A DNA stretch of 64,000 nucleotides from an uncultured Roseateles sp. (GTDB lineage: Bacteria; Pseudomonadota; Gammaproteobacteria; Burkholderiales; Burkholderiaceae_C): assembly GCF_945956965.1 (NCBI RefSeq), contig NZ_CAMFJS010000016.1, positions 1 to 64,000 of the forward strand, given 5' to 3'. A program made the translations under genes and the position numbers. How positions within the stretch are numbered: position 1 is the stretch's first letter; each line of letters opens with the position of its first letter. The notes beneath the pieces were generated by a model. The model was not told the DNA's origin. It searched no databases and worked only from the letters and a program-made list of their open reading frames with translations. Below are positions 1 through 64,000 of the stretch, one piece after another.

Positions 1-595
1 CCATGTTGTTGATGGCCACGCTGCCGAAGGAGTTGGCGCTGTTACCCATCTTGATGGCGCCGACCGAGATGCTGGGCGACAGCTTGCTGTCCAGCTTGGC
101 GTTGGGGAAGGCGAATTGCACGACGTCGCTGGCAGCGTCATAGATCGCGCCACCGGTAGCGGCGCCGAAGGCGTCGAAGGTCGGTGCAGTCAGCTTGCCC
201 AGCTCGGTGGCCACGGCCACGCCACCGGCGGTGGGTGTCACGGGCAGGCCAGCGGCCAGGGCCTTACCGACGGTGGCATCGGCTTGGGTCAGGCCCAGGC
301 GGGCGCCGATGGAGTCAGCCACGGTGCTGACGAAGGCGCTCTTGCCCAAGATGTCGACGGTCATGACGAACATGCCGTTGATCTTGATGTCATTGAAAGA
401 CACAGAACCACCGCTGGCGTCGGTGTCGGTGTACTTGAAGGAGCCGATGTTGATGTTCAGGTCACCGGCGATAGACACACCGTCCTGGCCGCTGACTTGC
501 GACAGAGCGCCGTCGTCGATGGCAGTCATGGCGGAGGCCGACAGGGCAGAAGCGAGCAGAGCGGCGACAGCGGAAAGCTTGAAGAAGGAAGTCAT
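1..595 (-). CDS. Secreted DUF6160/FilF-like protein, partial (C-terminus beyond left edge)
   Basis: This is an open minus-strand frame of 198 codons that runs off the left edge. It begins with ATG at 595-593, with a GGAG ribosome site about 9 bases upstream (605-608). The first 23 residues form a signal peptide ([22 protein letters not shown]). They are followed by a short segment, [12 protein letters not shown], of the type that opens DUF6160/FilF-like surface or pilus-associated proteins. The rest is rich in Ala, Gly, Ser and Asp and looks like a repetitive beta-structured exported protein. Function is unknown. The family call rests on the N-terminal pattern only. The gene has a long untranslated upstream region and no same-strand neighbour close by. 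Confidence 0.6.
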
Positions 596-658
596 GATTG
601 ATATCTCCGAATGTGGTTTTAAAAGGGGAGGAACTCTTTTCCCTACGCGCCTAAGGAC

Positions 659-683
659 CGTGAACATTGGTTTTTCGTTCACG
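659..683. promoter_or_regulatory. Inverted repeat upstream of the DUF6160-like gene
   Basis: CGTGAAC (659-665) is the exact inverse of GTTCACG (677-683), with an 11-base spacer. The centre lies about 75 bases upstream of the start codon at 595. The geometry suits a dimeric regulator. Two regulator genes, AraC-type and MalT-type, lie next door, but nothing links either protein to this site. Confidence 0.35.
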
Positions 684-1013
684 ACCTAACTCTTCATCTG
701 TACCGTCTCCGATCGGATCCGGCTCGGCGCAGAGTTATCAGCGGCGTGAACGAATGATGCGGATTTGTGCGCAGATTCTTCTGACTTTGCGAGCCAAGCT
801 CTTGGCCTTGCAGGCCCTCCGTTCGGTGGGGAGTGAGAACCCCAAGGAAGGTCGGCGCAGATTTTTCGGGTTTCTCCTGATGCCTGTTTTGATGCTTGAA
901 CGATGTGGCGAAAACCTTGACGGAAGCCCGCGCAATCACTGCGCGTGAGGGCATGAATTCGGCTTGAGAACTGCGCTGCCGGCATAGGGCCGCGCGTGGC
1001 TGAAGGCGCATGG

Positions 1014-1028
1014 GGGTCAGGTCTTGCC
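1014..1028 (+). repeat. Copy of a REP-like repeat arm
   Basis: GGGTCAGGTCTTGCC is found here and, in inverse orientation, at 5985-5999. At the second place it forms one arm of a 9-bp hairpin. Here the second arm is missing, so this would be a half element, located 31 bases beyond the stop of the AraC-type gene. Confidence 0.45.
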
Positions 1029-1058
1029 CGGATGAAGACAGTGGCAGATTCCGCAGAC

Positions 1059-2141
1059 TCAAACGCCGCAGCGCAGATGGCTGGGCGAGTGGCCGAACCA
1101 GCGTTTGCACGCACGGTAGAAATTGCTGGGGTCGGCGAAGCCGAGGGCGAAGCTCATCTCGGTGGCGGAGATGCTGCCCTTGGCGAGAAAGCGTTCGGCC
1201 TGCTCGCGGCGGGTCTCGTCAAGCAGCTTGTTGAAGCTGGTGCTTTCCTCCAGCAAGCGGCGCTGCAAGGTGCGCTCGCTCATGCACAGCATGGCGGCAA
1301 TGGTGTCGCGCTTGGGGTCGCCCTTGGGCAGCTGCTGCACCAGGGCCTGGCGCACGCGGCGCTGCACGCTGCCTTCGTGCGAGGCCATTTGCTGCTGGGC
1401 CTCGGCAATGCACAGGGCGGCCACGGCGGGGTTGGCGGTGGGGATGGGCGTCAGCAAGTCTTCGCTGTGGAAGACCAGGCAAAAGACTTCGGCGCTGAAT
1501 TGCAAATCGCAATCGAAGGCGGCCTGCCAAGGCGTGGTGTCGCGCGGCGCCAGAAATGGGTATTCCACGCAAGCGGGGCGGATGCGTGTGCCGGTCACCC
1601 AGGCCAGGGCTTGCAGCAGCACATGGGCCATGAAGTCGTAGCGCTGCATGGGCGGCTTGTGCAGGCCCTTTAGGAACTCAACACTGAGGCGGCTGAAGGT
1701 GGGCCCATGCTGCAGCTCCAGATTGATGGTTGGCGACAGCAGCACCGAGTAGCGCTGCAGATGCGCCAAGGCATCGCCCAGGCTGCGGGCCGAGAGGATC
1801 AGATGGGTCAGATTGCCCATGGCGACCAGGGGGTGCTTGAGCTCGCACAGGCCGATGCCCACATCCCCGCTGCGCGCGGCGGCCAATTCCCAGACCTTGT
1901 TATAGGCGTCCGACAGCACGCGCAGATCGGCTTCCTCGGGGTTGATGCCCAACTGGTTCAGCAGGTCTTCCAAGGCGATGCCGCGGCTGGCCAAGGCCTC
2001 GGCCATGGCTTTTCGCCAGCTTGATTCGAGCGCGGTCTTGGCCGGGCTGCGCCCCGCCAGGGCGGGCGGATTGCCATTGCTGTGCAGCTTGTTTTGCGTG
2101 AGTGGTGCGGCGTTGGCAGCGTGGACGCGCGTCATGGACAC
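1059..2141 (-). CDS. AraC-family transcriptional regulator (AraC-N-type ligand domain + HTH_18)
   Basis: This 360-residue cytoplasmic DNA-binding regulator has an N-terminal half (about residues 50-230) resembling the arabinose-binding-like domain found in OruR-type AraC proteins. The C-terminal 100 residues form the double helix-turn-helix. The segment SERTLQRRLLEESTSFNKLL is the first recognition unit, and the FALGFADPSNFYRACKRWFG region is the hallmark second helix. Length is normal for this subfamily. The target is unknown. The gene lies between a secreted-protein gene and a MalT-type activator on the same strand, so it may control the genes off the left edge. Tandem TCCGAA repeats stand about 100 bases upstream. 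Confidence 0.9.
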   Translation of the reverse strand: MSMTRVHAANAAPLTQNKLHSNGNPPALAGRSPAKTALESSWRKAMAEALASRGIALEDLLNQLGINPEEADLRVLSDAYNKVWELAAARSGDVGIGLCELKHPLVAMGNLTHLILSARSLGDALAHLQRYSVLLSPTINLELQHGPTFSRLSVEFLKGLHKPPMQRYDFMAHVLLQALAWVTGTRIRPACVEYPFLAPRDTTPWQAAFDCDLQFSAEVFCLVFHSEDLLTPIPTANPAVAALCIAEAQQQMASHEGSVQRRVRQALVQQLPKGDPKRDTIAAMLCMSERTLQRRLLEESTSFNKLLDETRREQAERFLAKGSISATEMSFALGFADPSNFYRACKRWFGHSPSHLRCGV

Positions 2142-2235
2142 AGAGGAGCGGGATAGGAAAGGTGCCCGACTCTAGGTGTCGTGTTGGGGCTTGTCGCCGT
2201 CCAAAGGGTGAGGTGCCACACGTTTCGGGGGTTAG

Positions 2236-2250
2236 TCCGAACTGTCCGAA
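2236..2250. repeat. Tandem TCCGAA direct repeat upstream of the AraC-type gene
   Basis: TCCGAA occurs at 2236-2241 and again at 2245-2250, a period of 9 bases, about 95-110 bases upstream of the regulator start. It could be an operator for an adjacent regulator or chance; there is no independent support. Confidence 0.25.
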
Positions 2251-2421
2251 AGGATAGGGTGGGGATGGGTGGCTTTCTCGGTCAGCCACGGCGGCCAAAA
2301 TGAGCCGGGGGTAAACACCAGCCAGGCGTGGCCCTGGCGGGAGGTTCATGCGGCGTGGAGGTACTCGCCAAGCTCCGGGCGAGTGGCCCGGCGCCTGCGG
2401 CGCGGCTGCTTTGTTGCGCCC

Positions 2422-5205
2422 TCAGCGCACCCAGCCGCGCTCGCGGGCGATGAAAACCGCATGGGTGCGGTTGCGGGCGTCGAGCTTGTGGTTGACGTTG
2501 CGCAGGTGGAACTTCACCGTGGGTTCGGAGATGTGCAGATTGCTGGCGATCTGCTTATTGGGCATGCCGGCGGCCAGGCATTGCAGGATCTGCAACTCAC
2601 GGGCCGACAAGCCGCTGGGCGTGCCAGCGGCCACTGTTGACTCCGCGTTTGCGTCCTCGCTGTCGGCAGGGGCCGCGCGGCCCTCGTTGGCGCTGCTGGC
2701 AGCTTGCGGGCCGCGGGGCGAAGCCGCCACGGTGGTTTCACGCGGCACCGCGGCTTTGGCGGGAATGGCCGCTGGGCTGCCCTGGGCCAGCGCCAAGTCC
2801 ACCAGGCTGGCCAGCACCTCTTGCTGCGCGGCACTCTTGCCGGCGCTTTGGGCTTGCAAGTGCTGCAGCAGGCGCGGCACCAGTGGGCCTTCTTCCAGGA
2901 AGCTGGCGCGCAGTTGTTGGCCCACGTCGCTTTGCAGCAACTCGCTCAGCAAGGCCAAGGCCTCGGCCTCGCGCCCCAGCAATTGCAGGGCTTGCACTTG
3001 CAAGATGCCCAGCTTGAGCTGGCGGCGCAGGCGCCCCAGGCGGCCGGTCTTTTCACGTTTGATGATGCAGGCTTCCAGCACCTCGCTGGCGCGGCCTTCA
3101 CGCAGGCCTTGGCGCAGGCCGGCCAGGGCCTGGTCCTCGACGTCGTTGATGGGCGTCATGCGGTCGGTCGCAAAGTCCCATTTGGCATGCAGGGGCAGGC
3201 GGGTGGCGGGTGAGGCCGGGCCGTGGTCCAGCTGATGCACCAGCTGGTACTGCTGCTCCAAGCGCATGGGTGCCACGATGCGCGCCAAGCCCAGCGAGCG
3301 GCCCAGCTCCGCACCGGCCACGATCAGGGCGCCGGCTTCGGCATATTGGCCGCGTCGGCACAGGCCGCGTGAGAGCACGCGGTGGGCGATGACGATGGCG
3401 TCCAAAAACACCAGCTCGGCCGACAAGTCCAGGTACTCGCGCGCCAGGCTTTCGGCACGCTCGAACTCACCCACTTCGTAGAGCGCACCGGCCAGATAGA
3501 TGCCGATGTAAGCGCTGCTGACGCTGTGGCGCCCGCCGCTGCGGCACAGCTCGGCAAAGCAGGGTTCCAGCAACTGGATCACCTGCAGGGGCTGGCCCTG
3601 GGCCAGCAAGGTGTAGGTGGCGATGCCGAAGCTGAAGGTCGTGCCATAAACCCCGCCCAGGCGTTTGAACAGGGTGCGGGCGCGGTCGGAATTGCGCAGC
3701 GCCGCTTCGAAGCGGTGTGAGCACAGTTCCACATAAGCATTCAGGCAGCAGAACACCGCTTCGCTCAGGCCGCCCACGCTGGTCATGGCGATATTGGCCT
3801 GGCTTTGCAGCAAGGTCTCGCCCTCGCTGAGCCGGTCCATCAGGATCAGGGACAGGGGCTCCAGCAAGCGGTACTCGGGCAGGTCTTGCACCCGCGGCTC
3901 GCTCTTGAGCTGGCGTGCGATCTGGCCCGCCAGCGCGTACTCGTACTGGAAGATATAAGCCCAGCTCAGCACCACCAGCAGCTCCGGGTAATGGGCCAGC
4001 ACCTCTTGCGGGATGCGGCTCATCCAGGCCCGGCAGGTGCTGATGTGGCCACGCGCCAGGGCGGACCAGGCGTGGCTGGACAGGATCTCGCAAGCCTGCT
4101 CGTGATTGCCGGCGGCCAAGGCGTGGTTGATGGCGGAGGCTGAATCACCCGTCTGCACAAACCAGTTGGCGGCGCGTTGATGCAGGCCGGGCAGGGCCTC
4201 GGGCATGTCCTCGCACAGCTTGCGTTCCAGGAATTCGGCGAACAAGGGGTGGTAGCGATACTCGTTGCCGGCCGCGCCCATGCGCAGGATGAAGAGGCTT
4301 TGCTGCTCCAGTTGGCGCAGCAGCTGCGCGGCATCGTTGATCTGCACCACGGCATTGCAGATGCCTGGGTTGAGCTGCTTGATCGGGCTGGTCAGTAGCA
4401 AAAAGGTTTTCAGCTCGGCGGGCTGGTCCCAGAACACTTCTTCGTAGAGGTAGCGGCCGATGTCGGCGGTTTGCTCGCAGAAGTTTTCGATGAAGCCACG
4501 CTTGTCGCCGCGTGCTTTCAGGGCCAGGGCGGCCAACTGCAAACCTGCCGGCCAGCCCTCGGTGGCATGCACCAGGCGGCGCACGCTGGCGGCGTCCAGT
4601 TGCAGCTGATGGCGTTGGTTCAGGAAGATGTCGGCCCGCTCGGCGTCAAAGCTCAGCTCGGTCATGCCAATCTGCAGCAGGCGGCCCTGAGCCTTGAGCT
4701 TGTAGAGCCGCAGCAAGGGCGTGTTGCGTGCGGTGATGAAGAGCTTGCAGTGCGCGGGCATGCGCTCAATCAGGCGCTGGATCAGGTCAATCAAACGGGC
4801 GTCGCGCAAGTGGTCGAAGTCATCCAGAAAAATCGCCGTCGGCTTGGCGATCTGGGCCACGGTTTCCAGCACATCCTGGCCCAGCTGCGAGCCGGCATAG
4901 CGCGCGTCCATCAGATTGGGCAGCGGCAGTGGGCGCCCCTGTTCGTTGCTGGCGCTCAGGCCAGATTGCATCAGGGTGCAAAAGCGTTCGACGTGGTTGT
5001 CTTCGGCGCTGAGCTGTATCCAGGTGGTGGCGTAGCCGCGGGCCCGCAACTGCTCGAACAAGCTCAACATGGCCGTGGTCTTGCCAAAGCCCGCCGGCGC
5101 AATCGCCAGTACCAAGCTCACATCGTCGCAGTCCTCCAGCCAACCGGCCAGATTGGGGTTCTCCACCAAGTGGCGGCTGGGTTGTGGGGCGTCGAGAAGC
5201 GGCAT
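2422..5205 (-). CDS. MalT-type ATP-dependent LuxR-family transcriptional activator (LAL/STAND)
   Basis: This 927-residue signal-transduction ATPase with a LuxR DNA-binding end is built like MalT and AlkS. A Walker A motif (APAGFGKTT) lies at residues 36-44, and a Walker B-like segment (AIFLDDFDHL) lies near residue 150. A long helical TPR-like middle part follows (about 330-700). An Ala/Pro/Ser-rich linker precedes the C-terminal LuxR helix-turn-helix, which starts LSARELQILQCLAAGMPNKQ and ends within a few residues of the stop. Proteins of this class bind a ligand through the TPR part and oligomerise with ATP to activate promoters. The inducer cannot be deduced. It probably works with the neighbouring AraC-type regulator on the operon to its left. 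Confidence 0.9.
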   Translation of the reverse strand: MPLLDAPQPSRHLVENPNLAGWLEDCDDVSLVLAIAPAGFGKTTAMLSLFEQLRARGYATTWIQLSAEDNHVERFCTLMQSGLSASNEQGRPLPLPNLMDARYAGSQLGQDVLETVAQIAKPTAIFLDDFDHLRDARLIDLIQRLIERMPAHCKLFITARNTPLLRLYKLKAQGRLLQIGMTELSFDAERADIFLNQRHQLQLDAASVRRLVHATEGWPAGLQLAALALKARGDKRGFIENFCEQTADIGRYLYEEVFWDQPAELKTFLLLTSPIKQLNPGICNAVVQINDAAQLLRQLEQQSLFILRMGAAGNEYRYHPLFAEFLERKLCEDMPEALPGLHQRAANWFVQTGDSASAINHALAAGNHEQACEILSSHAWSALARGHISTCRAWMSRIPQEVLAHYPELLVVLSWAYIFQYEYALAGQIARQLKSEPRVQDLPEYRLLEPLSLILMDRLSEGETLLQSQANIAMTSVGGLSEAVFCCLNAYVELCSHRFEAALRNSDRARTLFKRLGGVYGTTFSFGIATYTLLAQGQPLQVIQLLEPCFAELCRSGGRHSVSSAYIGIYLAGALYEVGEFERAESLAREYLDLSAELVFLDAIVIAHRVLSRGLCRRGQYAEAGALIVAGAELGRSLGLARIVAPMRLEQQYQLVHQLDHGPASPATRLPLHAKWDFATDRMTPINDVEDQALAGLRQGLREGRASEVLEACIIKREKTGRLGRLRRQLKLGILQVQALQLLGREAEALALLSELLQSDVGQQLRASFLEEGPLVPRLLQHLQAQSAGKSAAQQEVLASLVDLALAQGSPAAIPAKAAVPRETTVAASPRGPQAASSANEGRAAPADSEDANAESTVAAGTPSGLSARELQILQCLAAGMPNKQIASNLHISEPTVKFHLRNVNHKLDARNRTHAVFIARERGWVR

Positions 5206-5303
5206 GAACGGCGAGCAGTGACGGAGGCGCTAGGGTACTTGATCGTGCAGCTAGCGCGGGCTAGTGAAAGTCTTGATGTTGTTCTGGTCGTATTTTTCTC
5301 GGC

Positions 5304-5690
5304 TCAGGTCGCGAAAAAACCCAGCGAGTGTTTGCTGAGCGCCACGGAGACCATCCAACTCACGGTCAGCAATGCGCCCACAAATGCGGCCGCACGCAGG
5401 CCGATTGGACGCCCCGGCTTGAGCGCCACGATGCCCAGACCGATGTAGACCAAGAGGCCGCTCAGCTTGGCCACCAGCCAAGGGGCTTGACCCAACTCCG
5501 GGCGCAATTGCCAGACCAGCCCCAGGGCCGATAGCAGCAAGACCGTGTCGATGACGTGAGGCCAGGTCCGGGCGGCGCGGCGGCGCACCCACTGCGCGCC
5601 GAGCAAGCCGCCCAATCCGCGCGCGAAGAATCCGCAGATGGAGATGGCAACAGTGCTTTGATGCAGGAGCTTGAGTGTGCTGTAGTCCAT
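5304..5690 (-). CDS. SirB-family inner-membrane protein
   Basis: This 128-residue protein is almost wholly hydrophobic, with four predicted membrane helices. The N-terminal pattern (MDYSTLKLLHQSTVAISICGFFARG) and the central Trp/Arg segment with RRRAARTWPHVIDTVLLLSA match the SirB2 family (PF04247). These are small membrane proteins of unknown biochemical role, often encoded near peptide-release-factor or nitrate/respiration genes. It is monocistronic here, 98 bases beyond the start of the MalT-type gene and on the same strand. No purine-rich ribosome site is visible before its ATG. Confidence 0.8.
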   Translation of the reverse strand: MDYSTLKLLHQSTVAISICGFFARGLGGLLGAQWVRRRAARTWPHVIDTVLLLSALGLVWQLRPELGQAPWLVAKLSGLLVYIGLGIVALKPGRPIGLRAAAFVGALLTVSWMVSVALSKHSLGFFAT

Positions 5691-6038
5691 GGAGGTCAGG
5701 CTGAGTGGCCGGTGATTGGCGAGCAGGGTTCGCGCCCTTGCGACCCTGGGTCATGAAAACGACTTGCTGGGTGGATGGATGGGTGGAAGGGCGTGGCTGC
5801 CGCCAAGTGAAACGCGCCAAGCAGGTGTTGGGAAGCTAGGGGTTGCGTCGCGCGCTCCTTCGGACTATCGTGCTGCGCAATTCAATGGGAGGCTGGATGC
5901 TACCCCGCTCAATCTGACTGAGGGTTTTGCGAGTCTGAAATGAGGTGGGTGATGGATGTCGAAGCAGGGTCTTGCCGTCAAAGAGGCAAGACCTGACCCT
6001 AGGCGGCATCGCTCATCTTTCGATTGGCTTTGATGTAT
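5691..6038. other. Divergent intergenic region between the SirB-family gene and nap
   Basis: About 350 bases with no credible gene. It contains the REP-like hairpin at 5968-5999 and runs into the nap promoter. Confidence 0.6.
5968..5999 (-). repeat. REP-like palindromic element
   Basis: GGTCTTGCC (5968-5976) and GGCAAGACC (5985-5993) form a perfect 9-bp inverted repeat with an 8-base loop. Read on the minus strand it starts GGGTCAGGTCTTGCC, and that 15-mer recurs at 1014-1028. Extragenic position, palindrome and a second copy fit a REP/RAYT-type repeat. No transposase gene is present in the window. Confidence 0.5.
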
Positions 6039-6068
6039 TTGACAGCCCGAAGGCGGCGCCGGTATAAA
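6039..6068 (+). promoter_or_regulatory. Sigma-70 promoter for the nap operon
   Basis: TTGACA (6039-6044) and TATAAA (6063-6068) are separated by 18 bases, close to the ideal sigma-70 promoter. Transcription would start near 6075, about 50 bases before napE. An FNR-like half site TTGAT (6030-6034) lies just upstream, but its partner half matches the ATCAA consensus at only two of five positions. Oxygen control by FNR is therefore not supported. Confidence 0.7.
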
Positions 6069-6125
6069 CAATCGTTCTGGGGCGATTGAGTTCAGTCTTG
6101 ATTCAATCTGGACAAGGAGACCATC

Positions 6126-6314
6126 TTGCAAAGCAATGGCAGCGATCCTCGCGATGAGGTGTCAGATGACGCTCCGTCCACGCGCACTGAAGAGTTGCGC
6201 AGCTTTCTTTTCCTGTCGGCCGTGACTGCGCCCATCTTGGCTGCATTGCTTGTCGCTGGTTTTGGCTTCGTGGTCTGGATTTTCCAGATGTTTGCCGGCC
6301 CCCCGGGTGCGTGA
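6126..6314 (+). CDS. napE: Periplasmic nitrate reductase, NapE membrane subunit
   Basis: This 62-residue single-span inner-membrane protein is the first gene of napEDABC. It has a polar N-terminus, then the family pattern EELRSFLFLSAVTAPILAAL and a membrane helix that continues GFGFVVWIFQMFAGPPGA. The start is TTG at 6126: the sequence AAGGAGA (6114-6120) stands 5 bases before it and no in-frame ATG offers a better site. The role of NapE is poorly understood. It accompanies Nap systems in many proteobacteria and may aid assembly or electron transfer at the membrane. A 37-base gap separates it from napD. Confidence 0.9.
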   Translation: MQSNGSDPRDEVSDDAPSTRTEELRSFLFLSAVTAPILAALLVAGFGFVVWIFQMFAGPPGA

Positions 6315-6351
6315 GCCGCATGATGCGCGCCCAAGCTTGCTGCCCCATCCG

Positions 6352-6633
6352 ATGAGTGAAGAGCTGCACATCACCAGCCTCGTCGTGCATGTTGTAACGA
6401 CGTCGGTGGCGGAGGTCATTGAGGCCATTGCGGCGGTGCCCGATGCGCAAGTCCATGGCTTTGATGCAGACCGTGGCAAATTGGTTGTCACCCTTGAGGC
6501 TGCCACGTCCGCGACCATCCTGGACCAAATTGAACAGATCCGGCAAGCCCGTGGCGTGCTGACCGTCGCCATGGTCTATCAGCACACCGAATCCCTCGAA
6601 ACCCTGAGTACGGAGATCAACCATGTCGACTAG
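6352..6633 (+). CDS. napD: NapA signal-peptide-binding chaperone NapD
   Basis: NapD is a small cytoplasmic ferredoxin-fold chaperone that binds the twin-arginine signal of NapA and holds back export until the molybdenum cofactor is inserted. The 93-residue product contains the typical opening [20 protein letters not shown] and the later segment [16 protein letters not shown]. The ATG at 6352 is chosen because it begins at this conserved opening. The frame stays open upstream, but the extra residues do not resemble NapD. The gene overlaps napA by 11 bases, consistent with coupled translation of the chaperone and its client. Confidence 0.93.
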
Positions 6634-9112
6634 ACGTGACTTTGTCAGGCAAGCCGCTGCCGCAGCGGCCGGTACCGTAGCCGGCATTCCCATCGCCGTG
6701 GCGCAGGAAGGCAATGCCTATGCTGAAGCCAATAAGCTGACCTGGTCCAAGGCGCCGTGCCGCTTCTGCGGCACCGGTTGCGGTGTCACCGTGGCGGTGA
6801 AGGATAACCGCGTGGTGGCCACCCAGGGCGACCCGCAGGCGGAGGTGAACCGCGGCCTGAACTGCGTCAAGGGCTATTTCCTGTCCAAGATCATGTATGG
6901 GGCGGATCGCCTGACGACGCCGTTGCTGCGCATGAAGAACGGTCAGTACGCCAAGGACGGCGAGTTCCAGTCCGTTTCTTGGGACAAAGCCTTTGACGTG
7001 ATGGCCGAGAAGTTCAAGGCCGCTCTCAAGGCCAAGGGGCCGTCGGCTGTGGGCATGTTCGGCTCCGGCCAATGGACCGTCTGGGAGGGCTATGCCGCTT
7101 CCAAGCTGATGAAGGCGGGTTTTCGCAGCAACAACATCGACCCGAATGCGCGGCACTGCATGGCGTCTGCCGTGACAGGCTTTATGCGCACTTTCGGCAT
7201 GGATGAGCCGATGGGTTGTTACGACGATATTGAGGCGGCCACTGTCTTCGTGCTGTGGGGCTCCAATATGGCCGAGATGCACCCCGTGCTGTGGACGCGC
7301 GTCACTGACCGCCGACTCAGTGGCCCCAATGTCAAGGTGGCGGTGTTGTCGACCTTTGAACATCGCTCTTACGAACTGGCTGACCTGGAGTTGACCTTCA
7401 CGCCGCAGACCGATCTGGCGATCTTGAACTACATCGCCAACCACATCATCACCACCGGCCGGGTCAATAAGGACTTCGTCAACAAGCACACCAACTTCAA
7501 GCTGGGCAATGCCGACATCGGCTATGGTCTGCGCCCCGAGCATCCGCTGCAAAAGGCAGCGAAGAACGCCAGCGACCCGAATGGCGCCAAGCCGATTACC
7601 TTTGAGGAGTACGCCAAGTTCGTCTCCACCTACGACCTGGAGTACACCGCCAAGCTCTCTGGCGTGCCCAAGAGCCGCTTGCTGGCTTTGGCCGAGTTGT
7701 ATGCCGACCCCAAGACCAAGGTGATGTCCTTCTGGACCATGGGCTTCAACCAGCACACCCGCGGCACCTGGGCGAACAACCTCGTTTACAACATTCACCT
7801 GCTGACCGGAAAGATCGCGACGCCGGGGAACAGCCCCTTCTCCCTGACCGGGCAGCCTTCGGCCTGCGGCACGGCGCGCGAGGTGGGGACCTTCTCGCAT
7901 CGCCTGCCGGCGGATATGGTGGTGACCAACCCCAAACATCGCGCCCATGCCGAAGAAATCTGGAAGGTGCCGGCCGGCACCATTCCCGACAAGCCGGGCT
8001 TCCACGCCGTGCTGCAAAACCGCATGCTCAAGGACGGCAAGCTCAATGCCTACTGGGTGATGGTCAACAACAATATGCAGGCCGCCGCCAATATGGGCAA
8101 CGAGGGCTATCCGGGTTACCGCAATCCGGACAACTTCATCGTTGTTTCCGATGCCTACCCCACCGTCACGGCGGTTGCGGCCGACTTGATTCTGCCCACC
8201 GCCATGTGGGTGGAAAAAGAGGGCGCTTATGGCAATGCCGAACGCCGCACGCACTTCTGGCACCAGTTGGTGAATGCACCGGGCGAAGCCCGCTCCGACC
8301 TGTGGCAGTTGATGGAGTTTTCCAAGCGCTTCAAGATTGAAGAAGTGTGGCCGGAGGAGTTGATTGCCAAACAGCCCGAGGTGCGCGGCAAGACCTTGTT
8401 CGATGTGCTTTACCGCAATGGCAATGTCGACAAGTTCCCGCTCTCTCAAACCAGCCCGGATTACGAGAACGCTGAGTCCAAGGCCTTCGGCTTCTATGCG
8501 CAAAAGGGCTTGTTCGAGGAGTACGCAACTTTTGGCCGAGGCCATGGGCATGACCTGGCACCTTTCGATGAGTACCACACCGTGCGTGGTCTGCGTTGGC
8601 CGGTGGTGAATGGCAAGGAAACTCTGTGGCGCTACCGCGAGGGTACCGACCCCTACGTCAAGGCAGGCACCGGTTACCAGTTCTATGGTCACCCGGATGG
8701 CAAAGCCAATATCTTTGCGCTGCCCTATGAGCCGCCGGCCGAAGCGCCGGACAAAGAGTTCCCCTTCTGGCTGTCTACCGGCCGTGTGCTGGAGCATTGG
8801 CATTCGGGCTCGATGACGCGCCGCGTCCCCGAGTTGCATCGCGCCATGCCCAATGCGCTTTGCTATATGCACCCAGACGATGCCAAAGCCCTGGGCGTGC
8901 GCCGGGGCAGTGAGGTGGAGGTGTCATCACGGCGCGGAAAAATGCGCACCCGTGTGGAAACCCGCGGCCGCAACAAGCCGCCGCGAGGGCTTGTTTTCGT
9001 GCCCTGGTTTGATGCCAGCCAGCTCATCAACAAGCTCACTTTGGATGCCACGGACCCGATCTCGTTGCAGACCGATTTCAAGAAGTGCGCTGTCAAGATC
9101 ACCAAGGTCTGA
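6623..9112 (+). CDS. napA: Periplasmic nitrate reductase catalytic subunit NapA
   Basis: NapA reduces nitrate to nitrite in the periplasm using Mo-bis-MGD and one [4Fe-4S] cluster. The 829-residue length is typical. The product opens with a twin-arginine signal (STRRDFVRQ, residues 2-10) ending near AVAQ. Cluster ligands are Cys46, Cys49, Cys53 and Cys81. The likely molybdenum ligand is Cys179 in NARHCMAS. The C-terminal molybdopterin-dinucleotide-binding region includes [17 protein letters not shown]. NapA takes electrons from NapB and NapC, encoded just downstream. Possible functions are nitrate respiration, redox balancing or aerobic denitrification. No napF, napG or napH is present. Confidence 0.98.
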
Positions 9113-9132
9113 GCGAACAAGGAGTAGTGATC

Positions 9133-9618
9133 ATGAACCGCATCCTCCGCCACCTCGCCTTGCTGATTTGCTGGGTCGCTGTCAGCGCGGCAGCGCTCGC
9201 CCAACAGGGCCAAGCCTTTGTTGACCAGGCCCGTGGCCCTACGCCATTGATGGAGACCACCAAGCCGCCGCTGCTGGGCAATGCGGTCAATGACGATCAG
9301 CGCCGCACTCGCAATTACGCCATGCAGCCGCCCATCATTCCGCACCGTGTGGATGGCTATCAGGTGGACAAGAACTTCAACAAGTGCCTGGACTGCCATG
9401 CTCGTGCGAAGACCTCGGTCTCCCAGGCCGTGCCGGTCAGCATCACCCACTATATGGACCGAGATGGCCATATCTTGGGGCAGGTATCGACACGCCGCTA
9501 TTTTTGCCAGCAGTGCCATGTGTCACAGGATGCGGCTCGCCCTATCGTGCCCAATACCTTTGAGGATGTGGACACCGTGATCCAACGCAGCCTGCAGGGC
9601 AAGGCGCCCAAGAAGTGA
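9133..9618 (+). CDS. napB: Periplasmic nitrate reductase diheme cytochrome c subunit NapB
   Basis: NapB is a soluble periplasmic diheme cytochrome that passes electrons from NapC to NapA. The 161-residue product has a signal peptide ending near AALAQQ. It carries two heme c sites, CLDCH (Cys85-His89) and CQQCH (Cys125-His129). Further histidines, including [10 protein letters not shown], are conserved as distal ligands in the family. The ATG at 9133 has AAGGAG 8 bases upstream (9119-9124). The gene follows napA by 20 bases. Confidence 0.96.
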
Positions 9619-9640
9619 ACGAATCGAGGAGCCCTCTGCC

Positions 9641-10294
9641 ATGTTGAAACTTCTCAAGCGCTATTGGACGGTGATCTGTAGGCCCAGCGTCTACTTCAGC
9701 CTGGGTTTCTTGACCATCGGCGGCTTTATTGGTGGCGTGCTCTTCTGGGGTGCATTCAACACCGCCATGGAGCTGACCAACACCGAGAAGTTCTGCACCG
9801 GCTGCCATGAGATGCGCGAGAACGTCTTTGCGGAGCTCAAGAGCACCATTCACTACACCAACCGCTCCGGCGTCCGTGCGGTGTGTTCGAACTGCCATGT
9901 GCCGCACGACTGGACGGACAAGATCGCCCGCAAGATGCAGGCGTCCAAGGAGGTGTGGGGCAAGGTGTTTGGCACCATCGACACGCCTGAAAAGTTTCAA
10001 GACAAACGCCTGGAATTGGCGCGCCACGAATGGGCTCGCTTCAAGGCCAATGATTCGCTGGAGTGCAGAAACTGCCATAACTACGACTCCATGGACTTCA
10101 CGCGCCAAAGCGTGCGCGCCCAGACCATGCACTCCACTTATCTGGCCAGCAAGGAAAAGACGTGCATTGACTGCCACAAAGGCATTGCGCACCGCCTGCC
10201 GCACATCCCGCCGGGCGAGACCGCTTTGGACAGTCCCGGCCAAGCCGTGCCTCGCGGTGACGAGGGGGCCCGGGTGGATCCCGCCAAGCCCTGA
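9641..10294 (+). CDS. napC: Membrane-anchored tetraheme quinol dehydrogenase NapC
   Basis: NapC of the NapC/NirT family oxidises quinol at the outer face of the inner membrane and hands electrons to NapAB. The 217-residue protein has one N-terminal membrane helix (about residues 18-40) that also anchors it. Four heme motifs follow: CTGCH (from Cys52), CSNCH, CRNCH and CIDCH. Family features such as the Met after the first motif (CHEM) and [18 protein letters not shown] are present. A Pro/Gly-rich tail ends the protein. It is the last gene of the operon; no terminator with a U-tract was recognised directly after it. Confidence 0.96.
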
Positions 10295-10960
10295 CGTGAT
10301 TGCTTGAGCGGATGTGCTGGGCGCAAAACCCGCCCGTCCTGTCGTCGTGCTGCCGCGGGTGACGCTTTGATCTTGACCCGACGAGGGCTTGAGTTCTGGC
10401 GCAAGCTTTGTTGTGTGGGCCGATTAGGCGTGGTGTTGATTCAATGCCGTCAGGTCGGTGCCGCCAGCTCCTTGGATGGCTTGCGCGTGTCTTTGCGTCG
10501 CCATGCCGATTCAATCGAAGCGGCCCGATGAGCGTTCGCTGTATGTCACGACCAGGCTTCAATTCTCAATAACTATCGCAACACTTCTGCCACATCCGCG
10601 CGCAGCAAACGAGGCAAACTGGTTTTGGCAGAGCGCCATGGGGGTGTCAGCTCCATCTGATCCCGGCATGGCAAGCCCAAGGCCAAGCATTGCCACGCGA
10701 GGCCTTTGAATCATGCGTGCGTCCTTGGCCTTCTGTCGGCTCTACTGCCGGCCCTACATCCGGTTCAGCTTGGCGCCCAAGCTATCGACAAGGTGCCAAG
10801 GCGCCCAGCGATTGGGTCTGTTCCGTATGGACCCGCATTCGCCGACATCAAGCGCGGCAGCCAGTTCCCCCGGGGACTGCACACGAGCATCAAAAAAGCC
10901 ACTGATGCGCCCATTGCAAAGCCAGGCAAAAAAAACCTAGGCTGTTCAACTGGAGAGTTC
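10295..10960. other. 666-bp intergenic region before gltS
   Basis: Several short frames are open here but none shows a recognisable protein or a convincing ribosome site. The frame of the following symporter gene is open upstream to 10706, yet that extra stretch does not resemble the GltS N-terminus. No promoter of good quality, riboswitch or repeat was recognised. Confidence 0.55.
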
Positions 10961-12172
10961 ATGAGCACGAATCTTGTCGCTATCGGCAGTTATGGCACTT
11001 TGGTCGCTGCGTCCCTGGTCTTGTTATTTGGGCGCTTTCTGGTGGAAAGAACGGCGCCGCTGAAGGCGTTCACCATCCCTGAGCCGGTTGCCGGCGGTTT
11101 GGTTGTGGCTTTGCTGATGCTGATGGTCCAGCAACTCACAGGCCTGAGCGTCAAGTTTGATACCAGCATACAAACGCCTTTGATGCTCGCCTTCTTCGCC
11201 ACCATCGGGCTCTCCGCCAATTTGTCCAGCCTGCGGGCCGGCGGCAGCGTCATCATGAAGTTTCTTGTGGTGGTGCTGGGTCTCTTGCTGATGCAGAACA
11301 TGATTGGCACCAGCCTGGCCAAGCTGCTTGGGCTGGACGGCCATCTCGGCCTCTTGGCGGGCTCGATTTCACTCTCAGGGGGGCACGGCACGGGGGCGGC
11401 CTGGAGCAAGGTTTTTAGTGAACAGTTCGGGATTGCGGGCGCCACCGAGCTCGCCATGGCCTGTGCCACTTTCGGTCTGGTGCTGGGTGGCTTGATTGGC
11501 GGCCCGGTCGCCAAGATTTTGCTCAAGCAGGTGACGCCTCCCGGCGCGCAACACAATCAGGATCGCGCTCCCGGTATGTTTGAAGAGCCGCAGGCGACGC
11601 GCCTGATTACGGTGAACTCATTCATCGAATCCCTGGCACTGATCGTTTTGAGTATGGCCGGCGGCAATATCCTTGCTGAAGCCTTGCAGGGCACCCCGTT
11701 TGAGTTGCCCACTTTTGTTTGCGTTCTGTTCAATGGCGTCTTGCTGCGCAACATCTTGTCCGGCCTGGGTTGGTACGAAGTGTTTGACCGTGAAATTTCG
11801 GTCTTGGGCAATGTGAGCCTGGCGCTGTTCTTGGCCATGGCCTTGATGAGTTTGCGCCTGTGGGAATTGGCCAATTTGGCCCTGCCCATGTTGCTGATTC
11901 TTTTGGTGCAAGCAGGCGCCATGGCGGCCTATGCCATCTTCGTGACTTTCCGCGTGATGGGTAAGAACTACGACGCCGTCGTGCTGGCCGCCGGCCACTG
12001 TGGCTTTGGTCTGGGTGCCACGCCCACTGCGATTGCCAATATGCAGGCGGTCACCCATCGCTTTGGCCCATCTCATCTCGCCTTCATCGTCGTGCCCATG
12101 GTTGGCGCCTTCTTCATCGATATCGCCAATGCCATCGTCATCAAGCTGTTCATGGCGCTGCCCATCTTCTGA
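10961..12172 (+). CDS. gltS: Sodium/glutamate symporter GltS
   Basis: This 403-residue inner-membrane protein imports glutamate with sodium. The length matches the family (about 400). The duplicated architecture is visible: each half carries membrane helices and a Gly/Ser-rich re-entrant loop, for example the segment around SGGHGTGAAWSKVF in the first half and CGFGLGATPTAIANMQ in the second. The ATG at 10961 gives the usual GltS opening (STNLVAIGSYGTLVAASLVL), with GGAGAG at 10952-10957. It is monocistronic, between nap and gph. It may supply glutamate as a nitrogen or carbon source; regulation is not visible. Confidence 0.95.
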   Translation: MSTNLVAIGSYGTLVAASLVLLFGRFLVERTAPLKAFTIPEPVAGGLVVALLMLMVQQLTGLSVKFDTSIQTPLMLAFFATIGLSANLSSLRAGGSVIMKFLVVVLGLLLMQNMIGTSLAKLLGLDGHLGLLAGSISLSGGHGTGAAWSKVFSEQFGIAGATELAMACATFGLVLGGLIGGPVAKILLKQVTPPGAQHNQDRAPGMFEEPQATRLITVNSFIESLALIVLSMAGGNILAEALQGTPFELPTFVCVLFNGVLLRNILSGLGWYEVFDREISVLGNVSLALFLAMALMSLRLWELANLALPMLLILLVQAGAMAAYAIFVTFRVMGKNYDAVVLAAGHCGFGLGATPTAIANMQAVTHRFGPSHLAFIVVPMVGAFFIDIANAIVIKLFMALPIF

Positions 12173-12315
12173 GTGTGGGCAGGTGCTTCGCGTCAGGCGC
12201 GGGTGGCAGCCCTTCAGCGGTCGATGGGTATGAGCAGCGTTCCGCAAACGCTGCCCTCCCAGCAGCTAGGATTCGGGCTCAGTACTTTTTAGACGCCATT
12301 GAGCCATTCCTGCCC

Positions 12316-12975
12316 ATGCCCAACGCCCTCATCTTCGACCTCGACGGAACCTTGATCGACACCTTGGGCGATTTTTGCGAAGTGCTGAATCGGGTCTTGG
12401 CTGAGCTGGCCTTACCGGCAGTGACGCGCGACTTTGTCGAATTGACTGTCGGGCAGGGCAGCGAACATTTGATCCGCAGCACATTGGCGCATGTCGGCGG
12501 CGATGCGGCCTTGTATGAGTGTGCCTGGGCCGCCTACCAGGCGCACTACGAGGCCATCAATGGCGAGTTCTCGGCCATCTTTCCTGGTGTGCTGGAAGGC
12601 TTGGAAAAAGCCAAGCGGCTTGGCTTGCCCTTGGCCTGCGTGACCAACAAGCCGGCGGCATTCGCCAAAGAATTGCTGCACCGCAAAGGCTTGCTGGGCT
12701 ATTTCGATCAGGTCTTTGGCGGCGACAGCTTCGCGCGCAAAAAGCCCGATCCCATGCCTTTGCTCAAGACCTGTGAGGCCATGGGCACGCAGGCCGGCGA
12801 GACTTGGATGATTGGTGACTCCAGCAACGATGCCAAGGCGGCATCGGCTGCGGGCTGCCCCGTGGTTTTAGTCAGTTATGGCTACAACCACGGTGAGCCC
12901 ATTCGCGCAGTGCCGGCCCTGCAGCATGTGGACCGGCTGGATCACATCAATTACGACCCCGCGCCTCGCGCTTGA
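12316..12975 (+). CDS. gph: Phosphoglycolate phosphatase, HAD superfamily
   Basis: This enzyme hydrolyses 2-phosphoglycolate to glycolate. The 219-residue protein has HAD motif I (FDLDGTLIDT), with the nucleophile Asp and the acid/base Asp two residues later. Motif II Thr lies in ACVTNKPAAF, the motif III Lys lies in ARKKPDP, and the motif IV acidic pair lies in MIGDSSND. The helical cap between motifs I and II is typical of Gph. The ATG at 12316 directly precedes motif I. Gph is commonly encoded next to trpE in Burkholderiales, which fits. The 3' end overlaps the convergent chalcone-isomerase-like gene by 29 bases. Confidence 0.92.
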   Translation: MPNALIFDLDGTLIDTLGDFCEVLNRVLAELALPAVTRDFVELTVGQGSEHLIRSTLAHVGGDAALYECAWAAYQAHYEAINGEFSAIFPGVLEGLEKAKRLGLPLACVTNKPAAFAKELLHRKGLLGYFDQVFGGDSFARKKPDPMPLLKTCEAMGTQAGETWMIGDSSNDAKAASAAGCPVVLVSYGYNHGEPIRAVPALQHVDRLDHINYDPAPRA

Positions 12976-13555
12976 TGCCCATCAGCGCTTCTTTGAGCGC
13001 CTGATCAGCGGGCGACTTGCCCAACCAGATGCGCAAGAAGGCCGAGTAGAACTCGGGCTCGCGAATCGGCGCACCTTGCACCTTGCCGTTGAGTTGAATC
13101 ACCGAGCCAGTGCCGGGGATGTAGTCGACCGAGAAGTGCTCGCCCACTGCCAGCCCTTTGCGGCTGGAAAAGATCTCGCCCACGCGCAGCACGCCGTTGA
13201 TGGCTTTGCCGAACTCTTCGCGGGTGGCGTTTTGTTCCATGCCCTTGGTGAACAAGCGGCCCAGTTCGGCGGCATCCACTTCGCGCAACATGGTCAGATG
13301 CAGGCGTTTGGGGACGTTGCTGCTCAGCGCTACTTCAATGTCATCGGTCTTTTTGCCCAGGTAGAGCCCCGCGGTATAGACCTTGAAGACGGCCTTGTAA
13401 CGCACGCCCGCACCATTGAGTTCGATCATATTGCCGTTGACGTTGACGGGACTCTCGTACTTCACCCCGGCCACCTCCACTGTTTCGGCGCTCAGGGCCG
13501 GGCTAGTCAAAGGAAGCAGCAGGCCCATGGCCGCGGCAATCAAGAAAACACGCAT
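12947..13555 (-). CDS. Exported chalcone-isomerase-like protein
   Basis: This 202-residue protein carries a signal peptide (MRVFLIAAAMGLLLPLTSPALSA). It has the chalcone isomerase-like fold pattern of bacterial exported homologues (PF16036 type): VAGVKYESPVNVNG, then GAGVRYKAVFKVYTAGLYLG, then SSNVPKRLHLTMLREVDA. The bacterial members have no proven enzyme activity and probably bind fatty acids or other small hydrophobic ligands in the periplasm. It stands alone on the minus strand, convergent with gph. The residues near the C-terminus (EFYSAFLRIWLGKSPAD) are also conserved in this family. Confidence 0.88.
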   Translation of the reverse strand: MRVFLIAAAMGLLLPLTSPALSAETVEVAGVKYESPVNVNGNMIELNGAGVRYKAVFKVYTAGLYLGKKTDDIEVALSSNVPKRLHLTMLREVDAAELGRLFTKGMEQNATREEFGKAINGVLRVGEIFSSRKGLAVGEHFSVDYIPGTGSVIQLNGKVQGAPIREPEFYSAFLRIWLGKSPADQALKEALMGIKREARGRN

Positions 13556-13964
13556 GCTTTATCTCCTAGTCTAGTTATGGCTGTGGTCCGGGTGATGTGA
13601 TGCACAGCTTGGGCTTCTCTGCTTGCCCAGCTGCGCAGTATCTGCCAGCGAAGCGCGGCATCTTTCATCAAATGCCGCGATTGCGAGGCCCACTGCGTTA
13701 CATATTTCACCAATCACGAGGCCTGATGCGCGGGAAATTGGCCTGTACCGCTTACTGCGGCGAGCAAGTGGCTCCGGCGCTGTGAAGCGCTGCCATGCCC
13801 AGATTTTCGCACTCGGGCTTGCTTCAGGCGGCTGTTGCGGCGCCTGGCACGCCCGTGCTTGGGTTGAGAAACGGGCCGCTTCAGATGGGCGCTAGGCCCG
13901 CAAGCAATCGAAATCGCCCGCGTGACGGCAGCATCTTTGCTGTCATCGGCGCGGCAGCTCGCGC
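13556..13964. other. Intergenic region before the trp leader
   Basis: About 410 bases between the divergent chalcone-isomerase-like gene and the trpE leader. No gene, tRNA or repeat was recognised. The 3' end contains the extended -10 promoter listed separately. Confidence 0.55.
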
Positions 13965-13973
13965 TGCTACACT
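13965..13973 (+). promoter_or_regulatory. Extended -10 promoter for the trp leader/trpE transcript
   Basis: TGCTACACT is an extended -10 element (TGn plus a TACACT hexamer). No good -35 hexamer is seen at 16-18 bases upstream, which is typical for extended -10 promoters. Transcription would start about position 13980, exactly at the ATG of the leader ORF, so the leader would be translated from a leaderless mRNA. Confidence 0.45.
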
Positions 13974-13979
13974 GGGCTC

Positions 13980-14066
13980 ATGTTCATCACGCGCAAGCAC
14001 ATCAAAGGGTCGCATGACCGGGGAGCCTGGCCCTGGCGTCGTCGCTCGCACGTCTTCAATCGCTGA
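13980..14066 (+). CDS. trpL: Putative trp operon leader peptide (28 aa, Trp-Pro-Trp)
   Basis: This short frame of 28 codons starts with ATG at 13980 and ends with TGA at 14064-14066, 199 bases before trpE. The peptide begins MFITRKHIKG and contains AWPWRRR, so Trp codons stand at positions 17 and 19 around a proline. Two near-adjacent codons for a rare amino acid in a short frame before trpE are the signature of a tryptophan attenuator. The Trp codons overlap an RNA segment that can pair with downstream RNA (see the 14029-14168 entry). There is no ribosome site; the frame would begin at the 5' end of the transcript. The call is an inference from sequence; conservation has not been checked. 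Confidence 0.6.
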   Translation: MFITRKHIKGSHDRGAWPWRRRSHVFNR

Positions 14067-14168
14067 AGCCGCTTGATGCTGCATGACCGGTTGCCTCTCA
14101 CTCCAATGAGTGACGCGGCCGGCGCGAAACCTGACCTGAGCCCATGCTGGCACACCGGTCGGTCGCGT
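14029..14168 (+). promoter_or_regulatory. Candidate tryptophan attenuator RNA with alternative pairings
   Basis: Segment A (GGCC 14029-14032 and GCGTC 14036-14040, over the leader Trp codons) can pair with segment B (GACGCGGCC, 14112-14120) through 9 base pairs and a 3-base bulge. Segment B, extended to 14113-14123 (ACGCGGCCGGC), can instead pair with segment C (GTCGGTCGCGT, 14158-14168) through 11 pairs, two of them G-U. The two structures exclude each other. A ribosome stalled on the Trp codons would cover A and allow B-C. No U-tract follows segment C, so the output may be translational or rho-dependent rather than an intrinsic terminator. Confidence 0.5.
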
Positions 14169-14242
14169 GAAAAATTCGCTGTCAGCCAAGCGCCCTGAAT
14201 CCAGCGGCGCGCCCCAACACCTGCTTTGCCGGGCCGCCGTCT

Positions 14243-14258
14243 CCCTTCCTTCAAAGGG
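14243..14258 (+). promoter_or_regulatory. Small hairpin overlapping the trpE ribosome-binding site
   Basis: CCCTT (14243-14247) can pair with AAGGG (14254-14258). The AAGGG arm is also the ribosome-binding site of trpE, 7 bases before its ATG, so the hairpin could limit trpE translation. The stem is short (5 bp) and may be fortuitous. Confidence 0.35.
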
Positions 14259-14265
14259 TTTCGTG

Positions 14266-15753
14266 ATGACTGAACTTGAATTCAAAAGCCTGGCCACCCA
14301 AGGCTTTAACCGCATTCCGCTGATCAGCGAAGCTTTTGCTGACCTGGAAACCCCACTCTCGCTCTACCTCAAGTTGTGCGCCAGTGGCGCGGGCGGCGGC
14401 AAGAACAGCTTTTTGCTGGAGTCGGTGGTGGGCGGCGAGCGCTTCGGCCGCTATTCCTTCATCGGCCTGCCGGCCCGCACGGTACTCAAGAGCCACGGCC
14501 GCATCACCGAGGTCACAACCGATGGCCAGCTGACCGAGCGCCATGAGGGCGACCCGCTAGCCTTCATCGAGGCCTATCAAAAGCGCTTCAAAGTGGCGCT
14601 GCGCCCCGGCATGCCGCGGTTCTGTGGTGGCCTGGCCGGTTACTTTGGCTATGACGCGGTGCGCTATATCGAGCCCAAGCTGGCCAAGACGGAAAAGCCC
14701 GGCGGGCTCAATACCCCCGATGTGATGCTCTTGCAATGCGAAGAGCTGGCCGTCATCGACAACCTGTCGGGCCGGCTCTACCTGATCGTCTACGCCGACC
14801 CGGCCCAGCCCGAAAGCTATTTCCGCGCCCAAAAGCGCCTGACCGCCCTGCGTGACCAGCTGACCTATAGCGTCAGCGCGCCGCAGGTCAAACGCGTGCA
14901 GTCGCATCCCGTCGAGCGCGAATTTGCCAAGGCCGACTATCTGGCCGGCGTGCTCAAGGCCAAGGAATACATCGCCTCGGGCGATGCGATGCAAATCGTC
15001 TTCGGCCAGCGCTTGCGCAAGCGCTACACCGAGTCACCGCTGAGCCTGTACCGGGCGCTGCGTTCGCTCAACCCCAGCCCCTATATGTACTTCTACGACA
15101 TGGGGGACTTCCAAATCGTCGGCGCCTCGCCGGAGATTTTGGTGCGCCAAGAAGCAGGTGTGGCCGGGCAGCAGACGGTGACGATACGCCCGCTGGCGGG
15201 CACCCGCCCGCGCGGCGCCACCACCGAGCTGGACCATGCTTTGGAAGCCGAACTCAAGGCCGACCCCAAGGAGCGCGCCGAACACCTGATGCTGATCGAC
15301 CTGGCCCGCAACGACCTGGGCCGCATCAGCGAGACCGGCTCGGTCAAGGTGACCGATGCTTTTGCGGTGGAGCGTTACTCGCATGTCATGCACATCGTCT
15401 CCAATGTGGAGGGGCAGCTGCGCCAGGGCCTGAGCAGCATGGACGTCTTCCGCGCTACGTTCCCGGCGGGCACCCTGAGCGGCGCCCCCAAGATCCGCGC
15501 GATGGAAATCATTGACGAGTTGGAACCCGTCAAGCGTGGCATTTACGGCGGTGCCTGCGGCTACCTGAGCTTTGCCGGCGATATGGATCTGGCCATCGCC
15601 ATCCGCACAGGCATCGTGCAAGACCAGACCCTGTATGTGCAGGCCGCGGCCGGCGTGGTGGCCGATTCGGTGCCGGAGCTGGAATGGGCCGAGACCGAGC
15701 ACAAGGCCAGGGCCTTGATTCGCGCAGCTGAGTTGGTGGAAGAGGGGTTTTGA
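14266..15753 (+). CDS. trpE: Anthranilate synthase component I
   Basis: TrpE converts chorismate to anthranilate using ammonia delivered by TrpG, the first committed step of tryptophan synthesis. The 495-residue product has the N-terminal regulatory domain with the LLES tryptophan-binding motif (residues 50-53), so feedback inhibition is expected. The C-terminal chorismate-binding domain includes [30 protein letters not shown] and the segment [18 protein letters not shown]. The ATG at 14266 is preferred over a GTG at 14167 because [10 protein letters not shown] is the usual N-terminus and AAGGG precedes it. The gene ends one base before trpG. Confidence 0.97.
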
Positions 15754-15754
15754 T

Positions 15755-16339
15755 ATGTTGTTGATGATCGATAACTACGACAGTTTCACCTTCAATCTGG
15801 TGCAGTACTTTGGTGAACTGGGCGCCGAGGTCAAGGTGGTTCGCAACGATGAAATCAGCCTGAGCGAGATCGCGGCGCTCAAGCCCGATCATTTGGTGCT
15901 CTCGCCCGGCCCTTGCTCGCCTGCCGAGGCTGGCATCTGCGTGCCGGCGATCCAGCACTTCATGGGCAAGCTGCCCATCCTGGGCGTTTGTCTGGGGCAC
16001 CAAAGCATGGGGGCGGCGCTGGGCGGCAAGATCGTGCGCGCCAAGACCCAGATGCATGGCAAAGCCAGCACCATCAGCACCGACCAGAAAGGCGTGTTCA
16101 AAGGCCTGCCGCGCGAGTTCAGCGTGATCCGCTATCACTCCCTGGTGATCGAGGAGGCCAGCATGCCGGCCGAGTTCGAAATCAGCGCCCGCAGCGAAGA
16201 CGGCGAGATCATGGGCGTGCGCCACCGCGCGCTGGCCGGCACCGCGGCGCCGATGGAGGGCGTGCAATTCCACCCCGAGTCCATACTCTCGGAGCATGGC
16301 CATGCGATGCTGAAGAACTTCCTCAATCTGGCCCTCTGA
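15755..16339 (+). CDS. trpG: Anthranilate synthase component II (glutamine amidotransferase)
   Basis: TrpG is a class I glutamine amidotransferase that releases ammonia for TrpE. The 194-residue protein has the oxyanion segment SPGPCSP, the nucleophile Cys79 in GVCLGHQ, and the His173/Glu175 pair in FHPES. The opening [18 protein letters not shown] is characteristic. In related bacteria the same protein can also serve 4-amino-4-deoxychorismate synthase. It is translated directly after trpE with one base between the genes. Confidence 0.97.
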
Positions 16340-16352
16340 TCGGCTGACGCTC

Positions 16353-17435
16353 ATGAAAATTGTTGACCTCCGCAGCGATACCGTCACCCGACCCACGGCC
16401 GCCATGCGCGAGGCCATAGCGCGCGCCGAGGTGGGCGACGATGTGTTCGGCGATGACCCCACGGTGCTGGCCCTGCAGCAGCGCGTGGCCGAGCTCACCG
16501 GCATGGAGGCCGCGCTCTTCATGGCCTCGGGCACGCAAAGCAATTTGTGTGGCCTGCTGGCGCATTGCCAGCGCGGTGATGAATACATCGTCGGCCAGCT
16601 GGCTCACACCTACCGTTACGAAGGTGGTGGCGCTGCCGTGCTGGGCAGCATCCAGCCGCAACCACTGACGCAGGACGCGCAAGGGCGCATGGCCTTGGCC
16701 GATATTGCCGCCGCCATCAAGCCCGACGATCCGCACTTCGCGCGCAGCAAGCTGCTGTGCCTGGAAAACACCTGGAACGGCCAGCCCATGGCGCACAGCT
16801 ATCTGGCCGAGGCCACGGCCCTGGCGCGCCAGCATGGCCTGGCTTGCCATCTGGATGGCGCGCGGGTCTTCAATGCAGCAGCCTTTGATGCCGGGCCGGG
16901 CGGCGATGTGTTCGCCGCGCTGCGCCGCATCACCGCGCATTTCGACAGCGTCTCGGTCTGCTTCAGCAAGGGCTTGGGCGCGCCGGTGGGCTCGATTTTG
17001 TGCGGCTCGCGCGAGCTGATCGGGCGCGCGCATCGCATCCGAAAAATGGTGGGCGGTGGCCTGCGCCAGGTGGGCTTGCTGGCCGCGGCCGCCAACCATG
17101 CCTTGGACCATCATGTGCAGCGCCTGCATGAGGACCACGCCCTGGCCGCGCATTTGGCCGCGGGCCTGGGCGGCATCCCGGGCCTGAGCGTGCGCTCGGC
17201 CGCCACCAATATCGTTTTTGTCGATGTGGCCGATGGCCGCGGTGCCGCCTTGCTGGCGCATTTGAAGTCGCGCGGCATCTGGGCCACCGGCCTGATCGGC
17301 CTGCGCTTTGTGACCCATCTGGATGTGGACAGCGCCGGTGTCGAGCGCACGCTGGCAGCGGTGCGCGAGTTCTTCTCGGCCGATGCCGGCCCGCACGACC
17401 TGACCCTGGCTGACTCGACGGCCGGACCCTATTGA
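16353..17435 (+). CDS. ltaE: Low-specificity L-threonine aldolase
   Basis: This PLP enzyme cleaves L-threonine or L-allo-threonine to glycine and acetaldehyde. The 360-residue protein begins [15 protein letters not shown], typical of the family. It contains [11 protein letters not shown], the active-site His region ([12 protein letters not shown]), the Asp that holds the PLP ring ([12 protein letters not shown]), and the Schiff-base Lys in [14 protein letters not shown]. The gene lies between trpG and trpD with gaps of 13 and 17 bases and appears co-transcribed. Aldolase activity has no known step in tryptophan synthesis, so its place is a local peculiarity. Confidence 0.93.
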
Positions 17436-17452
17436 CTGTGAGAGACAAGATC

Positions 17453-18493
17453 ATGCCTATCAGCAATGCCGAAGCCCTGACCCGCGTCATCGAACACCGC
17501 GAGATCTTTCACGACGAAATGCTGGCGCTGATGCGTCGCATCATGGCCGGTGAAATGTCGCCCGTGATGGCCGCCGCCATCCTGGTCGGTCTGCGGGTCA
17601 AGAAGGAAACCATCGGTGAGATCGCCGCTGCCGCCGAGGTGATGCGCGAGCTCAGCAACAAGGTCCCGCTGGATCCGGCCGCCCACCCGCATCTGGTCGA
17701 TGTGGTGGGCACCGGCGGTGATGGCGCGCACACCTTCAATATCTCTACCTGCTCGATGTTTGTGGCGGCTGCGGCCGGCGCGCAAGTGGCCAAGCATGGC
17801 AATCGCAGCGTCAGCAGCAAGACCGGCAGCGCCGATGTGCTGGAGGCGCTGGGCGCCAACATCATGCTCACGCCCGATCAGGTGGCGCAAAGCGTGCACG
17901 ACACCGGCATCGGCTTCATGTTCGCGCCCAACCACCACCCGGCGATGAAAAACATCGCCCCGGTGCGCAAGGAGCTGGGCGTGCGCACCATCTTCAACAT
18001 TCTGGGTCCGCTGACCAATCCGGCCGGCGCGCCGAACATCTTGATGGGCGTGTTCCACCCCGACTTGGTGGGTATTCAGGTGCGTGTGATGCAGCGCCTG
18101 GGCGCCGAGCATGCGGTGGTGGTTTACGGCAAGGACGGCATGGATGAAATCTCCCTGGGCGCCGCCACCTTGGTGGGTGAGCTCAAGGACGGCGCCGTGC
18201 GCGAATACGAAATCCACCCCGAGGACTTTGGCCTGGCCATGGTGTCCAACCGCACGCTGCGGGTGGCCGGGCCGGAAGAGTCGCGCGTGATGCTGCTCGG
18301 TGCGCTCGACAACCAGGCCGGCGCCGCGCGCGACATCGTGCTGCTGAATGCTGGCGCTACCCTTTACGCCGCCAATGTGGCGGACTCGATTGCCGACGGC
18401 ATTGCCCGTGCCCGCGCCGCCATTGCCAGCGGCGCAGCGCGCGCCAAGCTCGATCAGTTTGTGGCTGCGACGCAGCGCTTGGGCGCGGCTTGA
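17453..18493 (+). CDS. trpD: Anthranilate phosphoribosyltransferase
   Basis: TrpD joins anthranilate to PRPP, giving phosphoribosyl-anthranilate. The 346-residue protein contains the PRPP-binding loop [14 protein letters not shown], the [20 protein letters not shown] segment, and the anthranilate-binding [17 protein letters not shown] region. The ATG at 17453 matches the usual [19 protein letters not shown] opening; a TTG at 17432 is less likely. A weak GAGAG at 17440-17444 is the only ribosome site. It lies behind ltaE and before a DUF4124 gene. Confidence 0.96.
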
Positions 18494-18551
18494 TGCCATG
18501 CGGCGCCTGATGCCAGCCTTGCAGCAAGCCAAGCCGGTGAGGGCGCTCGTG

Positions 18552-19172
18552 ATGGCTTGTCCTCATCAGCGCCAATGGGTCAAGCTGGTGGCGCTGGCCT
18601 GTGGCGCTCTGCTGCTCAGCACCGGCGTGCAAGCGCAGTACAAATGCAAATCCGCCGACGGCGCCGTGACCTTTCAGCAGACGCCTTGTGCGGCCAGTGA
18701 GCAGCAAGAGCGCCTGCGCCATGCGGCGGGCTCAGCGTCCGAGCCGGCCTCGGCGCAAGCCAAGGACGGCCAGTCCGCGCAAGCGAAGGTGGCGGAGTTG
18801 GAGCGGCGCCTGCGCATCCGCGAAGCCATCAATATGGGCCGGCCCATGGTGGGCATGACGCAAGACGAGCTGAGTCAGGCGATTGGCAGCCCGGACCGGA
18901 CCAATACGGGCCAGTACGGCGGCAGCCAGCAAGATCAGTTGATCTACTTCCGCAATGGCCGTACGGTTTATGTCTACACCCGCGATGGTGTGGTGACCGC
19001 GATTCAAGACCAGGACGGTGGCAAGGGCGCTGCTGTGCCGCCCAAGCCTTGCCCCTCGGCACGCGAGATTCGCGATATCGAAATGGACATCAGCAAAATC
19101 GCCAACCGAGACAATCCGCAGCTGCAGGCGGAACTGCACAAGCGCCTGCACGATGCCAAGGCTTGCCGCTAG
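18552..19172 (+). CDS. Exported DUF4124-domain protein
   Basis: This 206-residue protein has a signal peptide (basic start, hydrophobic [15 protein letters not shown]). The DUF4124 module follows at once: [18 protein letters not shown] with its paired cysteines. The middle is a coiled, Ala/Gln/Glu-rich stretch. After it comes a segment [18 protein letters not shown] with the shape of an SmpA/OmlA-like repeat. The ATG at 18552 is chosen for the signal peptide and the GGTGAGGG ribosome site. The function of DUF4124 proteins is unknown; they act outside the cytoplasm. Its place between trpD and trpC looks like an insertion into the trp cluster. Confidence 0.75.
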
Positions 19173-19227
19173 GCTGGCGCGAATGCAGCGCGTTTCAATT
19201 TACGACCCGTCAACCGAATCAATCATC

Positions 19228-20016
19228 ATGTCCGACATCCTCAATCGCATCGTTGCGGTCAAACACGAAGAGCTCAAGCTGGCCCGCCAGGCTCGCTCGC
19301 TGGCCAGCCAGCGCGAAGAGGCCGAGAGCCGGCTTGATACGCGTGGCTTCGAGGCCGCGCTGCGCGCCAAGATCGCGGCAGGTCAGTCGGCCGTGATTGC
19401 CGAGATCAAAAAAGCCAGTCCCAGCAAAGGCGTGATCCGCGCTGATTTCCGCCCGGCCGAGATCGCGCAAAGCTACGCCGCCCATGGCGCGGCCTGCTTG
19501 AGCGTGCTGACCGATGTGCAGTTCTTTCAGGGCTCGCAAGCCTATCTGGAGCAGGCGCGGGCGGCTTGTGCCTTGCCGGTGCTGCGCAAGGACTTCATGG
19601 TGGATGAGTACCAGGTCTTCGAGGCGCGCGCCATGGGTGCGGACTGCATTCTCCTGATCGCCGCCTGCCTGGATGACGCGCAGATGGCTGATCTGGAAGC
19701 AGTGGCCCATGCACTCAAGATGGACGTGCTGGTGGAGGTTCACGACGGCGCCGAACTGGACCGTGCCCTCAAGCTCAAAACCCCGCTGCTGGGCATCAAT
19801 AACCGCAATCTGCGTACGTTCGAAGTAACGCTGGACACCACGCTGGGCTTGTTGCCCCGAGTGCCGGCCGATCGCCTGCTGGTCACCGAGAGCGGCATCC
19901 TGGTCCGCGCCGATGTGCAGAAGATGCGCGCTGCCAATGTGCACGCCTTCCTGGTGGGCGAGACCTTTATGCGCGCGCCCGAGCCGGGCGTGGCGCTGGC
20001 AGAACTGTTTGCCTGA
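19228..20016 (+). CDS. trpC: Indole-3-glycerol-phosphate synthase
   Basis: TrpC closes the indole ring to give indole-3-glycerol phosphate. The 262-residue TIM-barrel protein contains the catalytic segments [15 protein letters not shown] (lysine after strand 1), [13 protein letters not shown] (the catalytic Lys-Asp), [13 protein letters not shown] and LVTESGI. It is the monofunctional form, without a TrpF fusion. The ATG at 19228 gives the usual [15 protein letters not shown] start. trpF, trpB and trpA are not in the window. Confidence 0.97.
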
Positions 20017-20026
20017 GTCGGTGGGC

Positions 20027-20740
20027 ATGACGAAGGCGCTGGCAGACATCGCGGAGACCATTGCCGGCATCGATGCGGGCTGGCAATCGGTGCTCAGCGC
20101 CTGGGCGGCCAGCGCGGCCGGCCAGCAATGCCTGCAGTTTGTGCAGGCGCGCCAAGCGGCTGGGGCGCTGATCTACCCGCCCGACCCCTGGCGCGCCCTG
20201 CGCCTGACGCCGCTGCGTGAGACCCTTGTGGTGATCCTGGGCCAAGACCCGTATCACGGCCCCGGTCAGGCCGAAGGCTTGGCGTTTTCGGTGCCGCCGG
20301 AGCTGAACAAGTTTCCGCCCAGCCTGCGCAATATCTTCAAGGAATTGCAGCGCGACCTGGGCCTACAGCCGCCCATGCACGGCCATCTGGGCGCCTGGGC
20401 GCAGCGCGGTGTGCTCTTGCTCAATACCAGCCTGACGGTGGAAGACGGCGCGCCCGCCAGCCACGCTAAGCAAGGCTGGGAGGCCTTGACCGACGCCCTG
20501 ATTCAAACCGCGGCCCAAGACCCCGCGCCCAAGGTTTTCATGCTCTGGGGCGCGCATGCCCAGGCCAAGGCGGCATTGATCGCAGCGGCAGGCCCCGCGC
20601 ATTTGATCCTGCAGGCCAATCACCCCTCGCCGCTATCGGCGCTGCGGCCGCCACAACCCTTCATTGGCTGCGGGCACTTCTCGCAAGCCTCGGCTTGGCT
20701 GCAAAGCCAGCGCGGGCAGGGGATGGATTGGGCTTTGTAG
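20027..20740 (+). CDS. ung: Uracil-DNA glycosylase family 1
   Basis: This DNA repair enzyme removes uracil from DNA. The 237-residue protein has the water-activating motif [18 protein letters not shown], the [11 protein letters not shown] segment, the LLLNTSLTV uracil-recognition part, and the DNA-intercalation motif HPSPLSA with the catalytic His. The N-terminal 30 residues are variable. ATG at 20027 is used; GTG at 20021 is possible. It follows trpC by 10 bases and may be co-transcribed. Confidence 0.95.
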
Positions 20741-21051
20741 CGTCAGCGGCAGGGCTTGCCGATTCAGTCGATCGTTCGTTTTTGCCCAAGGTGCTGGGTT
20801 TGTGTGAGATCAGGACGCCTGGCCGCTCTGCTCCGTTCATGTCACCCGTCGCCGGCCTGCGGCCAGCGCCTCCTGCTTGACTTCACTGCGCAGAGCGGCC
20901 AGCCGTCCTGGTCCGGCCGAGTGTTGATTCGAAGGGCGTCATCGGCAAGTGCGCTTTTGCAGATGCGGCAAGCTGCCCCAAGAGCAGGAACGGTCGGCAA
21001 GGTTTTCTGCCCGGCTGTCGCTCAAATTAGTGCTGCTACCAATCGCGCACT
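20741..21051. other. Intergenic region upstream of the GlcNAc locus
   Basis: About 310 bases after ung with no credible gene. The right end leads into the two operator-like sites before the kinase gene. An ACCAA at 21038-21042 faces the TTGGT at 21051-21055 as an inverted repeat. Confidence 0.5.
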
Positions 21052-21068
21052 TGGTTCTAAACTGGTAT
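21052..21068 (+). promoter_or_regulatory. Operator-like motif, distal copy before the GlcNAc kinase
   Basis: TGGTTCTAAACTGGTAT agrees at 14 of 17 positions with the copy at 21164-21180. The shared core with the third copy at 36351-36367 is TTGGTnnTnnACTGGTAT. The site lies 112 bases upstream of the proximal copy, so looping by one repressor is possible. The likely binder is the GntR-type regulator encoded two genes downstream (inference). Confidence 0.6.
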
Positions 21069-21163
21069 TGTCCCTAGGTGGACTGGCGCTGTTGGCTGAT
21101 GACTGCGCGGAATAGGTGCAGTGAAAAAACTCAGGGCAACACCGATTGACCAGCCTTGTATTT

Positions 21164-21180
21164 TGGTATTAGACTGGTAT
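21164..21180 (+). promoter_or_regulatory. Operator-like motif, proximal copy abutting the kinase start
   Basis: TGGTATTAGACTGGTAT ends 4 bases before the ATG at 21185. A TTGACC (21146-21151) and a TATTAG (21167-21172) at a short 15-base spacing may be the promoter, so a bound repressor would cover it. The TGGTAT unit occurs twice, 11 bases apart. The motif recurs at 21052 and at 36351. Confidence 0.65.
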
Positions 21181-21184
21181 CACT

Positions 21185-22135
21185 ATGAATTCAGCGTCCT
21201 CCACTGTGCCTGCCCATGTCTTGGGCTCCGATGTCGTCAATCTGGCTGGTGTGGCCTATTTGGTCGGTGTCGATGGTGGCGGCACGGGTACGCGGCTGCG
21301 TTTGAGTACGCGCGATGGTCGTTTGTTGGGCCAGGGCGAGGCCGGGCCTTCGGCTCTGGGTCAGGGCGCTGAGCAGGCTTGGCGCCATATCCAGCAGGCC
21401 TTGCAGGCTGCGGCGGCGCAAGCAGGAATTGCGGACTTGCCGCTCGCGCAGTGCGCCATTGGCCTCGGGCTTTCGGGTGCCAGCGTGGTCAGCCAGGCCA
21501 TGGACTTTTACGCGCGTCAGCCGGGCTTTGCCGTGGTGGCGCTGGATGGTGATGGTTTCACCACGGTGTTGGGTGCCCACGGTGGCCAGCCCGGTGCGGT
21601 GGTGGCGGCGGGGACCGGCTCGGTCGGTGAAGTGCTGCGCCGTGATGGCTCGCGCGACTGCATCAGCGGCTGGGGTTGGATCGTTGGCGATGAAGGTAGC
21701 GGCGCCTGGCTCGGCCTGAAGGCGATTCGCCATGCCCAGCAAGCGCTGGACGGACGCGTGCCCGCTGGTGCGCTCGCCCGGGCCATCTGGGCCGTGGCCG
21801 GTGACGACCGCGAAGCCATGCTGGATTGGTGCTCCAAAGCTGGCCAACATGCCTATGCCAGCTTGGCGCGCCTGGTCTTCGAGCATGCCGAAGGCGAGGG
21901 CGCTGACCCGGTGGCGGCAGGCTTTGTGGCCGAGGCCGTGGTGGAACTGGAGCGCCTGGCGCTGGCGCTGGATCCGGCCGCTGAATTGCCCTTGGCGCTG
22001 TGCGGCAGCATCGCCCTGCGCTTGGCTCCCAAATTCTCAGGCACCATTGCGTCCCGTTGTGTTGCGCCGCAAGGCGATTCCGCAGACGGGGCGCTGCATT
22101 TGATTCGCGGCGTCCTCCAACGTTTGGAACAGTGA
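21185..22135 (+). CDS. nagK: N-acetylglucosamine kinase, BadF/BadG ATPase type
   Basis: This kinase of the sugar-kinase/HSP70/actin fold phosphorylates GlcNAc to GlcNAc-6-phosphate, which NagA then uses. The 316-residue protein has the phosphate-1 loop (LVGVDGGGTGTRLRL), the second glycine-rich loop (VVAAGTGSVGEVLR), a GWGWIVGDEGSGAWLGL segment seen in eukaryotic-type GlcNAc kinases, and an adenosine motif with LALCGSIALRL near the C-terminus. There is no ribosome site before the ATG at 21185 because the operator lies there. The true start could be a few codons downstream, or the mRNA could be leaderless. It is the first gene of the nag operon. Confidence 0.85.
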   Translation: MNSASSTVPAHVLGSDVVNLAGVAYLVGVDGGGTGTRLRLSTRDGRLLGQGEAGPSALGQGAEQAWRHIQQALQAAAAQAGIADLPLAQCAIGLGLSGASVVSQAMDFYARQPGFAVVALDGDGFTTVLGAHGGQPGAVVAAGTGSVGEVLRRDGSRDCISGWGWIVGDEGSGAWLGLKAIRHAQQALDGRVPAGALARAIWAVAGDDREAMLDWCSKAGQHAYASLARLVFEHAEGEGADPVAAGFVAEAVVELERLALALDPAAELPLALCGSIALRLAPKFSGTIASRCVAPQGDSADGALHLIRGVLQRLEQ

Positions 22136-22139
22136 TCTC

Positions 22140-22871
22140 ATGCCATTCAAATTCAAACCGGACCCCACAGCGGCTTCGCCGCTGTACATGCAATTAGCGC
22201 AAAAACTGGCCCAAGCGATTCGTGACGGGGTGTTTCAGGCCGATGAGGCCTTGCCATCGGAGCGCGTGCTGTCTGAGCAGCTGGAGCTGTCCCGCGTCAC
22301 CGCCCGCAAGGCCATCGACCGCCTGGTCGAGCAGGGCATGATCGTGCGCAAGCGCGGCTCGGGCAATTACATCGCGCCCAAGCTGGAGCAGCCGCTCTCA
22401 CGCCTGACCAGTTTTTCGGAAGAGCTGCAGCAACGCGGCTTCAAGCCCAGCTCGCGCTGGCTGACCCGCACTTTCACGGCCGCCGCCCCTGATGAGCAGC
22501 TGAGCCTGGGCTTGAGCACCGGCGGCCGCGTGGCGCGCCTGGAGCGCTTGCGCCTGGCCGACACGGTGGTGATGGCCTACGAGGTCAGTGTCTTGCCCGA
22601 GTCGGTCTTGCCCGACCCGCAGGCGGTGCAGGCCTCGCTGTACGAGCATTTGCAAACCCTGGGCGGTGCGCCGGTGCGCGCGCTGCAACACATCCGCGCC
22701 ATCAATGCCGACTCCAAGTTGGCCGGTTTGCTGGAAGTGCCGGTGGGGCAGGCGGTTTTGTTCATCACGCGGGTGGGTTATCTGGAATCGGGTCATGCGG
22801 TGGAGCTGACCCATTCCTACTGCCGCAGCGATTACTACGATTTTGTCGCCGAGATGCGGCGCGAAGGATAG
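22140..22871 (+). CDS. nagR: GntR/HutC-family regulator of amino-sugar genes (NagR/NagQ type)
   Basis: This 243-residue protein has an N-terminal winged helix (about residues 12-80; LPSERVLSEQLELSRVTARK is the recognition region). A C-terminal UTRA ligand domain (about 95-240) has the typical FSEELQQRGFKPSSR start and ends VELTHSYCRSDYYDFVAEMR. HutC-type members in amino-sugar operons sense phosphorylated amino sugars and release DNA. It lies 4 bases after the kinase and 11 before nagA, so it probably represses its own operon and, through the shared motif, the TonB receptor gene. Symbol and ligand are inferred from context. Confidence 0.85.
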   Translation: MPFKFKPDPTAASPLYMQLAQKLAQAIRDGVFQADEALPSERVLSEQLELSRVTARKAIDRLVEQGMIVRKRGSGNYIAPKLEQPLSRLTSFSEELQQRGFKPSSRWLTRTFTAAAPDEQLSLGLSTGGRVARLERLRLADTVVMAYEVSVLPESVLPDPQAVQASLYEHLQTLGGAPVRALQHIRAINADSKLAGLLEVPVGQAVLFITRVGYLESGHAVELTHSYCRSDYYDFVAEMRREG

Positions 22872-22882
22872 GACGGCGAGGG

Positions 22883-24019
22883 ATGATGGCGGAGTTTCAA
22901 CAAGTTGACGGCTATGTGCTGACGCCTGCGGGCTTTGTACGTGGCCGAATCGAGCAGCGCGAAGGGCGCATCACCGCCATCACCGGCGAGCCGGTCACCG
23001 AGGCGCAAGTACGCCACGACAAGCTGGCCCTGCCCATCATCCTGCCCGGCTTTATCGACGTGCATGTGCACGGCGGCGGCGGCCACGACACCATGGAAGG
23101 CGGCGACGCCGCACGGCAGATCTCCAAGCTGCATGTGCGCCACGGCACCACCGCCATGCTGGCCACCACCATGACGGCGCCGATGGACGACATCCGCAAC
23201 GCGCTGGCCGCGCTGGGCGAGATCTGCACCACCCGCGACCCCCAAGGCGCACGCATCCTCGGCGTCCACCTGGAAGGCCCCTACATCAACCCCGGCAAGC
23301 TGGGCGCGCAGCCGCCCTTCGCCAAGGCAGCGGCGATGGCGGAAGTGCGTGAGTTGAACGCGCTGGCGCCCATCAAGCTGATCACCATCGCACCTGAGCT
23401 GCCAGGCAATCTGGAACTGATCACCGAGCTGCGCGCGGCCGGCTTCCAGGTGCAAATCGGCCACACCCTGGGCACTTACGAAGACGGCGTGGCCGCCTTG
23501 GCCCATGGCGCGAAGGGCTTCACCCATTTGTTCAATGCCATGACCGGCCTGCATCACCGCGAGCCCGGCATGGTTGGCGCCGCGCTGGCGCATGGCCGCT
23601 ATGCCGAAATCATTCCGGACTTGCTGCATGTGCACCCCGGCGCCATCCGCGTCGCCCTGCGCTCGATTCCCTGCACCTTCTGCGTGACGGACTCGACCGC
23701 CGCCGCCGGCCAGCCCGATGGCGAATACAAGCTGGGCCGCCACACGGTAACCAAATGCCTGGGCGGCGTGCGCTTGCCCGATGGCACCCTGGCCGGCAGC
23801 ACGCTGACCATGGACCAGGCGTTGCGCAATCTGGTCGGCATGGGCTTGGAGATTGAAGACGCTTCGCGGCGGGTCTCGACCTATGCGGCGGAATACATGG
23901 GCGTGAGTGATCGGGGTCAGTTGACGGTCGGTGCTTGGGCTGATTTGGTGGTGTTGGACCGGGAGCTGCAGTTGCAGCGGGTGGTCGTTGAAGGAGAAGA
24001 AATTGACCTCGTTGGATAA
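22883..24019 (+). CDS. nagA: N-acetylglucosamine-6-phosphate deacetylase
   Basis: NagA removes the acetyl group from GlcNAc-6-phosphate to give glucosamine-6-phosphate. The 378-residue amidohydrolase has the metal site HVHGGGGHDT after strand 1, the Glu ligand in GVHLEGPYINPGKLGA, further His ligands in IGHTLG and FTHLFNAMTGLHHREPG, and the catalytic Asp in FCVTDSTAAAG. The substrate loop RLPDGTLAGSTLTMDQAL is complete. The 3' end overlaps the following SIS gene by 17 bases. Frame and length are normal. Confidence 0.96.
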   Translation: MMAEFQQVDGYVLTPAGFVRGRIEQREGRITAITGEPVTEAQVRHDKLALPIILPGFIDVHVHGGGGHDTMEGGDAARQISKLHVRHGTTAMLATTMTAPMDDIRNALAALGEICTTRDPQGARILGVHLEGPYINPGKLGAQPPFAKAAAMAEVRELNALAPIKLITIAPELPGNLELITELRAAGFQVQIGHTLGTYEDGVAALAHGAKGFTHLFNAMTGLHHREPGMVGAALAHGRYAEIIPDLLHVHPGAIRVALRSIPCTFCVTDSTAAAGQPDGEYKLGRHTVTKCLGGVRLPDGTLAGSTLTMDQALRNLVGMGLEIEDASRRVSTYAAEYMGVSDRGQLTVGAWADLVVLDRELQLQRVVVEGEEIDLVG

Positions 24020-25043
24020 CTTGAAGACCCGCATGCTCGAAGAAGCCCTGAGCGCCCCCGATGTGGTGGCGAATCAGCTGGCCCACGACCAAAACGCTTA
24101 TGCCGAACTGGGCGAAGCCCTGCGCACCCAGCCGCCCACCTCGCTGCTGACCGTGGCGCGTGGCAGCTCCGACCATGCTGCGCACTACATGGCTTATCTG
24201 ATGATGGCGCGCATGGGCACCTTGGTGACCTCGCTGCCGATGTCGCTGATCACCCTGTACCAGAGCAAGATCAAGTGCGACGGTCTGGTGTCGCTGGCCT
24301 TCTCTCAGTCGGGCCAAAGCCCTGACCTGGTGGCGCCCACCAAGTTCTTCCGCGAAGGCGGTGCCCGCACCGTGGCCTTTGTGAACGCGCCGGGCTCGCC
24401 GCTGGCCGAGGCCTCGCAGTTTGTGTTCTCCCTGCATGCCGGCCCTGAGAACAGCGTTGCCGCGACCAAGAGCTATATCGCCCAGCTGGTGGCCGGTGCC
24501 CGCGTGGTGGCCGCCTGGGGTCAAGACGAAGACCTGCAAGCCGCCCTGCAACAGCTGCCCAACGCCCTGCGCGAAGCTGCCGCCCAGCGTTGGGACGTGG
24601 CGGTGGATGTGCTGAAGAACGCCGACAAGCTCTTCGTCATCGGCCGCGGCACCAGCCTGGCCATCGCGCAAGAAGCTGCGCTGAAGTTCAAGGAAACCTG
24701 CGGCATTCAGGCCGAGGCATTCTCGGGCGCCGAGGTCAAGCATGGCCCGATGGCTTTGGTGGAGCAAGGCTACCCCATGCTGGTGTTCGCGCCGCGTGGC
24801 CCGGCCCAGGCTGGTTTGCTGGCGCTGGCCGAAGAGATGCGCGGCCGTGGTGCCCGCGTGCTGCTGGCAGCACCTGCCGGCACGCCTGGCGCCGAGCTGC
24901 CGCTGAGCTGCACCGGCAATGAGGACCTGGACCCCATCGCCGCAATTCAGAGCTTCTACCCGATGGTCGAAGCCCTGGCCCGTGCCCGCGGCCGCAACCC
25001 GGACCAGCCGCCGCACCTGGCCAAGGTCACCAAGACCAATTGA
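24003..25043 (+). CDS. nagB: SIS-domain glucosamine-6-phosphate deaminase (NagB-II type)
   Basis: This enzyme isomerises and deaminates glucosamine-6-phosphate to fructose-6-phosphate and ammonia. The 346-residue protein has two SIS domains but no glutamine amidotransferase part, so it is not GlmS. Domain 1 shows TVARGSSDHAAHYMAYL and SLAFSQSGQSPDLV; domain 2 shows FVIGRGTSLAIAQEAALKFKETCGIQAEAFSGAEVKHGP. The start is TTG at 24003, with AAGGAGA (23991-23997) 5 bases upstream and inside the end of nagA, so translation is coupled. An ATG at 24032 is a weaker alternative. NagB-II replaces the classical NagB in many proteobacteria. Confidence 0.9.
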   Translation: MTSLDNLKTRMLEEALSAPDVVANQLAHDQNAYAELGEALRTQPPTSLLTVARGSSDHAAHYMAYLMMARMGTLVTSLPMSLITLYQSKIKCDGLVSLAFSQSGQSPDLVAPTKFFREGGARTVAFVNAPGSPLAEASQFVFSLHAGPENSVAATKSYIAQLVAGARVVAAWGQDEDLQAALQQLPNALREAAAQRWDVAVDVLKNADKLFVIGRGTSLAIAQEAALKFKETCGIQAEAFSGAEVKHGPMALVEQGYPMLVFAPRGPAQAGLLALAEEMRGRGARVLLAAPAGTPGAELPLSCTGNEDLDPIAAIQSFYPMVEALARARGRNPDQPPHLAKVTKTN

Positions 25044-25095
25044 TGTAGCTGCGGCGGGTTGCCACCCGCTGCGTCCGCTGCGATCTCGAAGAAAC

Positions 25096-25114
25096 GGCGG
25101 GCCACGGGCCCGCC
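25096..25114 (+). terminator. Strong intercistronic hairpin between nagB and the GH3 gene
   Basis: GGCGGGCC (25096-25103) pairs perfectly with GGCCCGCC (25107-25114) around a 3-base loop. Only two T residues follow, so this is more likely an mRNA-stabilising or partly terminating structure than a full terminator. Confidence 0.4.
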
Positions 25115-25129
25115 TTACTGCTCAAAATC

Positions 25130-26611
25130 ATGAACGCTTTCCACCCCGGCCAGTTGGTCATGGTCGACATCCAGGGCAAGAGCCTGGATCTGGCCACCGC
25201 CGAGTTTCTGCGCGCCAACCAAGTTCGTGCCGTCTGCCTGTTTCGCAAGAACCTGGGCACCGAGGCCGAAGTGCGCCAGCTCACCGCCGACCTGCGCAAT
25301 GTGATGGGCCCCACGGCCTTGATCGGCCTGGACCAGGAAGGTGGCTCCGTCGTGCGCGCCACCTTCTTGCCGCAAGCCCCTTCGGCCATGGCCCTGGGCG
25401 CGGCCGACGATGCCGCCTTGGCAGAGAACGTGGGCGCGGCCGTGGCACGCGGCCTGCGCTCCATCGGCATCAACTGGAATTTCGCGCCGGTGCTGGACAT
25501 CAATAACAACCCGGCCAATCCGGTGATCGCCGAGCGCAGCTTCTCGGAAGACGCTGACGACGTGACCCGCCTGGCCGGCGCCTGGATGGCCGGCTCGCTG
25601 CGCGAAGGCGTCGCCTGCTGCGTCAAGCACTTCCCTGGCCACGGCGACACGCATGTGGACTCGCACCTGGCCCTGCCCACGGTGGACAAGAGCCGCGCCG
25701 AATTGGACGCGCTGGAACTGCGCCCCTTCAAAGCGCTCCGAGATGAAGCGCCCGCCGTGATGACGGCCCACATCGTCTACCCGCAGATCGATCCTGAGCA
25801 TCCCGCCACCTTGTCGAAGAAGATCCTCGGCGACATCTTGCGCCGCGAGTGGGGCTATGACGGCGTGGTGATTACCGACGCGCTGATGATGAAAGCCATC
25901 TTCGAGCGCTACGGCTACGCCCGCGCCGCCGTGATGGCCATCGACGCCGGTGCCGACATGATCCTGGCCCAGGGCGACCTGGAAGAGCAGGGCAAGTCCA
26001 TCCAAGCTTTGAAGGATGCCTTCGCCAGCGGCGAGCTGTCGGCCGAGCAAGGCCGCACCGCCTGCGCCCGCCTGGACAAACTGGCCGCCGCCTACCCGGT
26101 GCGTCATGACGACTACCAAGGCGAGCCGCGCGCGGCTGACGACCAGCTGATGCGCCAGGCCTGGGCGCGTGGCTTGACGGCCTTGCGCGGCGCCAAGGCG
26201 CCGGCCATTGATGCCAAGCTGCGCGTCTTCGTGCAGCCCGAGGTGCCGACCGACGGCGTCTCGGAAGCCGGCCCCTCGGGTCAGCAAATCGTCGAGCTGT
26301 TCGCCAACTTCCCGCAAGCCGAGATCCGTTTTGTGGACGACATCCTGGCCCTGGACTGGGCGCAGCTGCCGCCCGCCGAGGCTGGCACGCTGAACATCGT
26401 GGCCTCTACCCATCGCATGCGTTACGGCGCCAATGCCAAGACCTGGCAGCCGGACTTGCATCTGGTGCTGTGGAACCCCTTCCAGGCGCTGGATGTGCCT
26501 GGGCCTACCGTCGTGAGCTGGGGTTATGCCGATGGCGCACTGGCCGGCGTCCAAGCCTGGCTGGAAGGCCGGGCCGAGGCCACGGCGCAGTCGCCGGTCA
26601 GCCTGGGCTGA
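25130..26611 (+). CDS. Glycoside hydrolase family 3 beta-N-acetylhexosaminidase with C-terminal domain
   Basis: The catalytic domain (about residues 1-340) resembles NagZ. It has the substrate-binding Asp-Gln-Glu (ALIGLDQEGGSVVR), the Lys-His pair and flexible loop KHFPGHGDTHVDSH carrying the acid/base His, and the nucleophile Asp in VITDALMMKAI. It would release GlcNAc from chitobiose or muropeptides. The protein has 493 residues against about 340 for NagZ. The extra 150 residues resemble the second domain of Bacillus-type NagZ/YbbD in position, though sequence similarity was not tested. No signal peptide is present, so it acts in the cytoplasm. It lies inside the nag operon. Confidence 0.88.
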   Translation: MNAFHPGQLVMVDIQGKSLDLATAEFLRANQVRAVCLFRKNLGTEAEVRQLTADLRNVMGPTALIGLDQEGGSVVRATFLPQAPSAMALGAADDAALAENVGAAVARGLRSIGINWNFAPVLDINNNPANPVIAERSFSEDADDVTRLAGAWMAGSLREGVACCVKHFPGHGDTHVDSHLALPTVDKSRAELDALELRPFKALRDEAPAVMTAHIVYPQIDPEHPATLSKKILGDILRREWGYDGVVITDALMMKAIFERYGYARAAVMAIDAGADMILAQGDLEEQGKSIQALKDAFASGELSAEQGRTACARLDKLAAAYPVRHDDYQGEPRAADDQLMRQAWARGLTALRGAKAPAIDAKLRVFVQPEVPTDGVSEAGPSGQQIVELFANFPQAEIRFVDDILALDWAQLPPAEAGTLNIVASTHRMRYGANAKTWQPDLHLVLWNPFQALDVPGPTVVSWGYADGALAGVQAWLEGRAEATAQSPVSLG

Positions 26612-26652
26612 ATCAGCCAGCCCATTTAAGTCGAATATCAGGAGACCAGCGC

Positions 26653-28005
26653 ATGTCCCAATCCACGCCGCCGAGCACGGCCCCCGCGCCGCAAACGGGC
26701 TCGCCCATCCGTTGGGTGCCCAGCCTCTACTTTGTGCAGGGCATGCAGTTCTTCGTCGTCATGCTGCTGGCCGGCCTGATGTTCAAAAACATGGGCGTGC
26801 CCAACGACCAGATCGCGCGCTGGACCGGCTTGCTGGGCCTGGCCTGGGCGATCAAGCCGCTGTGGAGCCCCTTCCTGGAGCTGGCTCGCAGCAAGAAGAT
26901 GATTGTGGTGGCCATGCAGTTCACCGGCGCGGTGGGCTTAGGCCTGATGGCCTTGGCCGTGCAGATGCCGATGTACTTTGCCGCCAGCATCGCCGTGCTG
27001 TTTCTGCTGGCATATGCCTCGGCCACGCATGACATCGCTTGCGACGGCCTCTACCTCGCCTCGCTCGACCCCAAGCAGCAAGCGGCTTATGCCGGCTGGC
27101 AGGGCGCCTTCTTCAATGCCTCCAAATTCCTGACCCTGGGCGGCCTGCTGGTGCTGGCCGGCCATCTGGAAAAGAGCATGGGCGTGTTCAACGCCTGGAG
27201 CGTGATCTTTGCGGTGCTGGCGACTTTGCTGGCCGCGCTGGCGGCCTATAACGCCAAGGTGCTGCCGAATGTGCTGAGCCCGGTGACGGATGACCGCAGC
27301 GCGGCCAATGTCTGGCGCACGCTGAAGGAAGTCATTGCCGACTTCCTGAAGAAGCCCGGCATCTGGGCGATGATTTTGTTCATCGTGCTGTTCCGCTTCG
27401 CCGAAGGCCAGGTGCAAACCATCGGCCCCTTGTTCCTGATTGAAGCGCGCGAGAAGGGCGGCCTGGGCCTGACGACCGAACAGGTCGGCGGCATCTACGG
27501 CACGGTGGGTACCGGCGCCTTTTTGATCGGCAGCATTCTGGGTGGCTACTTCACTTCTTGGCTGAGCCTCAAGCGCGCCATGCCCATCCTGATTCTGGCC
27601 ATGGGCGTGCCCAATCTGACTTTCTACTACCTGGCCGTGGCGCACCCGGCGGACATGCTGCACATCGGCGCGGCGGTGGCCGTGGAGATGTTTGGTTATG
27701 GCTTTGGCTTCGTCGGCATGATTTTGTTCATCATGCAGGTGGTGGCGCCGGGCAAGTTCTCGACCGCGCATTACGCCCTGGGTTCGGGGGTGATGCAGCT
27801 GGGCTTCATCTTCTCCAAGACCATCAGCGGCGACATCCAGATGGCCATGGGCTATGAGCACTTCTTTCTGTGGACCATCGTCTGCGGCCTGCCGGCTTTG
27901 CTGCTGATGTTCTTTGTCAAGATGCCCACGCTTGGCAATGCTGAGTCCGCATCTACTGACGACGCTGCTGGCGAGCGCAAGGCTGACGCCGTCGCCGCGC
28001 AGTGA
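26653..28005 (+). CDS. MFS transporter, AmpG/NagP-like, probable GlcNAc or oligosaccharide permease
   Basis: This 450-residue inner-membrane protein has about 12 hydrophobic helices and the Major Facilitator layout. The N-terminal part (IRWVPSLYFVQGMQFFVVML) and the SATHDIACDGLYLASLDP segment resemble AmpG, the muropeptide permease. Similar proteins in amino-sugar loci probably carry GlcNAc or chitobiose across the inner membrane. ATG at 26653 has AGGAGA 7 bases upstream. The last 30 residues form a polar cytoplasmic tail. The stop overlaps the start of the GH16-like gene. Substrate is inferred from the neighbours. Confidence 0.8.
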   Translation: MSQSTPPSTAPAPQTGSPIRWVPSLYFVQGMQFFVVMLLAGLMFKNMGVPNDQIARWTGLLGLAWAIKPLWSPFLELARSKKMIVVAMQFTGAVGLGLMALAVQMPMYFAASIAVLFLLAYASATHDIACDGLYLASLDPKQQAAYAGWQGAFFNASKFLTLGGLLVLAGHLEKSMGVFNAWSVIFAVLATLLAALAAYNAKVLPNVLSPVTDDRSAANVWRTLKEVIADFLKKPGIWAMILFIVLFRFAEGQVQTIGPLFLIEAREKGGLGLTTEQVGGIYGTVGTGAFLIGSILGGYFTSWLSLKRAMPILILAMGVPNLTFYYLAVAHPADMLHIGAAVAVEMFGYGFGFVGMILFIMQVVAPGKFSTAHYALGSGVMQLGFIFSKTISGDIQMAMGYEHFFLWTIVCGLPALLLMFFVKMPTLGNAESASTDDAAGERKADAVAAQ

Positions 28006-29006
28006 TGCAGAACGCGATGCGTGGCGTGTTTTTCCGCACCCCTTGTCTCCGAGTGTTGGCCGTCGCTTTGGCGGCAGGGCTGCATTTGGTGTTCAGTCCG
28101 GCCTTTGCTTTAGGTGGAGGGGAGCAGCTTGCAGCAGCATCGGCTGCGGCAGCCGCTCCCGCAAAGGCCGGATTCTTTTTTGACGATTTCAACTACCCCG
28201 ACCTGGCGGCGCTGAAGGCCGGCGGCTGGACGGCGCGCAGTGCCTCCGGCCACCCTGGCGTGCCGGGCGCGGCTTGGTCGCCCGAGCAGATCAGCTTGGT
28301 GCCCGACCCTCAGCAAGCCGGCAAGCGCCTCTTGCGCCTCACCGCACAAACCGACGGCACGCCCGCCGGCACCCAGCAAACTCAGCTGTGCCACGCTCGC
28401 AAGTATCTGGAGGGCACTTACGCCGCCCGTGTTCGCTTCAACGACAAGCCCTTGCGCGGCGCGGATGGTGACCCGGTGATCCAGACCTTTTATGTGGTGG
28501 CGCCGCTCAAGCACGATTTCGATCCTGAGTTCAGCGAACTCGATTTCGAATACCTGGCCAACGGCGGTTGGGGCAGTGAGAAGACCCGGCTCTACGCCAT
28601 CACCTGGCAGACCGTGCAACTTGATCCTTGGCAGGCCTTCAATCAGTCGCATGAGGAGCATGGCAGCCTGGACGGCTGGCATGTGCTGATGATGCAAATC
28701 GCCAATGGCAAGACGCGGTTGTTTCTGGACGGGCGCCAACTCGCCCAGCATGGCGGGCGCAACTACCCCGTCGTGCCCATGTCCATCAATTTCAATCTGT
28801 GGTTCTCGCCCGATGGGCTCTTGCCAGCCAGCAGCGAGCCGCGCGTGTACCAGCAGGACGTGGACTGGGTGTTCCATGCCCGCCAGCAAGTGCTGAGCCC
28901 GGCGCAGGTACAGGCCGAAGTCAAGCGCCTGCGCGCCCGTGGTGTGGCGCGTGTGGATACCGTGCCGGCGGCCGAGCCGGCCTTGGCCAGCCACTGCGAT
29001 TTCTAA
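28005..29006 (+). CDS. Exported GH16-like / concanavalin-fold protein
   Basis: This 333-residue protein has a signal peptide (hydrophobic stretch about residues 12-35) followed by a jelly-roll domain. The GH16 catalytic signature ExDxE is visible as SELDFEYL (Glu, Asp, Glu), after YVVAPLKHDFDPEF. C-terminal strands include FLDGRQLAQHGGRNYPVVPMSINFN, whose strand pattern fits GH16-like lectin folds. It probably acts on a polysaccharide in the periplasm or outside the cell, perhaps a glycan found with chitin. The substrate is unknown. The start ATG (28005) shares its A with the MFS stop TGA; GTG 28002 is an in-frame alternative. Confidence 0.7.
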   Translation: MQNAMRGVFFRTPCLRVLAVALAAGLHLVFSPAFALGGGEQLAAASAAAAAPAKAGFFFDDFNYPDLAALKAGGWTARSASGHPGVPGAAWSPEQISLVPDPQQAGKRLLRLTAQTDGTPAGTQQTQLCHARKYLEGTYAARVRFNDKPLRGADGDPVIQTFYVVAPLKHDFDPEFSELDFEYLANGGWGSEKTRLYAITWQTVQLDPWQAFNQSHEEHGSLDGWHVLMMQIANGKTRLFLDGRQLAQHGGRNYPVVPMSINFNLWFSPDGLLPASSEPRVYQQDVDWVFHARQQVLSPAQVQAEVKRLRARGVARVDTVPAAEPALASHCDF

Positions 29007-29011
29007 GCTTG

Positions 29012-29034
29012 AGCGGGCCTTGGCCCGCTTTTGG
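29012..29034 (+). terminator. Intrinsic terminator after the GH16-like gene
   Basis: AGCGGGCC (29012-29019) pairs with GGCCCGCT (29022-29029), followed by TTTT. The U-run is short, so read-through to the nagX-like gene is possible. Confidence 0.6.
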
Positions 29035-29055
29035 TATTTCAAGAAAAGGATAGGG

Positions 29056-30132
29056 ATGAGCGCAACGACAACAAGCAAACGTTACGCCTCCGTGGATGCC
29101 CTGCGCGGCCTGACGGTGGCCGCCATGTTGCTGGTCAACAACCCCGGGGACTGGGGCCATGTGTATTGGCCGCTGGAACATGCGCAGTGGCATGGCTGCA
29201 CGCCGACCGACCTGATCTTCCCCTTCTTCCTATTCATCGTCGGTGTGTCGATTGCGCTGGCTTTTGGCTCGCGCATCGAGGCGCATGCGCCGCCAGCACC
29301 CATGGCCAAAACGATTCTGGTGCGTGCCCTGCGTATCATTGGCCTCGGCCTGGTCTTGCACCTGCTGGCCTGGTGGCTGATGAATCAGCCCGAGTTCCGC
29401 ATCATGGGCGTCTTGCAACGCATAGGCCTGTGTTTTGCGCTGGTGGGTTGCTCGGCGGTTTATCTGCGCGAGCGTACGCAATGGCTTTTGTTGGGTGGCT
29501 TGCTGCTGGGCTATGCGGCCCTGTTGCTGGGGGCGGGCAGCCTGGACAAGCTGGGCAATATCGCTTCCCGTGTGGATGCGGCGCTCTTGGGCCGGCATGC
29601 CTATGAATGGGCTGCCGCCACCGGTATCGGCCACGAACCCGAAGGCCTGCTCAGCACCCTGGGTGCGTTGGCCACTTGCTTGCTGGGCCTGCGTGCAGGG
29701 CATTTGCTGCGTCAGAGCAAGCTGAAACAACTGCTGATCCTGGGCGTGGCGGCAGCGGTCCTGGGCTGGCTGGCAAGCGCTGTGCTGCCCTTCAACAAGC
29801 AGTTGTGGACCTCCAGCTTTGTGCTCTGGACCGGTGGTCTGGCCTGTCTGGCCCTGGCCCTGGCGCACGCCTTGATCGACCTGCGTGGCTGGCCCGCCCT
29901 GGGCCGCAGCTTTGGCGTCAACGCCATTGCAGCGTACGGCGGGGCTTGGATGTGCACCGTGCTGCTGGAAGGCTTTGGCCTGATGGCGCCGTTGTATGCG
30001 CACGGCTTTGCATGGCTGCTGCCGCTGGTGGGGCCCTGGGGTCAATCGCTGGCCTTCGCCCTGGCCTTTGTGGCGGTGTGGGCGCTGATCGTGAAGCTGC
30101 TGGACCGGCGCGGGATTTACTTCAAGGTGTGA
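29056..30132 (+). CDS. nagX: NagX-type membrane acyltransferase homologue (heparan-alpha-glucosaminide N-acetyltransferase family)
   Basis: This 358-residue protein has about ten membrane helices. The opening RYASVDALRGLTVAAMLLVNNPGDW is the hallmark of the family that includes human HGSNAT and bacterial NagX. It continues with HGCTPTDLIFPFFLFIVGVSIALAF, and the later segment FRIMGVLQRIGLCFALVG is also conserved. The predicted activity is acetyl transfer across the membrane to glucosamine, but NagX is known mainly from its place in GlcNAc loci. The ATG at 29056 has AGGATAGGG before it. It lies between the terminator-like hairpin and the halogenase-like gene. Confidence 0.88.
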   Translation: MSATTTSKRYASVDALRGLTVAAMLLVNNPGDWGHVYWPLEHAQWHGCTPTDLIFPFFLFIVGVSIALAFGSRIEAHAPPAPMAKTILVRALRIIGLGLVLHLLAWWLMNQPEFRIMGVLQRIGLCFALVGCSAVYLRERTQWLLLGGLLLGYAALLLGAGSLDKLGNIASRVDAALLGRHAYEWAAATGIGHEPEGLLSTLGALATCLLGLRAGHLLRQSKLKQLLILGVAAAVLGWLASAVLPFNKQLWTSSFVLWTGGLACLALALAHALIDLRGWPALGRSFGVNAIAAYGGAWMCTVLLEGFGLMAPLYAHGFAWLLPLVGPWGQSLAFALAFVAVWALIVKLLDRRGIYFKV

Positions 30133-30182
30133 GCGCCGGCCTTGCGCGATCAGGCGCTTGGCGGGCGTATCGGGGCAAGAGC

Positions 30183-31712
30183 ATGACAGTCAAAAGCATC
30201 GCAATCATTGGCGGCGGCACGGCCGGTTGGCTGGCGGCCAACCATTTGGCGGTGGAGCTGCGGGCCGAGACCGGCATCCGCATCACGGTGATCGAATCGC
30301 CCGAGATCGGCATCATCGGCGTGGGTGAGGGCACCGTGCCACAGATTCGCAAGTCGCTACAGAAGTTCGGCATCTCGGAGGCCGAAATGCTGGCCACTTG
30401 TGATGCGACCTTCAAGGTCGGCATCAAGTTTGTCGATTGGCTGGCGCCATCATCCGGCCCCGGTGCCAATGCCTACTACCACCCCTTTGCCTCGCCTTAC
30501 CCGTCTGGCATCGACGTGACTTCGCTCTACCTCAAACATGCCGAGTCCATGGCGTTTGAGTCGGTCTGCGAAGTGCCGGCCTTGGCAGATGCGATGAGGT
30601 CGCCCAAGCGGGTGTCCTCGCCACCCTTCGAGGGGCCGCTGAATTACGCTTATCACTTCAATGCGGTGAAGTTCGGCCAGCTGCTGGCCAAGAACGCGCG
30701 AGAGAACTTCGGCGTCCTGCACAAACAGGCCACCATCGTGGATGCGCAGCTCAACGCTCAGGGCGAGGTGGATGTGCTGATCACCCAGGATGGCGAGCGC
30801 CTGCAGTACGACTTCTATGTGGACTGCTCGGGCTTTCACTCGCTGATTCTGGGCAAATTGCTTCAAGTGCCATTTGTCGACAAGTCGGCGCAGATCCTCA
30901 CGGACAGCGCGCTGGCGGTGCAAATCCCGACGGCAGACGGCGCGCCCATCCCGCCTTACACCCTGGCCAAGGCGCATTCGGCCGGCTGGCTGTGGGACAT
31001 TCCGCTGACCAATCGCCGCGGTGTGGGCTTTGTGTATGCCAGTCAGCATCTGAGCGAGGCGGCGGCGCTGCAGGGCTTGTCGGCCTATCTGGGCGTTGAC
31101 GAGGACAAGCTCTCGCCGCGCAAGATTCCCATGCGCATCGGCTATCGCGAGAAGTTCTGGTGCAAGAACGCGGTGGCGTTGGGCCTGGCCCAGGGCTTTG
31201 TTGAGCCGCTGGAGGCCACCTCGATCTTCGTCACCGACTTTGCGGCCGAGCTGTTCGCGCGCAATTTCGTGCCCGACAAAGCGCAGATGTCGGTGGCGGC
31301 GGACTACTGCAACAAGGTCGTCAGCTACACCTGGGAGCGGGTGATGGACTTTGTGCAGCTGCACTACTGCATCTCAGACCGGCGTGACTCGGACTTCTGG
31401 CGCCGCGCCACTCTGGAGGCACCGCGCTCCGAGGTGCTGAGCGAGCGCCTGGCGCTGTGGCAACAGCATGCGCCGAAGAAGAGCGACTTCTTCAGTCGCT
31501 TCGATCTGTTCGACGTGGACAACTACCTCTTTGTGCTTTATGGCATGCGCTTCAAAACCCGGCCCAAGCGCATGACGGCCTATGAGGAACAGGTGTTTGC
31601 TCACGAGTTCGAGCAAGTGCGCCAGCACAGCCGGCAACTCGGCGCGGAGCTGATGCCCCAGCGCGATTGGCTGAACGGCTTTTTGGCGGCCTACCGCGCA
31701 GCATCGGCCTAA
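30183..31712 (+). CDS. Flavin-dependent tryptophan-halogenase-family protein
   Basis: This 509-residue protein has the FAD motif IIGGGTAGWLAANHLA at the N-terminus. The WxWxIP motif that marks flavin-dependent halogenases is present as W269-L-W-D-I-P274. Lys78 aligns with the catalytic Lys of PrnA, and the EPLEATSIF segment (from Glu341) carries the conserved acidic residue. All key residues for halogenase chemistry are therefore kept. Homologues occur beside TonB receptors in carbohydrate loci of Caulobacter and Xanthomonas relatives, where the substrate is not known. It follows nagX by 50 bases. A flavin reductase gene, which such enzymes need, is not in the window. Confidence 0.9.
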   Translation: MTVKSIAIIGGGTAGWLAANHLAVELRAETGIRITVIESPEIGIIGVGEGTVPQIRKSLQKFGISEAEMLATCDATFKVGIKFVDWLAPSSGPGANAYYHPFASPYPSGIDVTSLYLKHAESMAFESVCEVPALADAMRSPKRVSSPPFEGPLNYAYHFNAVKFGQLLAKNARENFGVLHKQATIVDAQLNAQGEVDVLITQDGERLQYDFYVDCSGFHSLILGKLLQVPFVDKSAQILTDSALAVQIPTADGAPIPPYTLAKAHSAGWLWDIPLTNRRGVGFVYASQHLSEAAALQGLSAYLGVDEDKLSPRKIPMRIGYREKFWCKNAVALGLAQGFVEPLEATSIFVTDFAAELFARNFVPDKAQMSVAADYCNKVVSYTWERVMDFVQLHYCISDRRDSDFWRRATLEAPRSEVLSERLALWQQHAPKKSDFFSRFDLFDVDNYLFVLYGMRFKTRPKRMTAYEEQVFAHEFEQVRQHSRQLGAELMPQRDWLNGFLAAYRAASA

Positions 31713-31858
31713 ACCGAGTGAGCGCTGTGCGGCACGAGCGCGAAACTGGTCCACTTTTGTGCCAGGGCAAGCGCGCTGCGCGCCAAAACTTCTACAGTTC
31801 GCTCAGCATGACGCATGCGCGCCATGCACTTTGATCGCCTCAACCCCATCGTCCCGCC

Positions 31859-32587
31859 ATGACCGACGCCTTTTCTATTCGCATGCCGCCCGATATCCGA
31901 TCGGTCAAAGTGGGTGATCACCAAGTGGTCTTCATTGACAACTTCCTGGAAGATCCCCAGGCCTTGTTGGCGCAGGCCTGCCAGAGCCGTTTTGAGCCCT
32001 ATCCGGGCCAAGTGAACAAAAAGGGCTATCCCGGCATCCGGGCGGAGGCGCCGGCCGCCTACTCGGCCAACCTGACCGACTTGCTGGAGCCCTTGATCAA
32101 ACTGAACTTTCAAGTGCCCGAGGAATTGCCGCTGCGTAAAAGCATCTGCGCCTTTTCGCTCACCACCACGCAACCGCAGGACATGGGGCCTCTGCAGTGC
32201 ACGCCGCACTTCGACGCCAGCACGCCGCACCATATGGCCGTGCTGCTTTATTTGTGTGACGAGCAGCATGGCGGCACCGGCTTCTATCGCCACAAGGCCA
32301 CGGGCCTGCAGCAGATCACGCCCGAGACCCGCGAGCAGTACCTGGACACGTACTACGAAGAGATCAATCGCCGCCTGCCGGCCCAGCGTTACTTTGACCG
32401 CGGGGACGATCAATTCAGCTTCCTGGGCATGATCCCGGCGCGCTTCAATCGTCTGGTGGTCTATCCAGGCAGCCTGCTGCACAGCGCCTGCATCAACCCC
32501 GCGCGCAGCATCAACAGCGACCCACGCACCGGACGCCTGACCGTCAATACTTTTTATGACTTCGGCCTTGCCGCCTCGCTGGATTGA
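31859..32587 (+). CDS. DUF6445-family protein (2-oxoglutarate/Fe(II)-oxygenase-like)
   Basis: This 242-residue cytoplasmic protein has the segment TPHFDASTPHHMAVLLYL, where His and Asp look like the first two metal ligands of a 2-oxoglutarate oxygenase. Then come GGTGFYRHKATG and, later, YPGSLLHSACI, whose His would be the third ligand. This order fits the cupin-fold oxygenases that PiuC exemplifies. DUF6445 genes usually stand beside tryptophan-halogenase-like genes, as here. No activity is proven. It lies 146 bases downstream of the halogenase gene. Confidence 0.75.
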   Translation: MTDAFSIRMPPDIRSVKVGDHQVVFIDNFLEDPQALLAQACQSRFEPYPGQVNKKGYPGIRAEAPAAYSANLTDLLEPLIKLNFQVPEELPLRKSICAFSLTTTQPQDMGPLQCTPHFDASTPHHMAVLLYLCDEQHGGTGFYRHKATGLQQITPETREQYLDTYYEEINRRLPAQRYFDRGDDQFSFLGMIPARFNRLVVYPGSLLHSACINPARSINSDPRTGRLTVNTFYDFGLAASLD

Positions 32588-32734
32588 GTGGGGTGGCGCC
32601 GAGCTTGCGCATTCTTTCAGTCTGGTCCATGCTGCTGGCCACGACTGATCGGCGGGTGCCGAGCTACAGCAGATAGGTGCTAACTGTTCAGTCATGCGGA
32701 GCCTGTTCTCTTTCAATGAGAGGATCAGATCAAT

Positions 32735-33169
32735 ATGCAAGACTTTGAACCCATCCAAGTTGGCGAGCTCAGCATTCGCTATCTTGTGGACGGCTCCTCA
32801 GACGGCAAGCCGGGCCTGTTTGAGTTGGGCGTGCCGCCGGGCGCCCGTGTCCCGCCACCGCATCGCCATGACAACAATGATGAGTACATCTATGTGCTTG
32901 AGGGGGTGCTGAGCTACCGCGTCGGCGACGATGTGCGTGACCTCCATCCCGGGCAATTCATGGTCAGCCCCAGGGGCAAGGTGCATGCGTTTTCCAACCC
33001 CGGCACGACGCACGCGAAAGCCTTGGTGACTCAATATCCGGATCTCGGCCCGCAGTACTTCAGGGATATTGCCCGGCTACTGAGCGCGTCTGGCCCGCCC
33101 GATCCAAAGCGGATTGCGGAGCTTATGGCCCAGTATGGGCTGGTACCCGAGCGCCCCCAGCAGCCCTAG
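32735..33169 (+). CDS. Cupin-domain protein
   Basis: This is a single-domain cupin of 144 residues. The first cupin motif (PPPHRHDNNDEYIYVLEGVLSY) has two His and a Glu as metal ligands. The second (GQFMVSPRGKVHAFSN) supplies the His. Such proteins may be isomerases, dioxygenases or sugar-binding proteins; nothing here chooses between them. A helical C-terminal extension (from about residue 105) has the pattern RDIARLLSASGPPDPKRIAE. It is 147 bases after the DUF6445 gene and may have its own promoter. Confidence 0.75.
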   Translation: MQDFEPIQVGELSIRYLVDGSSDGKPGLFELGVPPGARVPPPHRHDNNDEYIYVLEGVLSYRVGDDVRDLHPGQFMVSPRGKVHAFSNPGTTHAKALVTQYPDLGPQYFRDIARLLSASGPPDPKRIAELMAQYGLVPERPQQP

Positions 33170-33371
33170 GGGCAGCACACCGCCGCCGTTGGCACCCTGT
33201 GCTCAATGGCCTGCAGCAGCATGCGCCGGAATGGCATGGTGCTTGGTGATGGGCGCTTCCTTGGTGCGTAGTGGCGATAGGCATCATCTCCCCAGCGCGC
33301 GACCGTTCTTGCTCTCCCTGAGCTTGTCGATGCACGAACGTCTCGTTGCAGGCCATTTGCCCATAAAAAAA

Positions 33372-33395
33372 AGCCCGGCGTGTGCCGGGCTTTTT
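33372..33395. terminator. Bidirectional intrinsic terminator between the cupin and TonB-receptor genes
   Basis: AGCCCGGC (33372-33379) pairs with GCCGGGCT (33384-33391) around a GTGT loop. An A-run (33365-33372) stands on the left and a T-run (33391-33395) on the right, so the structure can stop transcription from both convergent genes. Confidence 0.9.
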
Positions 33396-33417
33396 GCTGT
33401 CACAGGTTTAAACCTGA

Positions 33418-36087
33418 TCAGAACTTGGCGCTCAGGCCAACGCGGTAGGTGGTCTCACCCTGGAAGTACCAGGTCGGGAAGCCAGCCTTCAGCGAAGGAC
33501 GCACGCTGCTGGCGGCATCTGCGGCACCGTACTGGATGTCATCAGCCTTCAGCAGGTTGGCGGCGTCCAGGGACAGGCGCAGCTGCTTGGTGATGTTCCA
33601 GCCCAGGCTCAGATCCAGGCTGCCGTAGGCGTCGTGCATACGGTTGCCGTACCAGCCGCTTTCGCGAACCATGTACTTCGAACGCCAGTTGTAGGCCAGA
33701 CGTGCCGAGTAGGTGGAGTCCTCGTAGTAGCCCACCAGGTTGGCGTTGTGCTTGGACGACAGGGTGAACAGGTTCAGCTGATCTTGGTAGGAGCTGGCCG
33801 GGGCGGTGGCGTCGGAGTAGGTGTAGTTAGCAGCCGTACCGAAGCCGTTGTTGAAGGCATGGTTAGCCTGCAACTCGAAGCCCTTGATCTTGCCGCCACC
33901 TGCATTGACGTAGCGGTTGATGGTCCAGCTGTCCACGCCAGTGTCCGGGCTGACCACGCCAACCTTTTGGTTCAGCTGAGTCTCGGTGGTGATGAAGTTG
34001 TCGATGCTCTTGTAGAACACAGCAGCCGACACCAGGTTGCCACGGCCGTAGTAGTACTCAAGGCCCAGGTCGAACTGAGTCGACTTTTGGGGCTTCAGTG
34101 CGGGCGTGCCGTAGTTGAAGGTGTCATTGCTCTTGTTGGTGTCAGCAAAGCCAACCACCGCAGCATTGAACATATTGGCGAAGTTCGGGCGGGTGATCGC
34201 CTGAGCCACGGCGAAGCGCACGATGGTGTTCTTCTCCAGGTCGTAAGCGGCGTTCAGGCTAGGCAGCCAGTCGCTGTAGCTGGCCGACTTGCTGGTCTTG
34301 TCCTTGCCCCAGCCATTGTTCTGCTCGGCGTCGTTGGCCCAGCTGCCGGACCACTTGGTGCCGTCGAACACATAGCCAGTGGAGGTGGCCTTGGTGTGCA
34401 CATAGCGCAGGCCGACGTTACCGTGCAGCTTGCCCGATTCGAAGTCCAGCATGCCGTAGGCGGCTTGGTTCTTCTCGTTCAACTCGCCGTAAGCGGAGCG
34501 GTCTTCCACCCAGCCCGTGACATTGGCGCGTGCTGCGGACAGCATGGCACCGATGTTTGGCTTAGGCACCGACCAGCCGCCCACCACGTCGACGGAGCCG
34601 TCGTACAAGGAAGCGGTGTCCACCGTTGTGACATTGGTCGGGCGCAGGCCGCGCTCACCGGTCTTGGTGAAGGTGTGGTCGGTCAGGCGGATACCCGTCT
34701 TGAAGGCGGTGATGACGCCGCTGTTCAGGTCAAAGGTCGCGTCGGTTTGGAAGAAGTTTTCCTTGTCCTTGTTCGGGCCGCGGCCGTTGGCCCACAGCTC
34801 AGGACCCGACTTGCCAGGCAGGTTGGCAACGCCGATGTTCTGGTTGGACGAAGGCGAGATCACAGGCTTGTTGCCGGTGAGGTCGATCGTGCCGGTCCAG
34901 TAAGGCAGCTTGCCGGGAGCGGCTGTGTAGGCCGGCTGACCTGCATCGGGCGTGAACTGGCCGTAGGCGAAGTTGGCGGTCTGGTTCGTGCCGCCTTCAG
35001 CCTTGGTGGTGCCACCGGTGGCGGTCAGCTTGAAGCCGTCGCGCTTGTAGGTACCGTCCAGCACCAGGCTGTCCGAGCTCATCGAAGCCGAGCGGGCCCA
35101 ATTCTGCAGGAAGATGTTGTGCTTATTGAAGTCCGCTGTGGGGCGGGTACTCTGCACGCACAGGCCGTTGACCGGGTTGGTCTTGGTGCAGTCAGAGGCG
35201 ACGTTGCCGGTGAAGATGTAGTGGCTGGTGTTCGAGTTGTCTGCATCAACGTTCAGGTGCAGATAGTTCAGGCCCAGCTCCAGGCCATCGGCAGGACGTG
35301 CTTGCAGGGTCACGTTCATGGCCTTGCGCTCGCGGTCTTGCACGAAGGTGGTGGGCGAAACGTCGCCCGACCAGCGCATGTCGGACTCAACACCGCGACG
35401 GATGTAGTTGGTCTTCTCAATACCACCGGCCACCAGCACGCCGAAGGTCTTGGATTCATTGCGCCAGCTGTACAGGCCCGAAGCGTCCTTGGTCTGGTCG
35501 CTAATGGTGCCCTTGCCGAACTTGGCGCTCAGGAAGGTGGTGCCAGCAGCCTGCTCCAGCGGCTTGCGGGTCTTCACGATCACGGTGCCGCCGATGCCGC
35601 CTTCGGTCAGGTCGGCTTGCGAGGACTTGTAGACCTCCATGCCGCCGATCAGCTCGGAAGGCAGCAGGGAATAGTTGAAGGAACGGTCGATGTCCTTCTG
35701 GTCATACCAGCCGGTCGACGCCACGGTCTGGCCGTTCAGCGTCGTGTAGGTCATTTGCGGGTCAGTGCCGCGGATCGACACAGAAGCGCCAACGCCGAAG
35801 TCACGGCCCACGGTCACGCCAGGAATGCGGCCCAGGGACTGGCCCACGTCGGTATCGGGCAGCTTGCCGATGTCTTCAGCCGAAATGGCGTCGACCACAG
35901 CGGTGGCGTTCTTCTTGATGTTCGCTGCGGTTTGCAGCGAAGCGCGGATACCCGTCACCACCACGGCCTCAAGCTGTGCGGACTCAGTGGCAGGCTTTTG
36001 TTCAGCTTGTTGTGCTTGCGCTGTCAGCGCGAACCCCAGCAGCGTCATCGTGACCGCGGCGGCGATCGGATTTTTTTGGATCTTCAT
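33418..36087 (-). CDS. TonB-dependent outer-membrane receptor (Xanthomonas/Caulobacter carbohydrate type)
   Basis: This 889-residue protein is exported by a signal peptide ending ALTAQAQQ. A TonB-box-like LEAVVVTG follows, then the plug domain (residues 50-180; VDAISAEDIGKLPDTDVGQSLGRIPGV). The 22-strand barrel ends in a C-terminal Phe (RVGLSAKF). The plug wording is typical of the TIGR01782 class that imports sugars or oligosaccharides in Xanthomonas and Caulobacter rather than siderophores. Placement opposite the amino-sugar operon and the shared operator motif upstream suggest chito-oligosaccharide or GlcNAc uptake. The ligand is inferred. Confidence 0.92.
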   Translation of the reverse strand: MKIQKNPIAAAVTMTLLGFALTAQAQQAEQKPATESAQLEAVVVTGIRASLQTAANIKKNATAVVDAISAEDIGKLPDTDVGQSLGRIPGVTVGRDFGVGASVSIRGTDPQMTYTTLNGQTVASTGWYDQKDIDRSFNYSLLPSELIGGMEVYKSSQADLTEGGIGGTVIVKTRKPLEQAAGTTFLSAKFGKGTISDQTKDASGLYSWRNESKTFGVLVAGGIEKTNYIRRGVESDMRWSGDVSPTTFVQDRERKAMNVTLQARPADGLELGLNYLHLNVDADNSNTSHYIFTGNVASDCTKTNPVNGLCVQSTRPTADFNKHNIFLQNWARSASMSSDSLVLDGTYKRDGFKLTATGGTTKAEGGTNQTANFAYGQFTPDAGQPAYTAAPGKLPYWTGTIDLTGNKPVISPSSNQNIGVANLPGKSGPELWANGRGPNKDKENFFQTDATFDLNSGVITAFKTGIRLTDHTFTKTGERGLRPTNVTTVDTASLYDGSVDVVGGWSVPKPNIGAMLSAARANVTGWVEDRSAYGELNEKNQAAYGMLDFESGKLHGNVGLRYVHTKATSTGYVFDGTKWSGSWANDAEQNNGWGKDKTSKSASYSDWLPSLNAAYDLEKNTIVRFAVAQAITRPNFANMFNAAVVGFADTNKSNDTFNYGTPALKPQKSTQFDLGLEYYYGRGNLVSAAVFYKSIDNFITTETQLNQKVGVVSPDTGVDSWTINRYVNAGGGKIKGFELQANHAFNNGFGTAANYTYSDATAPASSYQDQLNLFTLSSKHNANLVGYYEDSTYSARLAYNWRSKYMVRESGWYGNRMHDAYGSLDLSLGWNITKQLRLSLDAANLLKADDIQYGAADAASSVRPSLKAGFPTWYFQGETTYRVGLSAKF

Positions 36088-36214
36088 TCATGCTCCTCGA
36101 TGTGGCCAAGTGATTCGAAACTGGCCAGTTTCCAAAGGAACCAAGCTGTTCCTCACTTGTTAAATGAGGCCCGCTTGATCCCACCATGTCTACCAATGCA
36201 ACCAATGCCATGCC

Positions 36215-36247
36215 ACTATACGGCCGGCTAGTGCCACTTTGCTACCA
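36215..36247 (-). promoter_or_regulatory. Candidate TonB-receptor promoter with overlapping weak operator
   Basis: On the minus strand a TATAGT (36215-36220) can serve as -10, though the -35 is weak (TAGCAA, 18 bases upstream). A degenerate copy of the operator motif (36231-36247, minus strand, 11 of 17 positions) overlaps the -35 area. Transcription would begin near 36208 and leave a leader of about 120 bases. Confidence 0.35.
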
Positions 36248-36350
36248 ATTTAAGGGCCGTGTTTTCCCTGAAACGCGGCGTAACTGCCACACCTGAAGCC
36301 AGTGAACAGTGGAGATGCGAGTGGTGTCAGGGCTATGAAAAGGAAAATCT

Positions 36351-36367
36351 TGGTAGTTGACTGGTAT
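36351..36367 (+). promoter_or_regulatory. Operator-like motif upstream of the TonB receptor gene
   Basis: TGGTAGTTGACTGGTAT matches the copy before the GlcNAc kinase (21164-21180) at 15 of 17 positions. It lies 264 bases upstream of the receptor start. It is also about 125 bases upstream of the tRNA-Tyr -10 but is not expected to serve that promoter. Confidence 0.6.
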
Positions 36368-36447
36368 TGCTGCGCGAACCGCCTGGCTCTCTGCTAAGAT
36401 GGCGGCTTGTCGGCACCCGTGGCGGCACAGGCAGAGGGCAGGGCCTG

Positions 36448-36469
36448 AAGACTTTTTTGAAAAAGTCTT
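36448..36469. repeat. Perfect 10-bp inverted repeat before the tRNA-Tyr promoter
   Basis: AAGACTTTTT (36448-36457) is followed after a TG loop by its inverse AAAAAGTCTT (36460-36469). It overlaps the -35 hexamer by one base. Read on either strand, the A/T-rich arms could act as a weak terminator or as a protein site that shields the tRNA promoter from the divergent gene. Confidence 0.5.
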
Positions 36470-36497
36470 TGGCATCGCAAAAATGCTGTGCTATAGT
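36469..36497 (+). promoter_or_regulatory. Sigma-70 promoter of the tRNA-tufB-secE transcript
   Basis: TTGGCA (36469-36474) and TATAGT (36492-36497) stand 17 bases apart. Transcription would begin near 36504, about 8 bases before tRNA-Tyr. Confidence 0.75.
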
Positions 36498-36511
36498 TGC
36501 GGGCTTGCCTC

Positions 36512-36597
36512 GGAGGGGTGGCCGAGTGGTTAATGGCAGCAGACTGTAAATCTGCCCTCTTACGAGTACGCTGGTTCGAATCCAGCCTCCTCCACCA
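36512..36597 (+). tRNA. tyrT: tRNA-Tyr (GTA)
   Basis: This 86-base tRNA has a long variable arm as expected for class II tRNAs. The acceptor GGAGGGG pairs with CTCCTCC, with one G-U. The anticodon GTA is at 36546-36548 in the loop of a CAGA/TCTG-type stem, the T-arm is GCTGG-TTCGAAT-CCAGC, and CCA is encoded. It is the first member of a tRNA cluster ahead of tufB. Confidence 0.95.
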
Positions 36598-36681
36598 AGG
36601 CAAAACGCATCGCTTGATTCGAGTCGCTGGAAAATCCGGCGACTCGATCATCAAAAGTGGTGAGAAGAGTAAGACTCCTGC

Positions 36682-36755
36682 GCGGGAGTAGTTCAATGGT
36701 AGAACTCCAGCCTTCCAAGCTGATCACGCGGGTTCGATTCCCGTCTCCCGCTCCA
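36682..36755 (+). tRNA. glyT: tRNA-Gly (TCC)
   Basis: This 74-base tRNA has GCGGGAG at the 5' end pairing with CTCCCGC. The anticodon TCC is at 36714-36716, the T-loop is TTCGATT, and CCA is encoded. The base of the anticodon stem shows one C-A mismatch, while the rest is standard. Confidence 0.95.
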
Positions 36756-36839
36756 GTTGATGTTCTGTAATAAAAGTCGTCGATACAGATTTGTTGATTC
36801 GGATTTTCTGAGTCGTGCAGTCCGCAAATCTGTGTCGAT

Positions 36840-36914
<75 letters not shown>

Positions 36915-36975
36915 CCGCTTTTCTCTCGTAATGTTTTCCTGAAGTCTGATCAGATTCCCTAGCAGGAGCGCAGAA

Positions 36976-38166
36976 ATGGCAAAGAGCAAGTTTGAACGTA
37001 CCAAGCCGCACGTCAACGTCGGCACCATCGGTCACGTTGACCATGGCAAGACCACGCTGACGGCTGCAATCGCAACCGTTCTGTCGTCGAAGTTCGGCGG
37101 CGAGGCCAAGGCCTACGACCAGATCGACGCAGCTCCTGAAGAAAAGGCGCGTGGCATCACGATCAACACCGCTCACGTTGAGTACGAAACGGCTAACCGC
37201 CACTACGCTCACGTTGACTGCCCCGGCCACGCTGACTATGTGAAGAACATGATCACCGGCGCCGCTCAGATGGACGGCGCGATCCTGGTTTGCTCGGCAG
37301 CTGACGGCCCAATGCCCCAGACTCGCGAGCACATCCTGTTGGCTCGTCAGGTCGGCGTGAAGTACATCATCGTCTTCCTGAACAAGTGCGACATGGTCGA
37401 CGACGCTGAGCTGCTGGAACTGGTCGAAATGGAAGTGCGCGAGCTGCTGTCCAAGTACGACTTCCCCGGCGACGACACCCCCATCATCAAGGGTTCGGCC
37501 AAGCTGGCTCTGGAAGGCGACAAGGGCGACCTGGGCGAGCAAGCCATCATGCGTCTGGCCGATGCTCTGGACAGCTACATCCCTCAGCCTGATCGTGCCG
37601 TTGACGGCGCGTTCCTGCTGCCCGTTGAAGACGTGTTCTCGATCTCGGGTCGCGGCACCGTGGTGACCGGTCGCGTTGAGCGCGGCATCATCAAGGTCGG
37701 CGAGGAAATCGAAGTTGTGGGTATCCGCGACGTTCAGAAGACCACCGTCACCGGCGTGGAAATGTTCCGCAAGCTGCTGGACCAAGGTCAAGCTGGCGAC
37801 AACGTCGGCATCTTGCTGCGCGGCACCAAGCGTGAAGACGTCGAGCGCGGCCAAGTGCTGGCCAAGCCCGGTTCGATCAAGCCGCACACCCACTTCACTG
37901 CTGAGATCTATGTTCTGAGCAAGGAAGAAGGCGGCCGTCACACGCCTTTCTTCAACAACTACCGTCCCCAGTTCTACTTCCGTACCACGGACGTGACCGG
38001 TGCCGTTGAGTTGCCCAAGGACAAGGAAATGGTCATGCCTGGCGACAACGTCGGCATCACCGTGAAGCTGATCGCTCCGATCGCCATGGAAACCGGTCTG
38101 CGCTTCGCTATCCGCGAAGGTGGCCGTACCGTGGGTTCGGGCGTGGTTGCCACCATCCTGGCCTAA
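36976..38166 (+). CDS. tufB: Elongation factor Tu, copy 1
   Basis: EF-Tu brings aminoacyl-tRNA to the ribosome as a GTP complex. The 396-residue product has the G1 motif GHVDHGKTT, the switch-I threonine in [13 protein letters not shown], the G3 motif DCPGHADY and the G4 motif NKCD. GGAG precedes the start codon. It lies within the tRNA-tufB-tRNA-secE-nusG transcript. The protein equals copy 2 (55239-56429); at the DNA level only four synonymous bases differ, all within codons 4-8. Confidence 0.99.
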
Positions 38167-38168
38167 GT
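37000..38168 (+). repeat. Long exact repeat shared by tufB and tufA (copy 1)
   Basis: From 37000 to 38168 the sequence is identical, base for base, to 55263-56431. Identity stops two bases after the stop codon and at codon 8 on the 5' side. This is the mark of gene conversion between the two tuf genes. Confidence 0.95.
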
Positions 38169-38192
38169 ACTGAATTAAGCATTAAGCGCCAC

Positions 38193-38268
38193 AGGGGCGT
38201 AGCTCAATTGGCAGAGCGTCGGTCTCCAAAACCGAAGGTCGGGGGTTCGAGACCCTCCGCCCCTGCCA
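38193..38268 (+). tRNA. trpT: tRNA-Trp (CCA)
   Basis: This 76-base tRNA has acceptor AGGGGCG/CGCCCCT with discriminator G. The anticodon CCA is at 38226-38228 in stem TCGGT/ACCGA, and the 3' CCA is encoded. It lies between tufB and secE, the usual arrangement in proteobacteria. Confidence 0.96.
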
Positions 38269-38311
38269 GCTCCCGCTGATCACGGGTGCTGGGTTGTTGG
38301 TCCAAGCATCG

Positions 38312-38340
38312 GCCCGCGGGATTTGATCCCGGCGGGCTTT
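38312..38340 (+). terminator. GC-rich hairpin with short T-run between tRNA-Trp and secE
   Basis: GCCCGC-GGGAT (38312-38322) pairs with ATCCC-G-GCGGGC (38326-38337) with one bulged G, followed by TTT. It could terminate part of the tRNA/tuf transcript or be an RNA-processing site; a second T7 run lies about 20 bases further on. Confidence 0.5.
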
Positions 38341-38447
38341 GCTGCTGATGGCTACCTTGTTTTTTTGATTTGAGTTCGCGTTGATTTCAGGGCGAATGTG
38401 CGTGTGAATGTCGGTGCCCCTTGGCTCGGCATGGAGTGAATCAATCA

Positions 38448-38831
38448 ATGTCCAATCCTCAAGTTGAAACAGTGACGACCAGCGCCGACAAGGCCAAGCT
38501 GGGCGGCGCCGTATTGTTGTTGGCTGCTGCCTTGGTGGCGTTTTACGCGCTGGCCAAGCAGGGTCCGGTGGCTCAGTGGGCTGCCTTGTTGGTTTTGTTG
38601 GCAGGCGCTGTGGCTGCTTTCTTTACCTCGGAGTCGGGCAAGTCCTTGATTGCTTATGGCCGTGACTCCATGCGTGAAGTGCGCAAGGTCGTGTGGCCGA
38701 CGCATAAGGAAGCGCGCCAGATGACGGGCTATGTGTTTGCCTTTGTCGTGGTGATGGCCTTGTTTCTGTGGTTGACGGACAAGACGCTGGAGTGGGTGCT
38801 GTATGACCTGATCCTGGGCTGGAAGCGCTGA
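38448..38831 (+). CDS. secE: Preprotein translocase subunit SecE
   Basis: SecE clamps SecY in the inner-membrane Sec channel. The 127-residue protein has three hydrophobic helices, like E. coli SecE. The amphipathic helix before the third is the most conserved part: GRDSMREVRKVVWPTHKEARQMT. ATG at 38448 begins the usual short polar N-terminus. nusG follows after 61 bases. Confidence 0.96.
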   Translation: MSNPQVETVTTSADKAKLGGAVLLLAAALVAFYALAKQGPVAQWAALLVLLAGAVAAFFTSESGKSLIAYGRDSMREVRKVVWPTHKEARQMTGYVFAFVVVMALFLWLTDKTLEWVLYDLILGWKR

Positions 38832-38892
38832 TCTACTAGCCCGCTAAAGCCTGTCAACGCCCGCAAGGGCTTGTTCGCATTGAAGGATTGCA

Positions 38893-39483
38893 ATGACTGA
38901 AGAGCTGCAAAGCATTGTCCCCACCGAAGCGGCTGCCGCGCCCGTCGGCCTGCCCAAGCGCTGGTATGTGGTTCACGCCTATTCCGGCATGGAAAAGGCG
39001 GTTGAGCGCAATCTGCGCGAGCGTATCGATCGCGCTGAGATGCAAGACAAGTTCGGCCGCATTCTTGTTCCCACCGAAGAGGTGGTTGAGCTGAAGAATG
39101 GCAAGAAGGCTGTGACAGAACGCCGCTTTTTCCCCGGCTATGTGCTGGTGGAAATGGTCATGGACGACGACACTTGGCACTTGGTCAAGCACACCTCGAA
39201 GGTGACTGGTTTTGTGGGTGGCGCGAAGAATCGCCCGGCCCCCATTTCCGAAGCTGAAGTGATGAAGATCGTCAGCCAGATGCAAGAAGGCATCGAGAAG
39301 CCGCGGCCCAAGGTCGAGTGGATGGTTGGTGAGATCGTGCGCGTCAAGGAAGGCCCGTTCACGGACTTCAATGGTGCCATCGAGGACGTCAACTACGACA
39401 AGTCCAAGGTGCGTGTTTCGGTCACGATTTTCGGCCGTGCAACCCCTGTGGAGTTGGACTTCTCGCAGGTCGAGAAGGTTTAA
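38893..39483 (+). CDS. nusG: Transcription termination/antitermination factor NusG
   Basis: NusG binds RNA polymerase and links it to Rho or ribosomal protein S10. The 196-residue protein has the NGN domain ([20 protein letters not shown]...) and the C-terminal KOW domain ([21 protein letters not shown]). The first 20 residues are an acidic/Ala-rich extension. It is transcribed with secE. Confidence 0.98.
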
Positions 39484-39723
39484 CTGGCGCGACTCGACAA
39501 GCCTTTCGCTGGCGCTTCGTTTGGGGCGAAGGCGAATGGGCTTCAAGAAATCAGGGCCTGACAGGGCCTGTGTTTACCGCGAGGCGAACGCATTCTGTCC
39601 GTAGTCAGTTCACGACGAGATGTGAACAAGAGGAGCAAGGGTATGTGGCGTCGTGCTGCGAGCCCCTTGCGTTTGCACTCAGGGTTCGTGGCGAGGCCGC
39701 TGTGAACTCGGTTAGGAGAAATT

Positions 39724-40155
39724 ATGGCCAAGAAAATTGTCGGCTTTATCAAGCTGCAAGTTGCGGCAGGCAAGGCTAACCCCTCGCCGCCAGTCGGTCC
39801 TGCGCTGGGTCAGCGCGGTCTGAACATCATGGAATTCTGCAAGGCGTTCAACGCTCAGACCCAAGGCCATGAGCCGGGTATGAAGTTGCCGGTGGTCATC
39901 ACCGCCTACGCAGACAAGAGCTTCACCTTCGTCATCAAGTCGGCTCCGGCCACTGCGCTGATCAAGAAGCTGGCCAAGATCGACAAGGGTTCGCCACGTG
40001 CGCACCTGGACAAGGTCGGCAAGCTGACTCGCGCCCAGTTGGAAGAAATCGCCAAGATCAAGGTCAAGGACTTGACCGCTGCTGATCTGGACGCCGCTGT
40101 TCGTACGATTGCTGGTTCCGCTCGCTCGATGGGCGTGCTGGTGGAGGGTGTCTGA
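39724..40155 (+). CDS. rplK: 50S ribosomal protein L11
   Basis: L11 binds 23S rRNA at the GTPase centre. The 143-residue protein has the proline-rich opening [24 protein letters not shown] and the C-terminal RNA-binding domain ending [13 protein letters not shown]. The 240-base gap after nusG may hold the L1/L11 control region, though no specific site was recognised. rplA starts two bases after the stop. Confidence 0.98.
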
Positions 40156-40156
40156 G

Positions 40157-40864
40157 ATGGCAAAGCTGACTAAACGCCAAAAGGCCTTGCAAGGCAAGGT
40201 CGAGACCACGAAGCTGTACGCGCTGGGCGAAGCGCTGGATCTGGTCAAGAGCCTGGCTACTGCCAAGTTCGACGAGTCCATCGATGTTGCTGTGCAACTG
40301 GGTGTGGATGCCAAGAAGTCTGACCAAGTCGTTCGCGGCGCGGTCGTGATGCCTCACGGTATCGGCAAGACCACTCGCGTGGCTGTGTTCGCACAAGGTG
40401 CCAAGGCTGAAGAAGCCAAGGCCGCCGGCGCTGACGTGGTTGGTATGGAAGACCTGGCAGAGCGCATCAAGGCTGGCGACATGCCTTTCGATGTGGTCAT
40501 CGCCTCGCCTGACACGATGCGTATCGTCGGTACCCTGGGTCAAGTGCTGGGTCCTCGCGGCCTGATGCCTAACCCCAAGGTCGGCACTGTGACGCCTGAC
40601 GTCGCTACTGCTGTCAAGAACGCCAAGGCTGGTCAAGTCCAGTTCCGCGTTGACAAGGGCGGCATCATTCACGGCACCCTGGGCCGTCGTTCGTTTGAGA
40701 ACGGCAAGCTGGAAGACAACTTGCGCGCGCTGATCGAAGCGCTGAACAAGTCCAAGCCTGCTACCAGCAAGGGTGTTTACCTGCGTAAGGTTGCTATCTC
40801 CTCCACCATGGGCGTTGGCGCCCGTGTGGATGTTGCTAGCATCAACGCTCAGGCCGCAGCCTAA
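40157..40864 (+). CDS. rplA: 50S ribosomal protein L1
   Basis: L1 forms the L1 stalk at the E site; in E. coli it represses its own mRNA. The 235-residue product has [10 protein letters not shown] at the start, the segment [19 protein letters not shown], and [16 protein letters not shown] near the end. ATG at 40157 follows the rplK stop by one base. Its normal length and motifs leave no doubt. Confidence 0.98.
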
Positions 40865-41169
40865 GTTTGGAAATGAGGTGCAGCGCTAGTCTGGCGCTGT
40901 ACTGATGAATTGGTGGGGCGAACCGGGCGCAAGCCGGGTTCGCGTCATCCAAGACCGTTGGTGCGATGTCATTTTTTAGTGGCCTTGCTTAATCGACGAG
41001 GCGGCGCAAGCCGACTCTGAAGCCAGCGCAGATGGCGGTCCCGCTGTAAAGGTTTGAATTTTTGCGCCTCGCGAGAAGTGCGGAATGCTTGTCCTGGACA
41101 GAAGGTCGCTGAACCCGGGTGTGTTTGGAGCCGTCAGGCAAAGAACACGTTTTTTGTGAGGAGTAGACC
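40865..41169 (+). promoter_or_regulatory. rplA-rplJ intergenic region with L10-type leader
   Basis: This 305-base untranslated region lies where proteobacterial L10(L12)4 leaders occur. A stem at 40919-40942 (CGAACCGGGC with GCCGGGTTCG, one mismatch, GCAA loop) and a smaller one at 40881-40899 close the rplKA part. A T6 run at about 40973 and several paired segments follow. The exact L10-binding kink-turn was not located by eye. Confidence 0.5.
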
Positions 41170-41682
41170 TTGAGTCTCAATCGCAACGAGAAAGCAGCCG
41201 TCGTTACGGATGTGGCAGCCCAAGCGGCTAAGTCGCAGACCCTGGCGTTGGCCGAATACCGTGGCCTCACTGTGGAAGCCTTGAACAAGCTGCGCGTCGA
41301 CGCACGTTCCAAGGGTGTTTATCTTCACGTCCTGAAGAACACTCTGGCACGTCGCGCTGTTGCCGGCACCCCGTTCGAAGCTGCTGCAGAGAGCATGGTC
41401 GGTCCGCTGATCTATGGCTTTTCTGAAGACGCTGTTGCAGCCGCAAAAGTCATCGCTGACTTTGCGAAAACCAACGACAAACTGATCATCAAGGGCGGCG
41501 CCTATGGCGGCAAGGCCCTGGACGCTAACGGCATCAAGGCCTTGGCATCTGTGCCCAGCAAGGAAGTCCTGCTGGCCCAGTTGTTGGGTCTCATGCAGTC
41601 GCCCGTCTCGCGCTTCGCGCGTGTCGTGGCCGCTGTGGCCGAGCAGCGTGGCGCCCCGGCAGAAGCCGCGGTTGCCGAATAA
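41170..41682 (+). CDS. rplJ: 50S ribosomal protein L10
   Basis: L10 anchors the L7/L12 stalk to the ribosome and controls its own operon. The 170-residue protein opens [20 protein letters not shown], contains [20 protein letters not shown], and ends in the helical tail that carries L7/L12 dimers. The start codon is TTG at 41170, preceded by GAGGAG at 41158-41163; there is no in-frame ATG near it. Confidence 0.97.
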
Positions 41683-41736
41683 GCTGCTCCTGCAGCTTGA
41701 TCATCAGCAAACAACCAATCTATCTAGGAGCCTCAA

Positions 41737-42114
41737 ATGGCATTTGATAAAGACGCATTCATCACCGCCCTGGACGCAATGACCGTTCTGGAACTCAACG
41801 ACCTGGTCAAGGCCATCGAAGAGAAGTTCGGCGTGTCCGCCGCTGCTATGGCTGCTCCTGCAGCCGGTGGCGCTGCTGCTGGTGCAGCCGCTGCTGAAGA
41901 GCAGACCGAGTTCAACGTCATCCTGGCTGACGTCGGCGCCAACAAGGTGTCCGTCATTAAGGCTGTCCGCGAAATCACCGGCCTGGGCCTGAAGGAAGCT
42001 AAGGACCTGGTTGATGCCGCTCCTAAGGCTGTCAAGGAAGGTGTTGCCAAGGCTGACGCTGAAGCCGCCAAGAAGAAGCTGGAAGAAGCCGGCGCCAAGG
42101 TCGACGTCAAGTAA
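41737..42114 (+). CDS. rplL: 50S ribosomal protein L7/L12
   Basis: This is the stalk protein that recruits translation factors. The 125-residue product has the N-terminal dimer helix, an Ala/Gly hinge ([20 protein letters not shown]) and the C-terminal domain ([33 protein letters not shown]). TAGGAG precedes the ATG. It ends 428 bases before rpoB. Confidence 0.98.
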
Positions 42115-42542
42115 TTTTGACAGCAGGTGCCAGGCGGTTCCGGCCGCTAGCACTTGCCGGCTGGGTCATGCGACCGGGCTGCTCAGAAGTTTCAACGCGC
42201 CTGACGAGGTAGTTGAAAAAGAAGGCGGCCAACAACGGTGGCGAATGACTGAAAAAGGGGTGACCTTCGGGTCTCCCCTTTTAGCGCTTGAAGGTCAAAT
42301 TAGTTCGAGGATAGTTGAAAGCCTCGCGCGGTGTATCATGCGCGGTTCTTTCAAGTGTTCTCTGATCCGACTGCAGAGAGCCGGTTTGGTCGGACCCAGG
42401 TGCAATGCCGGGGTTGTCCGCCAGCGATTGGTAGTGGCCAATCACCAAGCGTCGAGCCCTCCGTCCTGGAGTGGGTTCGGAAAGCCAGTCGCCGACGAAG
42501 CCTGTTCCACGGCCAGGGACGGGCTCTCGACACGGAGTGTTT
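42115..42542. other. rplL-rpoB intergenic region
   Basis: This 428-base gap between the stalk genes and the polymerase genes holds the terminator-like hairpin at 42252-42283. The remaining sequence shows no gene. A weak promoter for rpoB could exist after the hairpin, but no good hexamer pair was found. Confidence 0.5.
42252..42283 (+). terminator. Attenuating terminator between rplL and rpoB
   Basis: The arms GGGG-T-GACC (42257-42265) and GGTC-T-CCCC (42270-42278) enclose a TTCG loop, with one T-T mismatch. A run of A precedes and TTTT follows. A partial terminator at this place is known from E. coli, where it sets the polymerase to ribosomal protein ratio. Confidence 0.8.
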
Positions 42543-46664
<4,122 letters not shown>

Positions 46665-46766
46665 CAGCCTTGCGGGACAGACCCGCCGACGCGCCGCAGG
46701 CGCACGGCTGCTCGGTCCCCAACACGCTAGACGTTCTTCGCACCCAACCACACATTAGGAGAAGCC

Positions 46767-49700
46767 ATGAAAGGCTTACTGGACCTGTTCAAGCAGTTCA
46801 CACCGGATGAACACTTCGACGCGATCAAGATCGGGCTGGCATCGCCCGAGAAGATTCGCTCGTGGTCATTCGGCGAAGTGAAGAAGCCCGAGACCATCAA
46901 CTACCGCACGTTCAAGCCCGAGCGTGACGGTTTGTTCTGCGCCAAGATCTTCGGCCCCATCAAGGACTATGAGTGCTTGTGCGGCAAGTACAAGCGCCTG
47001 AAACATCGCGGCGTGATCTGCGAGAAGTGCGGCGTTGAAGTCACCCAGACCAAGGTTCGCCGTGACCGCATGGGTCACATCGACCTGGCCGCGCCTTGCG
47101 CCCACATCTGGTTCCTGAAGTCGCTGCCTTCGCGTTTGGGCCTGGTGCTGGACATGACGCTGCGTGACATCGAACGCGTGCTGTACTTTGAAGCGTATGT
47201 GGTCGTCGACCCAGGCATGACCCCGCTGAAGAAGTTCTCGATCATGACCGAGGACGACTACGACGCGAAGCGCCTGGAATTCGGTGACGAATTCATCGCG
47301 CTGATGGGTGCTGAGGGTGTCAAGAAGTTGCTGGAAGACATGGATCTCGACATCGAGATCGATCGTCTGCGCAACGACATGACCGGCTCCGAGCTCAAGG
47401 TCAAGAAGAACTCCAAGCGCCTCAAGGTCATGGAAGCCTTCAAGCGTTCGGGCATCAAGCCGAACTGGATGGTGCTGGAAGTGCTGCCCGTGCTGCCGCC
47501 GGACCTGCGTCCGCTGGTGCCGCTGGACGGCGGCCGCTTCGCGACCTCCGACTTGAACGATCTGTATCGTCGCGTCATCAACCGTAACAACCGTCTGGCT
47601 CGTCTGCTGGAGCTGAAGGCTCCTGAGATCATCGTGCGCAACGAAAAGCGCATGTTGCAAGAAGCCGTGGACTCGCTGCTGGACAACGGTCGTCGCGGCA
47701 AGGCCATGACAGGCGCCAACAAGCGTGCCCTCAAGTCGCTGGCCGACATGATCAAGGGTAAGTCGGGTCGTTTCCGTCAGAACTTGCTGGGTAAGCGCGT
47801 CGACTATTCCGGTCGTTCGGTGATTACCGTGGGCCCAACGCTCAAGTTGCATCAGTGTGGTCTGCCCAAGCTGATGGCCCTGGAGCTGTTCAAGCCTTTC
47901 ATCTTCTCGCGCCTCGAAGCCATGGGCATCGCGACGACGATCAAGGCCGCCAAGAAGGAAGTCGAATCCGGCACCCCCGTGGTCTGGGACATCCTGGAAG
48001 AGGTCATCAAGGAGCATCCGGTTCTGTTGAACCGTGCGCCTACGCTGCACCGCCTGGGTATTCAGGCTTTCGAGCCCGTGCTGATTGAAGGCAAGGCGAT
48101 CCAACTGCACCCACTCGTTTGCTCGGCCTTCAACGCCGACTTCGACGGTGACCAGATGGCCGTCCACATCCCGCTGTCGATCGAAGCGCAGATGGAAGCC
48201 CGCACCCTGATGCTGGCCTCCAACAACGTGTTGTTCCCGGCCTCCGGCGAACCGTCGATCGTGCCGTCGCAAGACGTGGTGCTGGGCTTGTACTACGCCA
48301 CCCGCGAGCGCATCAACGGCAAGGGCGAGGGCATGGTCTTCTCGGACATCTCCGAGCTGATCCGTGCGCTGGAAAACGGCGCCGTGGAAATCACTGCCCG
48401 CGTCAACGTCCGCATGGTGCACTACACCAAGGGCAGCCAGCCTGGCGAGTGGATCCCCGAAGTCAAGCTGACCAGCACGACAGTCGGCCGCGCGCTGCTG
48501 AGCGAAATCCTGCCCAAGGGCTTGCCGTTCGCGAACATTGACAAGGCGCTGAAGAAGAAGGAAATCTCGCGCCTGATCAATACATCCTTCCGCAAGTGCG
48601 GTCTGAAGGAAACCGTGGTGCTGGCCGACAAGCTGCTGCAAAGCGGTTTCCGTCTGGCCACGCGCGCCGGTATCTCGATCGCGATTGACGACATGTTGGT
48701 GCCGCCCGAGAAGCCTGTGCTGATCGCTCGCGCCGAGCAAGAAGTCAAGGAAATCGAGCAGCAGTACATCTCCGGTCTGGTGACAGCCGGCGAGCGTTAC
48801 AACAAGGTGGTGGACATCTGGGGCAAGACCGGCGACGAAGTCGGCAAGGTCATGATGAGCCAGCTGTCCAAGCAGAAGACGACCGACCGTCACGGCAAGG
48901 AAGTGGATCAGGAGTCCTTCAACTCCATCTACATGATGGCCGACTCCGGCGCCCGCGGTTCCGCGGCCCAGATTCGCCAGCTGTCCGGTATGCGCGGTTT
49001 GATGGCCAAGCCTGACGGCTCCATCATTGAGACGCCAATTACGGCGAACTTCCGCGAAGGCCTGAACGTTCTGCAGTACTTCATTTCCACCCACGGTGCT
49101 CGTAAGGGTCTGGCGGATACGGCTTTGAAGACAGCGAACTCGGGTTACCTGACTCGCCGTCTGGTCGATGTGACGCAAGACTTGGTCGTCATCGAAGAGG
49201 ACTGCGGTACCGACAACGGCCTGGCCATGCGTGCCCTGGTTGAAGGCGGTGAAGTGATCGAGTCCCTGCGCGACCGCGTGCTGGGCCGCGTCACGGCCAT
49301 CGAGGTGCTGCACCCCGAGACCCAGGCTGTGCTGTTGCCCGCCAAGACCATGCTGGACGAAGACACCCTGGACATGCTGGAACAAGCCGGCGTGGACGAG
49401 GTCAAGGTCCGCACTCCGCTGACTTGCGCCACACGCTTCGGCCTGTGCGCCCATTGCTATGGCCGCGATCTGGGCCGCGGTGGTCTGGTCAACACCGGTG
49501 AAGCTGTCGGCGTGATCGCTGCCCAGTCGATCGGTGAGCCAGGTACACAGCTGACCATGCGTACCTTCCACATCGGTGGTGCGGCTTCGCGTGCGGCGGT
49601 GGCTTCGAGCGTGGATGCCAAGTCGGAAGGCTTGATCGGCTTCAATGCCACCATGCGTTACGTGACCAATGGCAAGGGCGAGTTGGTGGTGATTAGCCGT

Positions 49701-50987
49701 TCCGGCGAAATCATCATTGCCGACCCGCACGGCCGTGAGCGTGAGCGTCACAAGGTGCCGTACGGCGCCATCCTGAGCATCAAGCCGGACCAGGCCATCA
49801 AGGCTGGCACCATCTTGGCCAATTGGGACCCGCTGACCCGCCCCATCATTACCGAATTCGCCGGTACGGCGAAGTTCGAGAACGTGGAAGAAGGCGTCAC
49901 CGTGGCCAAGCAGGTCGACGAAGTGACCGGCTTGTCCACCCTGGTGGTGATCGATCCCAAGCGCCGTGGCGCCGCCAAGATCATCCGTCCGCAGATCAAG
50001 CTGCTGGATGTGAATGGCAATGAGGTCAAGATCCCTGGCACCGACCACTCGGTGACCATCGGCTTCCCGGTCGGTGCGCTGATTCAGGTGCGTGACGGCC
50101 AGGAACTGGCCCCCGGCGAAGTGCTGGCCCGTATCCCGATGGAAGGTCAGAAGACTCGAGACATTACCGGCGGTCTGCCGCGCGTGGCCGAGTTGTTCGA
50201 AGCCCGTTCGCCCAAGGATGTTGGCATCCTGGCCGAGCAAACCGGTACGGTGTCTTTCGGTAAGGAGACCAAGGGCAAGATTCGCCTGGAAATCACCGAC
50301 CCGGACGGCAAGAAGCACGAAGAGCTGGTGCCCAAGGAAAAGAACATCCTGGTGCACGAAGGCCAAGTGGTCAACCGCGGCGAATTGATTGTGGATGGCT
50401 CCGCCGACCCGCAAGACATCCTGCGCCTGCTGGGTATCGAAGAGCTGGCTCGCTACATCGTCGACGAAGTGCAGGACGTGTATCGCTTGCAGGGCGTGAA
50501 GATCAACGACAAGCACATCGAGGTGATCGTTCGCCAGATGCTGCGTCGCGTGCAAATCACCAACCCTGGCGATTCGTCCTACATCATCAACGAGCAAGTG
50601 GAGCGCTCTGAGCTGCTGGACACCAACGACCGTCTGCGCAAGGAAGGCAAGATGATTGCCACCCACTCGGACGTGCTGATGGGTATCACCAAGGCCTCGC
50701 TGTCGACCGACTCCTTCATCTCGGCCGCTTCCTTCCAGGAAACGACCCGCGTGCTGACCGAGGCTGCCATCATGGGCAAGCGCGACGAACTGCGTGGCTT
50801 GAAGGAAAACGTCATTGTCGGCCGCCTGATCCCTGCAGGTACCGGCATGGCCTTCCACCGCGCTCGCTACGCCAAGGAGAAGATGGACGACGCCGAGCGC
50901 CGCGCCATTGCTCAGCAAGAAGCCGAGGAATTGGCTTCTGCTCAAATGGCCAGCGTGGATGCTGGACAAGAGGGCGCCGCCGAATAA
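46767..50987 (+). CDS. rpoC: DNA-directed RNA polymerase subunit beta'
   Basis: This 1406-residue subunit carries the catalytic Mg site [12 protein letters not shown]. The N-terminal zinc site is [20 protein letters not shown], the second zinc site is in [15 protein letters not shown], and the bridge-helix/trigger-loop region begins [25 protein letters not shown] precedes the ATG. A strong terminator follows the stop. Confidence 0.99.
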
Positions 50988-51010
50988 GTTTCGGTAGTGC
51001 TGAAAAGCAA

Positions 51011-51037
51011 AAGGCCACCTTCGGGTGGCCTTTTTTT
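51011..51037 (+). terminator. Intrinsic terminator after rpoC
   Basis: AAGGCCACC (51011-51019) pairs with GGTGGCCTT (51024-51032) around TTCG, followed by T7. The minus-strand PIN gene begins its stop codon at the right edge, so the hairpin separates the two convergent units. Confidence 0.95.
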
Positions 51038-51521
51038 ATGCTGCCGGCGGGGGCTCGCTTTGCTGTTGCTGGGTCCAGCGCTCCGGCGTGAGGATCTCCA
51101 GCCCGAAGGCCCGTGCCCTTTTGGCCAGCGCCAACACCGCGCGGTCACGAGAGATCAGCCAGCGCGCTTTGGCCTCAATGGCCAGATCAATGAACATTTG
51201 GTCATCGGGGTCGCGGCAAATCAGCCGTACCGCGCGGGGAGGGGCTTGGGTCGCCATGCTGCAATATTGCGCGAAGCCTGCGCTCACTTTTTCCGGGTCA
51301 GGTGCGTAGTTGGCTGCCACGCCGCGCCCGAGCACGTGCAAGATCTCGCCTAGCATGGCGGGTTGACCTAGCCAGCGCACGCGACCGCTGCTGACTGCGC
51401 TCACCAAAAGCTGAACCCGTGCATCGTTGAAGACCAGCCAGTCCATCACGACTTGGGTATCGATGACCACGGCTGGCGTGGGAGGCGTGGCAGGGCAGGG
51501 GGCAAGTGGGGCGTCGGACAT
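51036..51521 (-). CDS. PIN-domain protein (COG1569-type putative ribonuclease toxin)
   Basis: This 161-residue protein has the PIN fold acidic residues: Asp in VVIDTQVVMDWL, Glu in MLGEILHVLGRG, and the later pair in CRDPDDQMFIDLAIEAKARWLISRD. This matches the PIN family annotated as toxin components, which act as Mg-dependent RNases. The start ATG at 51521 is preferred because the upstream extension to 51584 does not look like a PIN protein. No antitoxin gene is adjacent. The nearest genes are rpoC (convergent) and rpsL (divergent). It may be a housekeeping RNase or an orphan. Confidence 0.75.
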   Translation of the reverse strand: MSDAPLAPCPATPPTPAVVIDTQVVMDWLVFNDARVQLLVSAVSSGRVRWLGQPAMLGEILHVLGRGVAANYAPDPEKVSAGFAQYCSMATQAPPRAVRLICRDPDDQMFIDLAIEAKARWLISRDRAVLALAKRARAFGLEILTPERWTQQQQSEPPPAA

Positions 51522-51615
51522 AGGGCTAAAGTGTCGGAACTCGCTGGAAATTGCGAAAAAGCCTACAAGAATACCTCTAGCCAACCCTGGCTGGGCGGTT
51601 CAAATACTGCGCCGC

Positions 51616-51645
51616 TTGTGCCTTTTCAGTGATCTGGTCTACAAT
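51616..51645 (+). promoter_or_regulatory. Sigma-70 promoter of the str operon
   Basis: TTGTGC (51616-51621) and TACAAT (51640-51645) are separated by 18 bases. Transcription would begin near 51652, leaving a leader of about 190 bases before rpsL. Confidence 0.65.
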
Positions 51646-51840
51646 CGCAGGCTCTTCGGCGGGCCTTGCTGCGCATTTCGCGCGCGGTCACGAATTTTGA
51701 TCTGGCAGGCATCCGTGCCTTCACCAGTTAGACCGGATTCGTTCCGGACAGCCTCTCAAGCCTTGAGACAAGATTTTTAGGTCAGCTCATCCTGAGCCTC
51801 GCCGCCGAAGCGTGTGACTTCAAACGGGAACAAGTTACTT

Positions 51841-52218
51841 ATGCCAACCATCAATCAACTCGTGCGCCACGGTCGTGAGACCGAGGTCACGAAATCCAAA
51901 TCGCCAGCGATGCAGGGTTGCCCCCAGCGTCGTGGCGTGTGCACTCGCGTGTACACCACCACTCCTAAGAAGCCTAACTCGGCCCTGCGTAAGGTTGCCA
52001 AGGTTCGTCTGACGAACGGTTTCGAAGTGATTTCCTACATCGGCGGCGAAGGCCACAACCTCCAAGAACACAGCGTTGTGCTGGTTCGCGGCGGCCGTGT
52101 GAAGGACTTGCCTGGTGTGCGTTACCACATCGTGCGTGGCTCGCTGGACTTGCAAGGCGTGAAAGACCGCAAGCAGTCGCGTTCCAAGTACGGCGCGAAG
52201 CGTCCGAAGAACAAGTAA
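51841..52218 (+). CDS. rpsL: 30S ribosomal protein S12
   Basis: S12 monitors codon-anticodon pairing. The 125-residue product has [21 protein letters not shown] and [17 protein letters not shown]. The lysines changed in streptomycin-resistant mutants (Lys43 and Lys88 in E. coli numbering) are both wild type. ATG at 51841 begins the standard [11 protein letters not shown]. Confidence 0.98.
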
Positions 52219-52394
52219 GAGTTGTCACGCGCAAGCTCTATGCTCGCGCAAGATATTTAGCGGTTTGTGTCTGAGGCGAAAGCCCTGGCAGCAGCCGAGT
52301 AAGTGGGTAGCCCCAAACAGAGTTACGGCTCTTGGTGGATATCCAGCGGTAAGGATCTTTGGTCCCTACCAACTGAAGCAAGAGGAAGAATCCC

Positions 52395-52865
52395 ATGCCA
52401 CGTCGTCGCGAAGTACCCAAGCGGGAAATCCTGCCTGATCCTAAGTTCGGTAATGTCGATCTGTCCAAGTTCATGAACGTCATCATGGAATCGGGCAAGA
52501 AGGCGGTTGCAGAGCGCATCATTTACGGTGCCCTGGAGCAAGTCGAAAAGAAGGTTGGCAAGGACCCCCTGGAAGTGTTCCTGGTCGCCTTGAATAACGT
52601 CAAGCCAATGGTCGAAGTGAAGTCACGCCGCGTTGGCGGTGCGAACTACCAAGTTCCCGTGGAAGTTCGTCCTGTCCGCCGTATGGCTCTGGCCATGCGT
52701 TGGCTGAAAGAATCGGCCCGCAAGCGTGGTGAGAAGTCCATGTCGCAGCGTTTGGCCAATGAGTTGCTCGAGGCCGCAGAAGGCCGCGGCGGCGCCATGA
52801 AGAAGCGTGACGAAGTTCACCGCATGGCAGAAGCCAACAAGGCCTTCTCGCACTTCCGCTTCTAA
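52395..52865 (+). CDS. rpsG: 30S ribosomal protein S7
   Basis: S7 organises the 30S head. The 156-residue protein begins [19 protein letters not shown] and has the long hairpin region [19 protein letters not shown]. It lies 176 bases after rpsL; in E. coli S7 binds this intercistronic segment to repress translation, but the site was not identified here. Confidence 0.98.
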
Positions 52866-52878
52866 ACTAGTTCGATTC

Positions 52879-52913
52879 AGCCGCCTCGGGTTACTACTGA
52901 CCCGTTGGCGGCT
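52879..52913 (+). promoter_or_regulatory. Long hairpin between rpsG and fusA
   Basis: AGCCGCC (52879-52885) pairs with GGCGGCT (52907-52913), and CGGGT (52887-52891) with ACCCG (52900-52904). A T5 run lies 6 bases after the stem, too far for a classic terminator. It may process the mRNA or tune fusA, whose ATG is 23 bases further on. Confidence 0.45.
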
Positions 52914-52935
52914 CCTGCCTTTTTGGAGTGACATC

Positions 52936-55038
<2,103 letters not shown>

Positions 55039-55049
55039 AAAGTCCTTGG

Positions 55050-55076
55050 GGCCGGATCTGCTCAGCGGATCTGGCC
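55050..55076 (+). terminator. Hairpin between fusA and tufA
   Basis: GGCCGGATC (55050-55058) pairs with GATCTGGCC (55068-55076) with one G-U. The tract after it is TTGTTG, poor in T, so termination is probably partial. A 200-base gap separates fusA and tufA. Confidence 0.45.
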
Positions 55077-55238
55077 TTGTTGACTGAGTGTGGTGGGGCT
55101 CTTTCAGGCCTCATCCACTCAACCCCATTTGAATCGTCTTCGTGAGGCTCTTCCCGTTTGCCAGTCGGCGGGAATGCAAGGGCGCACGGAAACGCTAAAC
55201 CCACAGACTGGCGACATGTTCTTTTTGGAGCAATAGCA

Positions 55239-56429
55239 ATGGCAAAGAGTAAATTTGAGCGCACCAAGCCGCACGTCAACGTCGGCACCATCGGTCACGT
55301 TGACCATGGCAAGACCACGCTGACGGCTGCAATCGCAACCGTTCTGTCGTCGAAGTTCGGCGGCGAGGCCAAGGCCTACGACCAGATCGACGCAGCTCCT
55401 GAAGAAAAGGCGCGTGGCATCACGATCAACACCGCTCACGTTGAGTACGAAACGGCTAACCGCCACTACGCTCACGTTGACTGCCCCGGCCACGCTGACT
55501 ATGTGAAGAACATGATCACCGGCGCCGCTCAGATGGACGGCGCGATCCTGGTTTGCTCGGCAGCTGACGGCCCAATGCCCCAGACTCGCGAGCACATCCT
55601 GTTGGCTCGTCAGGTCGGCGTGAAGTACATCATCGTCTTCCTGAACAAGTGCGACATGGTCGACGACGCTGAGCTGCTGGAACTGGTCGAAATGGAAGTG
55701 CGCGAGCTGCTGTCCAAGTACGACTTCCCCGGCGACGACACCCCCATCATCAAGGGTTCGGCCAAGCTGGCTCTGGAAGGCGACAAGGGCGACCTGGGCG
55801 AGCAAGCCATCATGCGTCTGGCCGATGCTCTGGACAGCTACATCCCTCAGCCTGATCGTGCCGTTGACGGCGCGTTCCTGCTGCCCGTTGAAGACGTGTT
55901 CTCGATCTCGGGTCGCGGCACCGTGGTGACCGGTCGCGTTGAGCGCGGCATCATCAAGGTCGGCGAGGAAATCGAAGTTGTGGGTATCCGCGACGTTCAG
56001 AAGACCACCGTCACCGGCGTGGAAATGTTCCGCAAGCTGCTGGACCAAGGTCAAGCTGGCGACAACGTCGGCATCTTGCTGCGCGGCACCAAGCGTGAAG
56101 ACGTCGAGCGCGGCCAAGTGCTGGCCAAGCCCGGTTCGATCAAGCCGCACACCCACTTCACTGCTGAGATCTATGTTCTGAGCAAGGAAGAAGGCGGCCG
56201 TCACACGCCTTTCTTCAACAACTACCGTCCCCAGTTCTACTTCCGTACCACGGACGTGACCGGTGCCGTTGAGTTGCCCAAGGACAAGGAAATGGTCATG
56301 CCTGGCGACAACGTCGGCATCACCGTGAAGCTGATCGCTCCGATCGCCATGGAAACCGGTCTGCGCTTCGCTATCCGCGAAGGTGGCCGTACCGTGGGTT
56401 CGGGCGTGGTTGCCACCATCCTGGCCTAA
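55239..56429 (+). CDS. tufA: Elongation factor Tu, copy 2
   Basis: The 396-residue protein equals the tufB product. Codons 4, 5, 7 and 8 use AGT, AAA, GAG and CGC here against AGC, AAG, GAA and CGT in tufB; everything after is the same. TTGGAG stands 9 bases upstream of the ATG at 55239. The gene lies between fusA and rpsJ, the usual str-S10 junction. Confidence 0.99.
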
Positions 56430-56431
56430 GT
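55263..56431 (+). repeat. Long exact repeat shared by tufB and tufA (copy 2)
   Basis: This is the partner of 37000-38168, in direct orientation 18 kb away. Recombination between the two would delete or duplicate the rpoBC region, so the pair is also a potential rearrangement site. Confidence 0.95.
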
Positions 56432-56523
56432 CTTTTGCGTGATCGTCCCGGATGCTGCTTGAAGCGGTGTCCGGGCTTCACCACCATCGCGACTTCGGTC
56501 GCTCGTTCTTTGAAGGAATCGTC

Positions 56524-56835
56524 ATGCAAAAGCAAAAGATCCGCATCCGCCTGAAGGCGTTTGACTACAAGCTGATCGACCAATCGGCTGCTGAAATCGT
56601 TGAGACGGCTAAGCGCACTGGCGCGATCGTCAAGGGTCCCGTGCCCCTGCCGACACGCATGCAGCGTTTCGACATCCTGCGTTCGCCGCACGTCAACAAG
56701 ACTTCGCGCGACCAGTTCGAAATCCGCACTCACCAGCGTCTGATGGACATCGTGGACCCGACCGACAAGACGGTTGACGCCTTGATGAAGCTCGACCTGC
56801 CTGCTGGCGTGGACGTCGAAATCAAGTTGCAGTAA
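56524..56835 (+). CDS. rpsJ: 30S ribosomal protein S10 / NusE
   Basis: S10 is a 30S head protein and also the NusE antitermination factor that contacts NusG. The 103-residue product begins [19 protein letters not shown], the expected N-terminus, and includes [20 protein letters not shown]. It is followed directly by a terminator and so seems to be the end of the str-tufA transcript rather than the start of the S10 operon. Confidence 0.98.
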
Positions 56836-56874
56836 AAATTTGCTGACCCGGGCTTCTCGGGTGGCAGATCAAGA

Positions 56875-56899
56875 AGGGCGGCTTCGGCTGCCCTTTTTT
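56875..56899 (+). terminator. Intrinsic terminator after rpsJ
   Basis: AGGGCGGC (56875-56882) pairs with GCTGCCCT (56887-56894) around a TTCG loop, with one G-U, and T6 follows. It is a strong intrinsic terminator within what is usually a continuous S10 operon. Confidence 0.9.
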
Positions 56900-56920
56900 A
56901 TGGCGCTTTGCAAGTAGTGC

Positions 56921-56950
56921 TTGCCTGAAATAAGGTGAGCGCGTTATACT
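56921..56950 (+). promoter_or_regulatory. Promoter of the rplC-rpsQ transcript
   Basis: TTGCCT (56921-56926) and TATACT (56945-56950) are 18 bases apart, just after the rpsJ terminator. The transcript would have a leader of about 160 bases before rplC, long enough for an L4-type control structure. Confidence 0.7.
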
Positions 56951-57115
56951 CGCAAGCTTTCCCGCGTCGGAATCTCCTGCGCGGGATTTTTCGCACCGGT
57001 AAATGGCGAGGATTTTGGTCCTTGTTGGCTGCTTGGTGTCGAGGTCGCCCCGGCCAATCGTTGTCGGGTGTTTGTAAATGGCTTCCAGGGTCAACCTGTG
57101 GGGCTGGAGAAAACC

Positions 57116-57787
57116 ATGAGTCTAAGCAATCGTCTCGGATTGCTGGGCCGCAAGGTGGGCATGATGCGCATCTTCACGGACGACGGCGATGCCGTGCCTG
57201 TGACGGTGTTGGATGTGTCCGATAACCGCGTGTCCCAGATCAAGACCGTAGAAAACGACGGCTACACCGCCATTCAGGTGGTGTTCGGTTCGCGCAAAGC
57301 TTCGCGCGTGACCAAGCCGGAAGCCGGTCACCTCGCTAAGGCGGGTGTTGAAGCCGGTCGTGTGATGAGCGAATTCCGCGTTGCCGCTGAAGTCGCTGCT
57401 GAGTACAAGCTGGGCGCGCAAGTGCCGGTCTCGCTGTTTGCAGCGGGTCAGCTGGTGGACGTGCAGGGCACTTCCATCGGTAAGGGCTTCGAAGGCACCA
57501 TCAAGCGTCACAACTTCGCTTCGCAGCGTGCGTCCCACGGTAACAGCCGTTCGCACAATGTGCCTGGCTCCATCTCGATGGCCCAGGATCCCGGTCGTGT
57601 GTTCCCTGGCAAGAAGATGTCGGGCCACCTGGGTGATGTGACCGTGAGCGTGCAAAACCTGGACATCGTGCGCGTTGACGAAGCTCGTCAATTGCTGCTG
57701 GTCCGCGGTGCCGTTCCGGGCGCCAAAAACGGCCATGTGGTCGTGCGCCCTGCCGTTAAGGTCAAGGTCAAGAAGGGAGCCAACTGA
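57116..57787 (+). CDS. rplC: 50S ribosomal protein L3
   Basis: L3 is an early-binding protein near the peptidyl-transferase centre. The 223-residue product has [20 protein letters not shown] and the loop [20 protein letters not shown] that reaches the active site. ATG at 57116 has GGAGA 5 bases upstream. Its stop overlaps the rplD start by one base. Confidence 0.98.
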
Positions 57788-58407
57788 TGCAGCTCGAGCT
57801 CCTGAATGAGCAAGGTCAGGCCACCTCCAAGGTGGATGCTCCTGATACGCTGTTTGCTCGCGATTACAACGAAGCCCTGGTGCACCAGGTGGTCGTGGCC
57901 TTCCAGGCCAACGCTCGCCAAGGTACCCGCGCTCAGAAGGACCGCGAACAAGTCAAGCACTCGACCAAGAAGCCGTTCCGTCAAAAGGGAACTGGCCGCG
58001 CGCGTGCTGGTATGACCTCTTCGCCTCTGTGGCGTGGCGGTGGTCGGATTTTCCCGAACATGCCTGACGAAAACTTCACGCACAAGCTGAACAAGAAGAT
58101 GTACCGTGCCGGTATGGCCGCCATCTTGTCGCAACTGGCTCGTGAAGGTCGCCTGGCCGTGGTGGATTCGATTTCCCTCGAAGCCCCCAAGACCAAGCTG
58201 TTGGCCGCCAAGTTCAAGGCTATGGGCCTGGAATCGGTGATGCTGATTGCCGATCAAGTGGACGACAACCTGTTGCTCGCTTCGCGCAATCTGGCCAATG
58301 TGCTGGTTTGTGAGCCCCGTTACGCTGACCCGCTGTCGCTCGTCTTCTACAAGAAGGTGTTGGTGACTAAGGCCGCAATGGAGCAACTCCAGGAGATGCT
58401 GGCATGA
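57787..58407 (+). CDS. rplD: 50S ribosomal protein L4
   Basis: L4 lines the exit tunnel. The 206-residue product has the extended loop with [25 protein letters not shown]. In E. coli L4 represses the S10 operon; any such control here would act from the leader before rplC. It overlaps rplW by four bases. Confidence 0.98.
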
Positions 58408-58721
58408 GCGCTGTGAAAACTTATTCTGAAGGCCGTTTGGCCTCGGTGCTGTTGGCGCCTATCGTGTCTGAAAAGGCTACGGCGGTTGCTGAGAAGCACA
58501 ACCAAGTGTTGTTCAAGGTCCTGCGCGACGCGACCAAGCCTGAAATCAAGGCCGCCGTTGAACTGATGTTCAAGGTCGAAGTTGCTGCCGTGAACGTTGT
58601 TCAGGTCAAGGGCAAGGTCAAGAAGTTTGGCCGCTCTATCGGTCGCCGCGACCACGTCAAGAAGGCGTACGTGTCGCTGAAGCCGGGCCAAGAGCTCAAC
58701 TTCTCCGGGGAGGCTGCGTAA
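58404..58721 (+). CDS. rplW: 50S ribosomal protein L23
   Basis: L23 sits at the tunnel exit and docks trigger factor and SRP. The 105-residue product shows [20 protein letters not shown] and [19 protein letters not shown]. Start and stop overlap the neighbours (4 bases with rplD, 1 base with rplB). Confidence 0.98.
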
Positions 58722-59545
58722 TGGCCGTCGTTAAAGTCAAGCCAACCTCACCCGGCCGCCGTGCCGTTGTGAAGGTCGTGCACAAGCATCTGCACAAGGG
58801 CGCGCCCCACGCAGCTTTGCTTGAGTCGCAAATCCAGAATTCTGGCCGTAACAACAACGGTCACATCACGATTCGCCACAAGGGCGGTGGTCATAAGCAC
58901 CACTACCGTGTGGTCGACTTCAAGCGTAACAAGGACGGAATTCCGGCCAAGGTTGAGACGATTGAATACGACCCGAACCGTACGGCTCACATCGCTCTGG
59001 TGTGCTATGCCGACGGCGAGCGTCGCTACATCATCGCGCCCCGTGGTCTGGAAGTCGGTGCAACCATCTTGAGCGGCGCGGAAGCCCCCATCAAGGCCGG
59101 TAACACCCTGCCTATCCGCAACATCCCCGTGGGTTCCACAATCCACTGCGTTGAAATGCTGCCAGGTAAGGGTGCTCAAATCGCCCGTTCGGCCGGCGTT
59201 TCGGTGGTGTTGATGGCGCGTGAAGGTGTCTACGCTCAGCTGCGTTTGCGTTCGGGCGAAGTCCGTCGCATCCACATCGACTGCCGCGCCACCATTGGTG
59301 AAGTGTCTAACGAAGAACATCAGCTGCGCCAGTATGGCAAGGCCGGTGCCATCCGTTGGAAGGGCATCCGTCCGACCGTTCGTGGTACTGCCATGAACCC
59401 GGTGGATCACCCGCACGGTGGTGGTGAAGGTCGTACCGGCGAAGGCCAAGCGCCCGTGTCGCCGTGGAACACCCTCACGAAGGGCTACCGCACTCGTAAC
59501 AACAAGCGTACGCAGACGTTCATCGTTTCGCGTCGCAAGAAGTAA
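58721..59545 (+). CDS. rplB: 50S ribosomal protein L2
   Basis: L2 is needed for subunit joining and peptidyl transfer. The 274-residue product has [20 protein letters not shown] and the highly conserved [13 protein letters not shown] loop with the essential His. Its length is normal. Confidence 0.99.
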
Positions 59546-59555
59546 AGGGTAGGCC

Positions 59556-59834
59556 ATGACTCGTTCACTCAAGAAGGGCCCCTTCATTGACCATCACCTC
59601 TTGGCTAAGGTCGAGAAGGCGGTTGCCAACAAGGACAAAAAGCCTATCAAGACTTGGTCGCGTCGCTCGACGATCCTGCCCGAATTCATCGGACTGACGA
59701 TCGCTGTGCACAACGGCAAGCAACACGTGCCGGTTTATGTGTCGGACCAGATGGTCGGCCACAAGCTGGGCGAATTCGCGCTGACCCGCACCTTCAAAGG
59801 CCATCCCGCCGATAAGAAGGCCGGGAAGAAATAA
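59556..59834 (+). CDS. rpsS: 30S ribosomal protein S19
   Basis: S19 binds the 30S head. The 92-residue product starts [20 protein letters not shown] and ends with the lysine-rich PADKKAGKK. It lies 10 bases after rplB. Confidence 0.98.
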
Positions 59835-59845
59835 GGATGCCAACG

Positions 59846-60175
59846 ATGGAAACCAAAGCAATCGTTCGCGGTGTTCGCCTGTCGTGTGATAAGGGCCGCC
59901 TGGTGGCTGACCTGATCCGCGGTAAGAAGGTGGACCACGCGCTGAACATCCTGGAATTCACCCAGAAGAAGGCTGCAGTCATCATCAAGAAGGCGCTGGA
60001 AAGCGCCATCGCCAACGCCGAACACAACGACGGCGCTGATATTGATGAGCTCAAGGTCACCACGATCTATGTGGAGCAAGGTGCAACTCTGAAGCGTTTC
60101 TCTGCCCGCGCCAAAGGCCGTGGCAACCGCATCAGCAAGCCCACCTGCCACATCTTCGTGTCGGTCGGCAACTGA
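59846..60175 (+). CDS. rplV: 50S ribosomal protein L22
   Basis: L22 lines the tunnel. The 109-residue product begins [20 protein letters not shown]. The ATG at 59846 is chosen because AAGGA (59833-59837) is 8 bases upstream; an ATG at 59837 overlaps that site and adds three residues. The beta-hairpin [20 protein letters not shown] is complete. Confidence 0.97.
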
Positions 60176-60191
60176 AGGCTGAAGGAAGACT

Positions 60192-61037
60192 ATGGGACAA
60201 AAAATCCATCCGGTTGGCTTTCGCCTGCCAGTCACCCGTAATTGGGCTTCGCGTTGGTACGCGTCGAACAAGAACTTCGCCACCATGCTGGCCGAAGATC
60301 TGCAAGTTCGCGACTACCTGAAGACCAAGCTGAAGAATGCCGCTGTGTCGCGCATTCTGATCGAGCGTCCTGCCAAGAACGCACGCATCACCATTTACTC
60401 GGCTCGTCCGGGCGTGGTGATCGGCAAGAAGGGCGAAGACATCGAAAACCTGAAGGCCGAGCTGACCAAGCGTCTGGGCGTGCCAGTGGCAGTGAACATC
60501 GAAGAAGTGCGCAAGCCCGAAATCGATGCTCAACTGATCGCTGACTCGATCACCCAGCAGCTGGAAAAGCGCATCATGTTCCGTCGCGCCATGAAGCGTG
60601 CGATGCAGAACGCCATGCGTTTGGGCGCTCAGGGCATCAAGATCATGTCGTCGGGCCGTCTGAACGGTATCGAAATCGCTCGTTGCGAGTGGTACCGTGA
60701 AGGCCGTGTGCCACTGCACACCCTGAAGGCTGACATTGACTACGGTTTCTCTGAAGCCAGCACAACCTACGGCATCATCGGTGTCAAGGTTTGGGTCTAT
60801 CGCGGTGACCGCCTCGCCAATGGCGATGCCCCCGTGATCAAGAGCGAAGCTGGTGAAGACGATCGTCGCCCACGTCGCAATACCCGTCCTGGCGCACCGA
60901 GTGGCCGTGGCCGTCCCGGTGGTGACCGTGGCCCGCGCGCCGACGGTGACAAGCCGGCCGGTGACGCTGCTCAGCCCGCTGCCAAGCGTGTGGTCCGCAA
61001 GGCCGCACCGGTGGCTGGCGAAGCCAAAGGAGAATAA
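60192..61037 (+). CDS. rpsC: 30S ribosomal protein S3 with long C-terminal tail
   Basis: S3 forms the mRNA entry site. The KH domain is seen in [20 protein letters not shown]. The product has 281 residues, longer than E. coli S3 (233). The extra part, from about residue 222, is a low-complexity tail rich in Arg, Gly, Pro and Asp and ending in a basic/Ala segment ([19 protein letters not shown]). Similar but shorter tails are known in Burkholderiales. Confidence 0.97.
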
Positions 61038-61039
61038 CA

Positions 61040-61456
61040 ATGCTGCAACCAGCTCGTCGCAAATATCGCAAGGAGCAAAAGGGTCGTAACACGGGTGTTG
61101 CAACCCGTGGTGCTGCGGTGTCTTTTGGCGATTTCGGCCTGAAGGCAACCGAGCGCGGCCGTTTGACGGCTCGTCAGATCGAAGCTGCACGTCGTGCTAT
61201 CTCGCGCCACATCAAGCGCGGTGGTCGTATCTTCATCCGCATCTTCCCCGACAAGCCGATCTCCCAGAAGCCTGCCGAAGTCCGTATGGGTAACGGTAAG
61301 GGCAACCCAGAGTACTATGTCGCTGAAATTCAGCCTGGCAAGGTGCTCTACGAGATCAACGGTGTGCCGGAAGCCCTGGCTCGCGAAGCGTTTACTCTGG
61401 CGGCTGCAAAGCTGCCTCTGAGTTGCACCTTCGTGACGCGCCAGGTCGGCACCTGA
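61040..61456 (+). CDS. rplP: 50S ribosomal protein L16
   Basis: L16 helps form the A-site. The 138-residue product has [20 protein letters not shown] and [20 protein letters not shown], with the Arg of the hydroxylation site region conserved (EVRMGNGKG). It lies two bases after rpsC. Confidence 0.98.
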
Positions 61457-61469
61457 AGCGGAGAACACC

Positions 61470-61670
61470 ATGAAAGCATCTGAACTGCGTGGCAAAGACG
61501 TCGCTGCCTTGGAAAAGGAAGTGACTGATCTGCTCAAGGCCCATTTCGGCCTGCGCATGCAAAAAGCCACACAACAGTTGAGCAATCACACTGTTTTGGG
61601 CAACACGCGCCGTGACATCGCTCGCGTCAAGACCATCTTGAACGAGAAGAAGAAGGGAGCCGCGAAATGA
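61470..61670 (+). CDS. rpmC: 50S ribosomal protein L29
   Basis: This 66-residue, two-helix protein sits near the tunnel exit. It has [18 protein letters not shown] and the signature with [11 protein letters not shown]. It overlaps rpsQ by four bases. Confidence 0.97.
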
Positions 61671-61939
61671 CGCAAGCTCAAGCAACTAAGAACACACGTA
61701 CCCTGGTGGGTCGTGTGGTCAGCGACAAGCGCTCCAAGACCGTGACCGTGCTGGTCGAGCGTCGTGCTAAGCACGAGCTCTACGGCAAGATCGTGGCCCT
61801 CTCCCGCAAGTACCACGCCCATGATGAAAACGGCGAGTACAAGATGGGTGATGTGGTCGAGATCGCCGAAGGCCGCCCGCTGTCCAAGACCAAGAGCTGG
61901 GTTGTGACCCGCTTGGTTGAGAAGGCTCAAGCCGTCTAA
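61667..61939 (+). CDS. rpsQ: 30S ribosomal protein S17
   Basis: S17 is a primary 16S rRNA binder. The 90-residue product has [20 protein letters not shown] and the middle part [19 protein letters not shown]. It is the last gene of this transcript: a strong terminator follows. Confidence 0.98.
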
Positions 61940-61994
61940 ACGCTCGTTGATTGAAGACGTTTGCTTTGTGTGGTCTTGTGCCGCACAAAGTATG

Positions 61995-62037
61995 AAACGG
62001 TCGGAACGCTGGAATACTAGCGCCCGACCGTTTTTTT
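61995..62037 (+). terminator. Intrinsic terminator after rpsQ
   Basis: AAACGGTCGG (61995-62004) pairs with CCGACCGTTT (62024-62033), with a further CGCT/AGCG pair in the loop, and T7 follows (62031-62037). It closes the S10-type transcript. Confidence 0.93.
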
Positions 62038-62089
62038 ATTGGCGTCGCAGTTTCGCGGCGATGCTTCACAAACCAGACAAGGAGCTTTT

Positions 62090-62599
62090 ATGTTGAAGAT
62101 TGGCGATCAAATCCCTGCAGGCAAGCTGCAAGAATTCATTGAAGTCGCAGGCGAAGGTTGTTCGCTGGGCCCCAATGCTGTGGATATCGCTGCCGCAACG
62201 GCTGGCAAGAAGATTGCGGTGTTTGCCTTGCCTGGTGCTTTTACGCCCACGTGTTCCGCGCAGCATGTGCCGGGCTATAAAGAGCACGCTGAGGCGCTAA
62301 AGGCCGCTGGTGTCGATGAGATTTGGTGCATTTCCGTGAATGACGCCTTCGTGATGGGCGCTTGGGCGCGTGACCAGAAGACGAACGGCGTCATCCGCAT
62401 GATGGCTGACGGCAATGCCGACTTCACCAAGGCTACTGGGCTGACCCTGGAGCTCGGCGCCCACGGCATGGGTCTGCGCTCGCAGCGCTACTCGATGCTG
62501 TTGGTGAATGGCCAGGTCAAGACGCTCAACATCGAAGGTCCTGGCAAATTTGAAGTGAGTGATGCGGCCACGATGTTGGCCCAGGCCAAGGCCAACTAA
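62090..62599 (+). CDS. Peroxiredoxin, Prx5/AhpE-like (redoxin family)
   Basis: This 169-residue thiol peroxidase reduces hydrogen peroxide or organic peroxides. The peroxidatic Cys55 lies in PGAFTPTCSAQHVPGY, the exact Prx5 signature, and the Arg of the site is in MGLRSQRYSMLLVNG. Cys24 and Cys82 could serve as resolving partners; otherwise glutaredoxin would reduce it. AAGGAG stands 5 bases before the ATG at 62090. It sits alone between rpsQ and rplN, flanked by a terminator and by the spc promoter. Confidence 0.93.
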   Translation: MLKIGDQIPAGKLQEFIEVAGEGCSLGPNAVDIAAATAGKKIAVFALPGAFTPTCSAQHVPGYKEHAEALKAAGVDEIWCISVNDAFVMGAWARDQKTNGVIRMMADGNADFTKATGLTLELGAHGMGLRSQRYSMLLVNGQVKTLNIEGPGKFEVSDAATMLAQAKAN

Positions 62600-62663
62600 T
62601 GGCTTGAAATGGCGCGGGGCAGAGTGTTTCTGTCTCGCACCTAAATTTCTTTTGAGAAAGTGC

Positions 62664-62693
62664 TTGACGCACCGGGTGCGTTCAGTGCACAAT
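62664..62693 (+). promoter_or_regulatory. Promoter of the spc operon
   Basis: TTGACG (62664-62669) and CACAAT (62688-62693) are 18 bases apart. The spacer includes a small palindrome (GCACCGGGTGC). The leader before rplN would be about 190 bases. Confidence 0.65.
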
Positions 62694-62888
62694 CTAAAGC
62701 TTCGCCGAACGCAAGACACATCCGGTGGTGTGCTCTGGCCTCGGATCCGCCCTCAACTGCTGAGCGCAAGACTCTCACTGACGTGAGCAAGGTTTTGAGC
62801 TTGGTCAACGGGCCCAAGACTGCTTGATGACTCTGTTGCGCTGGGACGATCCTGGGTGGCGGGGAATTTAAGAAAAGTTGGGGATAAC

Positions 62889-63257
62889 ATGATTCAAATG
62901 CAATCGCGACTCGACGTCGCGGACAACACTGGCGCCAAGTCCGTCATGTGTATCAAGGTGCTTGGTGGTTCCAAGCGTCGGTACGCAGGCATTGGCGACA
63001 TCATCAAGGTCAGCATCAAAGAAGCTGCTCCTCGTGCCCGAGTGAAAAAGGGTGAGGTCTACAGCGCTGTGGTCGTTCGTACCGCCAAGGGTGTCCGTCG
63101 TCAAGATGGCTCGCTGGTGAAGTTCGACGGCAATGCCGCCGTGCTGCTGAATGCCAAGCTGGAGCCGATCGGCACCCGCATCTTCGGCCCCGTGACGCGT
63201 GAATTGCGTACCGAGCGCTTCATGAAGATCGTGTCGCTGGCGCCAGAGGTTCTCTGA
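62889..63257 (+). CDS. rplN: 50S ribosomal protein L14
   Basis: L14 bridges the subunits. The 122-residue product begins [20 protein letters not shown] and ends with [17 protein letters not shown] at 62889 is the family start; the upstream in-frame extension is not conserved in type. It is the first gene of the spc operon. Confidence 0.98.
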
Positions 63258-63282
63258 GCTCGGTCACAGTCAAAGGTAAGCC

Positions 63283-63600
63283 ATGAACAAGATTCGTACA
63301 GGCGACCAAGTCATTGTTTTGACCGGTCGCGACAAGGGCAAGCGCGGCGCAGTTGCGCAGCGCATTGATGCCGACCACATCGTTGTGGAAGGTGTCAACG
63401 TCGTCAAGAAGCACGTCAAGCCGAACCCCATGAAGGGTACGACTGGCGGTGTCGTCGATAAGACAATGCCTATTCATCAATCCAACGTGGCGATTTTTAA
63501 CGCTGCATCCGGCAAGGCCGATCGCGTGGGCATCAAGTCCCTCGCCGATGGCAAGAAGGTGCGCGTTTACAAGTCGACCGGCGAAGAGATCAAGGCTTAA
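63283..63600 (+). CDS. rplX: 50S ribosomal protein L24
   Basis: L24 starts assembly of the large subunit. The 105-residue product has the KOW motif [19 protein letters not shown] and the loop [20 protein letters not shown]. It lies 25 bases after rplN. Confidence 0.98.
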
Positions 63601-63610
63601 GGGGTTAGAC

Positions 63611-64000
63611 ATGGCTCGTTTGCAAGCGTTTTATCGCGAAAAGGTTGTGCCTGGCCTCACCGAGAAGTTTGGTTACACCTCGGTCATGGAAGTGCCTCGC
63701 ATCACCAAGATCACCCTGAATATGGGTGTCAGTGAAGCGGTGGCCGACAAGAAGGTCATGGATCACGCAGTCAGTGATTTGACCAAGATTGCAGGTCAGA
63801 AGCCTGTTGTGACGAAGTCGAAGAAGGCGATCGCCGGCTTCAAGATTCGTGACAGCGTGCCTATCGGCTGCATGGTCACTCTGCGCGGTGTGCAGATGTA
63901 TGAGTTCCTTGACCGCTTTGTCACCATCGCTCTGCCGCGTGTGCGTGACTTCCGTGGTATCTCGGGTCGTTCGTTCGATGGCCGTGGTAACTACAACATC
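63611..64000 (+). CDS. rplE: 50S ribosomal protein L5, partial (3' end beyond right edge)
   Basis: L5 binds 5S rRNA. The first 130 codons are present: [20 protein letters not shown], then the segment [16 protein letters not shown] and the rRNA-binding [20 protein letters not shown]. The frame is intact to the edge. Confidence 0.97.

Follow-up and report, generated by a model that had tools for sequence, protein, structure and literature searches.

What controls expression of trpE, the first gene of the trp cluster carried by the window (the whole 64,000-nucleotide stretch of DNA analysed here)? Attenuation by tryptophan is a textbook system, and we found none described for betaproteobacteria in the open-access papers searched. 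An initial annotation saw the logic of ribosome-mediated attenuation in a short open reading frame (ORF) with two Trp codons upstream of trpE. Is this ORF a genuine leader, and if so, by what output could it act on trpE?

A Trp-codon leader is conserved upstream of trpE

The trpE product carries the Pfam domains Anth_synt_I_N and Chorismate_bind, and downstream of the leader the genes follow in the order trpE, trpG, a beta-eliminating-lyase (threonine-aldolase-like) gene, trpD and trpC. Features of the locus are collected in Table 1.

Table 1. Positions of genes, signals and RNA elements around the trpE leader (window numbering)
Feature	Position	Strand	Remarks
gph-like HAD hydrolase gene			first in gene order before trpE
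Chalcone-isomerase-like gene (PF16036)	12947-13555	-	between gph-like gene and trpE leader
Extended -10 element TGC-TACACT	13965..13973	+	ends 6 nt before leader ATG
Leader peptide ORF, MFITRKHIKGSHDRGAWPWRRRSHVFNR	13980..14066	+	28 codons, ATG 13980
Hairpin a, GGUC-N4-GACC	14008..14019	+	mutually exclusive with hairpin b
Hairpin b	14014..14039	+	14018-14023 with 14031-14036, plus 14014-14016 with 14037-14039
23-nt stretch GACCGGGGAGCCTGGCCCTGGCG	14016..14038	+	nearly invariant, holds both Trp codons
Trp17-Pro18-Trp19 codons TGG CCC TGG	14028..14036	+	variants AWLW, AWAW, AWSW among relatives
Small hairpin CUUC/GAAG	14054..14068	+	spans leader stop; 4 pairs form in 26-31 of the 32 closest leaders
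P2 5' arm	14070..14081	+	begins 4 nt past leader stop
P2 3' arm CAGCCAAGCG	14183..14192	+	no U-tract after
Small hairpin CCCUU-CCUUCA-AAGGG	14243..14258	+	holds likely trpE Shine-Dalgarno
trpE	14266..15753	+	start ATG 14266, alternatively GTG 14263
Threonine-aldolase-like gene (Beta_elim_lyase)	16353-17435		between trpG and trpD in trp operon

The 28-codon frame with Trp at codons 17 and 19, read from the window alone in the initial annotation, proved to be conserved. A 15-row leader profile found matches in 206 of the 299 genomes of the window's family (E<=1e-3), leaving 93 without a match; among the matches listed, two fell in one genome. We also collected leaders with the pattern GCNTGGCCNTGG, searched over the 900 nt before trpE and the first 50 nt within it. 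From 250 loci, 218 had a trpE start, 151 matched the pattern, 146 had an ATG and a downstream trpE, and 139 were distinct. These 139 comprise 133 window-type and 6 Burkholderia-type loci (4 assigned from the genome handle, the other two, L046 and L057, from the peptide). A-W-P-W is fixed in this set by construction, while flanks, wobble positions and promoter were free to vary. The Asp (135 loci), Arg (137), Gly (136) and the Arg after WPW (138) were nearly invariant.

The N-terminus MFxx[RK]K (codons 1-6, window 13980-13997), which lies outside the RNA hairpin described below, recurs in related families with some synonymous codon changes between them. This hints at constraint on the peptide as well, and at a possible peptide-level function. 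Where the pattern was absent (70 trpE loci), a different short ORF with closely spaced Trp codons was present in 31, against 6 after shuffling; the 31 include the Oxalobacteraceae leaders EAWLWRRWQSW. Possible distant Trp-rich leaders were also seen before trpE in L068 (Uliginosibacterium), L069, L071, L073 and L076, with the motifs GGAWPWRRRR, GAEAWPWRP, LLDWRWQSWR and FRPWRWCR.

Four of the 18 genomes of the genus lack both the leader and its 23-nt core, indicating that the leader is dispensable. In three of these (L016-L018, genomes 91-99% complete) a gph-like ORF ends 8 nt before trpE, and promoter and leader are gone; in the fourth (L015, 79% complete) the promoter-like TGATACACT is kept and the ORF is gone. 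These natural deletions indicate that the leader is a removable module. Across genomes, the comparison indicates that the ORF before trpE is a genuine, widely conserved Trp-codon leader.

The leader transcript is predicted to be leaderless

The extended -10 element that had been proposed just before the 28-codon frame is readable in the window, and from its position transcription is predicted to start at the A of that frame's ATG or right beside it. Of the 133 window-type loci, 127 have a TAnA[ACG]T hexamer whose end lies 6-10 nt upstream of the ATG (TACACT in 103); the 6 Burkholderia-type loci within the 139 have none. At the same distance, the hexamer occurred in 1/28 Oxalobacteraceae-like and 0/30 Burkholderia-type loci. 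Since the putative -10 lies so close to the ATG, the window-type transcript should be leaderless or nearly so. The earlier suggestion of a leaderless leader peptide thus gains support from a many-genome comparison.

The Trp codons lie in a near-invariant hairpin

Both Trp codons fall in a 23-nt stretch whose exact sequence is shared by 108 of the 133 window-type loci and, among Burkholderia-type loci, by 16 of 30; all 28 Oxalobacteraceae-like loci differed from it by at least 5 mismatches. It was exact and single-copy in 14 of the 18 genomes of the genus, single-copy with at most one mismatch in 5/5 genomes from other genera of the family, and found in 0/16 genomes from other families of the order, that draw including one Oxalobacteraceae-like genome and none of Burkholderia type. 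A second copy that might serve as a DNA operator was not found, with at most one occurrence per genome in 39 genomes. Viral contigs gave no exact match to the first 21 bases of the stretch, and plasmids searched with the leader peptide gave none.

Synonymous codons are also fixed. Over the 139 loci, the leader uses GAC for 134 of 135 Asp, CGG for 137 of 137 Arg, CCC for 138 of 139 Pro, and GGA for 127 of 136 Gly (the remaining 9 being GGG). In trpE of the same loci (up to 300 codons per locus), these codons make up 80% (GAC), 11% (CGG), 37% (CCC) and 2% (GGA) of their synonyms. This fixation of synonymous codons indicates that the RNA is under selection. The constraint on the 23-nt hairpin, which extends to rare synonymous codons, seems far greater than Trp sensing by itself would require.

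The stretch folds as hairpin b (CCGGGG-AGCCUGG-CCCUGG), with A14017 bulged, Trp17 in the loop and Trp19 in the 3' arm. Within the 23 nt, the only positions that vary in more than 4 loci (A/G and C/U/A) fall in the loop. The outer pair 14014/14039 is paired in 99/139 loci (82 expected). Because the pairs of hairpin b hardly vary, its evidence is conservation and not covariation. For the alternative hairpin a, GGU[CU] stands before GACC at a spacing of 4 nt in 64 loci and 5 nt in 61, 125/139 in total. An outer stem of the leader hairpin gave a small excess of own over swapped pairing (2/2000 permutations, kinship ignored) and is not claimed.

A covarying helix follows the leader stop

The initial annotation had proposed that the Trp-codon segment (14029-14040) pairs with 14112-14120, and the latter alternatively with 14158-14168. 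This complementarity is readable in the window, and it is not conserved in relatives. By eye, the closest relative (L003) has 14112-14120 changed from GACGCGGCC to GAAGCGGCC without a compensating change, and three others (L004-L006) have no matching sequence at the place aligned to it. Of what the annotation would have an alignment of relatives check, the frame and the Trp codons are conserved; the stems are not, and the Pro between the Trp residues varies in relatives. The small hairpin said to enclose the trpE ribosome site can likewise be read in the window, but by eye it is lost in L004-L006.

Helix scans supported no classical 2:3 and 3:4 alternatives, and none were found. The 301-nt leader does not exceed its shuffles in stability (z -0.92; 16/100 as good), and over 139 loci the leader segment shows no excess pairing relative to the whole spacer (mean z -0.04). 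For a link between ribosome position and output, the candidate elements are hairpins a and b, which exclude each other, and the helix P2, which covaries.

Because GC-rich RNA made a duplex-energy scan for 5' arms too noisy, own-versus-swapped tests took its place, with kinship ignored in all helix tests. For P2, the segment after the stop was compared with a segment about 100 nt further on (in the window). In the 32 closest leaders (30 distinct rows), own pairing averaged -14.6 kcal/mol and swapped pairing -12.4 kcal/mol, a difference reached in 0/5000 permutations. The arms covary, for example CGCUUGA/UCAAGCG, CGCCUG/CAGGCG, CGCUGC/GCAGCG and CGCUUGUUG/CAACAAGCG. P2 is absent in L155, weak in L156, L163 and L164, and mismatched in L146 and L148. 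In an unbiased scan of 1017 window pairs (null sd 1.28), P2 windows scored z -3.0 to -3.3, and a hairpin inside P2 scored better (z -4.8).

The same kind of scan in Comamonadaceae-type loci (550 window pairs) ranked a hairpin at the terminator position at the top (z -6.4, 25/31 rows usable) and a hairpin right after the stop second (z -5.35, null sd 1.28, 26/31 rows usable). Pair counts in 30 Comamonadaceae-type loci give modest support for these helices: 76% of cells were paired (11/500 shuffles as high), the covariation score was matched in 24/500, and cells changed on both sides in 2/500. Separately, L113, L186, L224 and other Comamonadaceae-type loci carry GAAUGAA(C) between two hairpins (alignment A3, columns 101-120), roughly where a U-tract would be; conservation of its ATGAA columns is 90% or higher across the 30 loci.

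Related families mostly have a terminator that the window type lacks

Leaders with a related peptide (MFx..[RK]K.....AWxWR) occupy the same place before trpE in two further groups, whose family names were assigned from the leader peptides. The Oxalobacteraceae leaders (core EAWLWRRWQSW) include named loci of Massilia, Duganella, Herbaspirillum, Collimonas and others; the Burkholderia-type leaders (MFLNKKR...DRGAWPWRRW), which share the 23-nt stretch with the window type, include the named genome Pandoraea commovens. A profile built from both found matches in 28/40 and 36/60 genomes of the respective families, and it matches the window's own leader at 3.8e-5.

In contrast to the window type, these two families mostly have a terminator and an ATG start for trpE, and they lack the -10 element at 6-10 nt. 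With T5+ after a hairpin as the criterion and mononucleotide shuffles as the null, terminators were found in 20 of 29 distinct Oxalobacteraceae-like spacers, 37-77 nt past the leader stop (shuffled 0.67), and in 21 of 30 distinct Burkholderia-type spacers, 38-64 nt past it (shuffled 0.33). Window-type spacers had them in only 4/133, at scattered places, against 1.7 in shuffles, which is no excess, and the window has no terminator-like site in 13556-14300. The absence of a U-tract terminator, as first noted for the window, thus holds for the window type. Two broader scans of the 139 loci for intrinsic terminators were set aside: a T-rich scan gave 12/139 against 10 in dinucleotide shuffles, and a T5+ scan gave 7 against 3 shuffled, 3 of the 7 being Burkholderia-type.

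The trpE start, assigned by alignment, is GTG in 82 of the 133 window-type loci, plus 9 GTG/ATG; it is ATG in 28/28 Oxalobacteraceae-like and 32/32 Burkholderia-type loci. The 30-nt start regions fold more stably in the window type (-6.2 vs -3.0 and -3.6 kcal/mol), where G+C is also higher (0.64 vs 0.57 and 0.61). These parallel differences, lack of the terminator and mostly GTG starts, suggest that the leader of the window's family has a new output. Tentatively, a single ancestral trp sensor may have switched output: the terminator would have lost its U-tract, the transcript become leaderless and the trpE start mostly GTG, with control now at translation or through Rho. As part of that account, the leader module is common to three Burkholderiales groups and the 23-nt core to the window's family and the Burkholderia type. 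Since related sensors are paired with an intrinsic terminator in two of the groups but with something else in the third, the evolution of an attenuator's output becomes testable by part swaps.

Proposed mechanism and output of the leader

In the loci compared, the ORF, promoter, hairpin sequence, P2 and the place before trpE are conserved. We propose, with a probability of about 0.8, that the leader is a cis-acting tryptophan attenuator of trpE; ribosome stalling, an RNA switch and the sign of that switch are what we infer from these elements. Transcription would begin at or adjoining the ATG of the leader ORF, and the ribosome would read Trp17 in the loop and Trp19 in the 3' arm of the near-invariant hairpin. 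With enough Trp-tRNA(Trp), the ribosome would reach the stop, placing the 5' arm of P2 under its footprint; when Trp-tRNA is scarce, it would stall in the hairpin and leave P2 free.

Two explanations differ from cis attenuation in what the conserved core is for. If the DRGAWPWR peptide caused ribosome arrest in the manner of TnaC with free Trp, the near-invariant Asp, Arg, Gly and post-WPW Arg and the recurrent MFxx[RK]K would be accounted for. However, selection acts on the RNA, given that the choice among synonymous codons is fixed as well, and relatives have Leu, Ala or Ser in place of Pro; the leader does not show conservation of peptide rather than codons, the mark of a TnaC-like arrest peptide. 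We regard such a sensor as very improbable. Action in trans by the RNA of the leader or by its peptide, on the model of rnTrpL/peTrpL from Sinorhizobium meliloti, for which part of a published account offers a precedent (PMC7298713), would make the 23-nt stretch a seed for pairing with targets and would suit its invariance without covariation and its single copy where searched. The conserved Trp codons and the linkage to trpE are, however, accounted for by cis action, and we consider a role in trans improbable.

Given a cis-acting attenuator, how is trpE controlled? The leader RNA may gate the trpE ribosome site, with a stalled leader ribosome opening it. This translational output, raised as a possibility in the initial annotation, is a tentative choice. 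The mostly GTG starts and more stable start regions relative to the terminator-bearing families point to it, though G+C differs as well, as do compensating types of Shine-Dalgarno hairpin seen by eye (GAGC/GCUC and GGGCC/GGCCC). At 61 trpE sites with a strong Shine-Dalgarno, pairing with the leader segment was also better than at 201 control sites (z -1.14 vs -0.11). However, modelled stalling raised the unpaired share of the trpE Shine-Dalgarno only from 0.388 to 0.426 (0.367 to 0.391 in a shuffled-spacer control), and in the window it went from 0.47 to 0.46, so equilibrium folding does not support release of this site by a stalled ribosome. Around the trpE start there is less structure than at control sites (-10.0 vs -12.4 kcal/mol) or in shuffles (z +0.4 to +0.9). 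Pairing between leader and ribosome site, which looked strong at first, was not robust against shuffled leaders and other families: the window itself shows none (z 0.1), and Oxalobacteraceae-like loci show it to the same degree (z -0.43 vs -0.34). Of the translational proposal, then, the GTG/ATG contrast stands, while the stalling model, start-region structure and leader complementarity speak against it. Alternatively, the leader ribosome may gate Rho-dependent (or U-poor) termination in the spacer, as Rho does in E. coli tna. Window-type spacers lack an excess of intrinsic terminators, yet covarying hairpins remain at that position, and the sense strand has an excess of C (maximum C-G 0.18 per 60 nt vs 0.04 for G-C; 0.27 in the window). 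Sixteen Oxalobacteraceae spacers have the same C excess (0.178), in a comparison where 11/19 spacers have a terminator, so C-richness of the spacer is not diagnostic of Rho. Termination by Rho is doubtful, and for an output of some other kind our expectation is equally low.

Comparison with known systems

E. coli trpL shares with this leader the Trp codons of a leader ORF within an RNA hairpin and a stop next to the following helix. Where E. coli trpL has both a 5' UTR and a U-tract terminator, the window's family is without the U-tract. The leader described here would work like an attenuator but is not of the classical terminator kind: the short Trp-codon ORF before a trp structural gene is present, and the hairpin with a U-tract is absent. 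No leader matched Rfam above its curated thresholds (window and 14 loci in all), where permissive thresholds gave chance-level matches to unrelated families, and the leader peptides had no match in Pfam or NCBIfam. No description of this leader was found in a search confined mostly to open-access papers, which lends its novelty weak support.

Attenuation of the trp operon in E. coli is treated in a source that, in the part used here, places TrpR regulons in gammaproteobacteria only (PMC5343134), leaving room for RNA control in the present group. Closest in layout is the S. meliloti trpL-trpE(G) attenuator, where a Trp-codon leader ORF also precedes trpE and the transcript begins at the ATG (PMC7298713). 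Unlike the leader here, it encodes a 14-aa peptide whose Trp residues are consecutive and includes a transcription terminator, and the portion of that account drawn on does not mention an invariant 23-nt hairpin (PMC7298713). The cys leaders of Mycobacterium, as far as the excerpted report describes them, resemble it in combining a regulatory-codon leader peptide with the lack of a conserved terminator; their authors offer Rho as a weak prediction (PMC1262725). They differ in amino acid and phylum, and no conserved terminator-like hairpins are described for them in that excerpt (PMC1262725). The elements of the trpE leader thus have precedents, in the leaderless trpL of Sinorhizobium (PMC7298713) and in the terminator-less leader peptides of Actinobacteria (PMC1262725), to the extent that these partial sources cover them.
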